This document shows, in pieces, positions 1 through 64,000 of a DNA stretch of 64,000 bases. The stretch is from Thermomicrobium sp. 4228-Ro (GTDB lineage: Bacteria; Chloroflexota; Chloroflexia; Thermomicrobiales; Thermomicrobiaceae): assembly GCF_026241205.1 (NCBI RefSeq), contig NZ_JAPFQM010000001.1, positions 1,240,001 to 1,304,000 of the forward strand. The letters are read 5' to 3'. Made by a program: the position numbers and the translations under genes. The notes beneath the pieces were generated by a model. It was not told where the DNA came from. It saw only the letters and a program-made list of their open reading frames with translations, and made no database searches. Each line of letters begins with the position of its first letter. Position 1 is the stretch's first letter.

Positions 1-324
1 ATGTGCGGACACCCGGTGACGCGACGGTGCGTTCTGCCTGACGCAACACGACCATGGTGTTCAGCCTTTCGAACACTCCGCGTCGCGACGCGGATATCGG
101 GTAAGCGAGACATCCTTACGGTACCAGAGGCCGGGCGAGCGTGCAAGTGGGTGGGAGCCCAAGCAAGGGCACGACCGGGGTGGGAAGGAGGTTTCCGGGC
201 GACAGCGCGATCGCGCGTGCTGGGCCTCTCCGTGCCTTCCGATGCCTGCATACCAGTGAACGAAGCGAGGAGCCGGAGGCAGAAGTACCCCCGGCTCCCG
301 CTCGCTTTCTCGCGTGGGCAGTCG
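1..324. other. Non-coding left edge of window
   Basis: No gene is supported here. Open frames in this stretch lack ribosome-binding sites and recognisable protein sequence. The only structure I see is the GC-rich hairpin at 263-307, just downstream of the leftward ABC permease gene. Confidence 0.5.
263..307 (-). terminator. Hairpin terminator of the ABC importer operon
   Basis: Two nested arms pair: AAGCGAG (263-269) with CTCGCTT (301-307), and GAGCCGG (270-276) with CCGGCTC (291-297), leaving a 3-nt bulge and a 14-nt loop. It sits 18 nt past the stop of the last permease gene on the minus strand. No long T-run follows, as for other hairpins in this window. Confidence 0.5.
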
Positions 325-1203
325 CTACTGATTCGTCTGGGCTCGCAGGCGTGGATCGAAGTAGTCGGCGAGCATGTCGCCGATGATGTTGAAGCAGAGG
401 ATCAGGAGCGTGACGATGAGGCCAGGGAAGATCACCATCCACGGTGCACGGGTGAAATAGAGCGAAGCTGCACCGGTGAGCATGTTTCCGAGCGAGGGAT
501 TGGGCGGCTGGACACCGAGTCCGAGGAAGCTCAGGCCAGTCTCGACGAAGATCGCGGCGCCGAGGTTGAGCGACGCGAGAACAGCAACTGGACCGAGACA
601 GTTGGGAAGGACGTGCCGCAGCATGATGCGCCAGTGGCTCGCACCCATGGCGCGTGCCGCTTCGCAGAAGAGCGACTCAGAGACTCGTAACGCGGCGGCT
701 CGCATCACGCGGACGCCGACCGGGATCAGCGAGAGGGCGACGGCACCGATCAGTTGCAGCCGACCAGGGCCGAGGACGGCAACGACGACACTGGCGACGA
801 CCAGGGAGGGAATCGCCGTGATGAGCTCGACGCCACGTTGGAGAAGGAAGTCGAGGAGCCCACGGCGATAGCCGCCGATGAGACCGAGGAGCGTACCGAT
901 CAGGGTTCCGAGCAAACCACCGGGCACAGCAATAAAGAGCGTGGTGCGCAAGCCGTAGAGTGCTCGCGTGAAGATGTCGCGCCCCAGTTCGTCGGTGCCG
1001 AAGGGGTACTCGGCCGACGGCGGCTTGAGACGTGCCACGGCATTGGTGGCGGTCGGCGAGCGTGGATTGACTGACGGCCCGATGACTCCCGTTACCACGA
1101 TGATCGCAAGCACGATGGTGACGATGACACCGATCCAGGGGATGCGGCGGCGGGTCGGCGTCGTTCGCTCGCGCGCGAGCGGCGTCGCGACTGCTTCAGC
1201 CAT
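325..1203 (-). CDS. ABC transporter permease, DppC/OppC family
   Basis: Integral membrane subunit of a peptide/nickel/opine-type importer, 292 residues, the usual length for DppC proteins. One N-terminal helix (about residues 25-45) is followed by a periplasmic stretch and a five-helix BPD_transp_1 domain. The cytoplasmic EAA loop that contacts the ATPase is visible as EAARAMGASHWRIMLRHVLP. The ATG lies 3 nt after the stop of the partner permease, so the two are translationally linked. The substrate cannot be read from the permease. No ATPase subunit is present in the operon, so it must be supplied from elsewhere. Family assignment is sure. Confidence 0.95.
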   Translation of the reverse strand: MAEAVATPLARERTTPTRRRIPWIGVIVTIVLAIIVVTGVIGPSVNPRSPTATNAVARLKPPSAEYPFGTDELGRDIFTRALYGLRTTLFIAVPGGLLGTLIGTLLGLIGGYRRGLLDFLLQRGVELITAIPSLVVASVVVAVLGPGRLQLIGAVALSLIPVGVRVMRAAALRVSESLFCEAARAMGASHWRIMLRHVLPNCLGPVAVLASLNLGAAIFVETGLSFLGLGVQPPNPSLGNMLTGAASLYFTRAPWMVIFPGLIVTLLILCFNIIGDMLADYFDPRLRAQTNQ

Positions 1204-1206
1204 GTT

Positions 1207-2169
1207 CTAACCCCTCTCGCGCAACCGGGGATCGAGGAAAGAACACGCGATATCAGTGAGGAGGTTGATGATCACGAATGCTGTCCCGAGTATGAGGACA
1301 GCGATCTGAATGACCGGGAAGTCGCGGCGGGCGACTGCGTCGACGAAGAAGAGGCCGAGCCCCGGCAAATTGAATGTCGTCTCCACGATGACCACGCCGC
1401 CGAGCAGGTAGCCCACACGAAGACCAGAGAAGGCCAGAGTAGGCGCGAAGGCGTTGCGGAGGACGTGCCGGAATACGACGGTCGACTCGGCGAGTCCCTT
1501 CGCCCGCGCCACCTGCACGAACGGCTCCTGCAGTACTTCCAGGACAGCGTTCCGGATGAAGCGAACCAGTCCAGCAGCCAGGACGAAACCGAGAACGACG
1601 ATCGGCAGGACGATCTGTTGGAGATGAACCCACAGGTTTTGGGTGGGCGGCACGAGGCCAAGCGGTGGGCGCCAACCGAAGACGAGAAGCACAAAGATCA
1701 GCACGAGCAGGCCGAGCCAGTAGGCTGGAACGGCCGACGTGATGAAGAAGAAAACCCGCGTCAATGCCTCAGTGAAGCGGCCACGGCGCAGCGCGCTGAA
1801 GAGGCCGAGCGGCAGTGCGAACACCCAGGCGGTGAGTTCGGAGAGAAAGGCGATCTCGATGGTGAGGGGCAACCGGACGCGAAGCTCGTCCGCGATCGGT
1901 CGCCCCGTCACGTACGACTTACCGAGCCCGCCAGTGACGAGCCCAGCCAGGAAGTCGGCGAACTGGACAATCAGCGGCTTGTCGAGGCCGAGTTCCTGCC
2001 GGACCTGTGCCACGCGTTGCGGGTTGATCGTGATGTTCTCGCCCGTCCCGCCGACGATGAGCGCGGCAGGATCCCCGGCGAGCCGGATGAATGCAAAGAC
2101 GACGAATGTGGCCAGAAGGACGACGAGGAAACCACCGATCGCGCGTCGAATGAGATATTGGACGAACAT
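1207..2169 (-). CDS. ABC transporter permease, DppB/OppB family
   Basis: First permease of the importer, 320 residues. It starts with the typical DppB N-terminus (a YLIRRAIGGFLVVLLATF helix), then a periplasmic region and a transmembrane domain with the EAA-type loop (ARAKGLAESTVVFRHVLRNA) near residues 215-235. The C-terminal FLDPRLR motif is characteristic of DppB/OppB. It sits between the binding-protein gene and the DppC-type permease on one leftward transcript and should form a heterodimer with the latter in the cytoplasmic membrane. Confidence 0.95.
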   Translation of the reverse strand: MFVQYLIRRAIGGFLVVLLATFVVFAFIRLAGDPAALIVGGTGENITINPQRVAQVRQELGLDKPLIVQFADFLAGLVTGGLGKSYVTGRPIADELRVRLPLTIEIAFLSELTAWVFALPLGLFSALRRGRFTEALTRVFFFITSAVPAYWLGLLVLIFVLLVFGWRPPLGLVPPTQNLWVHLQQIVLPIVVLGFVLAAGLVRFIRNAVLEVLQEPFVQVARAKGLAESTVVFRHVLRNAFAPTLAFSGLRVGYLLGGVVIVETTFNLPGLGLFFVDAVARRDFPVIQIAVLILGTAFVIINLLTDIACSFLDPRLRERG

Positions 2170-2230
2170 GGTCGTGCGCCTTTCCGGTTCGCTCGAGTCC
2201 TCTGCCGCGCTCTTTCCTCAGCCACCGTTC

Positions 2231-3934
2231 CTACTGCCGGAGCCAAGTCGTCGCGTGCTTCTCGGTCAAGTTGTAGTTGGGCTGCGGTGTGAACCCCGCG
2301 AGTATGCCAGGTCGGAAGACATGCCAGATGACCGGTCGGTAGACGTAGATCATACCGAATACCGGATCATCGAGCGTCCGGAAGTCGAGTTCGCGCGTGA
2401 GTTGCTTGCGCTTCTCGATATCGAGCTCGCGGTCGATCTGCTGGTAGAGCTGGATCAACTCGTCGGACCAGAGACCGGTCAGGCTCACTTGGTCGTCATT
2501 GGTGATCCAGGCAGCGAAGGTCGACTTCGGCTCGTCGACCCAAGGGGCGTTGAAGCCGAGCGCCATCTGGAATTCGCGCGCGACGATCCGCTGGACGTAT
2601 TCACCCAGCTGGAGGATTTGGGTATTCACCTTGATGCCGACCTGCGCCAGCTGGTCAGCGATGAGACTCGGTGTGGTGACGTCGAGGTTGAAGGCGAGTA
2701 ATTCGAACTCGAGCCCATTGGGGAAGCCTGCCTCGGCTAAGAGCTGCTTCGCTTGCTGCCGATCGGCATCCTTGTCCTTGCCGAAGCCGCGCGCCTGGCG
2801 CACGCGTTCCTCGGGCAGGGCCCACGCGCCGTAGGGGTGCATCCAGCCGGACAGCACGCTCCGCCCTTCGGTCATGGCGGCGATCATCGCATCGCGGTCA
2901 AGCGCGAGCGTGATGGCACGGCGGACGCGCTCGTCCTTGAACGGCTCGAAGCTCCGGGCATTGAGAATGAGGCGCCAGACGAGGGTCGTCGGCACGCCGA
3001 CCACTTGAATGTCACTGTGTCCCTGGAAGAGGTCGAGCGGCGGCGTGGTGAGCGAGCGGTAGAGGTGCAGCTGTCCAGCCAGGAAGGCCTGCGCGACTGC
3101 GTTCCAGTCGGTCATCGGATGGCCGACGATACCGTCGAGGTACGGAAGATCCTTTTCGAAGTAATTGGGGTTCTTCTCGACCTCGAAGGCGACCCCTGGC
3201 GTATAGCTCTTGAACTTGAAGGGGCCGGTACCGATGAGGCTCTTGGTGTCGCGGAGGTCGGCCCCCGATTCGATGAGGTGGGCGGGGTAGATACCGGTCC
3301 AGGGGATGGCGACGTTGTAGAGGAGCGCTGGGTCCGGTTGCTTGAGGACGAAGCGGACGGTGTAGTCGTCGGGCGTTTCGATGTGGTCGACGGTGTTGAA
3401 GAAGACGCCGCGGGGGCTGTTGACGCCTTCGGGTGGGCTGATGATGCGCTGGAAGTTGACGAGGACGTCCTTGCTGGTGAAGGGGGAGCCGTCGTGGAAC
3501 TGGACGCCCTGGCGGAGGGAGAAGGTGTAGCTCATCCCGTCCTGCGCCATGTCCCAGCGTACAGCGAGACAGGGGAGAATCTTCGTCTGATCGTTGGGAT
3601 CGAACTGGAGCAAGGTGTCGAAGCAGGGACCGATACACCAGAGGTCGGTACTGGTCGTGGCCTGATGCAGGTCCAGGTTTGCCGGATCGCCGGGGAGATT
3701 GAAGTGCAGGATCCCGCCGCGGCGGACGGCTTCGGTCGTTGGGGTGGGGGTCACCTCCATGACGGCCGTCGGCATGGCCATCGGTGTGTTGGTCGGTGTG
3801 GGCGCGGTGGTTGCTGCTGGTGCTGTGGTCGGGGTCGCTTCACCACCGCCACCGCTGCGACAGGCGACCAGCAATGCAGAAATGAGTGTCCCGGCTGTTA
3901 CGCCGAACAGGCGACGCCGCGTGAAGGTACGCAT
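2231..3934 (-). CDS. ABC transporter substrate-binding lipoprotein, family 5 (DppA/OppA)
   Basis: 567-residue extracytoplasmic solute-binding protein. The N-terminus has RRR at 6-8, a hydrophobic stretch and a lipobox LLVAC with Cys25, so it is probably lipid-anchored outside the membrane. A Thr/Pro/Ala-rich linker (about 30-68) leads into the SBP_bac_5 domain, which begins around GGILHFNLPGDPANLDLHQA and contains the family patterns WDMAQDGMSYTFSLRQGVQFHDG and ALDRDAMI. It is the first gene of the leftward importer operon, with an AAGGAGG-type SD just upstream of the ATG. It probably captures peptides or another oligomeric or chelated solute; the ligand is not predictable from sequence alone. 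Confidence 0.93.
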   Translation of the reverse strand: MRTFTRRRLFGVTAGTLISALLVACRSGGGGEATPTTAPAATTAPTPTNTPMAMPTAVMEVTPTPTTEAVRRGGILHFNLPGDPANLDLHQATTSTDLWCIGPCFDTLLQFDPNDQTKILPCLAVRWDMAQDGMSYTFSLRQGVQFHDGSPFTSKDVLVNFQRIISPPEGVNSPRGVFFNTVDHIETPDDYTVRFVLKQPDPALLYNVAIPWTGIYPAHLIESGADLRDTKSLIGTGPFKFKSYTPGVAFEVEKNPNYFEKDLPYLDGIVGHPMTDWNAVAQAFLAGQLHLYRSLTTPPLDLFQGHSDIQVVGVPTTLVWRLILNARSFEPFKDERVRRAITLALDRDAMIAAMTEGRSVLSGWMHPYGAWALPEERVRQARGFGKDKDADRQQAKQLLAEAGFPNGLEFELLAFNLDVTTPSLIADQLAQVGIKVNTQILQLGEYVQRIVAREFQMALGFNAPWVDEPKSTFAAWITNDDQVSLTGLWSDELIQLYQQIDRELDIEKRKQLTRELDFRTLDDPVFGMIYVYRPVIWHVFRPGILAGFTPQPNYNLTEKHATTWLRQ

Positions 3935-3995
3935 CGTCCTCCTCCTTGTGCCCGTGTCTGCCGCTTACCAAACCCGCTAGCGGATGCTGGTTCAG

Positions 3996-4024
3996 AGATT
4001 AAACGAGCGAGTATCGGTTGTCAA
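3996..4024 (-). promoter_or_regulatory. Sigma70-type promoter of the ABC importer operon
   Basis: On the minus strand, TTGACA (4024-4019) is followed by a 17-nt spacer and TAATCT (4001-3996). It lies about 60 nt upstream of the binding-protein start. Confidence 0.7.
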
Positions 4025-4365
4025 GGTGCCTCGGTGAGAAAGAGCCACCGGTGCCCGTTTCGGCATGGTTTGCGGCAAAAGCGATTCTGAATGGGTCATT
4101 CCTGGGCTACCTGATGATTGTCGGGTGGGTGGTCGGCCGGTGAGGCAAGATGAGAGAGGCGATACATGGCAGGTCGCGGCTAGGGCTCCCAGCGCTTGGC
4201 CGGTCGAACGGGAAGAGAACGCTCCGAGCCGACGGCGTTGCGAAGAGGCCCTACTCCCGTCACCGGTCGCTTGTGCGCTCCCGGCGGCTTTCCTATACTG
4301 CCGAACGGAGCGTGCCGAGGCGGCAAGCCCGAGACCAGCAGTGAGGCGCGCATGGGAGGTCAGTC
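4025..4365. other. Divergent intergenic region, importer / acyl-CoA operon
   Basis: 341 nt between two divergent operons. It holds the rightward promoter at 4271-4299 and a GGGAGG SD directly before the acyl-CoA dehydrogenase. No small gene or clear operator was found in the rest. Confidence 0.5.
4271..4299 (+). promoter_or_regulatory. Promoter of the acyl-CoA oxidation operon
   Basis: TTGTGC (4271-4276), 17-nt spacer, TATACT (4294-4299). The -10 is the same hexamer seen before several other genes of this window. It lies 67 nt upstream of the first start codon. Confidence 0.6.
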
Positions 4366-5577
4366 ATGGATTTCGAGTTGACTCCGGAACAGATCCAGGT
4401 GCGCGACATGGTGCGCGAGTGGGCGCAGCGTGAAGTCGCGCCGTATATCCGCGAGTGGGACGCGAAGGGTGAGTACCATCCCGAGATCTACCGGCGGATG
4501 GGCGAGCTGGGCTTGCTCGGCCTACCGATTCCCGAACGCTACGGTGGTGGCGGCTTCGACTACGTGACGCTGGCCCTGGTCTGCGAGGAGCTGGAGGCGG
4601 TCGATACCTTCCTCCGGGTCGCGATCAGCGTCCACGTCGGGCTGAACAGTCTCACGCTCCTGCAGTGGGGAACGGAAGAGCAGAAGCAGCGCTGGTTGGT
4701 CCCTCAGGCGCGCGGCGAGAAGCTCGCGACCTTCGCCTTGACCGAACCGGGTGCTGGCTCCGATGCCGGGCACATCCAGACCCGCGCCGTCAAGGACGGC
4801 GACAGCTATATCCTCAACGGCGAGAAGATGTGGATCTCGCTGGCCAATACCGCTGATCACTTCCTCGTTTTCGCGACGCTCGATCCGTCGCTGGGTCACC
4901 GTGGCTTGTGCGCCTTCATGGTCGAGCGCGGTATGCCGGGGCTCACGACCGGCTCCATTCACGGCAAGCTCGGTGTGCGGGCCGGCGACACCGGTTGGAT
5001 TTCGCTGCAAAACGTTCGGGTCCCGGCGGAGAACATGATCGGTGAGCCGGGCGAGGGGTTCAAGATCGCCATGAGCGCGATCGACCAGGGGCGCTTCACG
5101 GTGGCTGCTGGGGCGTGTGGGCTCATCCGCGCGTGCCTCGAGGCGAGCGTGAAGTACTGCCACGAGCGGCAGGCCTTCGGGCAGGAAATCGGGCGGTTCC
5201 AGCTCGTGCAGCAGATGATCGCCAAGATGGTGCGTGGCTACGAGACCTCGCGCTTGCTCGTCTTCCGCGCAGCCGAACTCAAGAACCGCGGTATCCGCAA
5301 CACGCGCGAAACGTCGCTCGCCAAGTGGCACGCCTGTGACTGCGCATTCGAGGCGGCCAACGACGCCGTGCAGATTCACGGGGCATATGGCTATTCGAAC
5401 GAGTATCCGGTCGAGCGGTACCTGCGCAACGCACGCGGTGCCGTGATCTACGAGGGGACGCGCGAGATCCACACGCTCCTGCAGGCGGAGTATGCGCTCG
5501 GCTATCGCGTCGACAAGCCGCTCCGCTGCCCCCAGCCGCCAGCCCAGGGCTACGAGGCAGTCGCCGCGCGGGGGTGA
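4366..5577 (+). CDS. Acyl-CoA dehydrogenase
   Basis: FAD-dependent enzyme making the trans-2-enoyl-CoA from a saturated acyl-CoA, 403 residues, normal family length. The FAD/substrate signature FALTEPGAGSDAGHIQTRA lies mid-protein, and the C-terminal domain has QIHGAYGY and VIYEGTREIH. Glu363 in YEGT is the expected catalytic base. The ATG has a GGGAGG SD 6 nt upstream. It heads an operon with enoyl-CoA hydratase, both ETF subunits and an ETF-quinone oxidoreductase, so its electrons are very likely passed to the co-encoded EtfAB. Chain-length or branched-chain preference is not evident from sequence. Confidence 0.96.
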   Translation: MDFELTPEQIQVRDMVREWAQREVAPYIREWDAKGEYHPEIYRRMGELGLLGLPIPERYGGGGFDYVTLALVCEELEAVDTFLRVAISVHVGLNSLTLLQWGTEEQKQRWLVPQARGEKLATFALTEPGAGSDAGHIQTRAVKDGDSYILNGEKMWISLANTADHFLVFATLDPSLGHRGLCAFMVERGMPGLTTGSIHGKLGVRAGDTGWISLQNVRVPAENMIGEPGEGFKIAMSAIDQGRFTVAAGACGLIRACLEASVKYCHERQAFGQEIGRFQLVQQMIAKMVRGYETSRLLVFRAAELKNRGIRNTRETSLAKWHACDCAFEAANDAVQIHGAYGYSNEYPVERYLRNARGAVIYEGTREIHTLLQAEYALGYRVDKPLRCPQPPAQGYEAVAARG

Positions 5578-5578
5578 A

Positions 5579-6124
5579 ATGGAACCGCTCGTGCTTCCGT
5601 ATCGCGGGAAACAGCCTCGACTGGCTGAGGATGTCTTTCTGGCACCGACTGCGGTCGTCATCGGTGACGTGACGGTCGGGCCCGCTTCCAGTCTGTGGTT
5701 CGGCGTGGTGGTGCGCGGCGACATCGGGCCGATCCGTATCGGTGCGCGCGTCAATCTCCAGGAGGGAGTCGTCGTCCACCTGGACGAGGGGTTCCCCGTC
5801 GTCATCGGGGACGACGTCACGGTCGGACACGGTGCGATCGTGCATGGTGCCCAGATCGGTGCGGGGGCACAGATCGGCATGGGCGCAGTGCTGCTGACCG
5901 GCTCACGGATCGGTAGCGGGGCGATCGTCGCCGCTGGAGCCGTGGTTCCCGAGGGAATGGAGGTGCCGCCGGGCACGGTCGCGATGGGTGTCCCGGCGCG
6001 TATCCGGCGCGAGGTGACGGCGGAGGAGCGGGCAGCGTTGCTGGAGCGGGCTCGGCGGTACGCGGAGCGAGGGGCCGAGTTCCGTGCGCTGCTCGCGCAG
6101 CGCGGACAGGGGAACGGGACATGA
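5579..6124 (+). CDS. Gamma-carbonic-anhydrase-fold hexapeptide protein (PaaY/YrdA type)
   Basis: 181-residue left-handed beta-helix protein of hexapeptide repeats (IGDVTVGPAS..., VTVGHGAIVHGAQIG). The three metal-binding histidines of the gamma-class family are present as His67, His84 and His89, with Arg46/Asp48 in the conserved VRGD. A C-terminal helix (about 145-181) follows, as in PaaY and YrdA. I start it at the ATG 1 nt after the dehydrogenase stop; a longer frame would overlap that gene. Its place between an acyl-CoA dehydrogenase and an enoyl-CoA hydratase resembles PaaY, a thioesterase in phenylacetate degradation, so a CoA-thioester housekeeping role is plausible. True carbonic anhydrase activity is the alternative. 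Confidence 0.9.
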   Translation: MEPLVLPYRGKQPRLAEDVFLAPTAVVIGDVTVGPASSLWFGVVVRGDIGPIRIGARVNLQEGVVVHLDEGFPVVIGDDVTVGHGAIVHGAQIGAGAQIGMGAVLLTGSRIGSGAIVAAGAVVPEGMEVPPGTVAMGVPARIRREVTAEERAALLERARRYAERGAEFRALLAQRGQGNGT

Positions 6125-6894
6125 GCGTGCGGGTGGAGCGGGAAGAACCGATCGCACTCCTGGTGCTCGATCGTCCCGAGCGCTTGAATGCGCTCGACAC
6201 CGCTGGTCTCCGTGCGCTGCTGGAGGCGATCCGTGGACTTGCGGCCGACGAGTCGATCCGCGTCGTGATCCTGACCGGTGCGGGCGACCGGGCCTTCGCG
6301 GCCGGAGCGGATATCGGCGAAATGGTGGCGAAATCGCCCGGGGAAGCCCTGGCCTTCGCCGAACTCGGCCAGGCGGTCTGCCGGGCGATCGAGGAAGCGC
6401 CGCAGCCCTACATCGCGGCGGTGAACGGGTATGCCCTGGGCGGCGGCTGCGAGCTCGCGCTGGCCTGCGACATCCGGCTCGCGAGCGAGCGAGCGGTGTT
6501 CGCTCAGCCCGAGGTGACGCTCGGAATCCCGCCAGGCTGGGGCGGCTCCCAGCGGTTGCCGCGTGTCGTTCCGCCAGGCGTCGCCCGCGAATTGCTCTAC
6601 ACCGGCCGGCATCTCGGTGCGGAGGAAGCGCTGCGCATCGGCCTGGTCAACGCGGTCTACCCAGCGGGAGAGCTGCTCGAGCGGGCTCGCGAACTGGCCC
6701 AGCAGATCGCTGCCAACGGGCCGATCGCGGTTCGCTTGACCAAGCAGGCCGTGCGCATCGGGCTCGAGCACGGGCTGGCGGCTGGGCTCGCCTACGAGCG
6801 GCAGGTCTTCGCGCATGCCTTCACCACTGACGATCAGCGCGAGGGGATGCGCGCATTCCTCGAGAAGCGAAAGCCGCTGTTCCGCGGACGCTAA
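6121..6894 (+). CDS. Enoyl-CoA hydratase/isomerase
   Basis: 257-residue crotonase-fold enzyme adding water to a 2-enoyl-CoA. The oxyanion-hole segments AAGADIGEM and GYALGGGCELALACDIRLA are intact, and both acid/base glutamates expected of true hydratases are present (Glu111 in GGGCE and Glu131 in AQPEVTLGIPPGWGG). The start overlaps the preceding stop as ATGA, which indicates translational coupling. It supplies the second step after the dehydrogenase encoded two genes earlier. Confidence 0.95.
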   Translation: MSVRVEREEPIALLVLDRPERLNALDTAGLRALLEAIRGLAADESIRVVILTGAGDRAFAAGADIGEMVAKSPGEALAFAELGQAVCRAIEEAPQPYIAAVNGYALGGGCELALACDIRLASERAVFAQPEVTLGIPPGWGGSQRLPRVVPPGVARELLYTGRHLGAEEALRIGLVNAVYPAGELLERARELAQQIAANGPIAVRLTKQAVRIGLEHGLAAGLAYERQVFAHAFTTDDQREGMRAFLEKRKPLFRGR

Positions 6895-6933
6895 CTCGCC
6901 TGTCGGAGCCTAGAGTTTCGGACGGAGGGGTAC

Positions 6934-7698
6934 GTGAAAATCGCAGTGCTGATCAAGCAGGTGCCCGATCCGAACGCGCTCCGCTTCGACCCACGCCTCG
7001 GTGATCTCGTTCCCGGTATCCAGCCGGTCGCGAACGAGTACGACCTCTATGCGCTCGAAGCTGCTCTGCGCTTGCGCGAGCAGACCGGCGGTGAGGTGGT
7101 CGTCGCGAGTGCCGGCCCGGCGCGCGATGCGCTCAACCGGGGGCTCGCGATGGGAGCCGACCGGGCTGTTGCGATCGAGGGTGAGGGACTGCCCGGCGAC
7201 AGCTGGGTGACGGCGACTGTCCTCACCGCCTGGCTCCGTCGCGAGCAGCCAGACGTGATCTGGTGCGGGCAGGAGACGAGCGATTCCGGAACAGGGAACG
7301 TCGGGCCGACGGTCGCTGCCAGGCTCGATATCCCGCTGGTGAGCAATGTGGTCGGCTGGGAATTCCGCGACGGTGTCTTCGAGATCGAGCGCGAGATCGA
7401 GGACGGGCACCAGTTCCAGGAAGTCGCACCACCGGTCGTCCTCTGCGCTCTCTCGGCCTTGCCGCAGCCACGCTTGCCGACGCTGCGTGGGATCATGGAC
7501 GCGCGCAAGAAGCCGGTCGAGCGGCTCGCACCGGCCGATCTCGGTCTCGATCCGGGCTCGCTGACTCCGCTCGTCCGCTGGGAAGGGCTGCGCCAGCCGG
7601 CCGCCAAGTCTGCCGGAATCGTCCTGCAGGACGTCCCGCCCGACGAAGCGGTGGAGCAACTGCTCGCTTTCCTGGAAGCGTGTGGCTTGTTGGGTTGA
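6934..7698 (+). CDS. etfB: Electron transfer flavoprotein, beta subunit
   Basis: 254-residue EtfB/FixA protein with an adenine-nucleotide alpha-hydrolase-like fold. It begins KIAVLIKQVPDPNALRFDP and has the AGPARDALNRGLAMGADRAV and CGQETSDSGTGNVGPTVAAR blocks of the family. GTG start with GGAGGGG 5-6 nt upstream. It should pair with the following EtfA, take electrons from the acyl-CoA dehydrogenase and pass them to the membrane ETF-quinone oxidoreductase. Confidence 0.96.
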   Translation: MKIAVLIKQVPDPNALRFDPRLGDLVPGIQPVANEYDLYALEAALRLREQTGGEVVVASAGPARDALNRGLAMGADRAVAIEGEGLPGDSWVTATVLTAWLRREQPDVIWCGQETSDSGTGNVGPTVAARLDIPLVSNVVGWEFRDGVFEIEREIEDGHQFQEVAPPVVLCALSALPQPRLPTLRGIMDARKKPVERLAPADLGLDPGSLTPLVRWEGLRQPAAKSAGIVLQDVPPDEAVEQLLAFLEACGLLG

Positions 7699-7719
7699 GA
7701 AGAAGGGGTACAGGGGGCG

Positions 7720-8709
7720 ATGGCAGGGAACGGTGTCCTGGTCGTTATCGAGACGTCGGGTGGGCAGCCGCGTCCAGCTGCACTGGAACTCTGCGGGGCA
7801 GCCCAGGCCGTGCAGGAGGCGCTCGGTTCAGCGACCGCGCTGGTCGTCGGGCAGGGGATCGGTGCGGCGACCGAGCAGGCCGCGCGACTGGGAGTGGCTC
7901 GTGTGCTCGCTGTCGATGCGCCGGAATTCGCTGAGCCGGTTGCCGAACGGGTGGCGCGTGCAGTCCTGGTGGCGTGGGAGCAACTGGATCCAGCGCTTGT
8001 CCTCTTGCCGGGGACGACCCTCGGTCGCGATGTGGCAGCGCTGGTGGCAGCACGCCGTGGCGTACCGCACCTCGTCGATGTCGTCGCGCTCGGGGTGACG
8101 GCGGACGAACTCATGGTGACGCGGCCGGTATATCAGAGCAAGCTGCTCACGACAGTTCGGGCTAGCCGGACGCGTGCCGCGGTCGTCACCGTTCGGGCTG
8201 GTTCGTTCCGGCCGCCGGAACCCGGCGAGCCAGTGCCGATCGAACGCTTACCGGTCGAACTCCAGGAACCCGACCGACGGGTGCGGGTCACGCGGATGGT
8301 CGACAAGCCACGTGGGCAGGTCGATCTGGAGAGTGCTCCGGTCGTGGTCGTCGGAGGACGTGGCGTCGGCGGCCCCGAGGGGTTCGAGCAGCTTGCTGAG
8401 CTGGCAGAACTCCTGGGTGGTGCGCTCGGGTGCACCCGAGCGGTCAGCGATCTCGGCTGGCGGCCACACTACGAGCAGATCGGCCAGACAGGCAAGCAGG
8501 TACGGCCGAAGCTCTATCTCGGTGTCGGCGTCTCGGGAGCGGTGCAGCACACCGTCGGGATGCAAGGGAGCGAGACGGTGGTCGTGATCAATCGAGACTC
8601 GAACGCACCGCTGGTCAAGCAAGCTGACTTCGCTGTCATCGCGGACTGGAACGAGATCGTGCCGCGCCTCATCGCCCGGTTGCGCGAGCGACGGGGGCGC
8701 TCAGCATGA
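7720..8709 (+). CDS. etfA: Electron transfer flavoprotein, alpha subunit
   Basis: 329-residue EtfA/FixB. The N-terminal half is the pseudo-symmetric ETF domain; the C-terminal half is the FAD-binding domain, with RPKLYLGVGVSGAVQHTVGM and NRDSNAPLVKQADFAVIADW. The partner EtfB ends 21 nt upstream and the quinone oxidoreductase starts within its stop codon (ATGA at 8706). Whether this pair bifurcates electrons like FixAB or is a plain housekeeping ETF cannot be decided without comparing the second flavin site. Confidence 0.96.
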   Translation: MAGNGVLVVIETSGGQPRPAALELCGAAQAVQEALGSATALVVGQGIGAATEQAARLGVARVLAVDAPEFAEPVAERVARAVLVAWEQLDPALVLLPGTTLGRDVAALVAARRGVPHLVDVVALGVTADELMVTRPVYQSKLLTTVRASRTRAAVVTVRAGSFRPPEPGEPVPIERLPVELQEPDRRVRVTRMVDKPRGQVDLESAPVVVVGGRGVGGPEGFEQLAELAELLGGALGCTRAVSDLGWRPHYEQIGQTGKQVRPKLYLGVGVSGAVQHTVGMQGSETVVVINRDSNAPLVKQADFAVIADWNEIVPRLIARLRERRGRSA

Positions 8710-10004
8710 GCCAGGAGCGCGTCGAGGTTATCGTCGTCGGGGCAGGGCCGGCTGGGGTCGCGACTGCGCTGACGCTCGCCCGGGCGGGTGTCGAGGTGAT
8801 CGTGCTGGAACGGGGTGCCTACCCAGGCGCCAAGAACGTGATGGGGGGCATCCTCTATCGCCAGCCGACCGAGGAACTCGTACCGGAGTTCTGGCGCGTG
8901 GCGCCGCTCGAGCGCGCGATCATCGAGCAGCGCTACCTGCTGCTGACCGGTGAGGACGCGATCGGTCTCAGCTACCGGACTCCCACCTTCGGACAGCCGC
9001 CGTACAACGCGTTCAGTGTCCTGCGTGCCGAATGGGACCGCTGGTTCGCCGAGCAGGCTGAAGCGGCCGGAGCGCTCATCGCGACCGGTGTCACAGTCGA
9101 AGATCTCCTCTGGGAAGACGGACGGATCGTCGGCGTTCGGGCGGGCGAGCAGGGTGAGCTGTATGCGAACGTGGTCGTGCTCGCCGAGGGGGCGAATGCG
9201 CTCCTCGTCCAGAAGGCGGGCTTGGCGCGCGACTGGCAGCCGGACGAACAGGCCCTGGTCGCCAAAGAGCTCCTGCGCCTTCCTGTTCAGGAGATCGAGC
9301 GGCGCTTCAACGTGTCCGCCGGGGAAGGGGTCGCGATCGAGGCGTTCGGTGCCTCGACCGGCGGATTGCTCGGCTACGGGTTCATCTACACCAACCGGGA
9401 AACGCTCTCGATCGGCACCGGAGCGCTCTTGAGCGATCTCATCGCGCACGAAGTGAACGTGAGCGATCTTCTGGAGCGCTTCAAGCGACATCCAGCGATC
9501 GCTCCACTGCTCGAGGGAGCGGAACTGGTCGAATACAGTGCACACCTGATTCCGGAAGGTGGCTGGCGGGCGATGCCAGCGCTCTTCGCGGACGGCGTGC
9601 TGGTGGTCGGAGACGCGGCTGGCTTCGTGAATCCGCTCAGCCGCGAGGGGTCGAACTTCGCGATGATCTCGGGGAAGCTGGCAGCGGAGACGATCCTCGA
9701 GGCACGTGCAGCCGGTGACTATTCGGTGCACGCACTGAGCCGCTACTGGGAGAAGCTCGAGGAAAGCTTCATCCACCCGGATCTCGAGGCGATCCGGAAC
9801 GTGACGCCGTTCGTCCACGCTCGCCCCTATCTCTTGCGCGACTATCCACAGGCACTGGCTCGTGCGTTCCGGCAGTATCTGACGGTCGACGGGACCCCGA
9901 AGGCGATCAAGTACCGTAGGATCGGGTGGAAACTGTTCGCTGACCTCGACCCCATGCGTCTCTTGCGAGACGTCGTCTGTGCTGCCTGGCACGTCCTGCG
10001 CTGA
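8706..10004 (+). CDS. fixC: ETF-quinone oxidoreductase, FixC-like flavoprotein
   Basis: 432-residue FAD protein. It opens with a dinucleotide-binding motif (VVGAGPAGVATALTLARAG) and has the GDAAGFVNPLSREGSNFAMISGK second FAD motif. This is the FixC form, which lacks the C-terminal 4Fe-4S ferredoxin domain found in mitochondrial ETF-QO. In most fix operons that part is encoded by a separate fixX, but no such frame follows here. It is expected to reoxidise EtfAB and reduce the quinone pool. Confidence 0.93.
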   Translation: MSQERVEVIVVGAGPAGVATALTLARAGVEVIVLERGAYPGAKNVMGGILYRQPTEELVPEFWRVAPLERAIIEQRYLLLTGEDAIGLSYRTPTFGQPPYNAFSVLRAEWDRWFAEQAEAAGALIATGVTVEDLLWEDGRIVGVRAGEQGELYANVVVLAEGANALLVQKAGLARDWQPDEQALVAKELLRLPVQEIERRFNVSAGEGVAIEAFGASTGGLLGYGFIYTNRETLSIGTGALLSDLIAHEVNVSDLLERFKRHPAIAPLLEGAELVEYSAHLIPEGGWRAMPALFADGVLVVGDAAGFVNPLSREGSNFAMISGKLAAETILEARAAGDYSVHALSRYWEKLEESFIHPDLEAIRNVTPFVHARPYLLRDYPQALARAFRQYLTVDGTPKAIKYRRIGWKLFADLDPMRLLRDVVCAAWHVLR

Positions 10005-10048
10005 ACCCTGGCTGCTCTGCCGCTCGTGGTAGGCTTGGCCTGGAAGAC

Positions 10049-10945
10049 GTGCATCGCGCGGGGTTGGTGCGGACCGTGACGCTCTATCTCGTCCTCGACA
10101 TTCTCCTTCTTGTCCTGCTCGCGCTGTTCGTTCCGATCGGCTTCTGGCGCGGTGCCTCGCGTGAGGTGCTGGTCACGCTCGGGATCCTGCTCGGGTTCGC
10201 GCTCGGCGAGTTCTGGGCGCAACCGTGGGGGCTGTCGCTGTCTGAATGGACCGGACTCGGTGAGGGGGCTGCCAGCTTTCTCACCGCAGTGCTCATCCTG
10301 GTTGCCTGTACGTTCTTGATCGGTTATGGTGCCAGTGCAGTCATGCTCGTTCCTCAGCCTGGTCTCGCCGGGCGCCTGCTCGGTGCACTCATCGCGTTCG
10401 CGAACGGCACGCTCCTCCTCGGTTTCGCTTTGCGAGCGATCCGACTGTATCTCCTCGGCGGTGCGCCGTCGGGCCTTTTCGAACGGTCGATCATCGCTCG
10501 TCTGCTGAGCGAGAGTATGCCGTGGGTCCTCTTGGGTGGGGCGGTGCTGGCGCTTCCGATCATCGTGGTCACAGCGTTGCTCGGTTCCCATGCCGTCGAG
10601 GCGGAGATCGCGAGCCCCTCGGGAGAAGGCGAATTCGCCTACCAGCACACGCCCACGCGTCCGCTCCCACCACGTGCACCGTTCGCCCAGCGCCAGCCAG
10701 CCGTCACGTACAAGGCGGAGCCGATCCGACGGCACGAGGAACCGACCCGGCCGTTGCGACCGACCGAGATGGGAGCCGATGCGGGCGAGCATCGAGCTGC
10801 GGGGCTGGCCGATCGAGAGACAGCCGTGCTGGCCCGTCCGGAGTCGCCCGGGCAGTCGCGTCCGACTGGTAACCGCTGCCCGTACTGCCATGCCGATATC
10901 AGCGAGGCTGAGGTCTTTTGCCCACGCTGCGGCCGCGTGTTGTAG
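10049..10945 (+). CDS. CvpA-like membrane protein with C-terminal zinc ribbon
   Basis: 298 residues from a GTG start. Four hydrophobic segments (about residues 10-35, 38-55, 70-95 and 110-135) and a fifth near 165-185 resemble the CvpA/colicin V production family. A long charged, Pro/Arg-rich linker follows (about 195-270). The protein ends in a small metal ribbon with paired cysteines, CPYCHADISEAEVFCPRCGR. Position just after fixC suggests co-transcription, but no functional link to acyl-CoA oxidation can be shown. The exact start is uncertain because several GTG codons lie close together. Confidence 0.7.
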   Translation: MHRAGLVRTVTLYLVLDILLLVLLALFVPIGFWRGASREVLVTLGILLGFALGEFWAQPWGLSLSEWTGLGEGAASFLTAVLILVACTFLIGYGASAVMLVPQPGLAGRLLGALIAFANGTLLLGFALRAIRLYLLGGAPSGLFERSIIARLLSESMPWVLLGGAVLALPIIVVTALLGSHAVEAEIASPSGEGEFAYQHTPTRPLPPRAPFAQRQPAVTYKAEPIRRHEEPTRPLRPTEMGADAGEHRAAGLADRETAVLARPESPGQSRPTGNRCPYCHADISEAEVFCPRCGRVL

Positions 10946-11059
10946 CGCTGTGTGCTGTATTTCCCCAGTGCAGAACTGCAAGAGCCTGAGAGAAGCTCCA
11001 GACGCCGGCAGTTCCGTGCTGGCCCGAAGCCTTAGGAAAGACAGCTTCAGTGGCGAGGA

Positions 11060-11839
11060 TCAGAATCCACCGTCGCGCCCGATCGCCTGAAGTTCTTCGA
11101 GGATCAGCCGGAGTTCGGCTGCCCGGGCATGCATCCGGACGATCGGCTCGCCCTGGGGGTCGAGGAACAGGACATCCACATGGTCGTTGGCCTCGACGAG
11201 TTCCGAGCCGCTGTAGTCGAGTTCGACCGTGAGCACGGGAGTGAGCCGGTCGCTCGGCTCGGCGGGCTCGCCGTGCGGTGCGTGCGTCAGCGCGTGACGA
11301 TAGTGCCCGAGCAAGTCGGTCAGCGCACCACGCTCGTTCGGTTCCTCGCCCAGGTAGAGCGAGAGGTCGATCCGGCCGTCGCTGATATGCAGGTAGTAGC
11401 CGTCGTCGGCGTGTTCGAGCGCGATGTCCTGCGGGAACCAAATATCGTAGATGACCAGCGGCCGGGGCTCCTCAGCAGGTGGCGAGGGTTCCTCTTCCAT
11501 CTCTTCGGCTGGTGCCAGCCACTCCGGCAGTTCCCGACCGTGGATGAGCCAAAAGTGTGCCAGGCCGTAGCGGTAGAGCAGCTCGGCGAGCCGGGTACGC
11601 ACCGGCGCCGTGAATGCGCCGGGAAATTCGTCCTCGACGACTCGCTCGAGTGCCTGGATCATCCGCTCGAATTCCGGACGATCTCGCAGTTCCCGGTCGA
11701 TGTAGCGCCGGGCTTCCTGCAGAGCTCGCCGGAGTTCGGTGTCGATCGTATCGGACGACTGTTCACGGAGGAAGCGCTGGATCGCTTCGAACAGCTCGTC
11801 GTCGGGCTGGAACTGGTCGCGAATCGGCTGTTCTGCCAC
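11060..11839 (-). CDS. Hypothetical acidic cytoplasmic protein
   Basis: 259 residues, GTG start, no signal peptide or membrane helix. The N-terminal half is helical and charged (YIDRELRDRPEFERMIQALE). A Pro/Glu-rich linker around residues 120-130 leads to a second half with beta-rich segments (HISDGRIDLSLYLGEE, LTVELDYSGSELVEANDHVD). I do not recognise a family. It is convergent with the CvpA-like gene and divergent from the decarboxylase gene. Codon use and length support a real gene. Confidence 0.7.
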   Translation of the reverse strand: MAEQPIRDQFQPDDELFEAIQRFLREQSSDTIDTELRRALQEARRYIDRELRDRPEFERMIQALERVVEDEFPGAFTAPVRTRLAELLYRYGLAHFWLIHGRELPEWLAPAEEMEEEPSPPAEEPRPLVIYDIWFPQDIALEHADDGYYLHISDGRIDLSLYLGEEPNERGALTDLLGHYRHALTHAPHGEPAEPSDRLTPVLTVELDYSGSELVEANDHVDVLFLDPQGEPIVRMHARAAELRLILEELQAIGRDGGF

Positions 11840-11996
11840 GGCGCACTCCGCGTCCTACCACGCATGGCGTGGGTCAGTATCGAATGCCATTATGCACCTC
11901 CCCTGACGGCGTGTCTACCAGGGATCGGCGCGATTGCCTGTCGATGCTCTCCGGCTCTATCCAGCACGAGGCGCCTGGTGCCCGGTGCAGAACGCG

Positions 11997-12002
11997 TATA
12001 CT
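11997..12002 (+). promoter_or_regulatory. -10 element before the decarboxylase gene
   Basis: TATACT 41 nt upstream of the GTG start. No convincing -35 sits at the right distance, so this is a partial promoter call. Confidence 0.4.
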
Positions 12003-12042
12003 TGCCCCTTCGGTGATCGGAACGGGGCGGGAGGGCACCGAC

Positions 12043-13530
12043 GTGGCCGACGAACAGTCCCGGGCACCGTATCTCGAACGGTGGCTGACGTATCTAGAAG
12101 AGGGTGTCGTCCCCTTTTCGACACCCGGGCACAAGCAGGGACGTGGAGCGCCACCGGAGTTTACGGACGCGTTCGGCGCGCGTGCGCTGGCCCTGGATAT
12201 TCCCCACGACGGTGGTACCTACGAAACGCATCTGGCGGTCGATCCGCTCGATGAGGCCGAGCAGTTGGCTGCTGCCCTCTGGGGCGCTCGTGACGCCGTC
12301 TTTCTCGTCAATGGCAGCACGACCGGAAACCTCGCCGCGCTGTTGACGCTGAGCCAGCCTGGTCGGCCAGTGATCGTGACGCGAGCGATGCATAAGTCGC
12401 TCCTCGCTGGGCTCGTGCTGAGCGGCGCGCGACCGGTCTACGTCGTACCCGAACTGCATGGCGAGAGCGGACTCCTCCTCGATATCGCGCCGGAAGCCGT
12501 CGAGCAAGCTCTTCAGGCGTATCCGGACGCGACTGCAGTCATGATCGTCAGTCCGACGTATACCGGCGTGACAAGCGACATCGCTCGACTCGCCGTGATC
12601 TGTCACCAACACGGTGTCCCGCTCTTCGTCGACGAGGCCTGGGGACCACACCTCCCGTTCCATCCGGCGCTGCCGCCAGCGGCCATTCCCTCAGGTGCTG
12701 ACCTCGCCGTGACCAGCCTGCACAAGTTAGCCGGTGCACTCACGCAGACGGCGATCCTGCTCGTCGGTGGTGACCTCGTCGATACGGCACGACTCCGAGC
12801 GGCGGTCGCCATGGTGCAGACGACGAGCCCGGCCGCTTTCCTCTATGCATCGCTCGACGCGACGCGACGGCGGCTGGCCTTGGAGGGCGAGGGTCTCCTC
12901 GCCCGAACGCTCGAACTCGCCGAGCGAGCGCGTGGCGCGCTCGCGAGTATCCCCGGATTGCAGGTAATCGGTCCCGAGATCGTCAGCGGTCGACCTGGCG
13001 CCGGGTTCGATCGCACCCGGCTCGTCGTCGACGTGCAAGGGATCGGGCTGACCGGTCTGGAAGCGAAACGCCGCCTGCGCCGTGACCACGGGATCGCTGC
13101 CGAGATGGCAGATCTCGTCAGTGTCGTCTGCCTGTTGACGGTGGGTGATACGCCGGAGACGATCGATGCGCTGGTCCGGGCATTCGCTGCACTGGCTGCG
13201 GAGCAGAGAGCGCATCGGTGCTCGTACGACGTGCGCGAACTGGGCGCGCTCTTGCGGGCGACCGGGCCGGTCGTCGCCGGTGCACCACAGGTGCTGACAC
13301 CACGCGAGGCGTACTTCGCACCGGTCGAGCGCGTGCCGCTCACCGCCGCTGCAGGCCGTATCGCCGCCGAGCCGATCACGCCCTATCCACCGGGTATTCC
13401 GGTCGTCGCACCAGGAGAAGCGATCCGGCCCGAGGTGGTGGAGTTCCTTCAGGCTGGGATCGCTGCCGGTATGCGCTTCAACGGTGCGAGCGATCCGACC
13501 CTGCAGACGATCCGCGTCGTGCACGAGTGA
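12043..13530 (+). CDS. Orn/Lys/Arg decarboxylase family PLP enzyme
   Basis: 495-residue fold-type I PLP enzyme of the Gram-positive SpeA/YaaO-like group III decarboxylases. The N-terminus has the conserved FSTPGHKQGRG, followed by VNGSTTGNLA and VDEAWGPHLPF. Lys228 in TSLHKLAG is the expected Schiff-base lysine. A C-terminal domain runs from about residue 400. I chose the GTG with GGGAGGG 7 nt upstream; the upstream in-frame ATG has no SD. It probably decarboxylates arginine, lysine or ornithine for polyamine synthesis. No polyamine partner gene is nearby, so the substrate stays open. Confidence 0.9.
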   Translation: MADEQSRAPYLERWLTYLEEGVVPFSTPGHKQGRGAPPEFTDAFGARALALDIPHDGGTYETHLAVDPLDEAEQLAAALWGARDAVFLVNGSTTGNLAALLTLSQPGRPVIVTRAMHKSLLAGLVLSGARPVYVVPELHGESGLLLDIAPEAVEQALQAYPDATAVMIVSPTYTGVTSDIARLAVICHQHGVPLFVDEAWGPHLPFHPALPPAAIPSGADLAVTSLHKLAGALTQTAILLVGGDLVDTARLRAAVAMVQTTSPAAFLYASLDATRRRLALEGEGLLARTLELAERARGALASIPGLQVIGPEIVSGRPGAGFDRTRLVVDVQGIGLTGLEAKRRLRRDHGIAAEMADLVSVVCLLTVGDTPETIDALVRAFAALAAEQRAHRCSYDVRELGALLRATGPVVAGAPQVLTPREAYFAPVERVPLTAAAGRIAAEPITPYPPGIPVVAPGEAIRPEVVEFLQAGIAAGMRFNGASDPTLQTIRVVHE

Positions 13531-13537
13531 ACCCCGG

Positions 13538-14647
13538 TTACTCGCGCGAAGCGTACCGTGATGCTGATTCCCGGATCGCTGGCACGCAACGGTCCGTCTC
13601 GACGTCGCACGGACTCTCCGGCCAATCCGGCGGGAGACCGAAAAGGTGTGACGGGGTTTCGAGTACCCAGAGACCGGCCGCGTGCGGCCTGGCTCCGGCC
13701 TGCTCGAGGAGCGTGAGGAAGCGATCCGGTACGTGGTGTTCTCGTTCAGGGGAACTGCACAGGACGAGCGGTGTCCGGCCGATCGTCCACGGAGTCAAGC
13801 CAGGTGCGACCAGCAGAGCGGAGACCGGGTCCGGCAGGCGCGGTATGAGTTCGACAAGCAGGTCAACGAGCGATCGGAATTCGACCGATTGGGCGGTAGA
13901 GAGCGCGAGGACGAGCGGGTGCTCGAGCGAGCGGAAGCGCCGGGCCTTCGCCTGCACCTTGGTCACGATTCCCCGGGGCACGCGCGTCTCGTCCGTCGGA
14001 GAGCTGGGGAGAACCGGTCGCGTGTCGGCCTCGCTATCCGCCAACGCTTCGAATGCGAGCGTCCAGCCCCCGCGTTGCCAGACGAAGCGCGCCGGTGCAG
14101 GCACCTGGGCGTCGAGCCCGATGAGCCAGGCGGCGAGTGTCTCGCGGAGCTCGCGGAGGGGAGGTGTACCGATCCCGTATTCGACGTGAACCAACCGGAT
14201 CGTCAGGGCCGGGCGACGGAGCTCGTGCAGGACGTCGAGGATCGGGTACAGGCGTCGTTCAGCCCGCCACGCTTCGGTGGGTGGGGCATGGATGAGTGCT
14301 TCCACATAGAATACCTCGTTGGCACGGGCCACGAGGAAGTCCGGCCGGGGCCCACGCCGGCCGGTAGCTGGATGCAGCATCAGCTGGTAGCCGTGTCGAC
14401 GGAACAACTCGTGCAGATACAGTTCCCAAAAGGCAGCAAGCGCGAGCCGTGGATCGCGCTCCCAGAAACGGCTGCGGATATCAGTGCGTGCCGGTTCGGG
14501 AATCCGAACGAACCAGCTTTCGAGGAGCGACCGAATCCGGTTATCCGCTGGGGTAGCAGCGCGGGCGAGCCGTTGGGCGACCGTCTCCCGGTGCGGTGCG
14601 ACGGGACGGGTCGAATGCGCTTCCGGTGGGGTTGCGAAAAGACGCAT
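13538..14647 (-). CDS. Hypothetical protein with PD-(D/E)XK-like core
   Basis: 369 residues, soluble. Around residues 75-118 the pattern WELYLHELFRRHGYQL, then RPDFLV (Asp103) and FYVEAL (Glu116) looks like the core of the restriction-endonuclease-like fold, but the position usually held by the catalytic lysine is Leu118. The remainder (residues 170-369) shows no known motif. It is the last gene of a leftward operon, 8 nt after the UroD-like gene. A degenerate nuclease fold or an unrelated protein are both possible. Confidence 0.7.
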   Translation of the reverse strand: MRLFATPPEAHSTRPVAPHRETVAQRLARAATPADNRIRSLLESWFVRIPEPARTDIRSRFWERDPRLALAAFWELYLHELFRRHGYQLMLHPATGRRGPRPDFLVARANEVFYVEALIHAPPTEAWRAERRLYPILDVLHELRRPALTIRLVHVEYGIGTPPLRELRETLAAWLIGLDAQVPAPARFVWQRGGWTLAFEALADSEADTRPVLPSSPTDETRVPRGIVTKVQAKARRFRSLEHPLVLALSTAQSVEFRSLVDLLVELIPRLPDPVSALLVAPGLTPWTIGRTPLVLCSSPEREHHVPDRFLTLLEQAGARPHAAGLWVLETPSHLFGLPPDWPESPCDVETDRCVPAIRESASRYASRE

Positions 14648-14655
14648 CGGCGTGC

Positions 14656-15663
14656 TCAGTTCTGCCGGGCTGGGGCTCCAGCACGACGCACAGCGCGGAC
14701 GATCGCCTCGATGGTGGCCTCGGGTGTCGCGATCGGAATCACGCAGCCAGGTGTCACCATCAGGTGGCGCCCACCGAGCTGCCTGACGGCATCGACTGCT
14801 TCGTCTGCCGCCGCTTCCGGCTCGCGCTCAGCGAGCCGGGTCTCGTCGATGCCGCCGGCGACGCAGCGCCCGCTCCGCTGCTCGCCCTCGCGGAGCGAGG
14901 GCCCCGCCCGGCGGTCGTGCCAGTTGAGCACGTTGACTGGATAGTCGAGGACGAGATCGAAGTGCGGTTGCGGACCGTGGAGGTGCAGCAGCACGATCGA
15001 CGCTCCGGACGCTTCCGCGAGGGCGTCGAGATCCCAGGGGCACCCCCACTGTGCGTAGGTCTCCGCATCCATCACGTCAGCGGTCGCACACTGGGTCGCG
15101 AAGAAGATCCCGTGCGCGCCGGCAACCAGCGAGGCGCGAATCAACTCGCGTGTCGTCTTGGTGATCGCCGCTAACGCCTCCCTGACGCGATCGGGGTGTG
15201 TCGCGATGTCCTGGACGACGCGGCCAGCCGAGAGTTTGAAAGCCACCGTCAAGGGACTGAAGATCGTCTGTAGGACAGGCACGGTTCCCTCGAGTTCCTG
15301 GACGACCAGCCGTACGCTGCCGATGACGACGCGGAACGCTCCCCGATCCACGCGGAGCGGCCGGATCGTCGCCCAGTCCTCCGCCCGCTGCACGGGACAG
15401 CGCGTCACGGTGCGTGTACCGTTCGGGGAACCGCGGTACTCGCTCGCTCCGCCCCAGGCGATGACCGGGTAGTCGCCGGGCGGCATCGCTTTGACGAAGT
15501 CGAAGGCGAAACGGCGCTGCCAGGCTACCGTCGCGGCAGCCAAGGATTCGGCCTGCTGGTCGACCTCGGGGAAGTGCCGCCACAGACTCACCGGCGGTGC
15601 GTCGAGCGGTGCGCCGGCCAGCGCTGCCTCGACCCGTTCCCAATGCTCACTCGGCGTCCGCAC
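14656..15663 (-). CDS. Uroporphyrinogen decarboxylase-family protein
   Basis: 335 residues, URO-D/MtaA/CmuA-type TIM barrel. It contains FDFVKAMPPGDYPV, a central PVLQTIFSPLTVAFKL block and a C-terminal GGRHLMVTPGCVIPIATPEA. The family includes haem-pathway HemE and corrinoid methyltransferases. The N-terminal arginine-rich signature of HemE is not seen, so a methyltransferase-like or unknown role is more likely. I start it at a GTG that overlaps the end of rmuC by 17 nt; the much longer frame upstream is just rmuC read out of frame. Confidence 0.85.
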   Translation of the reverse strand: MRTPSEHWERVEAALAGAPLDAPPVSLWRHFPEVDQQAESLAAATVAWQRRFAFDFVKAMPPGDYPVIAWGGASEYRGSPNGTRTVTRCPVQRAEDWATIRPLRVDRGAFRVVIGSVRLVVQELEGTVPVLQTIFSPLTVAFKLSAGRVVQDIATHPDRVREALAAITKTTRELIRASLVAGAHGIFFATQCATADVMDAETYAQWGCPWDLDALAEASGASIVLLHLHGPQPHFDLVLDYPVNVLNWHDRRAGPSLREGEQRSGRCVAGGIDETRLAEREPEAAADEAVDAVRQLGGRHLMVTPGCVIPIATPEATIEAIVRAVRRAGAPARQN

Positions 15664-17017
15664 GCGCGTCGTCTCCGTCCAGTTGCTCGACGAGCGCAGG
15701 GGGTGTCGCCCCACTGAGCGCTTGCATCTGTCGCAAGGAACCGAGCGCGCTCGCGGTCTCGCGGGCGAGCGCATCGCGACTATTCTGCAGCATCGTGAGT
15801 CCTTTGGCGAATCGGCCATTGAGCTCGCTCTCCATTGTCCGGAGCGCCTGTTCGAGCTGGTGCGACAGCGCGGAGATGCGCGCGCTGTCCTCCTCGCGGA
15901 GGAAGCGCACCGCGAAGTGCAGGAGCGTGAGGAAGTAGGGGATCGCCATGCTGTAGGAGATGACCACCACGCCACGCTCGAGCGCCCGAGCATGGAGCCG
16001 TTGCGTCCAGCGGTAGACCGCGTCCGGGACAGCGATGATGGCGAGCCCCAATGTCAGCTCGGGATCGAGGTAGACGGTGACTTCGTCAATCCGCCGTTCG
16101 AGGAGCACTTCCAGTTCGCGACGCAACTGGTCACTGGCTGTCTCCTCGAGTTCCTCCAGCTGGCGGACACCGACCCATTTCGAATCGACCGGGACATGTT
16201 TTCCGTTGGGCAGGCGAAAAGCGAACTCGACGGTGCGGTTCCGGATCGTCAGGTTGAACGCTTTGAACTCGGCCGGAAGGTGCTCGAGGATGGCTTCGAG
16301 GACGTGCTCGCCAGCCGCACCGCGCGAGGCCGACCCGGTCAGGACAGCATCGATACGGGCGACGAAGCGGGCCAGCTCCTCCTGCTGGCGGCGCGCTTCC
16401 TCGTCGTTGCGACGGAGTTCGAGGAGTGCCTGCTGGGCGGTCACCAGTGCCTGCTGCAGCTGATCGATTCGCCCGCTCGTCGTATCGTGTTGTTTTTCCA
16501 AATTCTGGAGACTGCCGCGGAGTTCACCGAGCAGTTCGCCGAGTCGCTGCAGTGCATCCTGGAGTTGCACCTGCCGTTGCTCGCTTGTCTGCGTACGGCT
16601 TTGCAGCTCGGCCGTGCGCGTGGCGAGTTGCTGGAGTGCCTGGACGAGGGTCGTCGTGTGCTGCAGGTGTTGGCGCGCTGACTCGTCGAGTTTTCCCTGG
16701 AGTTCCCGCACGGTCTCGCTCAATCGCTGCAGACCGCTCTGCAGCTGCAGCTGATACTGCTCGGTCGCCTGTGTGCGGGTCTGCAGCTGGGAGGTGGCGG
16801 TGGAGAGATCGGCCAGCGACCGTGCCAGCTCACTGACCTGTTGCGACTGGCTGCGCGCGGTTTCCTGGAGCACAGCGAGTGCACTCTGCAGCGGAGCGAG
16901 GTCGGGAAGCGGCCCACCGGTCCGTCGGCTTGCCCAGAGAACGAGCGCGAGCGCAGTCGCAAGCCCGACCAGGCCGACCGCACCGACCAGCACGACGAGC
17001 GTCGCCGTGTCCCCCAC
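15647..17017 (-). CDS. rmuC: RmuC-family protein
   Basis: 456 residues. One N-terminal membrane helix (about 6-28) anchors a long Gln/Leu-rich coiled coil (about 40-190), followed by the RmuC domain with the signature NRTVEFAFRLPNGKHVPVDS and YSMAIPYFLTLLHF. RmuC proteins limit inversion/recombination at short inverted repeats and carry a PD-(D/E)XK-like nuclease fold. GTG start with GGAGGGG 7 nt upstream. It follows the lipoprotein gene by 13 nt and overlaps the UroD-like gene. Confidence 0.9.
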   Translation of the reverse strand: MGDTATLVVLVGAVGLVGLATALALVLWASRRTGGPLPDLAPLQSALAVLQETARSQSQQVSELARSLADLSTATSQLQTRTQATEQYQLQLQSGLQRLSETVRELQGKLDESARQHLQHTTTLVQALQQLATRTAELQSRTQTSEQRQVQLQDALQRLGELLGELRGSLQNLEKQHDTTSGRIDQLQQALVTAQQALLELRRNDEEARRQQEELARFVARIDAVLTGSASRGAAGEHVLEAILEHLPAEFKAFNLTIRNRTVEFAFRLPNGKHVPVDSKWVGVRQLEELEETASDQLRRELEVLLERRIDEVTVYLDPELTLGLAIIAVPDAVYRWTQRLHARALERGVVVISYSMAIPYFLTLLHFAVRFLREEDSARISALSHQLEQALRTMESELNGRFAKGLTMLQNSRDALARETASALGSLRQMQALSGATPPALVEQLDGDDARADAE

Positions 17018-17030
17018 TGCATCCCCTCCC

Positions 17031-17717
17031 TCACGGTTCGCTGGTGCCTGGTGGCTCGATGGTGAACGACTCGTCGAATCCCCAGTAGCGCAGGACGAGG
17101 ACGGAGCCGTCTGCGTACTCGGTACGGAGTTGGCGAGGCAGTTGATCTGCCTGACCGATCCAGAGTGTCAGCTGGTTCGGTTTCTGGCCCGCTGGTGTCA
17201 CGATGATTGCCCACTTTTCGCAGATGACACCGTCGATCGTCTCGGACGGAAGTTCCTCGATCGTCACGCTGGCTGCGCCGGTTCGGGCTGCAGCGAGTTC
17301 GGCTGGATCGTACAAGCTGGCGAAATCGGGCGACTGTTGGATCTGTCCCAGTTGCCAGCGGTCACCGGAACGGATCCAGCCGGCATCACCGACGATGATC
17401 CACTCCTGGGCAGGTTGCCCGCTCGCCGGATCGTACTGGATGGCGTGCAACCGATCGGGGAGGACGACAGCGAGTTCGAGCCGCTGGCGGAGCGTACCGG
17501 AGGTGTCGTAGGCCGTGATCTCGGCACGGAACCGCTGGACGGTTGCCCAGGCATCAGCCCAGGCAGTCACCCGGGCCTGGTCAGCCGGAGAGAGGGCCGG
17601 TGTTCCCTCGGGAACGGGTGTCGGCGTCGGGGGCAAGGGTGTCGGTGTCGGTTGCTGGGGCAGCGAACAGGCGCTGAGAACGAGCACGACCAGCAGGAGT
17701 ACGATGCGACGAACCAT
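17031..17717 (-). CDS. Lipoprotein, LppX/LolA-like beta-rich fold suspected
   Basis: 228 residues starting at the ATG with an AAGGGA SD. The N-terminus is a clear lipoprotein signal (RRIVLLLVVLVLSAC, Cys16), then a Pro/Thr spacer of PTPTP repeats. The mature part (residues 45-228) has alternating beta-strand patterns (RFRAEITAYDTSGTLRQRLE, EWIIVGDAGWIRSGDRWQLG), as in LppX/LolA-type lipid-binding proteins. That assignment is pattern-based only. First gene of the leftward operon with rmuC. Confidence 0.8.
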   Translation of the reverse strand: MVRRIVLLLVVLVLSACSLPQQPTPTPLPPTPTPVPEGTPALSPADQARVTAWADAWATVQRFRAEITAYDTSGTLRQRLELAVVLPDRLHAIQYDPASGQPAQEWIIVGDAGWIRSGDRWQLGQIQQSPDFASLYDPAELAAARTGAASVTIEELPSETIDGVICEKWAIIVTPAGQKPNQLTLWIGQADQLPRQLRTEYADGSVLVLRYWGFDESFTIEPPGTSEP

Positions 17718-17853
17718 CCACCTGTCCCTTCGGTGCTGAGCACTGTCGTAGCGAGTGTCGGCTATAGCAGGAGTCACTGTCAAGTTCGGGCTCGCGCACA
17801 GGTGGGAACTGAGGGGCCGCGTGCTCGCTCGTCGTACGGGCTACGGCGAACAC

Positions 17854-17886
17854 CACTGGCCTGCCCCGAGCCGGGGCAGGCCAGTG
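17854..17886 (-). terminator. Perfect 15-bp hairpin after glutamine synthetase I-alpha
   Basis: CACTGGCCTGCCCCG, loop AGC, and its exact reverse complement. It lies 27 nt past the leftward glnA stop and separates that transcript from the lipoprotein operon. Only a weak T-rich tail follows on the minus strand. Confidence 0.75.
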
Positions 17887-17912
17887 TGAGCCGTCCGTTG
17901 GAGCTCGTCCGA

Positions 17913-19277
17913 TCAGTAAATCTCGAGGTACCGATCGAGTTCCCACTGCGTGACGTACTGGCGGAAGGCGTCCCAGTCGCGCTTCTGCGCCTCGAGCAGC
18001 CGTTCGAACACGTGCTCGCCGAGTGCCTCGCGGATCACCTCATCCTTCGCGAGTTCGTCCATGGCCTCGCCGAGCGTGGAGGGCAGCGTCTGGATATTGC
18101 GTCGCTTGAGGTCCTCGTCGGTGAAGTGGTAGACGTTCTCCTCCACCGGTTCGGGCAGCGGCAGCTTGCGCTCGATACCATCCAGGCCGGCTGCCAGCAT
18201 GACCGTGTAGGCGAGGTAGGGGTTGGCCGAGGGATCAGGGCAACGAAGCTCGATTCGCGTGGCCTGTACCCGCCCGTGCCGCACTGCTGGGACGCGGATG
18301 AGCGCTGAGCGGTTCTGGCGAGCCCAGCTGATGTAGACCGGCGCTTCGTAGCCAGGAACCAGTCGCTTGTAGCTGTTGACCAGCGGTGCCAGCACCGCGC
18401 ACATCCCGCGGGCGTGATAAAGCTGCCCGGCGATGAAGTGCTTGGCGAGGTCGGAAAGCCCGTAGGGGTCATCCGTATCGACGAACAGGTTCTGGCCGGT
18501 CTCGATCGAGGCCAGGCTCTGGTGCGTGTGCATGCCGCTCCCGTTGATCCCGGCGATCGGCTTGGGCATGAAGGTGGCGTAGAGGTCGTGCCGCTGAGCG
18601 ATCGCCTTGAGCGTGTACTTGAAGGTAATCGCGTTGTCGGCCGTCGTCAGTGCGTCGGAGTATTCGAAGTCGATCTCGTGCTGCCCCACGGCGACCTCGT
18701 GGTGCCCTGCCTCGACCTTGATGCCGAAGGCCTCGAGCGCCCGGATCATGTCCTTGCGGACCTCGGCGGCGAGGTCAGTCGTCAGGTCGAAGTAGCTACC
18801 CTGGTCGTGGGGGAGCGGCGCGATCTTGCCGCTCTCCTTGCGGAAGAGGAAGAACTCCAGCTCGGGACCGGTGTTGTAGACGAAGCCCAGCTTGGCGGCG
18901 CGCTCGAGCTGCCGCAACAGCACCACACGCGGATCGCCGGGGAACAGTTCGCCGTTCGGATTGTAGACCCAGCAGATCACGCGAGCCGTCTGGGGATCCC
19001 ACGGGATCGGTGCGAAGGTCGAGAGGTCGGGCATGAGGTACATGTCGCTCTCGGCGATCCGGGCGAACCCCTCGATCGAGGAGCCATCGAACCACTGGCC
19101 CTGTTCGATCACGTGCGGAAACACGTCGATGGGGATCTGGACGTTCTTGACGATCCCCATGATATCGGTGAACTGCAGGCTGACGAACTCGATCTTGAGT
19201 TCCTCGGCGCGCTTGAGCACCTCATCAGCGGTCGGAACTGGCGCGCGCCGACCGACGACACGCGTATCGACGACCAA
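17913..19277 (-). CDS. glnA: Glutamine synthetase, type I-alpha-like
   Basis: 454 residues. It joins ammonia to glutamate using ATP. Family blocks are intact: LQFTDIMGIVKNVQIP, WFDGSSIEGFARIAESDMYL, GHHEVAVGQHEIDFEY, INGSGMHTHQSL and NRSALIRVP. It lacks the roughly 25-residue insertion of the I-beta form and ends like the Bacillus enzyme (ALGEHVFERLLEAQKRDWD). The adenylylation-loop region reads NVYHFTDEDL. I start at a TTG with GGAGG 7 nt upstream, because no ATG or GTG fits the homologous N-terminus. A second, different glutamine synthetase gene lies 178 nt upstream on the same strand. Confidence 0.95.
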   Translation of the reverse strand: MVVDTRVVGRRAPVPTADEVLKRAEELKIEFVSLQFTDIMGIVKNVQIPIDVFPHVIEQGQWFDGSSIEGFARIAESDMYLMPDLSTFAPIPWDPQTARVICWVYNPNGELFPGDPRVVLLRQLERAAKLGFVYNTGPELEFFLFRKESGKIAPLPHDQGSYFDLTTDLAAEVRKDMIRALEAFGIKVEAGHHEVAVGQHEIDFEYSDALTTADNAITFKYTLKAIAQRHDLYATFMPKPIAGINGSGMHTHQSLASIETGQNLFVDTDDPYGLSDLAKHFIAGQLYHARGMCAVLAPLVNSYKRLVPGYEAPVYISWARQNRSALIRVPAVRHGRVQATRIELRCPDPSANPYLAYTVMLAAGLDGIERKLPLPEPVEENVYHFTDEDLKRRNIQTLPSTLGEAMDELAKDEVIREALGEHVFERLLEAQKRDWDAFRQYVTQWELDRYLEIY

Positions 19278-19377
19278 GGCAAACCCTCCTTCACGGAATC
19301 GACGATCGTTGCCGATCCACTTGCGGCGCCCATGCCACCCGATCGGCCTGGGGGCAGCGCCGTGGCCATCCGGGCCG

Positions 19378-19406
19378 ACCATGAGTGTACTCCCTTACGT
19401 CATGGT
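19378..19406. repeat. Inverted repeat between the two glutamine synthetase genes
   Basis: ACCATGA (19378-19384), 15-nt gap, TCATGGT (19400-19406). It surrounds a possible -10 (TACACT on the minus strand) upstream of the I-alpha gene, so it could be an operator. It does not match the TGTNA-N7-TNACA GlnR consensus. Confidence 0.4.
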
Positions 19407-19455
19407 CCCATTACCGTTCCATCCTTCCCCACCCACTGCGCGTCTGGCTCGCTCA

Positions 19456-20904
19456 TCAGACGTCGAAGTACAAGTAGAACTCGTCCGGATGCGGTCGGAT
19501 GTCGACCTCGCGGAGTTCCTTCTCCCGCTTGTAGGTGATCCAGGTCTCGAGCAGGTCGCGCGTGAAGACGTCACCCTCGAGCAGCCAGTCGTGATCGCGT
19601 TCGAGCGCATCGAGCGCCGCACCGAGCGAGCCGGGAACGTTCTTGACGGAGTTCGCCTTCTCGTCAGCGAGGGGATAGATGTTCACATCCAGTGGACCGA
19701 ACTGGCTGGCATCGAGCTGGCGCTGGATCCCGTCGAGACCGGCCATCAGCATGGCGGCGAAGGCGAGGTAGGGGTTGCAGCTCGGATCGGGTGGCCGGAA
19801 CTCGATGCGCTTAGCGGCTGCGTTCTCTGGTCCGGTCGTGTACATCGGGATACGGACGCAGGCGCTGCGGTTGCGCTTGGAAAAGGCGACCATCACCGGC
19901 GCCTCGTAGTGCGGAACCAGCCGCTTGTAGGAGTTCGTCGTCGGGCTCGTGAGGGCGAGCAGTGCATCGACGTGCGTCAGCAGGCCGGGCACGTACTTGA
20001 GGGCCAGGTCCGAGAGTTCGGCGTAGTGACAATCGGCGTAGAACAGGTTCCGGCCGTCGCGCCAGAGACTCTGGTGGGTGTGCATGCCGTTCCCGTTATC
20101 GCCGAAGAGTGGCTTGGGCATGAACGTGGCGGTGACCCCGTGCTTGCGTGCCACGTTCTTGACGACGTACTTGTAGATCATGACCTTGTCGGCCATCGCC
20201 GTCAGGGTGTCGCGGCGCATGTCGATCTCGCCCTGACCGGCAGTCGCAACCTCGTGGTGGTGCATCTCGACCGGGACGCCGATCTGCTCGAGGATCAGCG
20301 CAGCCTCGCTGCGGATGTCCTGGAACGTATCGTGCGGCGGAGCGGGAAAGTAGCCTTCCTTAGGCCGGATCGTGTAGCCGAGGTTCGGTCGCCCGTCGTT
20401 CCGGCCGCTGTTCCAGTAACCCTCGCGCGAGTCGATCGCGTAGTCCATCCGATACGGGAGGACATCATAGCTCACGTGATCGAACAAGAAGAACTCGATC
20501 TCCGGGCCCCAGTAGCTGGTAGCGGCGATCCCGGTTGCCCGAAGGAATTCTTCGGCCTTCTGGGCCACATAGCGCGGATCGCGCGAGTAGGGGCGGCGTG
20601 TTTCCGGGTCGAGGACATTGCAAATGATGGCGAGCGTGGGGATCGTCGCGAAGGGATCGACGAATGCGGTCTCGGGATCCGGCATGAGGAGCATGTCGCT
20701 TTCCTCGATCGCCTGGAAACCCCGGATACTCGAGCCGTCAAAACCGATCCCGCGCTCGAAGTCGATGAGGCTCAACTGGCTCGCTGGCAGCGAGGCGTGT
20801 TGCCACGTACCTGGGATATCAGTGAAGCGGAGGTCGACGATCCGAATGTCGTGCTTGCGGATCAGATCGAGAACTTGCTCTGGAGTCTTGCAGGAGCCGT
20901 ACAT
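19456..20904 (-). CDS. glnA: Glutamine synthetase, type I-beta-like
   Basis: 482 residues, longer than its neighbour because of the I-beta insertion around residues 140-180 (DYAIDSREGYWNSG, YFPAPPHD). Catalytic blocks are intact: GFDGSSIRGFQAIEESDMLL, MHHHEVATAGQGEIDMR, DNGNGMHTHQSLW and RNRSACVRIP. The sequence NIYPLADEKA corresponds to the tyrosine loop that is adenylylated in enterobacterial GlnA, so covalent control by GlnE is possible. The ATG has GGAGG 6 nt upstream. It is preceded by a consensus promoter about 350 nt away with a long leader between. Confidence 0.95.
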   Translation of the reverse strand: MYGSCKTPEQVLDLIRKHDIRIVDLRFTDIPGTWQHASLPASQLSLIDFERGIGFDGSSIRGFQAIEESDMLLMPDPETAFVDPFATIPTLAIICNVLDPETRRPYSRDPRYVAQKAEEFLRATGIAATSYWGPEIEFFLFDHVSYDVLPYRMDYAIDSREGYWNSGRNDGRPNLGYTIRPKEGYFPAPPHDTFQDIRSEAALILEQIGVPVEMHHHEVATAGQGEIDMRRDTLTAMADKVMIYKYVVKNVARKHGVTATFMPKPLFGDNGNGMHTHQSLWRDGRNLFYADCHYAELSDLALKYVPGLLTHVDALLALTSPTTNSYKRLVPHYEAPVMVAFSKRNRSACVRIPMYTTGPENAAAKRIEFRPPDPSCNPYLAFAAMLMAGLDGIQRQLDASQFGPLDVNIYPLADEKANSVKNVPGSLGAALDALERDHDWLLEGDVFTRDLLETWITYKREKELREVDIRPHPDEFYLYFDV

Positions 20905-21030
20905 GGCAACCCTCCCGCGCGTCCGTAAAGCTGCCAGAGCGGACTGCATCACTGCCGCAGCCCTGCACACAGGATAGGTCACCACGTCGCGAGACACCTC
21001 GGCGCAGTGCTCAGCAGAAGGGATCGTATT

Positions 21031-21045
21031 TGTGCATCGTGCACA
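21031..21045. repeat. Perfect inverted repeat in the glnA leader
   Basis: TGTGCA, 3-nt centre TCG, TGCACA. It is 127 nt upstream of the glnA start and downstream of the promoter. A protein-binding site or RNA hairpin is possible; there is no direct evidence for either. Confidence 0.45.
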
Positions 21046-21124
21046 ATCGGTTGGGGACCGGTGACATCGGGGACGAAGACGCACGGCCCTGACTGGCAGC
21101 CTCGCGGCCGACGCACCCTCACAA

Positions 21125-21191
21125 CTCTCATTGGCCCGCGGTGCCGGTTCATCACCGGGCCCCGCGACCGCCAATGGCGGCTCGGTGAGAG
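21125..21191 (-). ncRNA. Candidate structured leader RNA of glnA (three-way junction)
   Basis: Outer arms CTCTCA (21125-21130) and TGAGAG (21186-21191) enclose two hairpins. One stem pairs GGCC and CGGTG (133-136, 139-143 of the 21 kb block) with CACCG and GGCC (153-161). The other is CCGCC/GGCGG (168-172, 176-180) with a 3-nt loop. A further hairpin with a GAAA tetraloop (minus strand) lies 5' of it at 21218-21199. The arrangement lies within the transcript expected from the 21289-21261 promoter. It does not match a riboswitch family I can confirm. Confidence 0.35.
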
Positions 21192-21198
21192 CCAGGGC

Positions 21199-21218
21199 CG
21201 GTCGGCTTTCGCCGACCG
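21199..21218 (-). ncRNA. GAAA-tetraloop hairpin in the glnA leader
   Basis: On the minus strand: CGGTCGGC, GAAA, GCCGACCG, a perfect 8-bp stem with a GNRA loop. It sits about 40 nt after the predicted transcription start and just before the candidate three-way junction. Confidence 0.5.
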
Positions 21219-21260
21219 TCGCGCCGATCGCGCACTCACCCGTCAGGGCCGTGCATCGTC

Positions 21261-21289
21261 AGTATACTCCGGCGTGACTGCTGTGTCAA
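21261..21289 (-). promoter_or_regulatory. Consensus promoter for glnA (I-beta)
   Basis: Minus strand TTGACA (21289-21284), 17-nt spacer, TATACT (21266-21261). This is the best sigma70 match in the window. It predicts a leader of roughly 350 nt before the glnA ATG. Confidence 0.8.
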
Positions 21290-21607
21290 GGGGGCGAGTG
21301 CGACTCGGATCTAGTCGCGAAACGTAGCCGCTAACCTCGATCCAGTCGGTCATCCGACGGTCTCGCTGCTCGAGCTGTGTACCGCTAAGGGGCTGTGTGT
21401 CACCAGCTGCCGCTCTCCTGCCGCTCGAGAGACGGATTCGGCGTATTGGGGAAGCGCATGATGGTGCGAGCCAGTCCGCTCTTGCGCATTTCTGGCCGTT
21501 GCCGGATACTCGGGGCGACTCGGGTTCTCTGCCGTGTGGTCGGCCTGTCACTCGCGGTGTACCCTCATGGCCGAGTGGACGAGAGGCCCGGACAGGAGGT
21601 GGGGCGG

Positions 21608-21958
21608 ATGTACCTGACCGACGCGCTGCAACGCATCCGCCAGCGGCTGGTCGCCAACCAGGCACGACCCGAGACGCTCGCGCTGGTCGACAGCGTCCTG
21701 GCGACCGCAGAGCGTGCCGGCGGTGACCAGGCCCAGGTGCGCTCGTTGCTCGAGCTGGTTCGCCGTCTCATGCGTACGCCGCAGGCCAACAGTAACATCG
21801 CGATCTACGACGACCTGGCAGTCCTCGAGGAGCAGCTCGTCCAGCAGGCAGCGCAGGCTGCAGCGGCACGAGCGCAGCAAGAAGATCGCCCGCTCCCGAA
21901 GCCCAAGAAGTACTACCGCCAGCTCAAGGAGCGGGAACGCGAGAAAGAGAGCGACTGA
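21608..21958 (+). CDS. Small hypothetical helical protein
   Basis: 116 residues, all-helical and charged, without signal or membrane segment. The start ATG has a strong AGGAGGT exactly 7 nt upstream. The C-terminal part is Ala/Gln-rich (QQAAQAAAARAQQ) and ends in a basic tail PKPKKYYRQLKEREREK. I do not recognise a family. The next gene starts 34 nt downstream and may share the transcript. Confidence 0.75.
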   Translation: MYLTDALQRIRQRLVANQARPETLALVDSVLATAERAGGDQAQVRSLLELVRRLMRTPQANSNIAIYDDLAVLEEQLVQQAAQAAAARAQQEDRPLPKPKKYYRQLKEREREKESD

Positions 21959-21992
21959 GCGAGCGCGGTCGAGTGATGGAAGGGAGCGGAGT

Positions 21993-22997
21993 GTGGGCGG
22001 ACGGGTCTATCGGGTCGTCCAGTACGGGCTGGGACCGATCGGTCAGGAGCTGGCACGCCTGGCGCTCGAGCGGGCGTCCTACGAGCTGGTCGGAGCGGTC
22101 GACATCGATCCTGCCAAGGTCGGTCGCGATGTCGCCGACCTCCTGGGTTTCGATCGGCCGACGGGTATCGTGGTGCGAGCGGACGCTGAAGCGGTGCTTG
22201 CCGAGACGCGCCCCGATTGCGTCTTGCACACGACAGGTTCCTATCTCGACCGCGTCCTTCCACAGCTCGAACAGATCGTCCGAGCTGGCTGCAATGTCGT
22301 CTCGACATGCGAGGAGCTCTCCTACCCGGCAGCCGGGCACCCGGAACTGGCCGCCCGGCTCGATGCGCTGGCTCGCGAGTACGGTGTCACCGTGCTCGGC
22401 ACGGGAGTCAATCCTGGGTTCGTTATGGATACGCTCCCGGTCTTTTTCAGCGGCGTTGCCCAGTCGGTCAGTGCTGTCCGTGTCGAGCGTGTCCAGAATG
22501 CCTCGACGCGCCGGAAGCCCTTGCAGGAAAAAATCGGTTCGGGCAAGACGGTCGAGGAGTTCCAGCAGCTGGTCGCGACTGGTACGGTACGGCACGTCGG
22601 CTTGCGCGAATCGGCCTATCTTATCGCGCATGGGCTCGGCTGGACGATCGAGCGCTACGAGGAGCGGATCGAGCCGGTGGTCGCCGAGCGCCGCATCGTG
22701 ACACCGTACTTCACCGTCGAACCCGGGCGCGTCTGCGGAGTCGACCAGCTCGGTCGCGCCTTCGTCGCCGGCGAAGAGCGGATCACGCTGCACCTGCGCA
22801 TGTACCTCGATGCCGATCCGGCCTACGATCGCGTGCTGCTGGAGGGGCCGACGCCGCTCGAGCTCGTCATCCCGGGCGGGCTGCAGGGCGATCGTGCGAC
22901 GACTGCCATCGCGCTCAATGCCGTGCCGCGTGTCGTGGCGCACGCGCCTGGTCTCGTAACGATGGTCGATTTGCCGATCGTCACTGTTCGCTCGTGA
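21993..22997 (+). CDS. NAD(P)-binding dehydrogenase, 2,4-diaminopentanoate dehydrogenase-like
   Basis: 334 residues, GTG start with AGGGAG 6 nt upstream. It starts with a Rossmann motif VVQYGLGPIGQELARLAL. The domain arrangement resembles dihydrodipicolinate reductase (DapB): VDIDPAKVGRD, a CVLHTTGSYL block, the CEELSYP motif and TGVNPGFVMDTLP. The sequence style (GLGPIGQ, NPGFVMD, C-terminal PGLVTMVDLP) matches the 2,4-diaminopentanoate dehydrogenase group of ornithine fermentation, but members of this family are often misassigned. The neighbouring peptidase and aminotransferase hint at amino-acid catabolism. Precise substrate unproven. Confidence 0.82.
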   Translation: MGGRVYRVVQYGLGPIGQELARLALERASYELVGAVDIDPAKVGRDVADLLGFDRPTGIVVRADAEAVLAETRPDCVLHTTGSYLDRVLPQLEQIVRAGCNVVSTCEELSYPAAGHPELAARLDALAREYGVTVLGTGVNPGFVMDTLPVFFSGVAQSVSAVRVERVQNASTRRKPLQEKIGSGKTVEEFQQLVATGTVRHVGLRESAYLIAHGLGWTIERYEERIEPVVAERRIVTPYFTVEPGRVCGVDQLGRAFVAGEERITLHLRMYLDADPAYDRVLLEGPTPLELVIPGGLQGDRATTAIALNAVPRVVAHAPGLVTMVDLPIVTVRS

Positions 22998-23034
22998 TAT
23001 CGCTGGGCTGGTGCAGTCGAGGAGGTTTTTTCCG

Positions 23035-23688
23035 ATGGTTTTGGCGAATCAGATGGATCGTGTCGCCTTGTTTTTCGATATGTCCAACCTCTATTTCGTC
23101 GCTCGTGACCTCGGTGTCCGCATCGACTACGCACGCTTGCTCGATTTCCTGGTCGCTGGTCGTCGGTTGGTCTGTGCTTATGCGTACGTCACGCTGGCGG
23201 GAGAGGAATCGAGCGCAGTGCCGTTCCTGACCTGGTTGCGGCGTAACGGCTTCCGCGTGGTCACGCGCACGCTGCGGCGCGGTAGCGACGGTGTCCTGCG
23301 CGGTGACCTCGACCTTGAGCTCGCGGTCGACGTGCTGCTTCAAGCACCGCACGTCGACGTCATCGTCCTAGTCACTGGTGACGGCGACTACTGCTACCTC
23401 GTCGAGGCTGTGCAGCGGCTCGGCCGACGCGTCGAGATCGCCTCGGCACCGCGCAACACCGCCGTCGAGTTGATGGAGCTAGCCGACTATTACATCGATT
23501 TGGAAGCCAATCTCCGTCACTTCAGCCAGCCGCGACCGTCCTCGATCGGCCGTGGTGAGCCCGGTGGACGGGCCAGCGAGAACTGGCGCACCCGTCACGA
23601 GGAAGAGCCGGAGGAGCGCGGCTACGAGCTGGAGCGCGGGTCGGAGTGGGGCGAGCAGGAGTACCGCGATGACGATTTCGGTCGCTGA
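23035..23688 (+). CDS. NYN-domain (LabA/DUF88-type) putative ribonuclease
   Basis: 217 residues. The PIN-like NYN core shows the acidic residues of the family: LFFDMSNLYF (Asp in FDMSN), DLDLELAVDVLL, and LVTGDGDYCYLVEAVQRLGRRVEI. The C-terminal about 60 residues are charged and low in complexity (EEEPEERGYELERGSEWGE). The ATG at 23035 is preferred because AGGAGG lies 9 nt upstream. NYN proteins usually cleave or bind RNA. Its end overlaps the peptidase start by 20 nt. Confidence 0.88.
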   Translation: MVLANQMDRVALFFDMSNLYFVARDLGVRIDYARLLDFLVAGRRLVCAYAYVTLAGEESSAVPFLTWLRRNGFRVVTRTLRRGSDGVLRGDLDLELAVDVLLQAPHVDVIVLVTGDGDYCYLVEAVQRLGRRVEIASAPRNTAVELMELADYYIDLEANLRHFSQPRPSSIGRGEPGGRASENWRTRHEEEPEERGYELERGSEWGEQEYRDDDFGR

Positions 23689-24805
23689 GGTTGCCACCCG
23701 GCGGGACTCGCTCCTGGCCGAGGTGCAGAGGCTCGTCGAACTCGAGTCGCCGAGTACGGAGAAGGCCGCTGTCGACCGCCTAGTGGCGTACGTGCGCGAG
23801 CGGGCACGCCAGCTGGGGGCGATGCTCGAGGAACACCCGCAGGCCGACTACGGCGACCTGACGGTCGCCAGCTGGCCGGCGTGCGGCGCGGCACCGCCCG
23901 AGCCACTCCTCGTCCTCACGCACCTCGATACGGTGTGGCCGGTCGGCACGCTCGCACGTCGTCCCTTCCGGGTCGAAGGAGACACTGCCTACGGCCCTGG
24001 AATCTACGACATGAAGGCGAGTGTCGCGATGTTCCTCGAGGCGGTACGGCTCTTGCACGAGCGGGGCCTCGCCCATCGGCCGCTTCGCTGGCTGATCAAC
24101 ACGGAAGAAGAAGTCGGGAGCCCGGTCTCGCGCCCGCTGATCGAAGCTGAGGCGCAGCGGAGCGCGCTCGTGCTCTGCCTGGAGCCGCCAGCGCCGGGCG
24201 GTGCCTTAAAGACCGCCCGTAAAGGGGTGGGGATCTTCACGGTACGGATCACCGGGCGGGCTGCGCACGCCGGGGCCGATCCAGAGCAGGGGGTGAGTGC
24301 CATCCAGGAGCTGGCCAACCAGATCGCCTACCTGCACAGTCTGAGCGACCAGTCGCTCGGCACCACCGTCAACGTCGGTGTGGTCGGGGGCGGGACACGC
24401 TCGAACGTGGTCGCGGCCGAAGCGTGGGCGAAGGTGGACGTACGGGTGGCGACGCGCGCGGAGGCGGAGCGGGTCATCGCGGCCGTGCTGGGGGCGCGTC
24501 CCTGGCTGCCCGGTGCGACGGTGACGGTCGAGGGCGGCCTGAACCGCCCGCCGATGGAGCGGACACCGGCGATCGCCGCGGCCTTCGAGCGGGCGCGGGC
24601 GATCGGCCGGGAACTTGGGGTAGAACTGAGCGAAGCCGCGACCGGTGGCGCGAGCGATGGCAACTTCACGGCGGCACTCGGTGTGCCGACACTGGACGGG
24701 CTGGGCTGCCCGGGCGATGGTGCGCATGCCGAGCACGAGCGGATCAGTCTGAGCGGCTTGATCGAACGGACCGCGCTCCTGTCGGCACTGCTCCACCGGC
24801 TGTGA
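23669..24805 (+). CDS. M20 family metallopeptidase (carboxypeptidase G2-like)
   Basis: 378 residues. Zinc-site motifs are in order: LTHLDTVWPVG, YDMKAS, NTEEEVGSP (general base Glu), CLEPPAPGG and GDGAHAEHERI. The dimerisation domain starts near TARKGVGIFTVRITGRAAHAG. No signal peptide, so it is probably cytoplasmic. The ATG lies inside the end of the NYN gene and has GGAG upstream. The likely action is hydrolysis of N-acyl or C-terminal amino-acid amides; the exact substrate is unknown. Confidence 0.92.
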   Translation: MTISVAEVATRRDSLLAEVQRLVELESPSTEKAAVDRLVAYVRERARQLGAMLEEHPQADYGDLTVASWPACGAAPPEPLLVLTHLDTVWPVGTLARRPFRVEGDTAYGPGIYDMKASVAMFLEAVRLLHERGLAHRPLRWLINTEEEVGSPVSRPLIEAEAQRSALVLCLEPPAPGGALKTARKGVGIFTVRITGRAAHAGADPEQGVSAIQELANQIAYLHSLSDQSLGTTVNVGVVGGGTRSNVVAAEAWAKVDVRVATRAEAERVIAAVLGARPWLPGATVTVEGGLNRPPMERTPAIAAAFERARAIGRELGVELSEAATGGASDGNFTAALGVPTLDGLGCPGDGAHAEHERISLSGLIERTALLSALLHRL

Positions 24806-24852
24806 ATGAGGGCATGGGATGGAACGACGGAAAGGGAAAGGGGTTTGAGCAG

Positions 24853-26130
24853 ATGCGTCTCGAGGTCGATCCACTACAGATTCTGCCGCGTGTGCTGGCT
24901 CGCTACTCCTCGGTCGTGGTCGAGCGGGCCGAGGGGCTCTACGTCTGGGACAAGAACGGCGAGCGCTGGATGGACTTCACCTCGGGGATCGCGGTGGTCA
25001 ACACCGGCCACTGCCACCCGCGCGTGGTGGCGGCGATCCGCGAGCAGGCGGGGAAGATCATCCACGCGCAGGCCAACATCCTGATCCACGAGCCGATGCT
25101 GCGGCTCTCCCAGCTCATCACAGCGACGATGCCACCCAAGTTGAATCAGGTGTTCTTCACCAACTCCGGCGCCGAGGCAGTGGAGGGGGCAGTCAAGCTG
25201 GCCAAGGTGGCCACGGGTCGTCCGGCGGTCATCGCCTTCCGCGGTGCCTTCCACGGGCGGACGCATCTCGCGATGGCCCTGACTAGCTCGCGGGTGAAGG
25301 TGCGCGGTCACTACGAGCCATTGGTGCCCTCCATCTACTACGCACCCTATCCCTACCCGTTCCGCAATCCCTACAACGTGCCGCCGGATGACGTCGACCT
25401 CGTCTGCATCGCAGAGTTGGAGCGCCTGTTCCAGACGATGGTGATGCCGGACGACGTGGCAGCGATCATCGTCGAGCCGATGCTCGGCGAGGGTGGATAC
25501 ATCTTGCCGCCCAAGCGATTCCTGCAGAACCTGCGCGCCATCTGCGATCGCTACGGCATCCTGCTGATCGTGGACGAAATCCAGACGGGGGTCGGGCGCA
25601 CCGGGACGATGTGGGCGTTCGAACAGTTCGGAATCGTGCCGGACATCGTGACGGTGGCCAAGGGGATCGCTTCCGGGCTGCCGCTGGCCGCGGTGGTGGC
25701 CAACAAGGAACTAATGGATCGCTGGGAGCCGGGAGCCCACGGTGGCACCTACGGCGGCAACGCGGTCGCCTGTGCGGCTGGCGTGGCGACCTTCGAAGTG
25801 ATGCGTGACGAGAAGTTGCCGGAGAACGCTGCCCGCATCGGCGGCTACCTCATGGCGCAGCTACGCGAGCTCCAGCAGGAGTTTCCCGTTATCGGCGAGG
25901 TGCGTGGACTGGGTCTGATGATCGGTGTCGAACTCGTGAAGCCCGACCGCTCGCCGCATCCCGAGGCGGTCAAGAAGGTGGTGCAGCGCGCCCAGGAGCT
26001 CAAGACGCTCCTCATCACGGCGGGCGAGTACGACCACGTGATCCGTGTTATCCCGCCGCTCGTCATCACCCAGGAGCAGGCCGACGCCTTCCTGGACGTG
26101 TTCGCCGAGGCGCTCAAGGCAGCCGAGTGA
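24853..26130 (+). CDS. Class III aminotransferase (GabT-like)
   Basis: 425 residues, PLP-dependent. Conserved blocks: TSGIAVVNTGHCHP, FFTNSGAEAVEGAVKLAK, AFRGAFHGRTHLAMALT, DEIQTGVGRTG (Asp241) and the PLP lysine Lys270 in VAKGIASG. Length and sequence are typical of 4-aminobutyrate/5-aminovalerate or acetylornithine-type enzymes; GabT is the closest impression. I start at the ATG with AAAGGGG 9 nt upstream; an ATG at 24814 is in frame, but its GAGGG is only 1 nt away. It follows the M20 peptidase on the same strand and may act on the amino acids released. Confidence 0.93.
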   Translation: MRLEVDPLQILPRVLARYSSVVVERAEGLYVWDKNGERWMDFTSGIAVVNTGHCHPRVVAAIREQAGKIIHAQANILIHEPMLRLSQLITATMPPKLNQVFFTNSGAEAVEGAVKLAKVATGRPAVIAFRGAFHGRTHLAMALTSSRVKVRGHYEPLVPSIYYAPYPYPFRNPYNVPPDDVDLVCIAELERLFQTMVMPDDVAAIIVEPMLGEGGYILPPKRFLQNLRAICDRYGILLIVDEIQTGVGRTGTMWAFEQFGIVPDIVTVAKGIASGLPLAAVVANKELMDRWEPGAHGGTYGGNAVACAAGVATFEVMRDEKLPENAARIGGYLMAQLRELQQEFPVIGEVRGLGLMIGVELVKPDRSPHPEAVKKVVQRAQELKTLLITAGEYDHVIRVIPPLVITQEQADAFLDVFAEALKAAE

Positions 26131-26328
26131 CGCTCGGTGCTGGGAGCGAGCCGCACGTCTCGTCTCCGAGCATCGCCGGACGGGGATCATGCGTGGCGCT
26201 TCGTCGCCTCTCCCGGCCCTCCTGCCTGGAGCTGTGCGGAGCGTGGCCGGCACGGTGGGTGGAGGCTCGCTGACGCTCTTGTTCGGCCAGCCCCGTCGCT
26301 TCTGCTCGCCTCGACCTCGGCGGTGACA

Positions 26329-26344
26329 CCGCAATCGATTGCGG
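26329..26344. repeat. 16-bp perfect palindrome
   Basis: CCGCAATCGATTGCGG, self-complementary over its full length, about 200 nt past the aminotransferase stop. No gene or promoter explains it. Confidence 0.5.
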
Positions 26345-26646
26345 CCCGTCGCGTCTCACCCTGGACGAGCTCGTGCCTCGACCGGGAATCGTCGTTGACG
26401 ACCGGAGCGGGTGGATCGCTTCGTCCGGTGCGGCCCTCTGATCACCAGTGACCGTCGGTGCGATCGCCCAGGCTGGGCGAGGCGAAGTGAACCGAGATAT
26501 CCGGGGCCGCGGTGCGGAAGAGCAGCGTGTCACCCCCTCGAGAGGAGGCATCGGCTCCACGCCAGGGGAAGTGTCGTCGCTGCATCAGCGGAGCAGGGAT
26601 AGCCGCGAGGGGCCGCTCCCGTTCTGTTGTCGTGCGACAAGCACGT

Positions 26647-26666
26647 CCTCCCGTTGCTGCGGGAGG
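26647..26666 (-). terminator. Hairpin downstream of the MarR gene
   Basis: CCTCCCG, 6-nt loop, CGGGAGG, ending 17 nt past the leftward MarR stop. No T-tract follows, so termination function is inferred from position only. Confidence 0.45.
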
Positions 26667-26682
26667 GAGGTGTGCACCGGAC

Positions 26683-27345
26683 TCACTCGGCTGCGATCGG
26701 CAGGAGGCCCTGAGGACGTTCTGGGGCATAGTCAGGACAGGCCAGACGGGCCTCCTGCTCGCTCAGGAATCGTTCGATGAGGTTGCAGCGGTGCGGTTCG
26801 TCCGTGCCCGGCGCGACGTTCTCGCGGAAGTAGATACAGCCGCGGCAGGCTTCGGCGACCTGGAGGAGTCCACCAGCACGGAGGCTCCAGACCACCGCTC
26901 CCAGCCCGCGCTCCAGCGCTGCCAGCTCCTGGTCGTCCAGTCGGGCGAGCGCTTCTTCGAGCGTGTGACCGAAGGTATCGAGCCGTTCGACGACTCGTTC
27001 CCCCTCCGCTGTCAAGCGGAGGAGCGTGACGCGGCGGTCGATCGGGCTCGCCTGGCGGGTGACGAGTCCGGCGCGCTCGAGCGCGTCGATAATACCGATC
27101 GCCGTGACGTGTGTGACACCGAGGGCTTGGGCGAGCCGTCCGACCGAGGTGAGGAACGGCTTGGTGTAGCGGATCCACAGTAACGCTTGGGCTTGCAGCG
27201 GTGTGAGGCCGATTCCCTTGACCTCGTCGGACGAGATCGCCTTGACCGCATGACTCAAGCGGAGCAGCGCCATCGCGATGCGGGCTGCTCGGGAGTGTTG
27301 CCGGAGTTCCGGATCGAAAACGGTCATCGCGCGGGACTCGTCCAT
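26683..27345 (-). CDS. MarR-family regulator with C-terminal Cys4 motif
   Basis: 220 residues. Winged-helix core of MarR type at about residues 25-145 (LTPLQAQALLWIRY, VGRLAQALGVTHVTAIGIID as recognition helix, DRRVTLLRLTAEG as wing). Unlike ordinary MarR proteins (about 150 residues), it continues with a cysteine-containing tail: Cys167-x2-Cys170-x16-Cys187-x15-Cys203. That spacing could bind zinc or an Fe-S cluster. It lies 76 nt downstream of a protoglobin gene on the same strand, with a perfect inverted repeat over its own promoter. A gas or redox sensor controlling the globin is a reasonable inference. Confidence 0.88.
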   Translation of the reverse strand: MDESRAMTVFDPELRQHSRAARIAMALLRLSHAVKAISSDEVKGIGLTPLQAQALLWIRYTKPFLTSVGRLAQALGVTHVTAIGIIDALERAGLVTRQASPIDRRVTLLRLTAEGERVVERLDTFGHTLEEALARLDDQELAALERGLGAVVWSLRAGGLLQVAEACRGCIYFRENVAPGTDEPHRCNLIERFLSEQEARLACPDYAPERPQGLLPIAAE

Positions 27346-27368
27346 CCTGATTCGTCGAGAACGACGTC

Positions 27369-27392
27369 ACTCGTCAGCACGTGACGAGTATA
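27369..27392 (-). promoter_or_regulatory. Operator and -10 of the MarR gene
   Basis: ACTCGTCA, 5-nt centre GCACG, TGACGAGT is a perfect inverted repeat at 27369-27389. On the minus strand it overlaps the -10 hexamer TATACT (27392-27387), where a bound repressor would block initiation. This suggests autoregulation. Confidence 0.6.
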
Positions 27393-27421
27393 GCACCGGT
27401 TACGTTGCGAGCCGACGTGCT

Positions 27422-28009
27422 CTAGAAGACACCCTCCTTCACGTAGGGATACGTCCAGAGAATGGCCTGCAGGAGCACTGCCTTCAGCCAAGCCTGGTGC
27501 ATCCGCTCGACCTGAGCTGGGTCGCTCTCGCCTCGTTCGAGGAACGGGCGCACGGTCGCATAAATGGGGTAGACGAGCGCGATCATGTAGCGATAGTGGA
27601 CGAACGGCGGGGCTCCCTCGACGTTGTCGGTCTGGTTCTTCCGATCGAAGTGGCGGCGTCCGATCTCGTACGCGTAGTCCAGCCAGCGCTGGTCGAACTC
27701 GGCCCGGCAGGTATCGAGGACCCATTGGCCGAATCGCTTGCGTACGCGTGCCAGATATTCCTGGTGTGGCCCCTCGGGTGTGGAGAAGTAGCGGAGCAGG
27801 AAGTCGTGGCCACCGACGAACCCGTACCAGACGTCCAGGAGTTCCTCGACGTGCGGTGCCAGGATCTCACCAGCTCGCCGGAGCGCAGCGGCATCCTCCT
27901 CGGTAAAGAGGAGTGCCTGCTTCAACGTCGCCAGGTCGGCTTCCGTGTACGGAGCACGGGGCAGAGCGGGATCACCGAAGCGATAACCCGGAATCGCTGC
28001 TGTCGTCAT
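27422..28009 (-). CDS. Protoglobin
   Basis: 195 residues, the length of single-domain protoglobins. It follows the Methanosarcina acetivorans protein closely: IPGYRFGD at the N-terminus, LLFTEEDAAALR, WYGFVGGHDFLLRYF, RVRKRFGQWVLDTC, YEIGRRHF and KNQTDNVE, ending WTYPYVKEGVF. His120 falls at the proximal haem-ligand position (F8). It should bind haem and O2, CO or NO. The ATG has GGAGG 7 nt upstream, and a consensus-like promoter lies 43-71 nt upstream. The linked MarR regulator with four cysteines suggests gas- or redox-dependent expression. Confidence 0.95.
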   Translation of the reverse strand: MTTAAIPGYRFGDPALPRAPYTEADLATLKQALLFTEEDAAALRRAGEILAPHVEELLDVWYGFVGGHDFLLRYFSTPEGPHQEYLARVRKRFGQWVLDTCRAEFDQRWLDYAYEIGRRHFDRKNQTDNVEGAPPFVHYRYMIALVYPIYATVRPFLERGESDPAQVERMHQAWLKAVLLQAILWTYPYVKEGVF

Positions 28010-28018
28010 CACTGACCT
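28003..28018. promoter_or_regulatory. Partial MarR-operator-like motif at the protoglobin start
   Basis: TCGTCA-TCAC-TGAC spans the start codon and leader. The halves TCGTCA and TGAC are the same as in the perfect MarR operator at 27369-27389, with one base less between them. It may be a weaker operator or coincidence. Confidence 0.35.
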
Positions 28019-28051
28019 CCTTCTGATCACCCGAATATGTCGGATAGCTAC

Positions 28052-28080
28052 ACAATAGCGATTCCAGCGCTGGTTGTCAA
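28052..28080 (-). promoter_or_regulatory. Protoglobin promoter with palindromic spacer
   Basis: Minus strand TTGACA (28080-28075), 17-nt spacer, TATTGT (28057-28052). The spacer contains the 10-bp palindrome CCAGCGCTGG (28064-28073), a possible binding site. Confidence 0.65.
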
Positions 28081-28521
28081 GATCCGTGTGCCGTCGACAG
28101 TGCGATCCGGTCGGATGCGAGAGACGGGGGACGGATAGCCAGCAGAGAACGGTCGAGGACCCGTGGGCGTGGTGCTGGTTCGTCTGGCCGCAGCCGCGAT
28201 CGGTGCTGGCCTGCGTTGACCAGTGCTGGCCCGGCATGGGAGAACAGGGGGGCCAAGGTGCTGTCTCACTCGCGGTGGCAGACACTGCTCGGTCGTGTCC
28301 ATGGTGCGTCTCCCCTGCGGACAGTACAGGGGATGTCTCGCTCCCCTTCCGCTTCGTTGGAGAGCGCTGGTGGAGTGCTCGTCGCAGGAGGGTCCTCTCC
28401 GCGCAGTCTGGTCGATGGAACGCGTGCAGCGCAGGAGCGCAGCGGTCGCGGAGTAGGATCGAGCAGAACGATATCGAAGCTTTACTGTTATGCTATGCTT
28501 CCATCAAGAGGAGGTGCGGCC
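28081..28521. other. Divergent intergenic region, protoglobin / SufR-like regulator
   Basis: No gene found. A GTGCTGG heptamer occurs three times (28172, 28203, 28223) without regular spacing. Near the right end an AT-richer segment (28475-28500) has GAAGC and GCTTC arms around possible -10 sequences (TATGCT), and an AGGAGGTG SD precedes the SufR-like gene. Confidence 0.45.
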
Positions 28522-29199
28522 ATGCAACGCGCGACGATCGCACCCGACCGGCCCTCGACGCGTGAGCAACTCCTCACGCTGCTCAAGAAGAGCGAGGGGC
28601 TCACGGCTGATCAGCTCGCTCGCATGCTGGGTATCACCTCGATGGCGGTGCGCAAGCACCTCGCGGTGCTCGAACGAGATGGCCTGGTGACGACGTCGCT
28701 GCTTCGCCGAAAGGTCGGTCGACCGGCCCGCCTGTACCGGCTCAGCGAGCGGGCCGATGCGCTCTTTCCCCAGCACTACGACGCCGTGCTGACGGAGCTG
28801 CTTTCGGACCTCGCCAGCCTCGATGGTCCAGCCAAGGTGGACCTTCTTCTCCGGCGTCGAGTCGAGCGCACGGGCCAGACACTCGCTCGCGAACTCGCGG
28901 CTCTCCCGACGCTCCGTGAACGCGTCCGTCGCCTCGCCGAGACGCTCGATGCGCTCGGATACTACACGACGTGGGAGGAACTCGACGGCGAGACGTACCG
29001 GCTCTGCCAGTATCACTGTCCCATTCGGGAAGTCGCGGTGCACTTCCCCGTGACCTGCGACGCCGAGGTCGAGCTGTACCGCGGACTGCTGCGCGCCGAC
29101 GTCGAGCGCCAGTGTCGGCTCGCTGCTGGCGCTCCCTGCTGCTGCTACGTCATCCGTCCCATCGCGGTGTCCCCAGCCGACGCTCACGCGGCGAGCTGA
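28522..29199 (+). CDS. SufR-like Fe-S transcriptional regulator
   Basis: 225 residues. N-terminal DeoR/ArsR-like winged helix (about 10-75: LTADQLARMLGITSMAVRKH, VGRPARLYRLSE). The C-terminal domain carries the SufR-type cysteine set: Cys162, His165, Cys166 (LCQYHCPIREVAVHFP), Cys179, then Cys198 and a Cys206-208 triplet (GAPCCCYV). In cyanobacteria and mycobacteria SufR holds a 4Fe-4S cluster and represses the suf operon. No suf operon follows here, so its target lies elsewhere. The ATG has AGGAGGTG upstream. Its 3' end overlaps a small convergent gene. Confidence 0.88.
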   Translation: MQRATIAPDRPSTREQLLTLLKKSEGLTADQLARMLGITSMAVRKHLAVLERDGLVTTSLLRRKVGRPARLYRLSERADALFPQHYDAVLTELLSDLASLDGPAKVDLLLRRRVERTGQTLARELAALPTLRERVRRLAETLDALGYYTTWEELDGETYRLCQYHCPIREVAVHFPVTCDAEVELYRGLLRADVERQCRLAAGAPCCCYVIRPIAVSPADAHAAS

Positions 29200-29327
29200 A
29201 GCAGCAGACCGAGCAACCAGAGACTCAGAACCAGCACGATACAGACCAAGATGCCGAAGAGTACGCCGAGCAGCGCGGCGGTGCGAAGATGGAGCTTTCG
29301 GCTCGGCTCACGTTCAGCGCCGGACAT
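29184..29327 (-). CDS. Small single-span membrane protein (47 residues)
   Basis: ATG at 29327 overlaps the end of the metal ATPase by 14 nt, and its stop overlaps the convergent SufR-like gene by 16 nt. The product has a charged start (MSGAEREPSRKLHLR), then one long hydrophobic helix (LLGVLFGILVCIVLVLSLWL) and a short tail. Translational coupling to the ATPase is likely. No family recognised; it may be an accessory subunit of the pump. The call rests on reading frame, membrane helix and overlap only. Confidence 0.45.
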   Translation of the reverse strand: MSGAEREPSRKLHLRTAALLGVLFGILVCIVLVLSLWLLGLLLQLAA

Positions 29328-31425
29328 CGCCCCGTCCGTCCCAGCCGAGGCGTGCGCTGTTTGTCAGGATGAAGAGATCAGGTACCACTTGCGCAGTCGC
29401 TGCTAACGTGGGTGGCAAAACGCCGAGTGCCGCCAGACTCAGGCCGACCAGATTGTAGAGGCCGGTGCTGACCAGGTTCGTCAGCGCGGTCCGGACTGCG
29501 CGACGTGCCCAGCTGATCGTCAGCGGAACCAGCGCCCAGTCCTCGCGGAGGAGGACAACGTCGGCCGTTTCAGCTGCCAGGGCTGTGCCGGCGCGCCCCA
29601 TCGCGATGCCGACGTCCGCCTCTGCCAGCGCGGGCGCGTCATTGATCCCGTCACCCACCATCGCTACGATATGCCCGGCTTCTCGGTACGAGCGGGCGAG
29701 AGCGAGCTTGTCCTCCGGCAGGAGGCGCGCTCGCCAGCCGATACCGAGCTGCGCAGCGAGGCGTGCGGCTGCTCGTTCGTGGTCGCCGGTCAAGAGCTGG
29801 ATCTCGCGCACACCGAGCCGGCGGAGTTCGGCGATCGCCTCGGCGACACCGGGGCGCAGCGTGTCAGCGAACGCGATGACTCCGATCCGCTCGCTGTCGC
29901 GCTCGACGATTGCCACTGTCTTCCCTTGCTCGAGCAACTCGGCGAGCGGTGACCAGTCATGGTCCATAGCGGTCGGGGCGCGCACTCGCACCGTTACGCC
30001 GGCTACCTGGGCTACGACACCGATTCCGGCTTCGTCTGTGAACGACTCGGGTGTACCGGGGATGAGCCCATGCTGACGGGCTGCTATCCGGATCGCCTCG
30101 GCGAGTGGATGCACTGCGTACCGCTCGGCAGTGGCAGCCAGCCACAACAGTTCCTCGATGCTCGCCCGTCCCTCGACTGGTACGATGTCCGTAACGACCG
30201 GCTGGCCGAGCGTGAGCGTGCCGGTTTTGTCCAAGAGTACGACGTCGACATGTGCCAGTCGCTCGATTACAGCACCGCCTTTGATCAGTACGCCGCGGCG
30301 TGCTGCCCGCCCGATGGTCGCGACGAGTGCCATCGGTGTCGCTAACGCGAAGGCACACGAGCAGGCGACGACCAGAACAGCTGCCATTGCCAGCGGATCG
30401 CGCCGTATCGCCAGGGTCATCAGTGCTACGGTGACCACGACCGGAAGGTACTGGTCGGAGAAGCGATCGGCCAGGCGTTCCATGCGCCCGCGCTGCGCAT
30501 GGGCGGTCTCCACGAGACGCACGACGCGCGCGAAGACCGACTCGCTGGCCGGTGCTGTCGCGCACACGCGCACATACCCGCTCCGGACGACTGTCGCGGC
30601 GTACACGGTGTCTTCCGGCCCGACAGTGCGCGGCGCCGGCTCACCGGTCAGCGGTGCTTCCTCGACCGACGCCATGCTAGCGAGCACCAGACCGTCGATC
30701 GGTATCGCCTCACCGGCCCGCACGACGACCACTTCCCCAGGGCGCACGTCCGAAACCGGTACGTCCAGTTCCTGCCCGTTTCGCTCGACACGTGCCCGTT
30801 GTGGGGCGAGTGCCGCCAGGTCGTGCAACGCTCCCCGCGCCTGGCTCGCTGTGACCTCCTCCAGCGCAGCCCCCAGTCGCATGAACAGGACGACGATCGC
30901 TGCAGCTGCCCACTCACCGACCGCCATTGCCGCGATCGCGCCGAGCGTCATCAGCGTATGGGCTGTCACGCGCCGCTGCAGTGTGGCCCGTACGACCTCG
31001 CGGAAGACCGGATACCCCCCGAGCAGGGTCATAGCGGCCCACAGTGGCCAAGGGATCCAACGGTTCAGGAGTTCCAGCGTGCCGGTCAACTCAGCGATGA
31101 CGACGCCGATGACGATACTCGCCGCCACGGCAGCGAGGAATGCGACACGTCGCCAGGCTGTCTCCCCATCTGTACGGTCTTCGTCGACCGGATGCCCGGT
31201 TTCCGCCAGCGCTCGCGCGATCACCGTCTGATCGACGCGAGCTGGATCGATGACCACGATCACCTTCCCGGTTGCCGGCAATGCCTCTACCGCGAAAACC
31301 CCCGATAGTCGGCAGAGGGCCTGTTCGATCTCACGAGCGCACTCCGCACAGTCCAATCCCCGTGCACCGAGAACGAGCGTCGTACGGCCGTCCAACGGCT
31401 CAGCGGGCGTCGATCGGCTGGCCAT
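29314..31425 (-). CDS. Heavy-metal P1B-type ATPase with CSC motif
   Basis: 703-residue metal exporter. One N-terminal HMA domain with Cys26-x2-Cys29 (GLDCAECA), the style of Zn/Cd/Pb pumps. Catalytic parts are intact: PLTGEP (about 258-263), phosphorylated Asp399 in DKTGTLT, a VHPLAEAI motif and MVGDGINDAP. The membrane metal site, normally CPC, CPH or SPC, reads ACSCAFALATP (Cys355-Ser356-Cys357), so the usual proline is replaced by serine. The last helices have an N-x6-YN pattern (as in Cu pumps) but lack MxxSS. The gene overlaps a CmtR-like sensor gene by 26 nt and has AGGAGGTG before its ATG. Cd/Pb/Zn export is the best guess; specificity is unsettled. Confidence 0.93.
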   Translation of the reverse strand: MASRSTPAEPLDGRTTLVLGARGLDCAECAREIEQALCRLSGVFAVEALPATGKVIVVIDPARVDQTVIARALAETGHPVDEDRTDGETAWRRVAFLAAVAASIVIGVVIAELTGTLELLNRWIPWPLWAAMTLLGGYPVFREVVRATLQRRVTAHTLMTLGAIAAMAVGEWAAAAIVVLFMRLGAALEEVTASQARGALHDLAALAPQRARVERNGQELDVPVSDVRPGEVVVVRAGEAIPIDGLVLASMASVEEAPLTGEPAPRTVGPEDTVYAATVVRSGYVRVCATAPASESVFARVVRLVETAHAQRGRMERLADRFSDQYLPVVVTVALMTLAIRRDPLAMAAVLVVACSCAFALATPMALVATIGRAARRGVLIKGGAVIERLAHVDVVLLDKTGTLTLGQPVVTDIVPVEGRASIEELLWLAATAERYAVHPLAEAIRIAARQHGLIPGTPESFTDEAGIGVVAQVAGVTVRVRAPTAMDHDWSPLAELLEQGKTVAIVERDSERIGVIAFADTLRPGVAEAIAELRRLGVREIQLLTGDHERAAARLAAQLGIGWRARLLPEDKLALARSYREAGHIVAMVGDGINDAPALAEADVGIAMGRAGTALAAETADVVLLREDWALVPLTISWARRAVRTALTNLVSTGLYNLVGLSLAALGVLPPTLAATAQVVPDLFILTNSARLGWDGRGDVRR

Positions 31426-31786
31426 CGATGGACACCTCCTGTTCCTGGTGCTGTTCCAGAGGCAAGAGCGTGTACTTCGGGCAGGTCAGGACACCGCGAG
31501 CCGATTCAGCGAGGAGCTGTTCGGCGAGTGCGAACAGCTGTGCACACCGCTCGTCGGCCAGGCGATAGACGGCATGCTGTCCACGCCGCTCGCGCACGAC
31601 CAGACCGCAGTCGCGCAAGCAGCGCAGGTGATTGGACACGTTCGTCACTCCCTGGCCCGTCAGCCGCGCGATCTCACCCACGGTGCGCGGTCCGCCGCGC
31701 AACACCTCCAGGATCGCCAGCCGGCTCGGATCGGCGAACCCGCGAAAGAGTTTGGCCTTGAGTTCGAGGTAATGGCGGTCGAGCAT
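31400..31786 (-). CDS. ArsR/SmtB-family metal sensor, CmtR-like
   Basis: 128 residues, winged helix (about 10-80) with recognition region TGQGVTNVSNHLRCLRDCGLVV cut here as TNVSNHLRCLRDCGLVV. Cysteines 56, 60 and 102 correspond in spacing to Cys57/Cys61/Cys102 of the mycobacterial Cd/Pb sensor CmtR (HLxCLRxCG plus a C-terminal Cys in LTCPKY). The gene overlaps the ATPase gene, so it should derepress the pump when Cd or Pb binds. A promoter and an inverted repeat lie immediately upstream, which implies autoregulation. Confidence 0.92.
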   Translation of the reverse strand: MLDRHYLELKAKLFRGFADPSRLAILEVLRGGPRTVGEIARLTGQGVTNVSNHLRCLRDCGLVVRERRGQHAVYRLADERCAQLFALAEQLLAESARGVLTCPKYTLLPLEQHQEQEVSIDGQPIDAR

Positions 31787-31800
31787 ACTCGCTCCAGCAT

Positions 31801-31816
31801 TTCAGCAAAAGCTGAA
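31801..31816. promoter_or_regulatory. Probable operator for the ArsR/CmtR-like repressor
   Basis: TTCAGC, AAAA, GCTGAA: perfect 6-4-6 inverted repeat, 15 nt upstream of the repressor start and just downstream of the -10. Position fits metal-relieved repression. Confidence 0.6.
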
Positions 31817-31819
31817 GAA

Positions 31820-31849
31820 TAGATACGCGAGCCCTACCGGTCCTGTCAA
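31820..31849 (-). promoter_or_regulatory. Promoter of the metal-export operon
   Basis: Minus strand TTGACA (31849-31844), 18-nt spacer, TATCTA (31825-31820). The inverted repeat at 31801-31816 follows directly. Confidence 0.6.
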
Positions 31850-31985
31850 ACCTGGAGCGCACCGGTCGTGCGTCGTCGTACCGTGCGGCTCGTGTGGTGC
31901 TCGTCGGACAGCGAGCGTTCTCCGGGTGCCGATGCGCCGTGTAGCTCGTCCAAAAGACGGTCGCGAGCCTGCCGGCAGCGTTGCA

Positions 31986-34777
31986 TCACCCGGCACGGCG
32001 GTCGCCAGCCGGGTGCGTGACCCACCACGGCCGGGTTCGTGCTCCCAGGGGCAGGGGCGGCTCGGCATGCTCGATGCGGATGCGGGCATCGACGACGACG
32101 ACACCATCCGGACGAGCGATGACCGGGTTGAGGTCGAGTTCCGCGACGTCCGGGAGTTCCTCCGCCAGGACGCTGACGCGCAGCAGGAGTTCCTCGACGG
32201 CAGGCACATCGACCGGTGGCGCGCCCCGGTAACCGGTAAGCAACGGAAAGCTCTTGAGCTCGCGCAGCATTTCTCGTGCGTCCTCGACGGCGAGCGGCGT
32301 CAAGCGCACGGCAATATCCCGCAAGGGTTCGACCAGCACGCCGCCCAGTCCGCAGACGACGACCGGGCCGAAATGACGATCGTGCGTCACACCGACCAGG
32401 AGTTCCACGCCGCCGACGACCTGCCGTTGCACCAGGAAGTGGACGCTGGCGAAGCCTTCCCGCGTCAACCGGTCCTGGATCTCGCGCGCCGCCGCTTCGA
32501 CTGCCTCGGGGATTCCAACCCGAGGCGGACTGCTCCACGCTCGGTCTTATGCGTCAACCCGGGCGCGACTGCCTTGAGGACGACCAGCCCACCGATGTGG
32601 CGGGCTGCTTCGGCCGCTTCCTCCGGTGTGGTGACGAGCGCTTGTTCGACCATGCGTATGCCGAAGCAGGCCAGCACACGCTCCGTCTCTTCCGGATCGA
32701 GCCAGCCGCCGCCTCGTCCCAAGGCGTTGGCGACGATCGCGGCTGCTTCGTCGCGGCGGATATCAGGGAACTCCGGTGTTGGCGTGATCGGTCGTTCGCG
32801 CCAGGCTGCATACTGTGCCGCCCGGGCCAGTGCGATCGCCGCCGCTTCCGGGAACGCGTACGAGGGGACACGGACATCGGGTGCACGCAGTGCTTCCGGA
32901 ATCCCGTGTGAGGAGAGAAAGACGGCGGCGACCGGCTTGCCGAGCGTGTTCACGTCGCGGGCTGCATCGACGATCGCGCGTGCGACCTCCTCGCTCGGCA
33001 CGCGCATCGGTGGGAGAGAGATCACGATCACCGCATCGACGACCGGGTCGTGCGCCACCAGCGGAATCGCCTGCCGGTAGGCTTCCGCATCGGCGGGAGC
33101 AGTCAGGTCGACCGGATTGCCGACGCTGGCATGCGGCGGGAGCAACGTCCGAAGCTGCGCCTGAGTCTCGGACTGGAGTTCCGGTACCTCCAGTCCGTGA
33201 GCGACGCAACTGTCGACCGCCAGGATGCCGGGACCGCCCGCGTTGGTCACGATCGCCACGCGCTTCCCCTTGGGGAGCGGCTGATTGGCGAGCAGCGTCG
33301 CGACATCGAAGAGCCCCTCCAGCGTCTCGGTCCGGATCACGCCGGTCTGGCGGAAGAGTGCGTCCACTGCAATGTCGGACGCAGCCAGGAGCGCTCCGGT
33401 ATGGGAAGACGCAGCGCGCTCCGGCGCTCGTCCGCCCGCTCTTCACTGCCACGATCGGTTTCGTCCGACCGACTCGCCGTGCGATGCGGGCGAACTTGCG
33501 CGGGTTCCCGAACGATTCCAGGTAGAGCAAGATCACGTCGGTTCGGGGATCGGTCTCCCAGTAGTTGAGAAGATCGTTTCCCGAGATGTCTGCCTTGTTA
33601 CCCATCGAGACGAAGCTCGAGAGGCCCAGGCCGAGCGAACGGGCGTAGTCGATGATCGCCAGCCCCAGTGCACCGCTCTGAGAAGCGAATGCGACTCGCC
33701 CTTCCGGCGGTGGCAGCGGGCCGAACGTCGCGTTGAGACGGACGTTGGGATCCGTGTTGATCACACCGATGCAATTCGGACCGATGAGTCGCATGCCGTA
33801 CGCTCGACAGATGCGCAGGAGTTCGTCCTGCCGTGCTCGTCCCCCCCCGGACCGATTTCTGCGAATCCGCTCGAGATGACGACGAGCGCGCGGACCCCTT
33901 TCCGCCCGCATTCCTCGGCGACTTTCGGTACTTCCGGCGCTGGCACGGCGATCACGGCGAGGTCGACCGGCTCCGGGATCGCTTCGACTGAAGGGTAAGC
34001 GAGGACCGATTGCACGACGCGCGCATTGCGGTTGACGGGGAACACTGGCCCGTTGAAGCCGTATTCGAGCAAGTTGTGGAAGAGTTCGCCGCCGACCGTT
34101 CCGCGCTGGCGGGAGGCCCCGATCACCGCGACGGTCTTCGGGTAGAGAACCGCCTCGACCGCGTGCGCGGCGGCGATTTGCTCGCGCCGCTCGAAGCGCT
34201 CGATCGCTTCCGGCGTGAGCGATGTCGGGAAGGTGACGACGATTTCGCTGATACCGGTTCGGATTTCGACAGGAACACCGAGGTCGCGGAACACCTGGAT
34301 CATGCGGTAGTTCTCCGGCAGCACCCAGGCGACGAAGACACGGATGCCGTTCGCATCGGCGATCTCGGCGAGTTGCCCGACGTGGATCGTTCCCGAGCCG
34401 CGTCCCTGGTAGTCATCGGCGACCGCGAGCGCGACCTCCGCGCGCTCACCGTCGAGCTTGCGGTACGTCGCGACACCGACGATCCGGTGCGTCGGGCCAG
34501 CCTCGGCGATCAAGGCGAAGTCGTTGCGATAATCGACCGAAGCGTCCTCCTGGGCTGCCCTGGCGAGGTCGACCGCTTCGCCGAAGAAGCGGAGCTTGCG
34601 TGCTTCTGCCGACAGCCCTTCGTAGAACGTGCGGATCGCTGGCTCGTCCTCGGGCCGAACGGGGCGTACGTGCACGGTGCTTCCATCGCGCAAGACGACG
34701 TCGGCTTCACGGTGCGCTGGATAGATTCCTGCATCGCGTGGCCCCCTCCGCTCCCACTGCCGATCTGGATCGAGCAT
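31986..34777 (-). pseudogene. GNAT / ADP-forming acyl-CoA synthetase, three frameshifts
   Basis: Intact homologues are about 900 residues: an N-terminal acetyltransferase domain, a CoA-binding domain, a succinyl-CoA-ligase-like domain and an ATP-grasp domain. All parts are here in order: GNAT (VRPVRPEDEPAIRTFYEGLS), CoA-binding (VAVIGASRQRGTVGGELFHN), ligase (LIGPNCIGVINTDPNVRLNA; VAIVTNAGGPGILAVDSC) and ATP-grasp (VVLKAVAPGLTHKTERGAV; LLVGVTHDRHFGPVVVCGLG). The frame changes near 33841-33848 (run of eight C), near 33411-33420 (GC dinucleotide run, about 2 nt short) and near 32507-32512 (run of four G, one short). ATG at 34777. This is either real decay or a cluster of sequence errors in simple runs. 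If intact, it would form acyl-CoA from acid, ATP and CoA (or the reverse) and/or acetylate proteins. Confidence 0.85.
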
Positions 34778-34888
34778 GCTCAGGATACTCCGTCCCGTTT
34801 CCGTATGGGCAGCGCGAGGCGGACGCGCGATCTGCTTTAATCGAGAGGCGAAACGAGAAGCGTCGTCGAGCGGTAGGAGCGATGGGCG

Positions 34889-36643
34889 ATGCCTGAAACG
34901 ATCGGTGTGTTCGTTGCCTGGCCGTATGCCAACGGAGACCTCCATTTGGGGCACGTCGCTGGGGTCTACATTCCGGCCGATACCTTCGCACGCTACCACC
35001 GGCTCCGTGGCGATCGCGTGCTCATGGTCAGCGGCAGCGATGCCCACGGCACACCGATCACTGTCGCAGCCGAGCGTGAAGGTGTGACGCCGGAGGATAT
35101 CTTCAAGCGGTATCATCGTCGGTTCCTCGAGACGTACCAGCAACTCGGCATCGCGTTCGACCTGTTCACGCACACGCACACTGCCAATCATTTCCGGGTC
35201 GCCCAGGACATCTTCCGAACGCTCTACGAACGCGGGTACATCTTCACGCAGACCCAGATCCAGCTCTACTGTGAGTACGACCGGCGCTTCTTGCCTGACC
35301 GTTACGTCGAGGGTACCTGTCCCTATTGCGGCTATCCGAGCGCGCGCGGCGACCAGTGCGATAACTGTGGGCGGACCCTCGATGCGATCGAACTCATCGA
35401 GCCACGCTGTCGTCTGTGTGGTCAACGTCCGGTTCCGCGCGAGACGGAACATTTCTTCTTCGATCTACCGGCCTTCACCGATCGTCTCCTGGCGTACCTC
35501 GAGCGCCAGACGCACTGGCGACCGAACGTGCAGCACTTCGTCCGCAACTTCATCCAGGACGGTCTCAAGCCACGACCCGTCTCGCGTGACCTGGAATGGG
35601 GCGTTCCGCTTCCCATCCCAGGCTACGAACACAAGGTCATGTACGTCTGGTTCGAAGCGGTGATCGGTTATCTCTCGGCCAGCATCGAGTGGGCCCTCGC
35701 TGAAGGACAGCCGGACGCCTGGGAAGCCTGGTGGCGAGATCCGTCAGCACGAGGCTACTACTTCATCGGTAAGGACAATATTCCGTTCCATGCCATCATC
35801 TGGCCGGCTGAACTCATGGGCTATGATGAGTCGCTCAACCTGCCCTACGACATCCCGGCGAACGAATTCCTGAACCTCGAAGGACAGCAGTTCTCGACCA
35901 GTCGCAATTGGGCCATCTGGGTTCCCGACTTTCTCTCACGGTACGCGCCGGATCCCTTGCGCGACTACCTCACCAGTATCGCGCCGGAGACGCGCGACAG
36001 CGAGTTCACCTGGCAGGGGTTCGTGGAGCGCAACAACAACGAGCTTCTGGCGACGTGGGGGAATCTCGTGCACCGCATCTTGACCTTCGTTCAGAGTCGC
36101 TTCGAGGGACGCGTGCCGGAGCCGGGTGACCTCGACGGGCGCGACCGGATTCTTCTCGAGCAGATTGCGACCGGTTTTCAGCGCATCGGTGACCTCTATG
36201 CGCGCGTCGAGCTCAAAGCGGCTCAGCGCGAGGCGATGGCGCTCGCGCGGGAAGTCAACCGCTACCTGGACGAGAAGGCACCGTGGTTCCAGATCCGCGA
36301 GGATCGGCAGGCAGCGGCGACGACGATCTTCGTCGCCTTGCGTGCGATCGACTCGATCAAGCTGCTGCTGGCACCGATTCTCCCCTTCTCGAGCGAACGG
36401 CTCCACAGCCTGCTCGGCTACCAGGAGCCGCTCTTCGGCGAGATCGCTATCGAGACGGGGCCGCAGACCGGTGGTCACGAGGTGCTGCGCTACCGGCCCA
36501 TTCCAGGCGAAGCACGCGACCGTTGGCAGCCGAGCGAGCTGGAGCCAGGCCGTCCGCTTCCCCCGCCACAGCCGCTCTACCTGAAGCTGGACGAGTCGGT
36601 CGTCGAGGAGGAGCGGCAACGGCTCCTGGCGCAGTCGCGCTGA
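34889..36643 (+). CDS. metG: Methionyl-tRNA synthetase
   Basis: 584 residues, class I synthetase charging tRNA-Met. The HIGH-type motif is NGDLHLGHVAG. A zinc-binding knuckle domain with paired cysteines follows (CPYCGYP, CDNCGR, CRLCGQ). The catalytic loop equivalent to KMSKS reads QQFSTSRNWAIW, so both lysines are replaced, a pattern I associate with part of this synthetase group. The anticodon-binding helical domain (about 400-540) is present; there is no C-terminal dimerisation (EMAP/Trbp111) domain. Upstream sequence has a GGAG-type SD. It stands alone between the broken synthetase gene and the transglycosylase. Confidence 0.95.
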   Translation: MPETIGVFVAWPYANGDLHLGHVAGVYIPADTFARYHRLRGDRVLMVSGSDAHGTPITVAAEREGVTPEDIFKRYHRRFLETYQQLGIAFDLFTHTHTANHFRVAQDIFRTLYERGYIFTQTQIQLYCEYDRRFLPDRYVEGTCPYCGYPSARGDQCDNCGRTLDAIELIEPRCRLCGQRPVPRETEHFFFDLPAFTDRLLAYLERQTHWRPNVQHFVRNFIQDGLKPRPVSRDLEWGVPLPIPGYEHKVMYVWFEAVIGYLSASIEWALAEGQPDAWEAWWRDPSARGYYFIGKDNIPFHAIIWPAELMGYDESLNLPYDIPANEFLNLEGQQFSTSRNWAIWVPDFLSRYAPDPLRDYLTSIAPETRDSEFTWQGFVERNNNELLATWGNLVHRILTFVQSRFEGRVPEPGDLDGRDRILLEQIATGFQRIGDLYARVELKAAQREAMALAREVNRYLDEKAPWFQIREDRQAAATTIFVALRAIDSIKLLLAPILPFSSERLHSLLGYQEPLFGEIAIETGPQTGGHEVLRYRPIPGEARDRWQPSELEPGRPLPPPQPLYLKLDESVVEEERQRLLAQSR

Positions 36644-36676
36644 TGCCGTCGCACTGGCTCACGGCTGTCCGGCGGA

Positions 36677-38911
36677 TCATCGCGCACCGTAGAGCTGCTG
36701 GTACGCGCGATAGCCGGCATAGACGCGCTGGACGTAGGCGTAGGTCTCGCGATAGGGGATCCGCTCGGCGAAGAGGTCTGGATCGCTGGCTGGTCGTTCG
36801 CGGAGCCATTCCTGTACCGCTCCCACACCGGCGTTATAGCTCGCCAGCGCCAGGTACAGTTGTCCGCCGAATTGCTCGAGACGACGAGCCAGTTCCGCTG
36901 CGCCGAGAGTGAGGCTGGTCTCGGGTTGGAACAGCTGATCGGGGTTCCAGGTGCTGAGGCCGAGCTGGGTGGCGAGTCCTGCACCAGTTTCGGGGAGTAC
37001 CTGGGTCAGCCCGCGAGCACCGGCCGGTGAGACGGCAGTGGGCTCGAAGGCACTTTCCTGCCGGACGAGCGCAGCCACGAGCAGCGGATCGATCCGAAAC
37101 TGCGCGGCGACCGTCGCGAGAACCTCCGGGTAGGGAACCGGTGCGACGAGCGGAGCGACGACTTCTGTCGGCACGTCGCTGTTCGCCTGAAGCTGCAGGC
37201 CGATGCGATAGGCGAACGCTGCCTCGCCACGCCGGAGGAGTTCCCAGCCGAACAGTGCCAGCGTGACCGGATCGTTCCGCAGCGTGTCACGTGCAGCGTC
37301 CACTTCCCAGCTCGCCGCCTCACGGTCGCCGAGATCGAGGAGCAGAAGCGCGCGCCGCACCGGATCATTGGCCATCAGACGTGCGGCCCTATCCGTGGCA
37401 GTGAGTCCGAGAGTCGCCAGCCAGTGCTCGTACGCGCCGGTGTCCGGAGTCAGCGTCATGTCGCCGGCAGAGATGAACGCGACCGGCTCGCGTCCGGCGA
37501 GGAGCTCACCTGCCCGGATACCGTAGAACCCTTCCGGGTCGAGTGTACGAGCGCGCTCCCAGGCCCGCTGCGCTGCTGCTCGATCTCCGGCGGCAGCGAG
37601 TGCTTTGCCGTACCAGAAGGTCGCGCGGGCATCGCCGCTGTCCGCGAGGACGCGCCAGATCCGAGCTGCGCCAGCCGCGTCACCTCGGCCGAACGCGAGC
37701 AGCCCCAAGCGGAACCGTGCCTCTCGGGCTGCGCCGCTAGCTGGATACTGCGTGAGGACGCGCTCGTAGACCGCTTCCGCAGCCGGTTCGTCGTGCCACT
37801 CGACGAGTGTCCCGGCAGTGACGAGCGCGTCCGGTGTCCGCTCGTCTCGTGGATACCGTTCGGCCATCGCCAGGAGTTCGTCGATGCCGGTCTGGAGGTC
37901 ACCGCTGCGGATCCGGGCGATCGCCCGCTGGTACCAGGCATCGGCCCGCGAAGGATCGCTTTCGAGCACCGTACTGTAGGCAGCGATCGCTGCAGGGTAG
38001 CGCCCGCTGGCGAATGCGATCGCCGCTCGGCGGTCGAGCGGAACCGTATCACCGGCGCCGAGCGCATCGAGTTCGTCCAACGCCGCTGCTGCCGCGGCGC
38101 TCTCCGGTGCGGTCTCGATCGCAGCCAGGAGGTCAGTCCGTGTGGCGACCACGTCGCCGAGCGTGCGTGCGACCTGTGCTCGTTGCAGCAAGAGCGTCGC
38201 CCGGTACGTCGGAATCGTCGCCAGTTCGAGCAAGCGATCGAGCGTCGCTCGGAGGGCTGCGTCGTCGCCGTGCTGCTGGGCCTGTTCGCGTTGCCATTCC
38301 AACGCTGCCACAGCGAGGCGCCGGATGGGCGCAGTCGTCACGATATGGTCGACGAGACGCTGCGCCTCGTCGTGCCGCCCTGCTCGCACGAGCGCGTCGA
38401 GTGCCCGGTACTCGAGGTAGGGAGCGATCTCGGGAAGGAGCGTGCGGGCGACCTGAAGTTGCTCGATCGCCTGATCGACCTCCCCGAGTTGGAGGAGCGC
38501 CTGGGCCGTGATGGCTGCTGCCTCGCCTGCCTGCTGCTGGTCAGGAGCACGGCGTGCGACCTCGGCTGCGAGTTCGAGCGTCGCGTGCGGATCGCCGCTG
38601 GGGAGCATCGCCCGGGCTAAGAGCAAGCGGGCCTGCATACGCACGGTCGGCTCTCGTGCGCCGAGCGCCGGCGCGAGGATCCGTGCGGCTTCAGCTGGGA
38701 CACCGGCAGCGAGGAGGCGCTGTGCCTGCTCCAGGGCAGCGATCGGATCGGCCGGCACTGGCCGTGGGGTCGGTGTGGCTGCTGTCCGATCGCTCGAACT
38801 CTCGCGACTCGGCGGAGTAGGCCCGTTGGCTGGCTGAACCGGAAGCGTCCGAGTTCCGAGTACCAGGGTCGTCAAGAGGGTGAGCACAACGAGCGTGCTG
38901 TGGAAGAGCAT
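36677..38911 (-). CDS. TPR-repeat lytic transglycosylase (Slt70-like)
   Basis: 744 residues. An N-terminal membrane or signal helix (LVVLTLLTTLVLG, about 6-20) and a Ser/Thr/Pro-rich linker precede a long superhelix of TPR-like repeats (about 55-570: LLAAGVPAEAARILAPALG, YPAIAAYSTVLESDPSRADA). The C-terminal SLT domain has the catalytic glutamate in VRQESAFEPTAVSPAGARG and the ALASYNAGVGAV motif. It should cleave peptidoglycan glycan strands at or outside the membrane. The start could also be a GTG 18 nt upstream (38929); neither has an ideal SD. Confidence 0.92.
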   Translation of the reverse strand: MLFHSTLVVLTLLTTLVLGTRTLPVQPANGPTPPSRESSSDRTAATPTPRPVPADPIAALEQAQRLLAAGVPAEAARILAPALGAREPTVRMQARLLLARAMLPSGDPHATLELAAEVARRAPDQQQAGEAAAITAQALLQLGEVDQAIEQLQVARTLLPEIAPYLEYRALDALVRAGRHDEAQRLVDHIVTTAPIRRLAVAALEWQREQAQQHGDDAALRATLDRLLELATIPTYRATLLLQRAQVARTLGDVVATRTDLLAAIETAPESAAAAAALDELDALGAGDTVPLDRRAAIAFASGRYPAAIAAYSTVLESDPSRADAWYQRAIARIRSGDLQTGIDELLAMAERYPRDERTPDALVTAGTLVEWHDEPAAEAVYERVLTQYPASGAAREARFRLGLLAFGRGDAAGAARIWRVLADSGDARATFWYGKALAAAGDRAAAQRAWERARTLDPEGFYGIRAGELLAGREPVAFISAGDMTLTPDTGAYEHWLATLGLTATDRAARLMANDPVRRALLLLDLGDREAASWEVDAARDTLRNDPVTLALFGWELLRRGEAAFAYRIGLQLQANSDVPTEVVAPLVAPVPYPEVLATVAAQFRIDPLLVAALVRQESAFEPTAVSPAGARGLTQVLPETGAGLATQLGLSTWNPDQLFQPETSLTLGAAELARRLEQFGGQLYLALASYNAGVGAVQEWLRERPASDPDLFAERIPYRETYAYVQRVYAGYRAYQQLYGAR

Positions 38912-39077
38912 CCGTGGCTGAGTCGTCACATGCCCCCCGACGAAGGCCGTGTCTCCGCTCCTGAGGATAGCCGGTCTCACGAGGGGCGAGCAGGACCGTC
39001 CGAGGTCGAGCGGAGTCGGTTTACCGCGCGTTTGCAGACGGCTTTGCATGCTCGTCGTAGAGAAAGGAGGACACGAG

Positions 39078-39344
39078 ATGCGCTGGTGGTTCCATACACC
39101 GGTTCGGCTCGACCATCCACTCCCACGCGAATGGTTTTGGCAGGGCCTCGCACAACTCGCCTTCAGCCTCGCTCTCCTCGTGGTGATGCTCGCGTTTTTG
39201 GCCTGGGTCGTGCACCGGATGCTTCGAGCCCTCCCAGCGGCTCCGACACAGGCGCGCGCCATCCTCGACGAGCGCTATGCACGGGGCGAACTGACGCGCG
39301 AACAGTATCTCGCCATGCGGCGTGACCTGGAGCGAAGCGATTGA
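39078..39344 (+). CDS. Small membrane protein with SHOCT domain
   Basis: 88 residues. AAAGGAGG lies 7 nt before the ATG. One membrane helix (about 24-48) is followed by a C-terminal SHOCT motif (ILDERYARGELTREQYLAMRRDL), a short oligomerisation module. A second gene with the same plan lies 87 nt downstream, suggesting duplication. Function unknown. Confidence 0.85.
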   Translation: MRWWFHTPVRLDHPLPREWFWQGLAQLAFSLALLVVMLAFLAWVVHRMLRALPAAPTQARAILDERYARGELTREQYLAMRRDLERSD

Positions 39345-39380
39345 GACTTTACGGATTCGCACGCTCTTGTCACGCTGTGG

Positions 39381-39397
39381 ATAGTCCCAGGGGGTAT
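39381..39397. promoter_or_regulatory. CsoR-like palindrome over the -10 of the SHOCT/cytochrome operon
   Basis: ATAGTCCC-A-GGGGGTAT is a near-palindrome (6 of 8 positions pair) that resembles the GC-rich, TAT-flanked operators of copper-sensing CsoR repressors. It overlaps TATACT (39395-39400), the probable -10. SD and ATG follow 18 and 34 nt later. No CsoR gene is in the window. Confidence 0.45.
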
Positions 39398-39430
39398 ACT
39401 GGTCTCGCAGGTGAAAGGAGCGTACTGGCG

Positions 39431-39721
39431 ATGATGTGGTGTCCCGGTTGTGGTCCGTGGGGTGGCGGCATGATGTGGGGCTGGGGTGGTTGGCTCTGGG
39501 GTCTCGTCATGCTCGTGTTCTGGGTACTTATCCTGGTCGGTATCGCGCTCCTGATCGTCTGGGCAGTCCGACAGTTCAGTCACGGTGGCCCGAAGTCGAC
39601 CAGCGGCGGAACGAGCCGTGCACTAGAGATCCTGCAGGAGCGGTATGCTCGCGGTGAGATCACGCGCGAGCAGTACGAGCAAATGCGCCGTGACATCCTG
39701 GGCGAAGGTGGCGGGGGATGA
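39431..39721 (+). CDS. SHOCT membrane protein with Met/Trp/Cys-rich N-terminus
   Basis: 96 residues. It begins MMWCPGCGPWGGGMMWGWGG, an unusual Met-, Trp- and Cys-rich run that could bind a soft metal such as copper. One membrane helix (about 22-46) and a C-terminal SHOCT motif (ILQERYARGEITREQYEQMR) follow. AAAGGAG SD 9 nt upstream. The stop overlaps the start of the cytochrome gene (ATGA), so the two are co-translated. Confidence 0.85.
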   Translation: MMWCPGCGPWGGGMMWGWGGWLWGLVMLVFWVLILVGIALLIVWAVRQFSHGGPKSTSGGTSRALEILQERYARGEITREQYEQMRRDILGEGGGG

Positions 39722-40194
39722 ACCGGCTGTGGCTCATCGCCGCCGTGCTCGCGATCACGATCGGCGTGCTGGGACTGCTCGTTACCGCGGTCATCGCATC
39801 CAGTACGGGTCCGGTGACGGCTACTGCGGCCGATCGTGGACGCTGGATCTACTTCACGGCGACCGATCCGGATACCGGTGCGCCGATCCCGTACACCGGC
39901 GGCATGATGATGCCGATGGCCTGTGCCGATTGTCATGGCGCGGACGGCCGCGGTCTGCGAACACCGATGTTCGTGAGTCCGGACATCCGGTATCGCAATC
40001 TGACCGATCCGGCTGGCATGGTCGAACCGGACGGGAGCCGCGGCCACTCGTATTACGATGACGATGAGATCTGCCGGGCGATCAGGCAAGGTGTCGATCC
40101 AGAAGGCGAACCGCTCGCCTGGCCGATGCCGCGCTGGCAACTGACCGATCGACAGTGTGCTGACCTCCTGGCCTTCCTGAAGTCGTTGCCCTGA
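39718..40194 (+). CDS. Membrane-anchored c-type cytochrome
   Basis: 158 residues with an uncleaved-looking N-terminal helix (about 4-28) and one haem c site Cys69-x2-Cys72-His73 (ACADCHG) in the exported domain. A Met cluster (GGMMMPMACADC) comes directly before it. The C-terminal part (DDEICRAIRQGVDPEGEPL, LTDRQCADLLAFLKSLP) is typical of class I cytochrome c domains and has distal Met candidates. It probably transfers electrons at the outer membrane face. Grouping with Met/Cys-rich SHOCT proteins under a CsoR-like site suggests a copper link. Confidence 0.9.
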   Translation: MNRLWLIAAVLAITIGVLGLLVTAVIASSTGPVTATAADRGRWIYFTATDPDTGAPIPYTGGMMMPMACADCHGADGRGLRTPMFVSPDIRYRNLTDPAGMVEPDGSRGHSYYDDDEICRAIRQGVDPEGEPLAWPMPRWQLTDRQCADLLAFLKSLP

Positions 40195-40262
40195 TCCACG
40201 CCGGCGGCGCGCGCTTGCGGAGCTGTTACAATCCCTCCTAGCGACGCGGTGCGGAGCGTGCG

Positions 40263-41054
40263 ATGGGCGTCGAGTTGAGCGTGATCGTCCCGGCCTTCAA
40301 TGAGGAACGGCGATTGCCGGGAACCCTCGCTGCTGCCTACGCCTATCTCACGGCCCGAGACTGGCGATGGGAGTTGCTCGTCGCCGATGACGGGAGCGAT
40401 GACCGGACACCGGAGATCGTGCGCGAGTGGAGCGAGCGCGACGCGCGGATCCGCCTGCTCCGTCTTCCGCATCGCGGCAAGGCAGCTGCCGTGCGCAGCG
40501 GTATCCTCGCCGCTTCTGGCGCATACGTCGTGTTCACCGACGCCGATCTTTCGACACCGATCGACTATCTCGAGCCGGCCCTCCGCTTGCTCCGCGAGGG
40601 CTGGGACATCGTGATCGGCTCCCGCGAGGGTGCGCTGGCACGTCGGATCGGTGAACCGTGGTATCGCCACGCGATGGGTCGCATCTACAACCGCCTCGTC
40701 CAGTGGCTGCTCTTACCCGGAATCGACGATACGCAGTGCGGCTTCAAGGGTTTCCGGCGCGACGTCGCGCTCGACCTGTTCGGTCGCATGCTCTTGTACC
40801 GCAATGGCCAGCGCCCCGTACGCGGCCCTCGCGTGACCGGATTCGACGTCGAAGTCCTCTACATCGCGCGTCGCCGTGGGTACCGCATCGCGATCCTTCC
40901 GGTCACCTGGCGGCATGTCGAGGGCTCCAAAGTCCGCCCACTCGTCGATGGGCTGCTCATGCTGCGCGATGTGGTGACCGTGCGGCTCAACGCCTGGCGT
41001 GGGGCCTACGACGGTGACCTGCTCCCTCTCGAGGAGCGGCTTCCCGGCGATTGA
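40263..41054 (+). CDS. Family 2 glycosyltransferase (dolichyl-phosphate glucosyltransferase/Alg5-like)
   Basis: 263 residues. GT-A fold motifs: LSVIVPAFNEERRLPGT, LLVADDGSDDRTPEIV, the DXD-like VFTDADLSTP, and DDTQCGFKGFRRDVA, which is typical of the Alg5/polyprenyl-phosphate glycosyltransferase group. No C-terminal membrane helices. It probably transfers a sugar from a nucleotide donor to polyprenyl phosphate at the inner membrane. A TACAAT -10 at 40227-40232 precedes it. Confidence 0.9.
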   Translation: MGVELSVIVPAFNEERRLPGTLAAAYAYLTARDWRWELLVADDGSDDRTPEIVREWSERDARIRLLRLPHRGKAAAVRSGILAASGAYVVFTDADLSTPIDYLEPALRLLREGWDIVIGSREGALARRIGEPWYRHAMGRIYNRLVQWLLLPGIDDTQCGFKGFRRDVALDLFGRMLLYRNGQRPVRGPRVTGFDVEVLYIARRRGYRIAILPVTWRHVEGSKVRPLVDGLLMLRDVVTVRLNAWRGAYDGDLLPLEERLPGD

Positions 41055-41088
41055 CCTCCTTGCGCCCTCAGTCAACGAGGGGAAGCCG

Positions 41089-42117
41089 ATGACGATGCTG
41101 TACACCGTAACCGGGAACGATGTCGTCCGTCTCCAGGAGACGGCCCGGGGATGGCGAGTCGAGGTTCTGCTGCGTGCGGTCGGGGCACAGTGCGTGGCAG
41201 TCGATCCGCACGATGGGCAGACGCTGCTCGCCGGTACCTTCGACCAGGGGCTTTTCCTGAGTGTCGATGGTGGCCGAACCTGGCGTCGGGCAGAAACGCT
41301 GCCAGCATCGCGCGTCCTCTCCGTCGCGATCAGCCCGTCCTGGCGTGTCGATGGCCGGGGTGTTCTCTTCGCCGGTTGCGAGCCGAGCGCGCTTTTCTGG
41401 AGCGAGGACGGTGGTCGACGCTGGCACGAAGCAGTGGCCCTGCGTGCGCTGCCGAGCGCTCCGACCTGGTCGTTCCCGCCGCGCCCTTGGACGTCGCATG
41501 TCCGTGCCATCGCGCTGTCCCCGGACGATCCCGGGCTGGTGCTGGTCGGGATCGAGCTGGGTGGTGTCCTGCGCAGCACCGATGGTGGGCTCACCTGGGT
41601 CGATCGACGGCCGGGTTGCTCTCTCGACTGTCACGCACTCCTGCTTCATCCTGCGGCACCCGAGCTCGTCTACGAAGCAGCTGGTGGCGGTGTCGCCGTG
41701 AGCCACGATGCTGGCGACACGTGGCAGTCGGCGGACGACGGGCTCGATCGCCGATACGTGTGGGCCCTCGCGACACCACCGGACGATCCGCTGACCTGGT
41801 TCGTCTCCGCAGCGCCGGGTCCGCGTGAAGCGCATGGCCCCGGTCCGCATCGGGAGGCTCGACCGAACCCGGCCGGTGCGGCGCAGGCACGCATCTTCCG
41901 TCGGTACGGAAGCGAGCCCTGGCGTCCGGTCGAAGGGTTGCCCGATCCTTTGCCCTCGATGCCGTACGCCTTGCTCGTCCCGCCCGCTGAGCCGCGTACG
42001 CTCTACGCTGGTTTCCGTGACGGAACGCTGTGGCGCGGGCTCGATCTCGGTGCGTCCTGGCAACCGCTTCCGGTCCGCCTCGACGCTGTGCTTACGTTCG
42101 CTGCCGCACCGGCCTGA
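41089..42117 (+). CDS. BNR/Ycf48-like beta-propeller protein
   Basis: 342 residues without signal peptide. At least four BNR-type repeats are visible: LSVDGGRTWRRAE, WSEDGGRRWHEAV, RSTDGGLTWVDR and VSHDAGDTWQSA, each followed by a strand-rich segment, indicating a beta-propeller of the sialidase or photosystem-assembly (Ycf48) type. Catalytic sialidase residues are not evident. The ATG has a GAGGGG SD. It follows the glycosyltransferase by 34 nt. Function unknown. Confidence 0.85.
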   Translation: MTMLYTVTGNDVVRLQETARGWRVEVLLRAVGAQCVAVDPHDGQTLLAGTFDQGLFLSVDGGRTWRRAETLPASRVLSVAISPSWRVDGRGVLFAGCEPSALFWSEDGGRRWHEAVALRALPSAPTWSFPPRPWTSHVRAIALSPDDPGLVLVGIELGGVLRSTDGGLTWVDRRPGCSLDCHALLLHPAAPELVYEAAGGGVAVSHDAGDTWQSADDGLDRRYVWALATPPDDPLTWFVSAAPGPREAHGPGPHREARPNPAGAAQARIFRRYGSEPWRPVEGLPDPLPSMPYALLVPPAEPRTLYAGFRDGTLWRGLDLGASWQPLPVRLDAVLTFAAAPA

Positions 42118-42142
42118 GCGCGTCCGTTCGGTCGGGAGGCAT

Positions 42143-43399
42143 TCAGGACTCGCCTGCCGTTCTCGCGCGCATCCAGCCTAAACGCCACACCCAGGCGAGT
42201 ACGACCAGATTGCCGAGTGCCAGGAGCCACAGACCGAAGGCGAAGCGATGCGGCTCGCCCTCGCTGATCTGCCCGATCGCAGTACCGAACAAGCTGGCGA
42301 GGGCGGTGCTGCCGAACCCGACGAGACTGCTGGCGAAACCTGCGATGCGACCGAGCGGCTCGAGTGCAGCACTGTTCGTATTGGGGAAAATCAGCGCGAT
42401 CGCGAAGAACATGAGCAATACGCCGAACCAGAAGACCGAAAACCGGTCACTCAGCACGCTCGCCACCACGAGATAGCTCGTCGCAGCGGCGAGGATCGCC
42501 AGCGCAGCAGGCAGGACACGGCGTAAACCCAGCCGGGTAATGAGCGTCCCATTGACGATCGTGCCGACGACCTGCGCGAGCCCTCCCAGCGCGAACGCGA
42601 TCGCGAACGCCCGGTTGCTCAGTCCGAAAGAGTCCTTCACCAGCTGTGAAGCACTGGCGAGGTACGCTTGTAGCACGCCGTAACTCAGGCCGAGGATGAC
42701 GGTGAACGCCACGCTCACCTTGACTGCCCAGAATGCCTCGGCCGCTGTCCAGAGATGAGCTGGGCTTTGGGCCGTCCGGCGCTCGGGCGGCAGGGTCTCC
42801 GGCACGCGCACGAGAAGCCAGAGAAAGAGCACGACTGCTAGGAGTGCCATGAAGCCGAACGGTGCTCGCCAGCTCCAGCGCAGGAGCAGCACACCGATCG
42901 AGGGCGCAAAGAGCGGGGCGGCCAAGAGCACCATGAAGGCGAACGAGAGGATCCGGGCCATCGCCTCGCCCCGAAACGAATCCCTGACCAGCGCTGTCCC
43001 GGCCGCACGTAACCCGGACGAGAACGCTCCTTGCACGAAGCGGAGCGCGAGCAGGAGGCCGAACGTCGGGGCGGCCAGCATGCCGAGGACAGCGACTCCG
43101 TACCCGGCGGCTGCGACCAGGAGCGGCAGCCGCCGACCGACCTGGTCGCTCCAGGGCCCGAAAAAGAGCTGACCGACAGCGAAGCCGACGAAGTAGACGT
43201 TGACGACGAGTTGCGCGCGCGTCTCGGCCACGCCGAATGCCGCGGCGATGTCCTGGAGAGCTGGCAGCATGATGTCGATGGCGAATGCTCCCGACGCCAT
43301 CATCAAGCCCATGAGTGCTGTCAGCTCCCAGGTCGAGAGCGCTCGTCGTGCGAGCGGCTGCACCCCAGCCGATGCAGTCACTCGGTCTCCGTCACCCAC
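42143..43399 (-). CDS. MFS transporter, Bcr/CflA drug-resistance type
   Basis: 418 residues with about 12 membrane helices. Family marks: DIMLPALQDIAAAFGV in helix 1, GQLFFGPWSDQVGRRLPLL (motif A) between helices 2 and 3, and RFVQGAFSSGLRAAGTALVRD in helix 4. It probably exports small lipophilic compounds or sulfonamide/bicyclomycin-like drugs by proton antiport. I use a GTG start with GAGGGAGG upstream; the longer open frame upstream has no membrane or family sequence. Confidence 0.92.
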   Translation of the reverse strand: MGDGDRVTASAGVQPLARRALSTWELTALMGLMMASGAFAIDIMLPALQDIAAAFGVAETRAQLVVNVYFVGFAVGQLFFGPWSDQVGRRLPLLVAAAGYGVAVLGMLAAPTFGLLLALRFVQGAFSSGLRAAGTALVRDSFRGEAMARILSFAFMVLLAAPLFAPSIGVLLLRWSWRAPFGFMALLAVVLFLWLLVRVPETLPPERRTAQSPAHLWTAAEAFWAVKVSVAFTVILGLSYGVLQAYLASASQLVKDSFGLSNRAFAIAFALGGLAQVVGTIVNGTLITRLGLRRVLPAALAILAAATSYLVVASVLSDRFSVFWFGVLLMFFAIALIFPNTNSAALEPLGRIAGFASSLVGFGSTALASLFGTAIGQISEGEPHRFAFGLWLLALGNLVVLAWVWRLGWMRARTAGES

Positions 43400-43835
43400 G
43401 ATCCTCCCTCTCGATCGCCCGGCCGAGTATACGCCCGGTGCCTCGGCCAGTAGATCCAGTTTAGTGCGAAAAGAATCACCTGTTTCGTGAGCGGGAAGGC
43501 CGGAGGAGCCGCACTGAGCATAAAGTCGAGCAAGCTTCTGGCCCGCAGGGGGCTCGCAGGTTACCGGCACGCCAGCTGGAGCGAGGTCGTCCTGCGCCGT
43601 ACGAGTCGACTGCGACGGGACAGGGTCAAGCATTTGCCTGGCTCCTGACCCGCTCGCCCCCGGTGTCCCCTGTATGCAATGGACCGCTCCGCGAGAGGCG
43701 AGCGGACGCCTCCAGTGACGGGTCGGCACAGAAACGGGTGGAAACGGGAACAGCTCTATTCCCGACCGGTGCCCAAACTGGAACACGGAGGGCCCTTCCA
43801 GAAGAGGTTCGGATCCGATCGAGGAGGTGTCGAGG
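43400..43835. other. Divergent intergenic region, MFS transporter / duplicated-domain protein
   Basis: 436 nt. A leftward -10 TATACT (minus strand 43431-43426) lies 27 nt upstream of the MFS start. On the right a GAGGAGGTG SD precedes the next gene. No small gene was found. Confidence 0.45.
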
Positions 43836-45059
43836 ATGCGGCGGCTGATGAAGATTCTGCTCATCGGGGCAGGCGGCCTGCTCGTGCTCTGCGTGCTCGT
43901 TGCGGTCGTCACGTCGAGGGGCGGTGGAGGGAGCAGCCCGACACCGACGCCCGCACAAGCACAGCGAGCAGCGACTCAGGCGCCGGCTGAGGCAACTGCG
44001 ACTGCTCCTGCGGCGGTGCGAGCGACCGAAGCGTCTGCACCTGCGGCACAGCCGACGACGGGCGCGCCGGCAGCTCAACCAGCGGCGACGCCGACCCTCC
44101 CATGGGGCACGAGCAAGGAAGATGTCCACGCCACGCTCGCCGAGGGACAGACGGCTGAACTCGTCGATGGGAAGGACGTCTATCGCCTGACGCTCGAGCG
44201 GATCGTCGACGGGGCAGTCTCGACTAACCAGTTCCAGCGACCGAAGGAGGGTAATCGCTATCTCCTCTTCTCGATCGTCATCGAGAACGCCGGGACGCGA
44301 GCGCACCTGATCACGGCAGCGAACTTCCAGCTGCGCACGACTGCCGGCTTCGACTACGACCCGGTCTTCGCGCCGGTCGGTTTCGAGGAAGGAGAAGCCT
44401 TTTCCCAGGAGATCGGCCCCGGCGGGAAGGCCCGCGGGATCGTCGTCTTCGAGATTCCGGAGGGGGAACAACCGCTGTTCCTCAAGTTCGACCCCAACCC
44501 GATCACCCCGGCCGAGCTCTACTTCGATGCACCGAACGCGCTCGAACTCGTCCAGTCCGGTGCTGTCGGTCAGGCTGCCCCGGCACAACCGGAAGGGACA
44601 CCGGGCGACAAGGCTGGCAAGAGCTGGGGAACGAGCAAGAACGACCGTCATGTCCCGCTCGCGTCGGGGCAGAGCGGTGCGATCGCTGACGGGAAGCAGG
44701 TCTACCGAGTGACGATCCAGAACATCGTCGACGGAGCGACCTCGAGCAATATGTTTGTCCAACCCAAGGAGGGGCAGAAGTTCTGGCTCGTCCAGGTGCG
44801 CTTCGAAAACGCGGGTACCAGCTCGATTCACCTCACCGGTACCGAGTGGGCGCTCCGTACCCAGGACGGGTTCGACTACGAGCCCGAACTCGTCGTCACC
44901 GGTTTCGCCGAGGGCGAGCTCTTGAGCGGCGAGGTCGGCCCGGGTGGTAAGACACAGGGAATCGTCGTTTTCCAGATCCCGCACGATGCCCAGCCGCTGT
45001 TCCTGAAGTTCGATCCGAATCCGCTGACGAGCGCGGAACTCTACTTCGACGCGCAGTGA
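43836..45059 (+). CDS. Secreted/anchored protein with tandem DUF4352-like domains
   Basis: 407 residues. N-terminal helix (about 5-25) for export or anchoring, then a long Ala/Thr/Pro linker (about 30-90). Two copies of a beta-rich domain follow, near residues 91-235 and 265-407. They share WGTSK...GQ, VYR(L/V)T(L/I), F..PKEG, GFDY(D/E)P, GPGGK..GIVVF and LFLKFDPNP; the repeats resemble DUF4352/immunoprotective-type beta-sandwiches. The strong SD (GAGGAGGTG) marks the ATG. Role unknown, probably an extracytoplasmic binding protein. Confidence 0.82.
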   Translation: MRRLMKILLIGAGGLLVLCVLVAVVTSRGGGGSSPTPTPAQAQRAATQAPAEATATAPAAVRATEASAPAAQPTTGAPAAQPAATPTLPWGTSKEDVHATLAEGQTAELVDGKDVYRLTLERIVDGAVSTNQFQRPKEGNRYLLFSIVIENAGTRAHLITAANFQLRTTAGFDYDPVFAPVGFEEGEAFSQEIGPGGKARGIVVFEIPEGEQPLFLKFDPNPITPAELYFDAPNALELVQSGAVGQAAPAQPEGTPGDKAGKSWGTSKNDRHVPLASGQSGAIADGKQVYRVTIQNIVDGATSSNMFVQPKEGQKFWLVQVRFENAGTSSIHLTGTEWALRTQDGFDYEPELVVTGFAEGELLSGEVGPGGKTQGIVVFQIPHDAQPLFLKFDPNPLTSAELYFDAQ

Positions 45060-45068
45060 GCAGGATCC

Positions 45069-45095
45069 GGGTGGGAGAGCCTGACTCTCCCACCC
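45069..45095 (+). terminator. Hairpin after the duplicated-domain gene
   Basis: GGGTGGGAGAG, 5-nt loop, CTCTCCCACCC (11 bp, perfect), starting 9 nt past the stop. No T-tract, so it may act as a partial terminator or mRNA stabiliser before the next gene at 45119. Confidence 0.6.
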
Positions 45096-45118
45096 CCCAC
45101 GTCTCCGGGAGGTTCGAG

Positions 45119-45466
45119 GTGCGGGTCGCTTCGCTCGTTCTTGGCCTCACAGCCGGCCTCGTCGGCATCGCCATCATGCTCCTGCTGCTCGTGGTCGGCG
45201 GTATAGCGCTCGCTCTCCGTGCCGACGGTTGGGGAGAAATCGTCGCTCATCTCATGGTCACGGTCGTCATCGCTGGCATCGGGATGGTCGGTGCTGCGCT
45301 TGCGCCCAACCGACCGGGTGCGAGTGCGGTCCTCCAGTCGCTCGCTGCAGTCAGCGGGCTCCTCACCGCGGGTCTCTTTTGGCTGCTGTCAGGGGGACTG
45401 TTCGGCCTCGGAGCGTTCACCGGGGCACTCGCCTGGTGGCGAGCGCGTCGTCGCGGCGCCGGCTGA
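45119..45466 (+). CDS. Small polytopic membrane protein
   Basis: 115 residues with three or four helices (about 4-27, 33-58, 66-95), small-residue rich (LTAGLFWLLSGGLFGLGAFTG), and a basic C-terminus (RARRRGAG). The GTG at 45119 has GGGAGG 9 nt upstream; an earlier in-frame GTG at 45056 would put the start inside a hairpin. No recognised family. Confidence 0.7.
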   Translation: MRVASLVLGLTAGLVGIAIMLLLLVVGGIALALRADGWGEIVAHLMVTVVIAGIGMVGAALAPNRPGASAVLQSLAAVSGLLTAGLFWLLSGGLFGLGAFTGALAWWRARRRGAG

Positions 45467-45628
45467 GGACGGCCGCGGGCGACAGAATGAGCGAAATCTG
45501 CGACGATAGCGCAGGAGGCGCAGGAAGGGATTCGGTGATCCATGCGACGGCGCAAGCGGGAGTTTCCCCGCCATCAGCTCTTCGCGACGCATCGGAAGCG
45601 CAAGCGGACGCGATCGGAGGGTGACCGC

Positions 45629-45745
45629 GTGAGTAAGCAGCCAGCACCCGGCGAGCCGGGCGGAGGACGACCAGCGTACTTTCCGACGGGCCGCGAGCCG
45701 ACGGAACGGAATCCGTACCAGGAGGAACTGCGCGCGGCGGATTGA
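45629..45745 (+). CDS. Small proline/glycine-rich protein
   Basis: 38 residues from a GTG with GGAGG 8 nt upstream (PGEPGGGRPAYFPTGREPTE). A longer in-frame start at 45542 adds a basic, Arg-rich stretch but has a poorly placed SD. No known family; the call depends on the SD and on the position between two membrane/regulator genes. Confidence 0.4.
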   Translation: MSKQPAPGEPGGGRPAYFPTGREPTERNPYQEELRAAD

Positions 45746-45751
45746 CGGGCC

Positions 45752-46789
45752 TCACTGCGCAGCGCCAGCAGCTTCTGTCTGCGTGCTCTCCCTGGCACCG
45801 TACTTGTGGAGGATGCCGCGTGCGTGCGCCAGGATCTGCTCGCGCAAGGCTTCCGGACGCACGACGGTGACCTCCACGCCGTAGTTGAGAACCCAGCGCA
45901 CGAAGTCCGGCGTGATCGGCACCCGAACGCGGAAGCGGATCCCCCCATCCGGGAGCGGTTCGATCTCCTGCGTCGGGTGCCACTCTTCTTCGGCGATCCA
46001 CGGTGCCGCGGTACGGGAGAACTCGAGCTCGACCTCCTCAGCCGGCAACTCTGGGGCATCGAAGATGCCCCAGTTGGCAGTCAAGAAGTCGCGCAGGGAG
46101 AATTCCGGCCGGATCTTGAACGGGTACCGCGTATCGTGGATTTCTTCCATTCGGTCGACCTTGAACGTCCGGATCGCCCGGCGGAGATGACACCATCCGA
46201 TGACGTACCAGGAACGTCCGAAGGGCACGATACCGTAGGGATCGAACTGCCGTCGGGCGCGGTCACCACCGCGCGACGCTGTCCGGTAGACGATTTCGAC
46301 CGTGTGCCGCAATGCCATAGCTTCGAGCAGGGTGCGCAAGCGTTTCCGTCGCTGCTCGTCGAGCGAGCTGGGAGAGCGGACGTGCGCGACCTTGTCCAGG
46401 AGTTCGCGGAACGGCTCGGGGAGGACGGCACGAAGCCGGGCCAATGCTGCATGCAACTCTTGTGTGGAAACGCCGGGAACCACGTGCCCTGCTTGCGCAG
46501 CGAGCAGGAGCGCCAGTGCTTCGCTCAGGGAAAGCTGCAGCGCCGGGAGCCGCGGTATGCTCGTCAGATAGTAGCCGCGTCCGCCCGGATCGCGCTCGAT
46601 CGGCAGATGCAAGCGGTCGCGCAGGAGCTGGAGATCCTTCGTGATCTGTCGTTCGCTCACGCCGTAGCGCTCAGCGAGCGCCGCCCGGTTGTACTGCCTC
46701 GGGTACTGGCACAGCTGCAACACGATGTCGACGAGGCGCGCAACGCGGTCTTGATCACCGTGACGTTCGAGTTCTTCTTCCCACGGCAT
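45752..46789 (-). CDS. WYL-domain transcriptional regulator
   Basis: 345 residues. N-terminal HTH (about 15-65: YNRAALAERYGVSERQITKDL). A middle DeoR-like region leads to the WYL domain (about 165-260: VEIVYRT..., RQFDPYGIVPFGRSWYVIGW), which binds ligands or nucleic acid, and a WYL C-terminal extension to the end. The ATG at 46789 has a modest AAGGA SD; upstream ATGs lack one. Divergent from the WecG/TagA gene, with two palindromes at its promoter. Confidence 0.9.
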   Translation of the reverse strand: MPWEEELERHGDQDRVARLVDIVLQLCQYPRQYNRAALAERYGVSERQITKDLQLLRDRLHLPIERDPGGRGYYLTSIPRLPALQLSLSEALALLLAAQAGHVVPGVSTQELHAALARLRAVLPEPFRELLDKVAHVRSPSSLDEQRRKRLRTLLEAMALRHTVEIVYRTASRGGDRARRQFDPYGIVPFGRSWYVIGWCHLRRAIRTFKVDRMEEIHDTRYPFKIRPEFSLRDFLTANWGIFDAPELPAEEVELEFSRTAAPWIAEEEWHPTQEIEPLPDGGIRFRVRVPITPDFVRWVLNYGVEVTVVRPEALREQILAHARGILHKYGARESTQTEAAGAAQ

Positions 46790-46807
46790 ACTGGCCCATC
46801 CTTTCGA

Positions 46808-46837
46808 TCGATGCATCGAGTATAGCGATCGATCGCT
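46808..46837. promoter_or_regulatory. Two palindromes flanking the -10 of the WYL gene
   Basis: TCGATGCATCGA (46808-46819) and AGCGATCGATCGCT (46824-46837) are perfect palindromes on either side of a leftward TATACT (46824-46819). Autoregulation by the WYL protein is plausible. Confidence 0.5.
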
Positions 46838-46884
46838 CATCAGGAGTGTCACCGGATCGGTATCCTTGCCACGGGAGTAGGCTG

Positions 46885-47685
46885 GTGATCGACCACGGAA
46901 GCACGTTGGCGACATCGCTCGACGGCCGAGTGTTGGTACCGTTGCGGACGGTCCGGATTCTCGGGATTCCGGTCCACGATGTGACGCTCGCGGAAGCCGT
47001 AGCCTGGATCAGTGCGTGGTGCGAGCCGGGGGAGTCGCTCCGCCAGGTCGTCACGCTCAACCCGGAAATGGTGATGGCTGCTCGGCGTGATCCGGTGTTC
47101 CGTACGGTCATCGAGCAAGCGGCACTCGTCACGCCGGACGGTGTCGGCATGACTCTGGCTGCGCGCTTGCGTGGCACACCACTGCGCGCTCGTGTCACCG
47201 GCGTCGATCTCGTGGAGGCGCTCGCCATGACCGGCCGCTCGCTCTTCTTGCTCGGTGCCGCCCCGGGCGTCGCCGAGCGCGCTGCATCCGTTCTCGAACA
47301 CCGTTATGGAGCACGCATTGCCGGTACGTGGGCAGGCTCGCCAAAGCCGGAGGACGCTGCGGCGGCGCTCGAACGGATCGCGGCCGCTCGTCCCCACATC
47401 CTCTGCGTCGCCTACGGCGCGCCCGCGCAGGAATGCTGGATCGCTCGCTACCGTGCCGAACTGGCTGCGTGCGGCGTGCGTGTCGCGCTCGGTGTGGGCG
47501 GTACCTTCGACTATCTGGCCGGGGTCGTCCCGCGGCCGCCAGCGGTCGTCCGGCGCCTCGGGCTGGAATGGTTGTATCGTTTGATCCGCCAGCCCTGGCG
47601 CTGGCGACGGCAACTCGTGCTTCCGCTCTTCGCGTGGCTGGCGATCGGCGAAGCGATCGCTGTACGGCTCGGGCCGCGTACCTGA
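46885..47685 (+). CDS. WecG/TagA/CpsF-family glycosyltransferase
   Basis: 266 residues. Family landmarks: VTLNPEMVMAARRDPVFR, LVTPDGVGMTLAARL, SLFLLGAAPGVAERAA, YGAPAQECWI and VGVGGTFDYLAGVVPRPP. The C-terminal LGLEWLYRLIRQPWRWRRQ is the usual membrane-binding appendage. It should transfer N-acetylmannosamine or a related sugar to undecaprenyl-linked GlcNAc in surface-polymer synthesis. GTG start with GGGAG 7 nt upstream. Fourteen nt separate it from the next gene. Confidence 0.93.
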   Translation: MIDHGSTLATSLDGRVLVPLRTVRILGIPVHDVTLAEAVAWISAWCEPGESLRQVVTLNPEMVMAARRDPVFRTVIEQAALVTPDGVGMTLAARLRGTPLRARVTGVDLVEALAMTGRSLFLLGAAPGVAERAASVLEHRYGARIAGTWAGSPKPEDAAAALERIAAARPHILCVAYGAPAQECWIARYRAELAACGVRVALGVGGTFDYLAGVVPRPPAVVRRLGLEWLYRLIRQPWRWRRQLVLPLFAWLAIGEAIAVRLGPRT

Positions 47686-47699
47686 CGTGAGGAGGAGTA

Positions 47700-48251
47700 G
47701 TGGTCACCTCGCTCGACGAGCGTCCCTGTCCGCGTCACCCGTCCATCAGCACGCGACTGCGGTGCAGCAAGTGCGGGACGCCGATCTGCACGCGTTGCAT
47801 GGTCGAGACGCCGGTCGGCTACCGCTGCCCGCAGTGCGCCGGTCTTTCCGGTCTGGGCTGGAGCGACGTGCCGACGCCGTTGCTCCTCCGTGCCACACTC
47901 GCTGGCCTCGCTGTCGCGCTCGTGGTCGGGTGGCTCTGGAGCCGCATTCCCGACTGGCAGTTCTATCTCGCCTTGCTGCTCGGCTTCGGTGTCGCCGAAG
48001 CGATGGCCTGGGCTGCGCGGGCCCAGCGTGGCCGTGCCCTCCAGACGCTCGGTGTCCTGTGCGTCGCGGTCGGGCTGCTGGTCTCGCGTCTCCTCCTGCT
48101 CGCAGAAGCTGGGTCGACGCCGGGTGATCTCGTACGTATCTTCTCGGATGCTCGCCTGTGGACGCTCGTTCAGGTCCGTCCGATCCCGGACCTCCTGTTC
48201 GCCGTGCTCGCGCTCGCGATTCCGTTCGTTCGCTTCCGGGTGACACGATGA
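47700..48251 (+). CDS. Membrane protein with N-terminal B-box-like zinc finger
   Basis: 183 residues. The first 50 residues hold paired Cys/His (CPRHP, CSKCGTPICTRC, CPQCAG), as in the B-box-type fingers found before bacterial rhomboid-like proteins. Four helices follow (about 62-82, 87-108, 118-135, 160-178). Rhomboid catalytic GxSG/His motifs are absent. GTG start with GGAGGAG upstream; its stop overlaps the kinase start. Confidence 0.8.
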   Translation: MVTSLDERPCPRHPSISTRLRCSKCGTPICTRCMVETPVGYRCPQCAGLSGLGWSDVPTPLLLRATLAGLAVALVVGWLWSRIPDWQFYLALLLGFGVAEAMAWAARAQRGRALQTLGVLCVAVGLLVSRLLLLAEAGSTPGDLVRIFSDARLWTLVQVRPIPDLLFAVLALAIPFVRFRVTR

Positions 48252-49252
48252 CGGTTCGCCGGACGCGCCTGCTCGACCTCCTGTCGCGGATTCCGACCAA
48301 GCGTTTCCTGGTCGTCGGTGACCTCTATCTCGATCGCTATGTCTTCGGTGAGCCGGCACGGATCTCGCGCGAGGCTCCCGTCCTCGTGCTCGAGGAACGG
48401 CGGATCGAGCACCGGCCGGGTGGTGGTGCAGCGCCCGGGCTCGCTCTGGCTGCACTCGGTGCGTCTGTCGAGCAGCTCGGTGTGATCGGTGACGACACCG
48501 AGGGCACGCTCCTCCGGCAGCTTCTCGGCGAGCGCGGTGTCGACGTCTCCGGCATCGTCGTCGATGTGACTCGACCGACGACCGTCAAGACACGCGTGGT
48601 CGCTGTCGGCCCCTACAATGTCCTTCCGCAACAGATCGTTCGGGTCGATCGGCAGGTCCGCGACGCGCTCGCACCGGAGCTCGAAGGAGCGCTCGCTCGC
48701 GAAGTGACCTCCCGGGCTGGTCGCGTCGATGCGCTCCTCCTCTCCGACTACCAGAGCGGTGTGCTGACGCCGCGTCTCGTCTCGACCGCTCTGGCCAGCG
48801 GACGGCTCACCGTGGTCGATTCGCAAGGGCGTCTCGATGCGTTCCGCAGCGCGACCGTGATCAAGTGCAACCGGGCCGAAGCGGAGCGCTTCCTCGGGAG
48901 TTCGCTGGCGACACCGGACGAGCGCGCGACAATGCTGGCGCACCTGTACCGTGCACTCGACTGTGCGCTCCTCGTGGTCACGCTCGGCGGGGAGGGTGCA
49001 GCCTTGGTGAGCGCCGAAGGCTACCGCGAATTTCCGCCACCGGCCGTGCGGAACGTCTTCGATGTGACGGGCGCAGGCGATACCGTGCTGGCGCTGCTCG
49101 CTGCTGCACTGGCAGGCGGTGCGACGCCGGACGAGGCGCTCACGCTGGCTCAGCTCGCTGCTGGCATCGTCATCGGGAAGTTCGGCAATGCCCAAGCGAC
49201 ACGAGAGGAACTCCTGGCTGCGATCGAGGAGCACCTGAGCGGAGTGTCATGA
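48248..49252 (+). CDS. PfkB-family carbohydrate kinase, HldE/RfaE-like
   Basis: 334 residues. It shows RFLVVGDLYLDRYVFGEPARIS, PGGGAAPGLALAALGA and the anion-hole/catalytic motif VFDVTGAGDTVLALLAAAL of ribokinase-fold sugar kinases. This arrangement is that of the kinase half of HldE/RfaE (heptose-7-phosphate 1-kinase); the nucleotidyltransferase half is absent. Clustering with a surface-sugar glycosyltransferase supports a role in activated sugar synthesis. ATGA overlap with the upstream gene. Confidence 0.9.
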   Translation: MTVRRTRLLDLLSRIPTKRFLVVGDLYLDRYVFGEPARISREAPVLVLEERRIEHRPGGGAAPGLALAALGASVEQLGVIGDDTEGTLLRQLLGERGVDVSGIVVDVTRPTTVKTRVVAVGPYNVLPQQIVRVDRQVRDALAPELEGALAREVTSRAGRVDALLLSDYQSGVLTPRLVSTALASGRLTVVDSQGRLDAFRSATVIKCNRAEAERFLGSSLATPDERATMLAHLYRALDCALLVVTLGGEGAALVSAEGYREFPPPAVRNVFDVTGAGDTVLALLAAALAGGATPDEALTLAQLAAGIVIGKFGNAQATREELLAAIEEHLSGVS

Positions 49253-49256
49253 GGCC

Positions 49257-51152
49257 TCAGGCTGCCGAACCGACCGCGAACTGCAGCCGGTAGAGCCGTG
49301 CATAGAGGCCGCCCTGAGCCAGGAGTTCGCCGTGCGTCCCCTGTTCGACGATGCGTCCACCATCCAGCACGAGGATGCGGTCGGCAGCCAGGATCGTCGA
49401 CAGCCGGTGCGCGATGACGAGCGTTGTCCGCCCGCGCATCAGCGTGGCGAGCGCGTGTTGGACGAGCCGCTCGGACTCGGAGTCGAGTGCCGAGGTCGCT
49501 TCGTCGAGTACCAGCACCGGTGGATCGGCGAGGAGCAAGCGGGCGAGGGCCAGGCGCTGCTTCTCGCCACCGGACAGGCGATAACCCCGCTCTCCAACGA
49601 TCGTCTGGTATCCCTGCGGGAGTTCGCGGATCCGGTCGTGGATCTGCGCTGCTCGTGCGGCCGCTTCCAGCTCGGCATCGGACGCATCCGGCCGCGCATA
49701 CCGCAGGTTCGCGGCCACCGTGTCGTGGAAGAGGTACGGCTCCTGCGTGACCATCCCGATCGCGCGGGCGAGCGTCTCGAGCGAGAGGTCGCGGAGGTCG
49801 TAGCCGTCGAGCGTGATCCGTCCCCGCGTCGGATCGAAGAGGCGAGCCAGGAGATAGGTGACCGTCGTCTTGCCGGCTCCGCTCGGTCCGACGAGCGCCA
49901 CGAGTTCTCCCGGCTCGACGCGGAAGGACACGTCGGCGAGTGCCCAGTAGCGGACTGGTCGGTCGTCGCTGTCGGCCGCTTCGGTGCGTACCAGCGTGGC
50001 GAGCCCGTCTCCAGCCGGTCGCTCGGTGACGTAGGTGAACCAGACATCCTCGAAGGCGATCGCACCGCGCGGCCGTTCCAGCCGTATCGCGTTCGGCCGT
50101 TCCTGGATCTCGATCGGACGGTCGAGCAACTGGTAGACGCGCTCGAAACTCACCAGCGAAGTCGCCAGATCGACGTGCGTATTGAGGAGCGCGGTGATCG
50201 GGCCATAGAGGCGAGCCAGGTAGAGCGTGAAGGCGACCAGCTCACCGGTCGTGAGTCCACCGCGAATCGCGAGGAAACCGCCAGCCCACAGGACGAGCGC
50301 TGTGCCGGCTGCTGCAGCCAGGCTGTAGAGGAGCATGAGCCAGCGCCCAGCGACAGCGAGCTGGACACCGGTATCCCGTACCGCAGCTGCCCGCTCGCGG
50401 AAGCGAGCGAGCTCATCGCGGTGGCGCCCGAACAGTTTGACCAGCAGGGCACCGCTGACCCCGAGCGTTTCGGTGAGCTGTGCCGTCATCGCTGCGTTTC
50501 GTTCCATCTGTGCCCGCGTCAGCTCGCGCAAGCGTTGTCCGAACCGGCGGAGCGGGAGGACCAGCAGCGGGAAGACGAGAAACGCCACCACTGTCAAGCG
50601 CCAGTCCATCGTGAGCATGATCGCCAGCGAGACCACGACGACCGCCACGTTGCTGACCAGCGTCGTCACTGTGTTGGTGACGGTCCGCTGGGCACCGACG
50701 ACGTCGGTGGTGAGCCGCGAGACGAGTTCGCCGGCCTTGACGCTCGTGAAGAAGCGGAACCCCTGCCGTAAGAGGTGCTCGTAGAGCGCACTCCGCAGGT
50801 CGAAGATGATCCCTTCGCCGACTTGGGCACTCAGCTGTCGCTGCCACACGCCGACGAGGCCAGTGAGCAGCGGCAACAGGATCATCCCGAGGCTGAGCAC
50901 GGTGAGGAGCATGAGGCTGCCCGGTCGCCCGGCTGCCGGCAGTGCGCGGTCGATGAGCAACCGCAAGAGCTGTGGCTGCAGCGCGTCGATCGCCGATGTC
51001 GCGAGGATAGCTCCCACCATCAGGGCGATCGACCACCGATACGGTGCCGCCGACTGCACGACACGGCGCAGCACGGCACGGTTCAGCGGTGGTCGCTCGT
51101 CCGGCTCGCCGTGCCGCCAGTGCCAGACCGGTGGTGGAGGAGTACCGAGCAT
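49257..51152 (-). CDS. ABC transporter, fused permease/ATPase (MsbA/BmrA-like)
   Basis: 631-residue exporter half-molecule. Six-helix membrane domain (about 30-320) with the coupling loop RVYQLLDRPIEI at its end, then the nucleotide-binding domain: Walker A VGPSGAGKTTV, Q-loop MVTQEPYLFHD, ABC signature RLSGGEKQRLALAR, Walker B PVLVLDEATSALD and H-loop VIAHRL. A homodimer would move a lipid, peptide or drug outward. I start at the ATG for MLGTPPPP; the longer frame crosses an upstream hairpin. Confidence 0.94.
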   Translation of the reverse strand: MLGTPPPPVWHWRHGEPDERPPLNRAVLRRVVQSAAPYRWSIALMVGAILATSAIDALQPQLLRLLIDRALPAAGRPGSLMLLTVLSLGMILLPLLTGLVGVWQRQLSAQVGEGIIFDLRSALYEHLLRQGFRFFTSVKAGELVSRLTTDVVGAQRTVTNTVTTLVSNVAVVVVSLAIMLTMDWRLTVVAFLVFPLLVLPLRRFGQRLRELTRAQMERNAAMTAQLTETLGVSGALLVKLFGRHRDELARFRERAAAVRDTGVQLAVAGRWLMLLYSLAAAAGTALVLWAGGFLAIRGGLTTGELVAFTLYLARLYGPITALLNTHVDLATSLVSFERVYQLLDRPIEIQERPNAIRLERPRGAIAFEDVWFTYVTERPAGDGLATLVRTEAADSDDRPVRYWALADVSFRVEPGELVALVGPSGAGKTTVTYLLARLFDPTRGRITLDGYDLRDLSLETLARAIGMVTQEPYLFHDTVAANLRYARPDASDAELEAAARAAQIHDRIRELPQGYQTIVGERGYRLSGGEKQRLALARLLLADPPVLVLDEATSALDSESERLVQHALATLMRGRTTLVIAHRLSTILAADRILVLDGGRIVEQGTHGELLAQGGLYARLYRLQFAVGSAA

Positions 51153-51201
51153 CGCTGAGCCTCCGGGGCGAACCGATCGCAACGCTCCGAGGATACGAGA
51201 A

Positions 51202-51228
51202 ACCGGCTGGAGCGACACTCCAGCCGGT
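51202..51228 (-). terminator. Hairpin between small membrane gene and ABC exporter
   Basis: ACCGGCTGGAG, loop CGACA, CTCCAGCCGGT: perfect 11-bp stem, about 30 nt past the stop of the small leftward gene. Confidence 0.65.
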
Positions 51229-51258
51229 CGATGTCTGTACGTCGGCACGATACGCGCA

Positions 51259-51444
51259 TTAACCGAACAGACCGACGACGATCATGACCAGCGCCATGAC
51301 GACGATCACTGCGATCGCGATCCAGCCGATGACCGCGAGGCGCGGTAAACCGAGCCGTCGCGCGCGTACGGTTCCCGGGACGCTCCAGAGCGCTGCGAAG
51401 AGCGCCAGGATTCCCATCGAGACCATCGCTGGATTGTCCGCCAT
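51259..51444 (-). CDS. Small two-helix membrane protein
   Basis: 61 residues: a helix near 8-24 (VSMGILALFAALWSVPGTV), a basic loop (RARRLGLPR) and a second helix near 36-60 (LAVIGWIAIAVIVVMALVMI). The start has a GGGAGG-type SD. No recognised family. It stands apart from the ABC exporter because a hairpin lies between. Confidence 0.7.
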   Translation of the reverse strand: MADNPAMVSMGILALFAALWSVPGTVRARRLGLPRLAVIGWIAIAVIVVMALVMIVVGLFG

Positions 51445-51511
51445 GACCGTGCTCCCCTCCCGTCCGTGGCCCGTACACCCGACAAATCGTACCGTACTGC
51501 GTCTCTTGCTG

Positions 51512-52474
51512 TCACTCGCTCCGGCCGAAACGCTCGTCGAGCGCCGCCAGAACGCTCGCCAGTGCTGCCTCCTCGGCCTGATAGTCGTTCGCCGGGATGA
51601 GCATCGTCAGAATCTCGTCGATACCGCTCTCGAGCAATTTGGCCAGTCGCTCGCCGACCGTGTCCGCATCACCCCACACGACGAGGTGATCGAGCAAAGC
51701 ATCGCTCGGCTGCCCGTTCTCGAGTGGAAAGCCGGCTGTCGCGAACATCTGCGCATAGAACGGCATGCGGCCGTAGAGTCCGACGACGGGCCGGGCTTTT
51801 TCGCGCATCGTCGCCACATCGGTCGTCATCACGATCGGGACGTGCACGATCAGCCGTGGCCGGCGACTGCGACCAGCGGCCTGCGCACCTTCTTCGAGGG
51901 CGGGAACCGCTCGCTCGTGGATGTACGCCGCTGGGCACATCCAGGAGATCGCACCGTCGGCGATCTCGCCAGCGAGCCGGAACGCCTTGGGACGCAGTGC
52001 CGAGGTGTAGATCGGTACCGGCGCTGTCTCCGGTAGCCGCTGCCGGACGCGGAAGAACTCGCCCTGGAAATCGACCTGGCCCTCCCAGAGAAGTGCTCGC
52101 ACGATCGTCACGTACTCCCGGAGATGCGTGAGGGGTTTCTCCATCGGGATGCCGAGCGAACCCTCGATGATCGGCCGATGGCTCGGACCGAGCCCGAGGC
52201 GGACCCGCCCGGGTGCCAGCTGGTGCACTGCCAGCGTCTGTTGTGCCGTCACGAAGGGATGGCGCGGATAGGTCGGAATGATGCCGGTTCCCAAGACGAT
52301 CCGCTGAGACTGCACGGCCGCTGCAGCGTAGACGGTCAGTGCATCGATCGTCCGTCCACCCGTCACGGTCCAGATCGCTGGCACTCCCGCTGCCTCGAGC
52401 CGCCGGATGGCAGCGAGCGCACCGACAGCGTTGCTCCGGTCGGGCTGGTCGATACCGACACGCGGCCAGGCCAT
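51512..52474 (-). CDS. Luciferase-like (LLM) F420/flavin-dependent oxidoreductase
   Basis: 320 residues, TIM-barrel LLM family: [59 protein letters not shown] and [19 protein letters not shown]. These blocks are typical of F420-dependent members such as methylene-H4MPT reductase-like proteins. The ATG follows GGAGG. The substrate is unknown. Divergent from the deacetylase-fold gene. Confidence 0.92.
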
Positions 52475-52617
52475 CCTCCGCCTCCTCTCCGCACGGATGG
52501 GTTCCCGAACGGTCTGCCGGCGCCAGTCTAGCACGGACTCGCTTGCGGGACGTGTGCGATCTCCGCCATCATCCGCTCGATGGTCTGTGTCGTTCCATCG
52601 GAGGAGGAAGCCGAGCG

Positions 52618-53724
52618 ATGCGTCTGGCGTACTGCTACGACGAGCGATTCCTGCAGCACGACACCGGTCTCGACGCGCACCAGCTGCCGGACGGCTCGAC
52701 GCTCGAACCGGTCGAGCATCCCTCCAGTGCGCGCATCATCCGGCGGACCGCACAACTGCTCGCTGCATCAGGCTTGCTCGATGACGCACTCGTCGTCGCG
52801 CCACGACCAGCGACCGAAGACGAGCTCGCTGCCTACCACACGCGCGACTACATCGCGCACGTGCGACGCGTCACGAGCGAGGGTGGTGGCTGGCTCGACC
52901 CGGAGACGCCTGTCGTCCCGGGTTCTTGGGAAGCAGCGGTCCTCGCCGCTGGCGCAGCGATCGAACTGACCGATGCTGTCCTGGATGGTCGAGCGCGTCG
53001 TGCCTTCGGCCTGCTCCGTCCGCCCGGTCACCACGCGATGCGCGACCGCGGCATGGGATTCTGCGTCTTCAACAATGTCGTGATCGCTGCACGTCATGCA
53101 CAGCGCCGCGGTATCGGGCGCGTCATGGTGCTCGACTGGGACGTCCATCACGGCAACGGCACGCAAGACGCCTTCTGGGACGACCCTTCAGTCCTCTTCG
53201 TCTCGTTGCATCAGGACAACTGGTATCCAGCTGGCTGGGGTTCCGTGGATCAGGTCGGTGCCCCCGGTGCCGAGGGGACGACGGTGAATATCCCGCTGCC
53301 GCCGGGCACTGGCAATCGCGGCTACGCGCTCGCGCTCGAACGGGTCGTGCTTCCGATCGCACGCCAGTTCCGGCCGGAGCTGATCTTCGTCTCGGCCGGT
53401 CAGGACGCCAGCATGGAAGACCCGCTCGGTCGCATGCTGGTGACGATGGCCGGGTACCGGGCTATGGCGGAATCGGTGCGCCAGCTGGCCGAGGAACTCT
53501 GTGATGGACGGCTCGTGGTACTGATGGAAGGCGGGTACTCGTTGCGCTACGTGCCGTACTGCACGCTCGCGATCCTGGAAGGGATGACCGGGCGCATCAG
53601 CGGTATCGGTGATCCACACGAGGGGACGAGCGAGCTCGCTCAAGCCGAGCGCGAGTTCCGGCCGGATCAGGAGGCTGCGATCGAGGCTGCTCGCTGCGCA
53701 CTGGCAGCCTACTGGGAACTGTAG
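52618..53724 (+). CDS. Histone-deacetylase-fold amidohydrolase (acetoin-utilisation/class II type)
   Basis: 368 residues. Active-site motifs: [20 protein letters not shown] (paired His), [17 protein letters not shown] (zinc Asp/His) and [15 protein letters not shown] (zinc Asp). The tail [11 protein letters not shown] matches the class II group that includes acetylpolyamine amidohydrolases and HDAH. It probably removes acyl groups from small amines or lysine. GGAGGAGG SD before the ATG. Confidence 0.92.
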
Positions 53725-53756
53725 GGAGGGATGCGTTCGGCTGCCCGCGTGCCCGG

Positions 53757-53762
53757 TATACT
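53757..53762 (+). promoter_or_regulatory. -10 element before uvrB
   Basis: TATACT 40 nt upstream of the uvrB ATG; no good -35. No LexA-type SOS palindrome recognised in the 77-nt gap. Confidence 0.4.
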
Positions 53763-53801
53763 TGACGGTCGTACGATAGCGAGCGAACCGGGAACTCGAA
53801 C

Positions 53802-55808
53802 ATGGGCGAATTTCGACTCGTCACCCCCTTCCAACCGACCGGTGACCAGCCGCAGGCGATCGAGAAGCTCGTCGAAGGCCTCCGGCGTGGCTACCGGCAT
53901 CAGACATTGCTCGGTGCGACTGGTACCGGCAAGACGTTCACGATGGCCAACGTCATCGCCGCGGTGCAGCGTCCGACGCTGGTGCTGGCACCGAACAAGA
54001 CGCTGGCTGCCCAGCTGTATGCCGAGTTCCGCGAGTTCTTCCCGCACAACGCGGTCGAATACTTCGTCAGCTACTACGACTACTACCAGCCGGAAGCGTA
54101 CGTCCCTCAGACCGATACCTATATCGAGAAAGAGACGGAGATCAACGACGAGATCGACCGGCTCCGCCTGGCAGCGACGCGTGCTGTCCGCACGCGCCGG
54201 GACGTCATCATCGTCGCGAGCGTGTCCTGCATCTACGGTATCGGTTCGCCCGAGGAATGGGACAAGTCGATTCTCGCGCTCCGGCGTGGCCAGACAGTGC
54301 GCCGCGACAAGATTCTCCGCCATCTCGTCGATCTCCAGTACGACCGGAACGACGTGACGCTCGTCCGTGGCACCTTTCGCGCCCGTGGGGATGTCATCGA
54401 GGTCTTTCCGGCCTATGAAGAGTTCGCTGTCCGTATCGAGTTGTTCGGAGACGAAGTCGACCGGATCGTCGAGTTCGATCCGCTGACCGGGGAAATTCTG
54501 GCGACGCGCGAAGTGATGGAGATCTTTCCGGCCAAGCACTGGGTGACGAGTGGCGAACGGCTGGAAGTAGCGATCCGCAGCATCGAGGCCGAACTCGAGG
54601 AGCGCCTTGCCGAGCTCCGGGCTCAGGGGAAGTTGTTGGAAGCCCAACGACTCGAGCAACGGACGCGCTACGATATCGAGATGCTCCGCGAGGTGGGATA
54701 CTGCAGCGGCATCGAGAACTACTCGCGGCATCTTTCGGGTCGCAAGCCAGGCGAGCCGCCCTGGACACTGCTCGACTACTTCCCCGACGACTATCTCATG
54801 TTCATCGACGAGTCGCACCTGGCGATCCCGCAGGTGCGCGGCATGTACCACGGTGACCGCTCGCGCAAGGACGTGCTGGTCGAGTACGGTTTCCGTCTCC
54901 CGTCGGCACGCGACAACCGGCCGCTGACGTTCGAAGAGTTCCTCGACCGGATCAACCAGGTCATCTACGTCTCGGCGACACCGGGCCCCTGGGAACTCCA
55001 GGTCAGCGAGCAGATCGTCGAGCAGATCATCCGGCCGACCGGGCTCCTCGATCCGGAGATCAGCGTGCGGCCGACCAGGGGGCAAATCGACGACCTCTTG
55101 CACGAGATCCGGCAGCGGGTCGCGCGCGGCGAGCGGGCACTGGTGACGACGCTCACGAAGAAGATGGCCGAGGATCTCGCTGACTACCTCAAGGAGGTCG
55201 GTATCCGCACGCATTACCTGCACAGCGAGATCGATACCATCGAGCGGGTGGAGATCTTGCGCGACCTTCGCCTCGGTGTCTACGACGTCGTCGTCGGGAT
55301 CAATTTGTTGCGCGAAGGGCTCGATCTCCCCGAGGTCTCGCTCGTTGCCATTCTCGATGCGGACAAGGAGGGCTACCTCCGCTCCGAGAGCGCGCTCATC
55401 CAGATGATCGGCCGGGCTGCCCGGCACGTGAACGGCCTCGTCATCATGTATGCCGACACCGTGACCGACTCGATGCGCCGGGCGATCGAGGAGACGTACC
55501 GGCGCCGCAAGATCCAGATGGAGTACAACGAGCGACACGGGATCCAGCCGCGCAGCATCGTCAAACAGGTGCGTGACCTGACGGATCGTCTCCGCCAGGC
55601 TGCCGAAGAGCGCGCCCCCTACCATGTCGGGCTGGCTGCACCGCAGGCTGGAGTGCTCAGCGAGTTGTCACCGGATGAACTGGCCCGGCTCATCCGCGAT
55701 CTCGAGCGGCAGATGAAAGAAGCAGCCAAACAGCTGGAGTTCGAGAAGGCAGCGCTCCTCCGTGACCAGATCTTCGAACTCCGGCGGCTGCAGGAAGTCC
55801 TGCGCTGA
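53802..55808 (+). CDS. uvrB: Excinuclease ABC subunit B
   Basis: 668 residues, full length. Helicase-type motifs: Walker [12 protein letters not shown], the beta-hairpin region [17 protein letters not shown] that clamps damaged DNA, DESH-type box [28 protein letters not shown] and QMIGRAARH. The C-terminal UVR domain ([20 protein letters not shown]) binds UvrC. It loads onto lesions with UvrA and directs UvrC incision. No uvrA or uvrC is in the window. Confidence 0.98.
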
Positions 55809-55867
55809 GCAGTCTCTCCGGCGTGGCATCGGAAACTCTCGCCAGCAGAGCGGCTTCTGCGAACGGG

Positions 55868-55901
55868 ACGAGCCTGGACGGAGCACTCCGTCCAGGCTCG
55901 T
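55868..55901. terminator. 16-bp hairpin, shared terminator of convergent genes
   Basis: ACGAGCCTGGACGGAG, loop CA, CTCCGTCCAGGCTCGT, perfect. It lies 60 nt after uvrB and 18 nt before the end of the leftward membrane gene, so it can stop both transcripts. Confidence 0.8.
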
Positions 55902-55918
55902 CCCTGCTGGTTCCCCGC

Positions 55919-56497
55919 TCAGGAGCGCATCGGGAGCGGCCGCCACTTCCCGAAGTTGTCCGGCCCAGGGTGCTCGATGTAGGCCCCGATGGTGCCGAAG
56001 GCGAAGATCGCTGCCCCGATGACGAGCAGGAGGGCTGCGATCGGGCGGAGCACCGGTACTCGATAGGCGAACGGCACCAGGATCGCGCCGATGCCGATCG
56101 CGGCATAGGCGATCGCCCACGTGACCGGACTGCGCGTCAAGCTGTGCTGCAAGATCGCGATGGCGATCGTCACTAGCACGACACCGCCCGGCAAGCTCAG
56201 CCAGGCCAGCGGTCGCAGGTCGTGTCCTTGGAGGATCACCAGACCAGCGACCGCCAGGAGGACGCCGAAGTAGACGGCTGGCTCGCCCATGATGATGTTG
56301 TTGCCACCCGGCAGCGGCCAGGTCAGGGTCAGGTGCAAAGCCGGTATGGCCAGCACCAGCCCGATCGCGAGGAAGCTCCAGCCCCATGGACGTACTGCCT
56401 CGGCTGGCGCCTCGAGATACCGCCAGCCGTAGAACGCCGCCAGCAACGAGCCGGTGACGACAGCGACCATCATGAGCGTGAGATAGTCGATGAACAT
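55919..56497 (-). CDS. Polytopic membrane protein (DUF981-like)
   Basis: 192 residues with about six or seven hydrophobic helices (LTLMMVAVVTGSLLAAFYGW, WGWSFLAIGLVLAIPALHLT, YFGVLLAVAGLVILQG and others). The overall look fits the DUF981 family, found in archaea and Chloroflexota. ATG with GGAGGGGC SD. It lies directly downstream of the nitrite-reductase-like remnant (120 nt gap). Function unknown. Confidence 0.75.
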   Translation of the reverse strand: MFIDYLTLMMVAVVTGSLLAAFYGWRYLEAPAEAVRPWGWSFLAIGLVLAIPALHLTLTWPLPGGNNIIMGEPAVYFGVLLAVAGLVILQGHDLRPLAWLSLPGGVVLVTIAIAILQHSLTRSPVTWAIAYAAIGIGAILVPFAYRVPVLRPIAALLLVIGAAIFAFGTIGAYIEHPGPDNFGKWRPLPMRS

Positions 56498-56617
56498 CGC
56501 TTGCCCCTCCCTTCCCTCCACTCGATTCAGGAGTGTAACGACTTCTCAGGATTTCAACGTGACAACGGCGTAACAACGAGCGACAGCGTGCAGCCCCACC
56601 GTCAGCGACCGATCGGC

Positions 56618-57175
56618 TCAGTGGCCGCCGTGCAGCGGCACACCCGGTACGACCACATCGAACACGTCCGGGTTCTCCGGTCCCTCGACGTGGATCACAC
56701 CGGAAGCCCCCTTCATCAGACGACCCAGTGCATGGTCGACCATGACGGAGGAGTGGAGGTCGATGTTGTGCGGTGTCCGGTTCTCCGGTGGGTTGCGCAT
56801 CGTACGTTCGACGATATCGTCTTGTCGCACCCGGATCATCGGCCCGGGCACGGTGCCTCCGAACGTGAAGAAGACGAAGCCGACGTTGTCATCGATCAGC
56901 GCTGGGATCTCACGCGTTTCGAGTTCCACCTGAACGACGGTCGCTGGGCGCCCATTGACCGGTGGCGCGACCTCAGGAAGCGGGAGGCGTTGTAAACCGT
57001 TCGGCACTACGGCCGTCGTGCTCGGCATAGCAGGGCTCGCGGCCTGTGCCAGAGCTCCCCGATTCGCCTCCGCCGCATCGCCACACGCACTGGCGACTGT
57101 GCCCAACACCGGTATTGCTGCAAGAAGCCCGCTCCGGAGAAGAACCGATCGTCGCGTGAATCGGATCTCCGTCAT
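56618..57175 (-). CDS. Internally shortened NirK-like cupredoxin lipoprotein
   Basis: 185 residues. RFTRRSVLLRSG looks like a Tat signal, with a lipobox ending at Cys31. Residues 75-141 match the first cupredoxin domain of copper nitrite reductases (FFTFGGTVPGPMIRVRQDD, NPPENRTPHNIDLH). Residues 144-175 match the end of the second domain (VMVDHALGRLMKGASGVIHVEGPENP). The roughly 250 residues normally between, which carry the type 1 Cys/His/Met site and most type 2 ligands, are missing, yet the frame stays open. It is not expected to be an active nitrite reductase. SD GGAGAG before the ATG. Confidence 0.75.
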   Translation of the reverse strand: MTEIRFTRRSVLLRSGLLAAIPVLGTVASACGDAAEANRGALAQAASPAMPSTTAVVPNGLQRLPLPEVAPPVNGRPATVVQVELETREIPALIDDNVGFVFFTFGGTVPGPMIRVRQDDIVERTMRNPPENRTPHNIDLHSSVMVDHALGRLMKGASGVIHVEGPENPDVFDVVVPGVPLHGGH

Positions 57176-57299
57176 TGTCGCTCTCCTTCCCGCCTTCGAT
57201 CGCCTCGAGCGATCGTTTCCGAGGAGGAAGGATCGCGCTCGTGCTGGAGATCCCACACGCACGGAAGGGCAGTTCCTGCCTACCCGATCGGACAGAAAT

Positions 57300-57325
57300 C
57301 CGACTTACCCGACCGGGTAGGTCGG
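57300..57325 (-). terminator. Terminator of the two-component operon
   Basis: CCGACT-TACCCG, AC loop, CGGGTA-GGTCGG (11 of 12 pairs), 28 nt past the response-regulator stop on the minus strand and followed there by ATTTCTGT. Confidence 0.7.
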
Positions 57326-57352
57326 AGAGTCGCACGGGTACCCGTCATCGGC

Positions 57353-58009
57353 TCAGGGAGCAGAACCATTCTGGTGCGCACGGACCAAGCCGGTCCGCAA
57401 GGCGTAGGCGATGACCTGGGCGCGGTTCTCGAGGTGGAGTTTGCTCATGATATTCCGCAGGTGATATTTGACCGTATTCTCGCTGATGAACAGCCGCTGC
57501 GCGAGTTCGCGGTTCGAGGTCACGCCCTGGACGAGCAGCTCCAACAGCTCACGCTCGCGGTCCGTGAGTGTCGCCTCCTCGGTCCGAGGAGTTCCACCCC
57601 GTCCGAATTCCTGGAGGACACGTCGAGCGAGCCGTGGGGTGAAAACCGGTACGCCAGCTTGCACTGCCTCGAGTGCACGGAAGAACTCGTTCGTCTCGAG
57701 ATTCTTGAGAAGGTACCCGTAGGCGCCGGACTTGATCGCCTCGAACAGGTCGGCCTCGTCGTCCGAGGCCGTGAGGACGACGACTTTCACCTCCGGCAGC
57801 TCGGTCGCCAGGATCCGGGTGGCGGTCAAACCGTCGACTTCCGGCATGGTCAGATCCATCAGCATGATGTCCGGTTTGAGCTGGCGCGCGAGTTCGACCG
57901 CCTCGCGCCCGTTCGCGGCCTCGCCGACTACCTCGATGCCACGTGCTTCCAAGAGACTCCGCAGGCCGTCGCGGAAGAGCGGGTGGTCATCGGCGATCAA
58001 GACGCGCAT
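57353..58009 (-). CDS. NarL/FixJ-family response regulator
   Basis: 218 residues. Receiver domain (1-120) with the acidic pair in LIADDHPLF, phosphoacceptor Asp52 (MLMDLTMPEVDG), then the LuxR-type HTH (about 150-210: LTDRERELLELLVQGVTSNR, LFISENTVKYHLRNIMSKLH). Its start overlaps the end of the histidine kinase gene by 23 nt, so they form a cognate pair. Targets are not known; the neighbouring cupredoxin gene is a candidate. Confidence 0.95.
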   Translation of the reverse strand: MRVLIADDHPLFRDGLRSLLEARGIEVVGEAANGREAVELARQLKPDIMLMDLTMPEVDGLTATRILATELPEVKVVVLTASDDEADLFEAIKSGAYGYLLKNLETNEFFRALEAVQAGVPVFTPRLARRVLQEFGRGGTPRTEEATLTDRERELLELLVQGVTSNRELAQRLFISENTVKYHLRNIMSKLHLENRAQVIAYALRTGLVRAHQNGSAP

Positions 58010-59447
58010 CCAGCCCTCCGTTCACGTTCGCCGGTGCGGCATTCAGGGGGATTACAACTTCGACGGTCGTCCCGCATCCCGGTGCCGAAACGATCCGCAG
58101 CGTACCACCGACTGCCTCGGCACGTTCGCGCATCGTCGCGAGACCGAACCGTGGGAACTGTGCGCGCTCGAGAGCACTCGGATCGAAACCGATACCATTG
58201 TCTCGGATACGAACGCGCACGGCTCCATCGACCTGGGAGAGCTCGACGATGGCTTCGGTCGCCCGCGCGTGCTTGCGCACGTTCGCCAGCGCTTCCTGCA
58301 CGATCCGCAGGAGTTGGAGTTCCGCTATCGGCTGAAGGCGGCGGAAAGCAGCATCGTCTGGCTCGATCACGAACCGGGCAGCGATGTTGCTCTGCTCTTG
58401 CCAACGCTCGAGATAACTCCGCAGCGCGTCGGGGAGATTCCGGTCCGGAGCCAGGTTCGTGCGGAGCCCCAGGATCCCTTCACGCACGTCTGCATAGGCG
58501 TCACGAGCGGCTCGCTCGAGCTGCTCCAGGTGCCGTTCGATATCCGGGAGTCGTTCCGGTTGGCGCAGGAGTTCTCGCACAGCGGACACTTTGGTGATCA
58601 CATACCCCAGAACCTGGGCGAGACTGTCGTGCATCTCGCGAGCGATCCGCTCGCGCTCCTCGCTGATCGCCAGCCCCATCAGCCGGCGGTGCAAGCGCGC
58701 GCTGGTGATCGCGAGCGCTGCCTGGGTCGCGAACCGCTCGAGTCGCGACCGGTCCTGCTCGTCGAACGGCAAGCCGTCTTCCCGATCGGCCAAGTAGAGG
58801 CCACCGAGAATGCCTTCCTGCGTCCTGATCGGTACCCCGAGCAGGCTCTGCATCGGTGGATGCCCCTCGGGATACCGACGAACACCGGGATACCGCTCGA
58901 GATCCTCGATATTGAGCGAACGGTTCTCGCGCAGGACGAGTTCCAGGATGCCGTGCTCGCCCATCGAACTCTCGGCACACTGTGCCGTTCGTGGGTACCC
59001 GGACGTGAAGAGCGTCCGGTTCCCCTGCTCCTCCTGCAGGATCAGGAGTCCATAGCGGGCACCGACGAGTCGTCGGGCTTGGTCGACCACTCGCTGCAGG
59101 ACGACAGCGAGGTCGAGTTCAGCCGCGATCGCGAGCCCAGCCTCGTGCAGTGCGGCGAGTTCGGCATGTTGCGCGAGCAACTGGCGGTGGAGTCGCCCGA
59201 CCAGACGGAAGATCCAGTCCGCGAAGGCGACGACACCAGTGACAGCGAGGATGCTGCTCACTCCCCAAGCCCAGCTGGCACCGAGGAGAGAAACGAGTCC
59301 GTGGCCGAGAAGGACTAGCAGAGCGAGGAATCCCAATGGCAAAACGATACCGAGCCGCTTCAACCGGCGAAGCGAGCGTTCGAGCTGGATGGTCGGATCG
59401 GAAATGCCCGCTCTCGACATCGTGCGTCGCAACCCTACCCGATTCAT
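57987..59447 (-). CDS. NarX/DegS-type sensor histidine kinase with GAF domain
   Basis: 486 residues. Two N-terminal membrane helices (about 35-55 and 60-80) with almost no external loop, then a short coiled coil. A GAF domain follows (about 100-250: LVGARYGLLILQEEQGNRTL, PMQSLLGVPIRTQEGILGGLYLADREDG), then HisKA_3 with the phosphorylated His in ERIAREMHDSLAQVLGYV, and an HATPase (IRDNGIGFDPS, FGLATMRERA). The GAF domain, not the membrane part, is probably the sensor. Start uncertain: ATGs at 59447 and 59420 both fit. Confidence 0.92.
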   Translation of the reverse strand: MNRVGLRRTMSRAGISDPTIQLERSLRRLKRLGIVLPLGFLALLVLLGHGLVSLLGASWAWGVSSILAVTGVVAFADWIFRLVGRLHRQLLAQHAELAALHEAGLAIAAELDLAVVLQRVVDQARRLVGARYGLLILQEEQGNRTLFTSGYPRTAQCAESSMGEHGILELVLRENRSLNIEDLERYPGVRRYPEGHPPMQSLLGVPIRTQEGILGGLYLADREDGLPFDEQDRSRLERFATQAALAITSARLHRRLMGLAISEERERIAREMHDSLAQVLGYVITKVSAVRELLRQPERLPDIERHLEQLERAARDAYADVREGILGLRTNLAPDRNLPDALRSYLERWQEQSNIAARFVIEPDDAAFRRLQPIAELQLLRIVQEALANVRKHARATEAIVELSQVDGAVRVRIRDNGIGFDPSALERAQFPRFGLATMRERAEAVGGTLRIVSAPGCGTTVEVVIPLNAAPANVNGGLDARLDRR

Positions 59448-59573
59448 CAGGATACCACCGCTGGCATCGGCTTCGGACTGGCTCCTCACGCTGTCACAGG
59501 TGCCGCGACGAGACGAATACGGAAGTAGCTTCTGGGTGCCAGCGTAGCCAGCACCGGTGCAGTAGACTTGTAC

Positions 59574-59601
59574 TTGACAGCTCCGTGCAACGGAGTATGA
59601 T
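59574..59601 (+). promoter_or_regulatory. Promoter with inverted repeat in its spacer
   Basis: TTGACA (59574-59579), 16-nt spacer, TATGAT (59596-59601). The spacer is almost entirely the repeat CTCCGT-GCA-ACGGAG (59581-59595), a good operator position. It drives the IscA/HesB gene. Confidence 0.7.
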
Positions 59602-59648
59602 CAGAAACAGCGCGGTTGCGAAATCGCGGAAGGAAGCGGAGCGAGACC

Positions 59649-60035
59649 ATGCAGCAGACGACGCTCATCACGATGACGCCGGAAGCGGTGCGCCGCCTCA
59701 AGGAGTTCATGGACGAGCAGGGGATGCCGGACGCGTATCTCCGCGTCTTCGTCGCTCCTGGCGGGTGCTCTGGCCTCCAGTACGGGATGGCGCTCGAGGA
59801 GTCGGCCGAAGAGGACGACTTTACGTTCGAGATCGACGGTGTCCGCGTCATCGTCGATCCCTTCAGTGCCACCTATCTGGAGGGAGCGGAAATCGACTAC
59901 GTGAACAGCCTGATGGGTGGCGGCTTCACCGTCCACAACCCGAACGCAGTGGCGACCTGTGCTTGTGGCCACAGCTTCGATGCCGGTGGCAATGCCGGAA
60001 CGGCACAGGGGTGTGGTTGCGGTGGCGGCTGGTGA
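59649..60035 (+). CDS. HesB/IscA-family iron-sulfur assembly protein
   Basis: 128 residues. Conserved cysteines Cys40 (VAPGGCSGLQYGM), Cys104 and Cys106 (TCACGHSF) form the Fe or Fe-S binding site of A-type carriers. The C-terminus has an additional GCGCGGGW tail with Cys122 and Cys124, longer than standard IscA/ErpA. It probably passes Fe-S clusters to apoproteins. Single gene, with its own promoter and terminator. Confidence 0.95.
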   Translation: MQQTTLITMTPEAVRRLKEFMDEQGMPDAYLRVFVAPGGCSGLQYGMALEESAEEDDFTFEIDGVRVIVDPFSATYLEGAEIDYVNSLMGGGFTVHNPNAVATCACGHSFDAGGNAGTAQGCGCGGGW

Positions 60036-60070
60036 ACCTCGTTTCGCTCGTCTGGAAGCGGACAAGCGCG

Positions 60071-60110
60071 ACGGCAGCTTCTCCAGCGGGGAGCTGCCGT
60101 TATAATTTGT
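60071..60110 (+). terminator. Rho-independent terminator of the HesB gene, overlapping the tRNA promoter
   Basis: ACGGCAGCT...AGCTGCCGT stem with additional pairs near the loop, followed by TTATAATTTGT. The same TATAAT (60101-60106) is a well-placed -10 for tRNA-Leu, 18 nt upstream of its first base. Confidence 0.75.
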
Positions 60111-60123
60111 GCTGACACCGCCC

Positions 60124-60206
60124 GGGGGAATGCCGGAATTGGCAGACGGGCGTGACTTAGGATCACGTGCCGAAGAGGCGTGTGGGTTCGAGTCCCACTT
60201 CCCCCA
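60124..60206 (+). tRNA. tRNA-Leu (UAG)
   Basis: Class II cloverleaf read by hand: acceptor GGGGGAA/TTCCCCC with discriminator A, D-arm CCG/CGG, anticodon stem CGTGA/TCACG around the loop CTTAGGA (anticodon TAG), a 14-nt variable arm as in leucine tRNAs, and T-arm GTGGG-TTCGAGT-CCCAC. The CCA end is not encoded (ACCG). Reads CUA and related CUN codons. Confidence 0.97.
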
Positions 60207-60378
60207 CCGCAAGTTGGTCGGTCCGCAGCACGACGTACCGCTCCTTGCTCGCGAGCGACATGCGTCTACCTTACCCCCATGCCTGAACAGGCGAGCTTCC
60301 GGGTATCGGGACGCTCTTCGCCCGATGATGGCGGATGATGCTGGCGTAGAGTACCAGTGTCCTGCGACTGAAAAGACA

Positions 60379-60407
60379 TGGACCGGCCGGGCATTGCGGC
60401 CGGTCCA
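60379..60407 (-). terminator. Terminator of the hrcA-grpE-dnaK operon
   Basis: TGGACCGGCCG, 7-nt loop, CGGCCGGTCCA: 11-bp stem, 24 nt past the dnaK stop. On the minus strand it is followed by ATGTCTTTTC, giving a short T-tract. Confidence 0.8.
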
Positions 60408-60431
60408 CGTCCGTCTTTCGTGTAGCGAGCC

Positions 60432-62339
60432 TCACACCTCGCGGTACTCGCCTTCCACCGTCTCCTCGCCCGACGTGCTGCCGCTCGTGGTACCGCGACC
60501 GCCGTCCGGACCGGTGCTGCTCGTCGTCCCGGCCTGCTCGTACATCCGGGCACCGACCTGCGAGAGCGTGCGCGCCAGCTCGTCGTAGGCCGGCCGCAGC
60601 CGCACGGTGTTCATCGGATCGCGCTCGACGATCTCGCGGACAGTCTGGATCTTGTTCTCCAACTCCAGCTTGAGATCGGACGGGATCCGATCCGAGAACT
60701 CGTTCAACGTCTTCTCGGCCTGATAGACGAGCGCCTCGGCCTGGTTGCGCAGCTCGATCGCCTCGCGCTTGCGGCGGTCCTCCTCGGCATGCTCTTCTGC
60801 CTCGCGGATCATGCGCTGGATCTCTTCTTCGGTCAGGCCGGTCGAAGCGGTGATCGTGATCTTCTGTTCGCGACCGGTCGCGAGGTCGCGTGCCGAGACC
60901 GTGAGGATCCCGTTGGCGTCGATATCGAACGTGACTTCGATCTTCGGCACGCCACGCGGTGCCGGCGGGATGCCGTCCAGGATGAAGCGACCGAGCGTCT
61001 TGTTGTCCGCTGCCATCGGCCGCTCACCCTGCACGACGTGGATCTCGACCTGCGTCTGGTTGTCGGACGCGGTGGTGAAGATCTGACTCTTCCGCGTCGG
61101 GATCGTGGTGTTGCGCGGGATGATCGGCGTCGCCACGCCACCCAGCGTCTCGATCGCCAGAGTGAGCGGTGTAACGTCCAGCAGCAGAACCTCCTTGACC
61201 TCACCGGCCAGGACGCCTGCCTGGATCGCTGCACCGATCGCCACCACCTCGTCCGGGTTGATCCCCTTGTGCGGCTCCTTACCGAAGAACTCCTGCACCT
61301 TGCGCTGGATCAGCGGCATCCGGGTCTGCCCGCCGACCAGCACCACCTCGTCGACGTCGCGCGGGGACAGCCCGGCATCCTTGAGCGCCTGCTCCATCGG
61401 CGGGATCGTCTTCTCCACCAGGTCGGCGACCAGCTGCTCGAGCTTCGAGCGGGTCAGCGTCTTGACCAGGTGCTTCGGCCCCGTCGCGTCCGCCGTGATG
61501 AACGGCAGGTTGATCTCCGTCTGCTGCACGCTCGAGAGCTCGATCTTCGCTTTCTCGGCAGCCTCCTTCAAGCGCTGGAGCGCCATCCGATCCTGACGCA
61601 GGTCGATCCCGGTCTCGCGCTTGAATTCGTCGCACAGCCAGTCGATGATCCGCTGGTCGAAGTCGTCGCCACCCAGGTGCGTGTCGCCGTTGGTCGCCAG
61701 CACCTGGAAGACACCTTCCGAGATATCGAGGATCGAGATATCGTAGGTGCCGCCACCCAGGTCATAGACGGCGACCTTCTCCTCGCCCTTCTTGTCGAGA
61801 CCGTAGGCGAGAGCCGAGGCCGTCGGCTCGTTGATGATCCGCAGGACTTCGAGACCAGCGATCCGCCCGGCGTCCTTGGTCGCGTTGCGCTGGCTGTCGT
61901 CGAAGTAGGCCGGTACGGTGATGACCGCCTTGTCGACCTTCTCGCCCAGGTAGGCCTCGGCATCCTGCTTGAGCTTCTGCAGGATCATCGCCGAGATCTC
62001 CTGCGGCGTGTACCAGCGGTCACCCATCTTGACCTCGACGCCACCGTTCTGCGCGCGCCGGACTTGGTACGGCACCAGCTTGATCGTCCTCTGCACTTCC
62101 GGATCGTCGAAGCGACGACCCATGAAGCGCTTGATCGAGTAGATCGTGTTCTCCGGGTTGGTGATCGCCTGCCGCTTCGCGAAGCGACCGACCAAGCGTT
62201 CACCGCTCGGGGTCACGGCGACCACCGACGGTGTCAGACGCTCCCCCTCGGCATTGGGGATGACGACCGGCTCGCCGCCTTCGATGACGGCCATCACCGA
62301 GTTCGTCGTTCCGAGGTCGATTCCGATCACGCGTCCCAT
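60432..62339 (-). CDS. dnaK: Chaperone DnaK (Hsp70)
   Basis: 635 residues, full length. ATPase domain motifs: [53 protein letters not shown] and [13 protein letters not shown]. The linker [15 protein letters not shown] leads to the substrate-binding domain and lid, with a Gly/Ser/Thr-rich tail ending EGEYREV. It works with GrpE (gene directly upstream) and DnaJ, which is not in the window. The dnaK ATG lies 2 nt after the grpE stop with GAGGAG before it. Confidence 0.98.
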
Positions 62340-62341
62340 GG

Positions 62342-62995
62342 TTACTCCTCACCTCGCTTTCCTGCTGCAGATTCTTTCGGAGCTGTCGTCTCGGCTGCGG
62401 GCGGTGTCGCCCGCCGTTCGACGCGCACGAGGGCTGGCCGCAGAACACGCCCACGCAGCCGGTAGCCACGCCGGATCTCTTCGACGACGACATGGTGCGG
62501 CCCTTCGCCCGTGACCGCGACCGCCTCGTGCTCTTCCGGAGAGAAGGGTTTGCCGACCACCTCGATCGGCTCGACACCTTCGCTTTCGAGCACAGACCAG
62601 AGCTTGCGCTCGATGAGCAGTAAACCCTGTACCCAGGGGCTGTCCTTGACGTCCTCCGGCAGGTGCGCGATCGCCAGGTGAAAGTCGTCCAGCACCGGAA
62701 GCAGCTTTTGAATCAGCTCCATGTGCGCCAGGTGCTTGAAGTCCTCGAGTTCTTGCTCCACCCGACGCTTGTAGTTCAGGAACTCAGCCCGCGCTCGCCG
62801 CGCCTGGTCGAGATACTCCTCAGCGAGCTGCTTGAGGTGCTCGTTTTCCTGGCGGAGCGCCTCGAGTTCGTCCGCTGGGCCGGGCGGTGGCGGCTGGAGC
62901 TCTTCCGGCGTGGCCACCTCGCTCGGCACCGGAACCGGCTCGCTCGTTGCCTCCTCCACCGGGTTCTCGATGCGCTCCGGCTGTTCGTGCATCAT
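62342..62995 (-). CDS. grpE: Nucleotide exchange factor GrpE
   Basis: 217 residues. An acidic, Pro-rich N-terminus is followed by a long coiled-coil helix (about 45-95: [40 protein letters not shown]) and the four-helix/beta-wing part with [13 protein letters not shown] and [15 protein letters not shown]. It releases ADP from DnaK. The start (ATGATG, first ATG used) overlaps the hrcA stop and has GGGAGG upstream, so it is translationally coupled. Confidence 0.96.
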
Positions 62996-64000
62996 CGGAC
63001 GCCTCCCTCCCATTCCGGCTCACCGGAAAGTTCGCTCATGAGTTCGGACACGACGGACGACAGGAACCGCACTGCGGCGACTGCTCGAGCATACGCCATC
63101 CGTTGTGGCCCGAGTACGCCGAGCCAGCCGGTGATGTCCGTGCCCGAGCGATAGGACGACAGCACGAGACTGAACGGCCGCAGCTCGCGCAGGGCGAGAT
63201 CGGAACCGATCAGGACGCGTACCCCTTCACCTGGCTCCAGGCGTGGTAGAAGCCAGGTCAGGAGCATACCGCCCCGCAACACTTCCAGCAGTACCTGCGC
63301 GAGGTTCGCCTGAGCGAACTCCGGCTGCCGGATCACGTATTCGAGCCCTTCGGCGTACAGTTCCGAGCGCTGCTCTTGTTCGATGAAGCGGAGCGCTTCG
63401 GCGATGCGCCGCAACACGAGCGCGATCACCGGTTCCGCTCCCCGCGCGCGTCGCTCGACCGCGTGTCGGTCCAGCCAGCGCAGCTCCGGGTTGAGTCGCT
63501 GGCTGAGCGCGCTCAACTGCTCCTGTTCGAGCGGTTCCTCGAGCTCCAGGAGCGACTGATGAATCGCTCCCGACTGGGTCACCAGCACGAGCAGCACGAC
63601 GTGCCGCCGCAAGCTGATGAGCTCGAAGTGGCGCAGTCGCTCGACGCGCGCACGCGGTGGTGTCACCAGACCCACATTGCCGCTCGCATCAGCGAGAACC
63701 GAGGCTGCCAGTTTGAGCCAGCTGGGTACCTGCTGCTCGACCTGGCGGAACTGGTGCCGGATCATCAGCTGCTCTTCCGGCGTCAGCTCGCTTTCCTCCA
63801 TCAAGTGCTGCACGTAATAGCGTAGCCCCTGCTCGGTCGGGACGCGACCGGCCGAGGTGTGTGGCTGCGCCAGGAAGTCCAGCGCCTCCAGCACACTCAT
63901 GTCGTTGCGCACCGTCGCTGGACTGACCCCCAGCGAGACGCGCTCGACGAGCGCCTTGGAACCGACAGCCCGCCCCGAGCGGAGGTACTCCTCCACCACG
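62992..64000 (-). CDS. hrcA: Heat-inducible repressor HrcA (5' end outside window)
   Basis: About 335 residues visible; intact HrcA has about 345, so only the first few residues are cut off by the window edge. The HTH part (VGSKALVERVSLGVSPATVR, SAGRVPTEQGLRYYV) is followed by the GAF-like and inserted-domain region (LLVLVTQSGAIHQSLLELEE) and the C-terminal LRPFSLVLSSYRSG-type block. It represses this operon by binding CIRCE, which should lie just beyond base 64000. First gene of the leftward hrcA-grpE-dnaK operon. Confidence 0.96.
   Translation of the reverse strand, partial: VVEEYLRSGRAVGSKALVERVSLGVSPATVRNDMSVLEALDFLAQPHTSAGRVPTEQGLRYYVQHLMEESELTPEEQLMIRHQFRQVEQQVPSWLKLAASVLADASGNVGLVTPPRARVERLRHFELISLRRHVVLLVLVTQSGAIHQSLLELEEPLEQEQLSALSQRLNPELRWLDRHAVERRARGAEPVIALVLRRIAEALRFIEQEQRSELYAEGLEYVIRQPEFAQANLAQVLLEVLRGGMLLTWLLPRLEPGEGVRVLIGSDLALRELRPFSLVLSSYRSGTDITGWLGVLGPQRMAYARAVAAVRFLSSVVSELMSELSGEPEWEGGVR

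Follow-up and report, generated by a model that had tools for sequence, protein, structure and literature searches.

The window, a 64,000-nucleotide stretch within a 2.05-Mb contig of a 3.07-Mb genome, carries on its minus strand a protoglobin gene (pgb) followed, after 76 bp, by a gene for a MarR-family regulator (marR; Table 1). An earlier note on this DNA had described a MarR protein with a four-cysteine tail beside a protoglobin with a proximal His120, and both proteins were found as described. The regulator matches two Pfam MarR models above their cut-offs (PF12802, E 5e-10, over residues 46-106; PF01047, E 9e-9), while no Rrf2 model appeared among its profile matches. Its AlphaFold (AF2) model exceeds a pLDDT of 90 in the core, with a best Foldseek E of 3e-7 and TM-scores by target of up to 0.87 (RovA). 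The 220-residue protein has four cysteines only, at positions 167, 170, 187 and 203. Since its orthologues within the host's family, which are 54-83% identical, begin at Met7 in the alignment, the true start is probably at 27327, for a predicted protein of 214 aa.

The upstream gene encodes a single-domain protoglobin that aligns over the whole chain with its closest PDB match, 2veb, the equally long protoglobin of Methanosarcina acetivorans (MaPgb; found by phmmer), and PF11563 spans residues 23-193 of 195. Its His120 aligns with MaPgb His120, the proximal His F8, and Trp61-Tyr62 stand at the place of the distal-side Trp-Tyr of MaPgb. Unlike MaPgb, the window protein is bacterial and is adjoined by a regulator and a conserved predicted operator. 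No C-terminal signalling or transducer domain of the globin-coupled sensor kind is present in its 195-residue chain. Two further ORFs of the same genome, each of ~640 aa, carry a protoglobin domain (G000:C1:746844-747350 and G000:C1:946780-947277) and are probably globin-coupled sensors. Close to the pair lies a second cysteine-rich regulator (28522-29196), with a SufR/DeoR-like HTH and a C-terminal Cys cluster (...GAPCCCYVI), beside an HMA P-type ATPase gene (29314-31425) and an ArsR gene (31400-31786).

Table 1. Features of the marR/pgb locus, in window positions
Feature	Position	Strand	Basis or remark
MarR-family regulator	26683..27345	-	ORF of 220 aa; Pfam MarR/MarR_2; AF2 model resembles SlyA/RovA/MepR
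MarR tail domain, residues ~160-212	26710..26868	-	Cys/His invariance; AF2 model of the tail
Cys203	26737-26739	-	invariant tail residue
Cys187	26785-26787	-	invariant tail residue (Cys3)
His185	26791-26793	-	invariant tail residue, two before Cys3
Cys170	26836-26838	-	invariant tail residue
Cys167	26845-26847	-	invariant tail residue
Palindrome ACTCGTCA-N5-TGACGAGT	27369..27389	+	over marR -10; not conserved, probably no operator
marR -10 TATACT, separate marR promoter	27387..27392	-	sequence; kept in congeners
Single-domain protoglobin, 195 aa	27422..28009	-	PF11563 (E 6e-35); 2veb (E 3e-69)
Protoglobin ribosome binding site AGGAGG	28016..28021	-	sequence
Predicted operator GTGTAGCTATCCGACAT (family form ATGTAGGTATCCTACAT / ATGTCGCTATCCGACAT)	28037..28053	-	upstream of pgb in the family; cross-phylum core
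Protoglobin -10 TATTGT	28052..28057	-	sequence; overlapped by the predicted operator; layout kept in orthologues
Protoglobin -35 TTGACA, 17-bp spacer to -10	28075..28080	-	sequence; TTGAC kept in orthologues

Recurrence of the gene pair

A recurring link between the two genes, which the earlier note had singled out for checking, was found across one phylum and beyond. Within the host's family, protoglobin is present in the genomes that carry the MarR and absent where the MarR is absent, and the family order is pgb-marR on one strand. Three congeners, in which 6.5-6.9 kb separate pgb from marR or the two are on different contigs, count against the explanation that we favour below. We then have the phylum as a whole, surveyed in one set of 400 genomes, where 74 had a protoglobin domain and 30 had a MarR with this tail (tail-MarR). 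Protoglobin was present in 27 of the 30 tail-MarR genomes versus 47 of the 370 others (Fisher p 4.8e-19). Of 31 tail-MarR copies, 24, spread over 13 families, lay at most 1.1 kb from a protoglobin gene, with pgb first, marR first or the two divergent.

Beyond the phylum, 84,980 species genomes were scanned with a sub-clade alignment and the best 80 loci were taken; these fell in Acidobacteriota, Planctomycetota, Pseudomonadota, Cyanobacteriota, Actinomycetota, Deinococcota, Myxococcota, Nitrospirota, Gemmatimonadota, Armatimonadota and others. Protoglobin lay within 6 kb in 33 of these 80, mostly directly downstream, a proportion that is not a frequency because the loci were ranked by their likeness to a sequence that is itself pgb-linked, and the list is thus biased towards relatives of that sequence. 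Phyla with the pair include Acidobacteriota, Planctomycetota, Actinomycetota, Myxococcota, Deinococcota and Cyanobacteriota, and cultured strains with pgb-linked tail-MarRs include Calidithermus roseus, Corallococcus exercitus, Sorangium cellulosum and Ktedonosporobacter rubrisoli. A tree of 110 tail-MarRs shows clustering of the pgb label, which changes 23 times by parsimony versus 37 in shuffles; well supported branches require at least five changes. We rejected a chance neighbourhood on the strength of this recurrent linkage.

More than half of the best 80 loci have no protoglobin nearby, which also counts against the explanation favoured below. The recurrent neighbours at such loci comprise redoxins (Thioredoxin_3 or AhpC/TSA), a cupredoxin, a glutamine amidotransferase and an exported protein with no assigned family, so the tail-MarR regulon appears to be broader than globins. 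The exported protein (L157:1359-2156, with relatives in 22 loci) has ~250 aa and no Pfam family, and adjoins tail-MarRs without protoglobin. At five pgb/tail-MarR loci from different phyla (L128, L144, L162, L163 and L200), a gene for a glutamine amidotransferase or an AhpC/TSA redoxin comes after the pair. Among the recurrent neighbours we saw no gas-specific genes that would discriminate NO from O2 or CO.

A palindrome upstream of tail-MarR operons

The earlier note had proposed that a perfect palindrome upstream of marR (ACTCGTCA-N5-TGACGAGT) and a shorter TCGTCA-N4-TGAC over the protoglobin start (28003-28016) form an operator with a shared half-site. Both sequences are indeed there, and the palindrome covers the marR -10 exactly, but neither has the marks of an operator. 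The palindrome is not conserved within the genus: four congeners lack it in front of marR, its motif is about as common as the controls across the genus (20 vs 18 in the host genome), and eight perfect inverted repeats of the same 8-bp/N5 form occur in the window by themselves. The shorter sequence consists mostly of the start codon and early codons of pgb and is not conserved. We therefore rejected the two as an operator, a role that we now regard as very improbable.

A different palindrome stands over the protoglobin promoter. In the host's family, ATGTAG-N5-CTACAT (or ATGTCG-N5-CGACAT) covers the -10 of every pgb except that of one genome (G028), with ATGTAGG-TAT-CCTACAT as the family form. 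An inverted-repeat search in other families, to which the motif was not supplied, returned TTAGGAGTCCTAA, TTCGGAGTCCGAA and GTAGGACTCCTAC, which have in common the core TAGG-N3-CCTA or the variant TCGG/CCGA; both forms are symmetric, as expected for a dimer site. Tail-MarR operons of different phyla carry the core upstream, whether they include protoglobin or not. The upstream sequence, 35.7 kb in all, contains 51 strict palindromes, and 1.02 Mb from other parts of these loci contains 15, a ~97-fold difference in density; a strict palindrome is present at 33 of the 58 loci that have pgb and at 15 of the 52 that lack it. Three observations count against the explanation favoured below: the window copy is imperfect, marR and pgb have separate promoters in the window's genus, and 25 of the 58 pgb loci lack a strict palindrome. 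Another sequence, ATGTCGATATCCGGCAT, was set aside as an operator, since it is found again in relatives both with pgb and without it, and was taken as conserved non-operator sequence.

Occurring as it does at tail-MarRs that lack pgb too, the palindrome goes with the regulator and not with the globin. It marks tail-MarR genes whatever their neighbour, and for that reason it is most simply read as the predicted operator of the tail-MarR itself. We infer this binding from sequence comparison, and a different regulator might in principle bind the palindrome, with the tail-MarR uninvolved; that reading has little to commend it, however, as the MarR is what the loci with this core have in common, in phylum after phylum and whether or not pgb is present. 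The position of the predicted operator over the promoter suggests repression.

The cysteine tail and a proposed switch

The tail motif is C-x2-C-x16-C-x15-C with a His two residues before the third Cys, and it is invariant in the tail-MarRs compared. Conservation of the cysteines, which the earlier note had made a point to check, extends from the host's family, where all four and His185 are invariant among MarR orthologues, to distant relatives: the spacing is 2/16/15 in 100 of 115 tails, the last gap (C3-C4) is constant, and the invariant columns of 51 diverse tails are C, C, H, C and C only. Beside these residues stands a nearly invariant Phe.

The tail sequence had no Pfam, NCBIfam or PDB match of note. 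AlphaFold (AF2) modelled the tail alone with a pLDDT of 96-97 in the core around the cysteines (tail-model residues 21-50), and the three top Foldseek matches of this model were the high-potential iron-sulphur protein (HiPIP) 1b0y, the HPAD small subunit 2y8n_B and the HiPIP 1isu, all of them weak (E 0.98 and prob 0.57 for 1b0y, the best). VIA-align likewise gave weak matches, with 2y8n_B best (Z 3.0) and the HiPIPs 8z82, 3h31 and 2hip together with benzylsuccinate synthase small subunits at Z 2.0-2.2; six of the seven rows with Z of at least 2 were HiPIPs or small subunits of HPAD or benzylsuccinate synthase, and one was unrelated. HiPIP-like folds with [4Fe-4S] clusters are described for HPAD-gamma, BSS-beta and related glycyl radical enzyme subunits (PMC12358834). 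In Chromatium HiPIP, moreover, the first two Cys gaps are 2/16, the C-x2-C-x16-C of the MarR tail.

The tail differs from HiPIPs in its last spacing (15 versus 13), in its invariant His two residues before Cys3 and in its fusion to a DNA-binding domain. Nor is there a significant sequence relation: a profile search with 51 tails, taken to E 10, matched no HiPIP family, and hhalign of the tail profile against HiPIPs gave a probability of 7.6%. With no Pfam, phmmer or hmmsearch match either, we rejected HiPIP homology by sequence and kept only a fold-level lead; common descent is unsupported by sequence profiles. Because the structural matches are weak but concordant and the sequence profiles unsupportive, a HiPIP-like Fe-S domain is the leading, if unproven, reading of the modelled tail.

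Taken together, these data lead us to favour, with somewhat better than even confidence, a one-component gas or redox switch in which the tail-MarR represses protoglobin and a HiPIP-like Fe-S sensor relieves the repression on reaction of its cluster. A MarR-family dimer would bind the palindrome [T/G]T[A/C]GG-N3-CC[T/G]A[A/C] over the -10/start region of the protoglobin promoter and repress it, and would repress its own gene where marR shares the operon or has its own site. The C-terminal tail would form a small HiPIP-like domain whose four invariant Cys hold an Fe-S cluster, most likely [4Fe-4S]. NO (or O2 or other oxidants) would react with the cluster, changing or destroying it, so that the DNA is released, protoglobin is made and the gas is bound or detoxified. 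The signal is probably NO or O2, and carbon monoxide is possible. The gas- or redox-responsive circuit of the earlier note thus keeps its Cys tail and its globin link, with the shared half-site replaced by a different predicted operator.

The same operator and linkage would fit equally well if the tail were a structural zinc site and the MarR, controlling protoglobin through the conserved operator, sensed a small molecule in the usual pocket or a metal. Four Cys and an invariant His could bind zinc, zinc-dependent MarRs exist (AdcR/ZitR), and iron in the tail is itself something that we infer. The weak structural matches, however, are [4Fe-4S] HiPIP folds and not zinc ribbons, the 2/16 gaps recur in Chromatium HiPIP, and what adjoins the MarR is a haem protein that binds gas, or else redox proteins, which leaves the zinc site unlikely, though a serious contender. 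We give still less credence to a metal-free thiol switch, in which oxidation would form a disulphide between tail Cys and release the operator, as in OhrR-type MarRs. Some MarRs do sense oxidants through Cys, and redoxins adjoin the tail-MarRs without globin; but MarRs of that type usually use one or two Cys near the N-terminus, and the four invariant Cys, fixed C3-C4 gap, invariant His and near-invariant Phe suggest a coordination site.

The switch with an Fe-S sensor has partial parallels among known regulators. With SlyA, RovA, MepR, OhrR and the zinc-responsive AdcR/ZitR of the MarR family, it would share the winged-helix dimer fold, a palindromic operator over the promoter (here predicted) and control of a neighbouring gene; it departs from them in the extra ~50-residue C-terminal domain, with four invariant Cys and one His, that is in no Pfam or NCBIfam model. 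NsrR is a [4Fe-4S] Rrf2 repressor of the hmp flavohaemoglobin gene, and the proposed logic is similar, an Fe-S repressor whose cluster loss permits transcription of a globin gene. In contrast to NsrR, the tail-MarR is a MarR and not an Rrf2 protein, has its four Cys in a separate tail, has a different predicted operator and would target a protoglobin. A search of the open-access literature, outside which most subscription journals lie, found no described system of this kind and no description of a HiPIP-like fold in transcription control.

Tail-MarRs represent an uncharacterised family that occurs in at least 10 phyla and whose extra domain, possibly of the Fe-S kind, is itself undescribed. 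Several roles have been postulated for protoglobins (PMC4020757), and the biological role of MaPgb is given as unknown in a passage of one study (PMC3680402). A neighbouring regulator with a conserved operator offers a direct route to the signal that induces protoglobin, and the cross-phylum linkage with a shared predicted operator suggests that gas- or redox-responsive control of protoglobin is widespread. On the broader proposal, that MarR repressors with a HiPIP-like [4Fe-4S] sensor occur across phyla and are largely dedicated to single-domain protoglobins via one conserved operator, we are evenly divided. Were it right, protoglobin would be the globin that many bacteria induce in response to NO or O2, with NsrR-Hmp as an independent counterpart, and a HiPIP-like fold would have been put to use in transcription control.

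In one congener, a cytochrome oxidase subunit II-like gene, divergent from an acetyl-CoA synthetase-like gene, has a perfect ATGTCG-N5-CGACAT (L062:1502-1518; G024:C33:31644-31660) ~92 bp upstream and is, from this site, a possible second member of the regulon.
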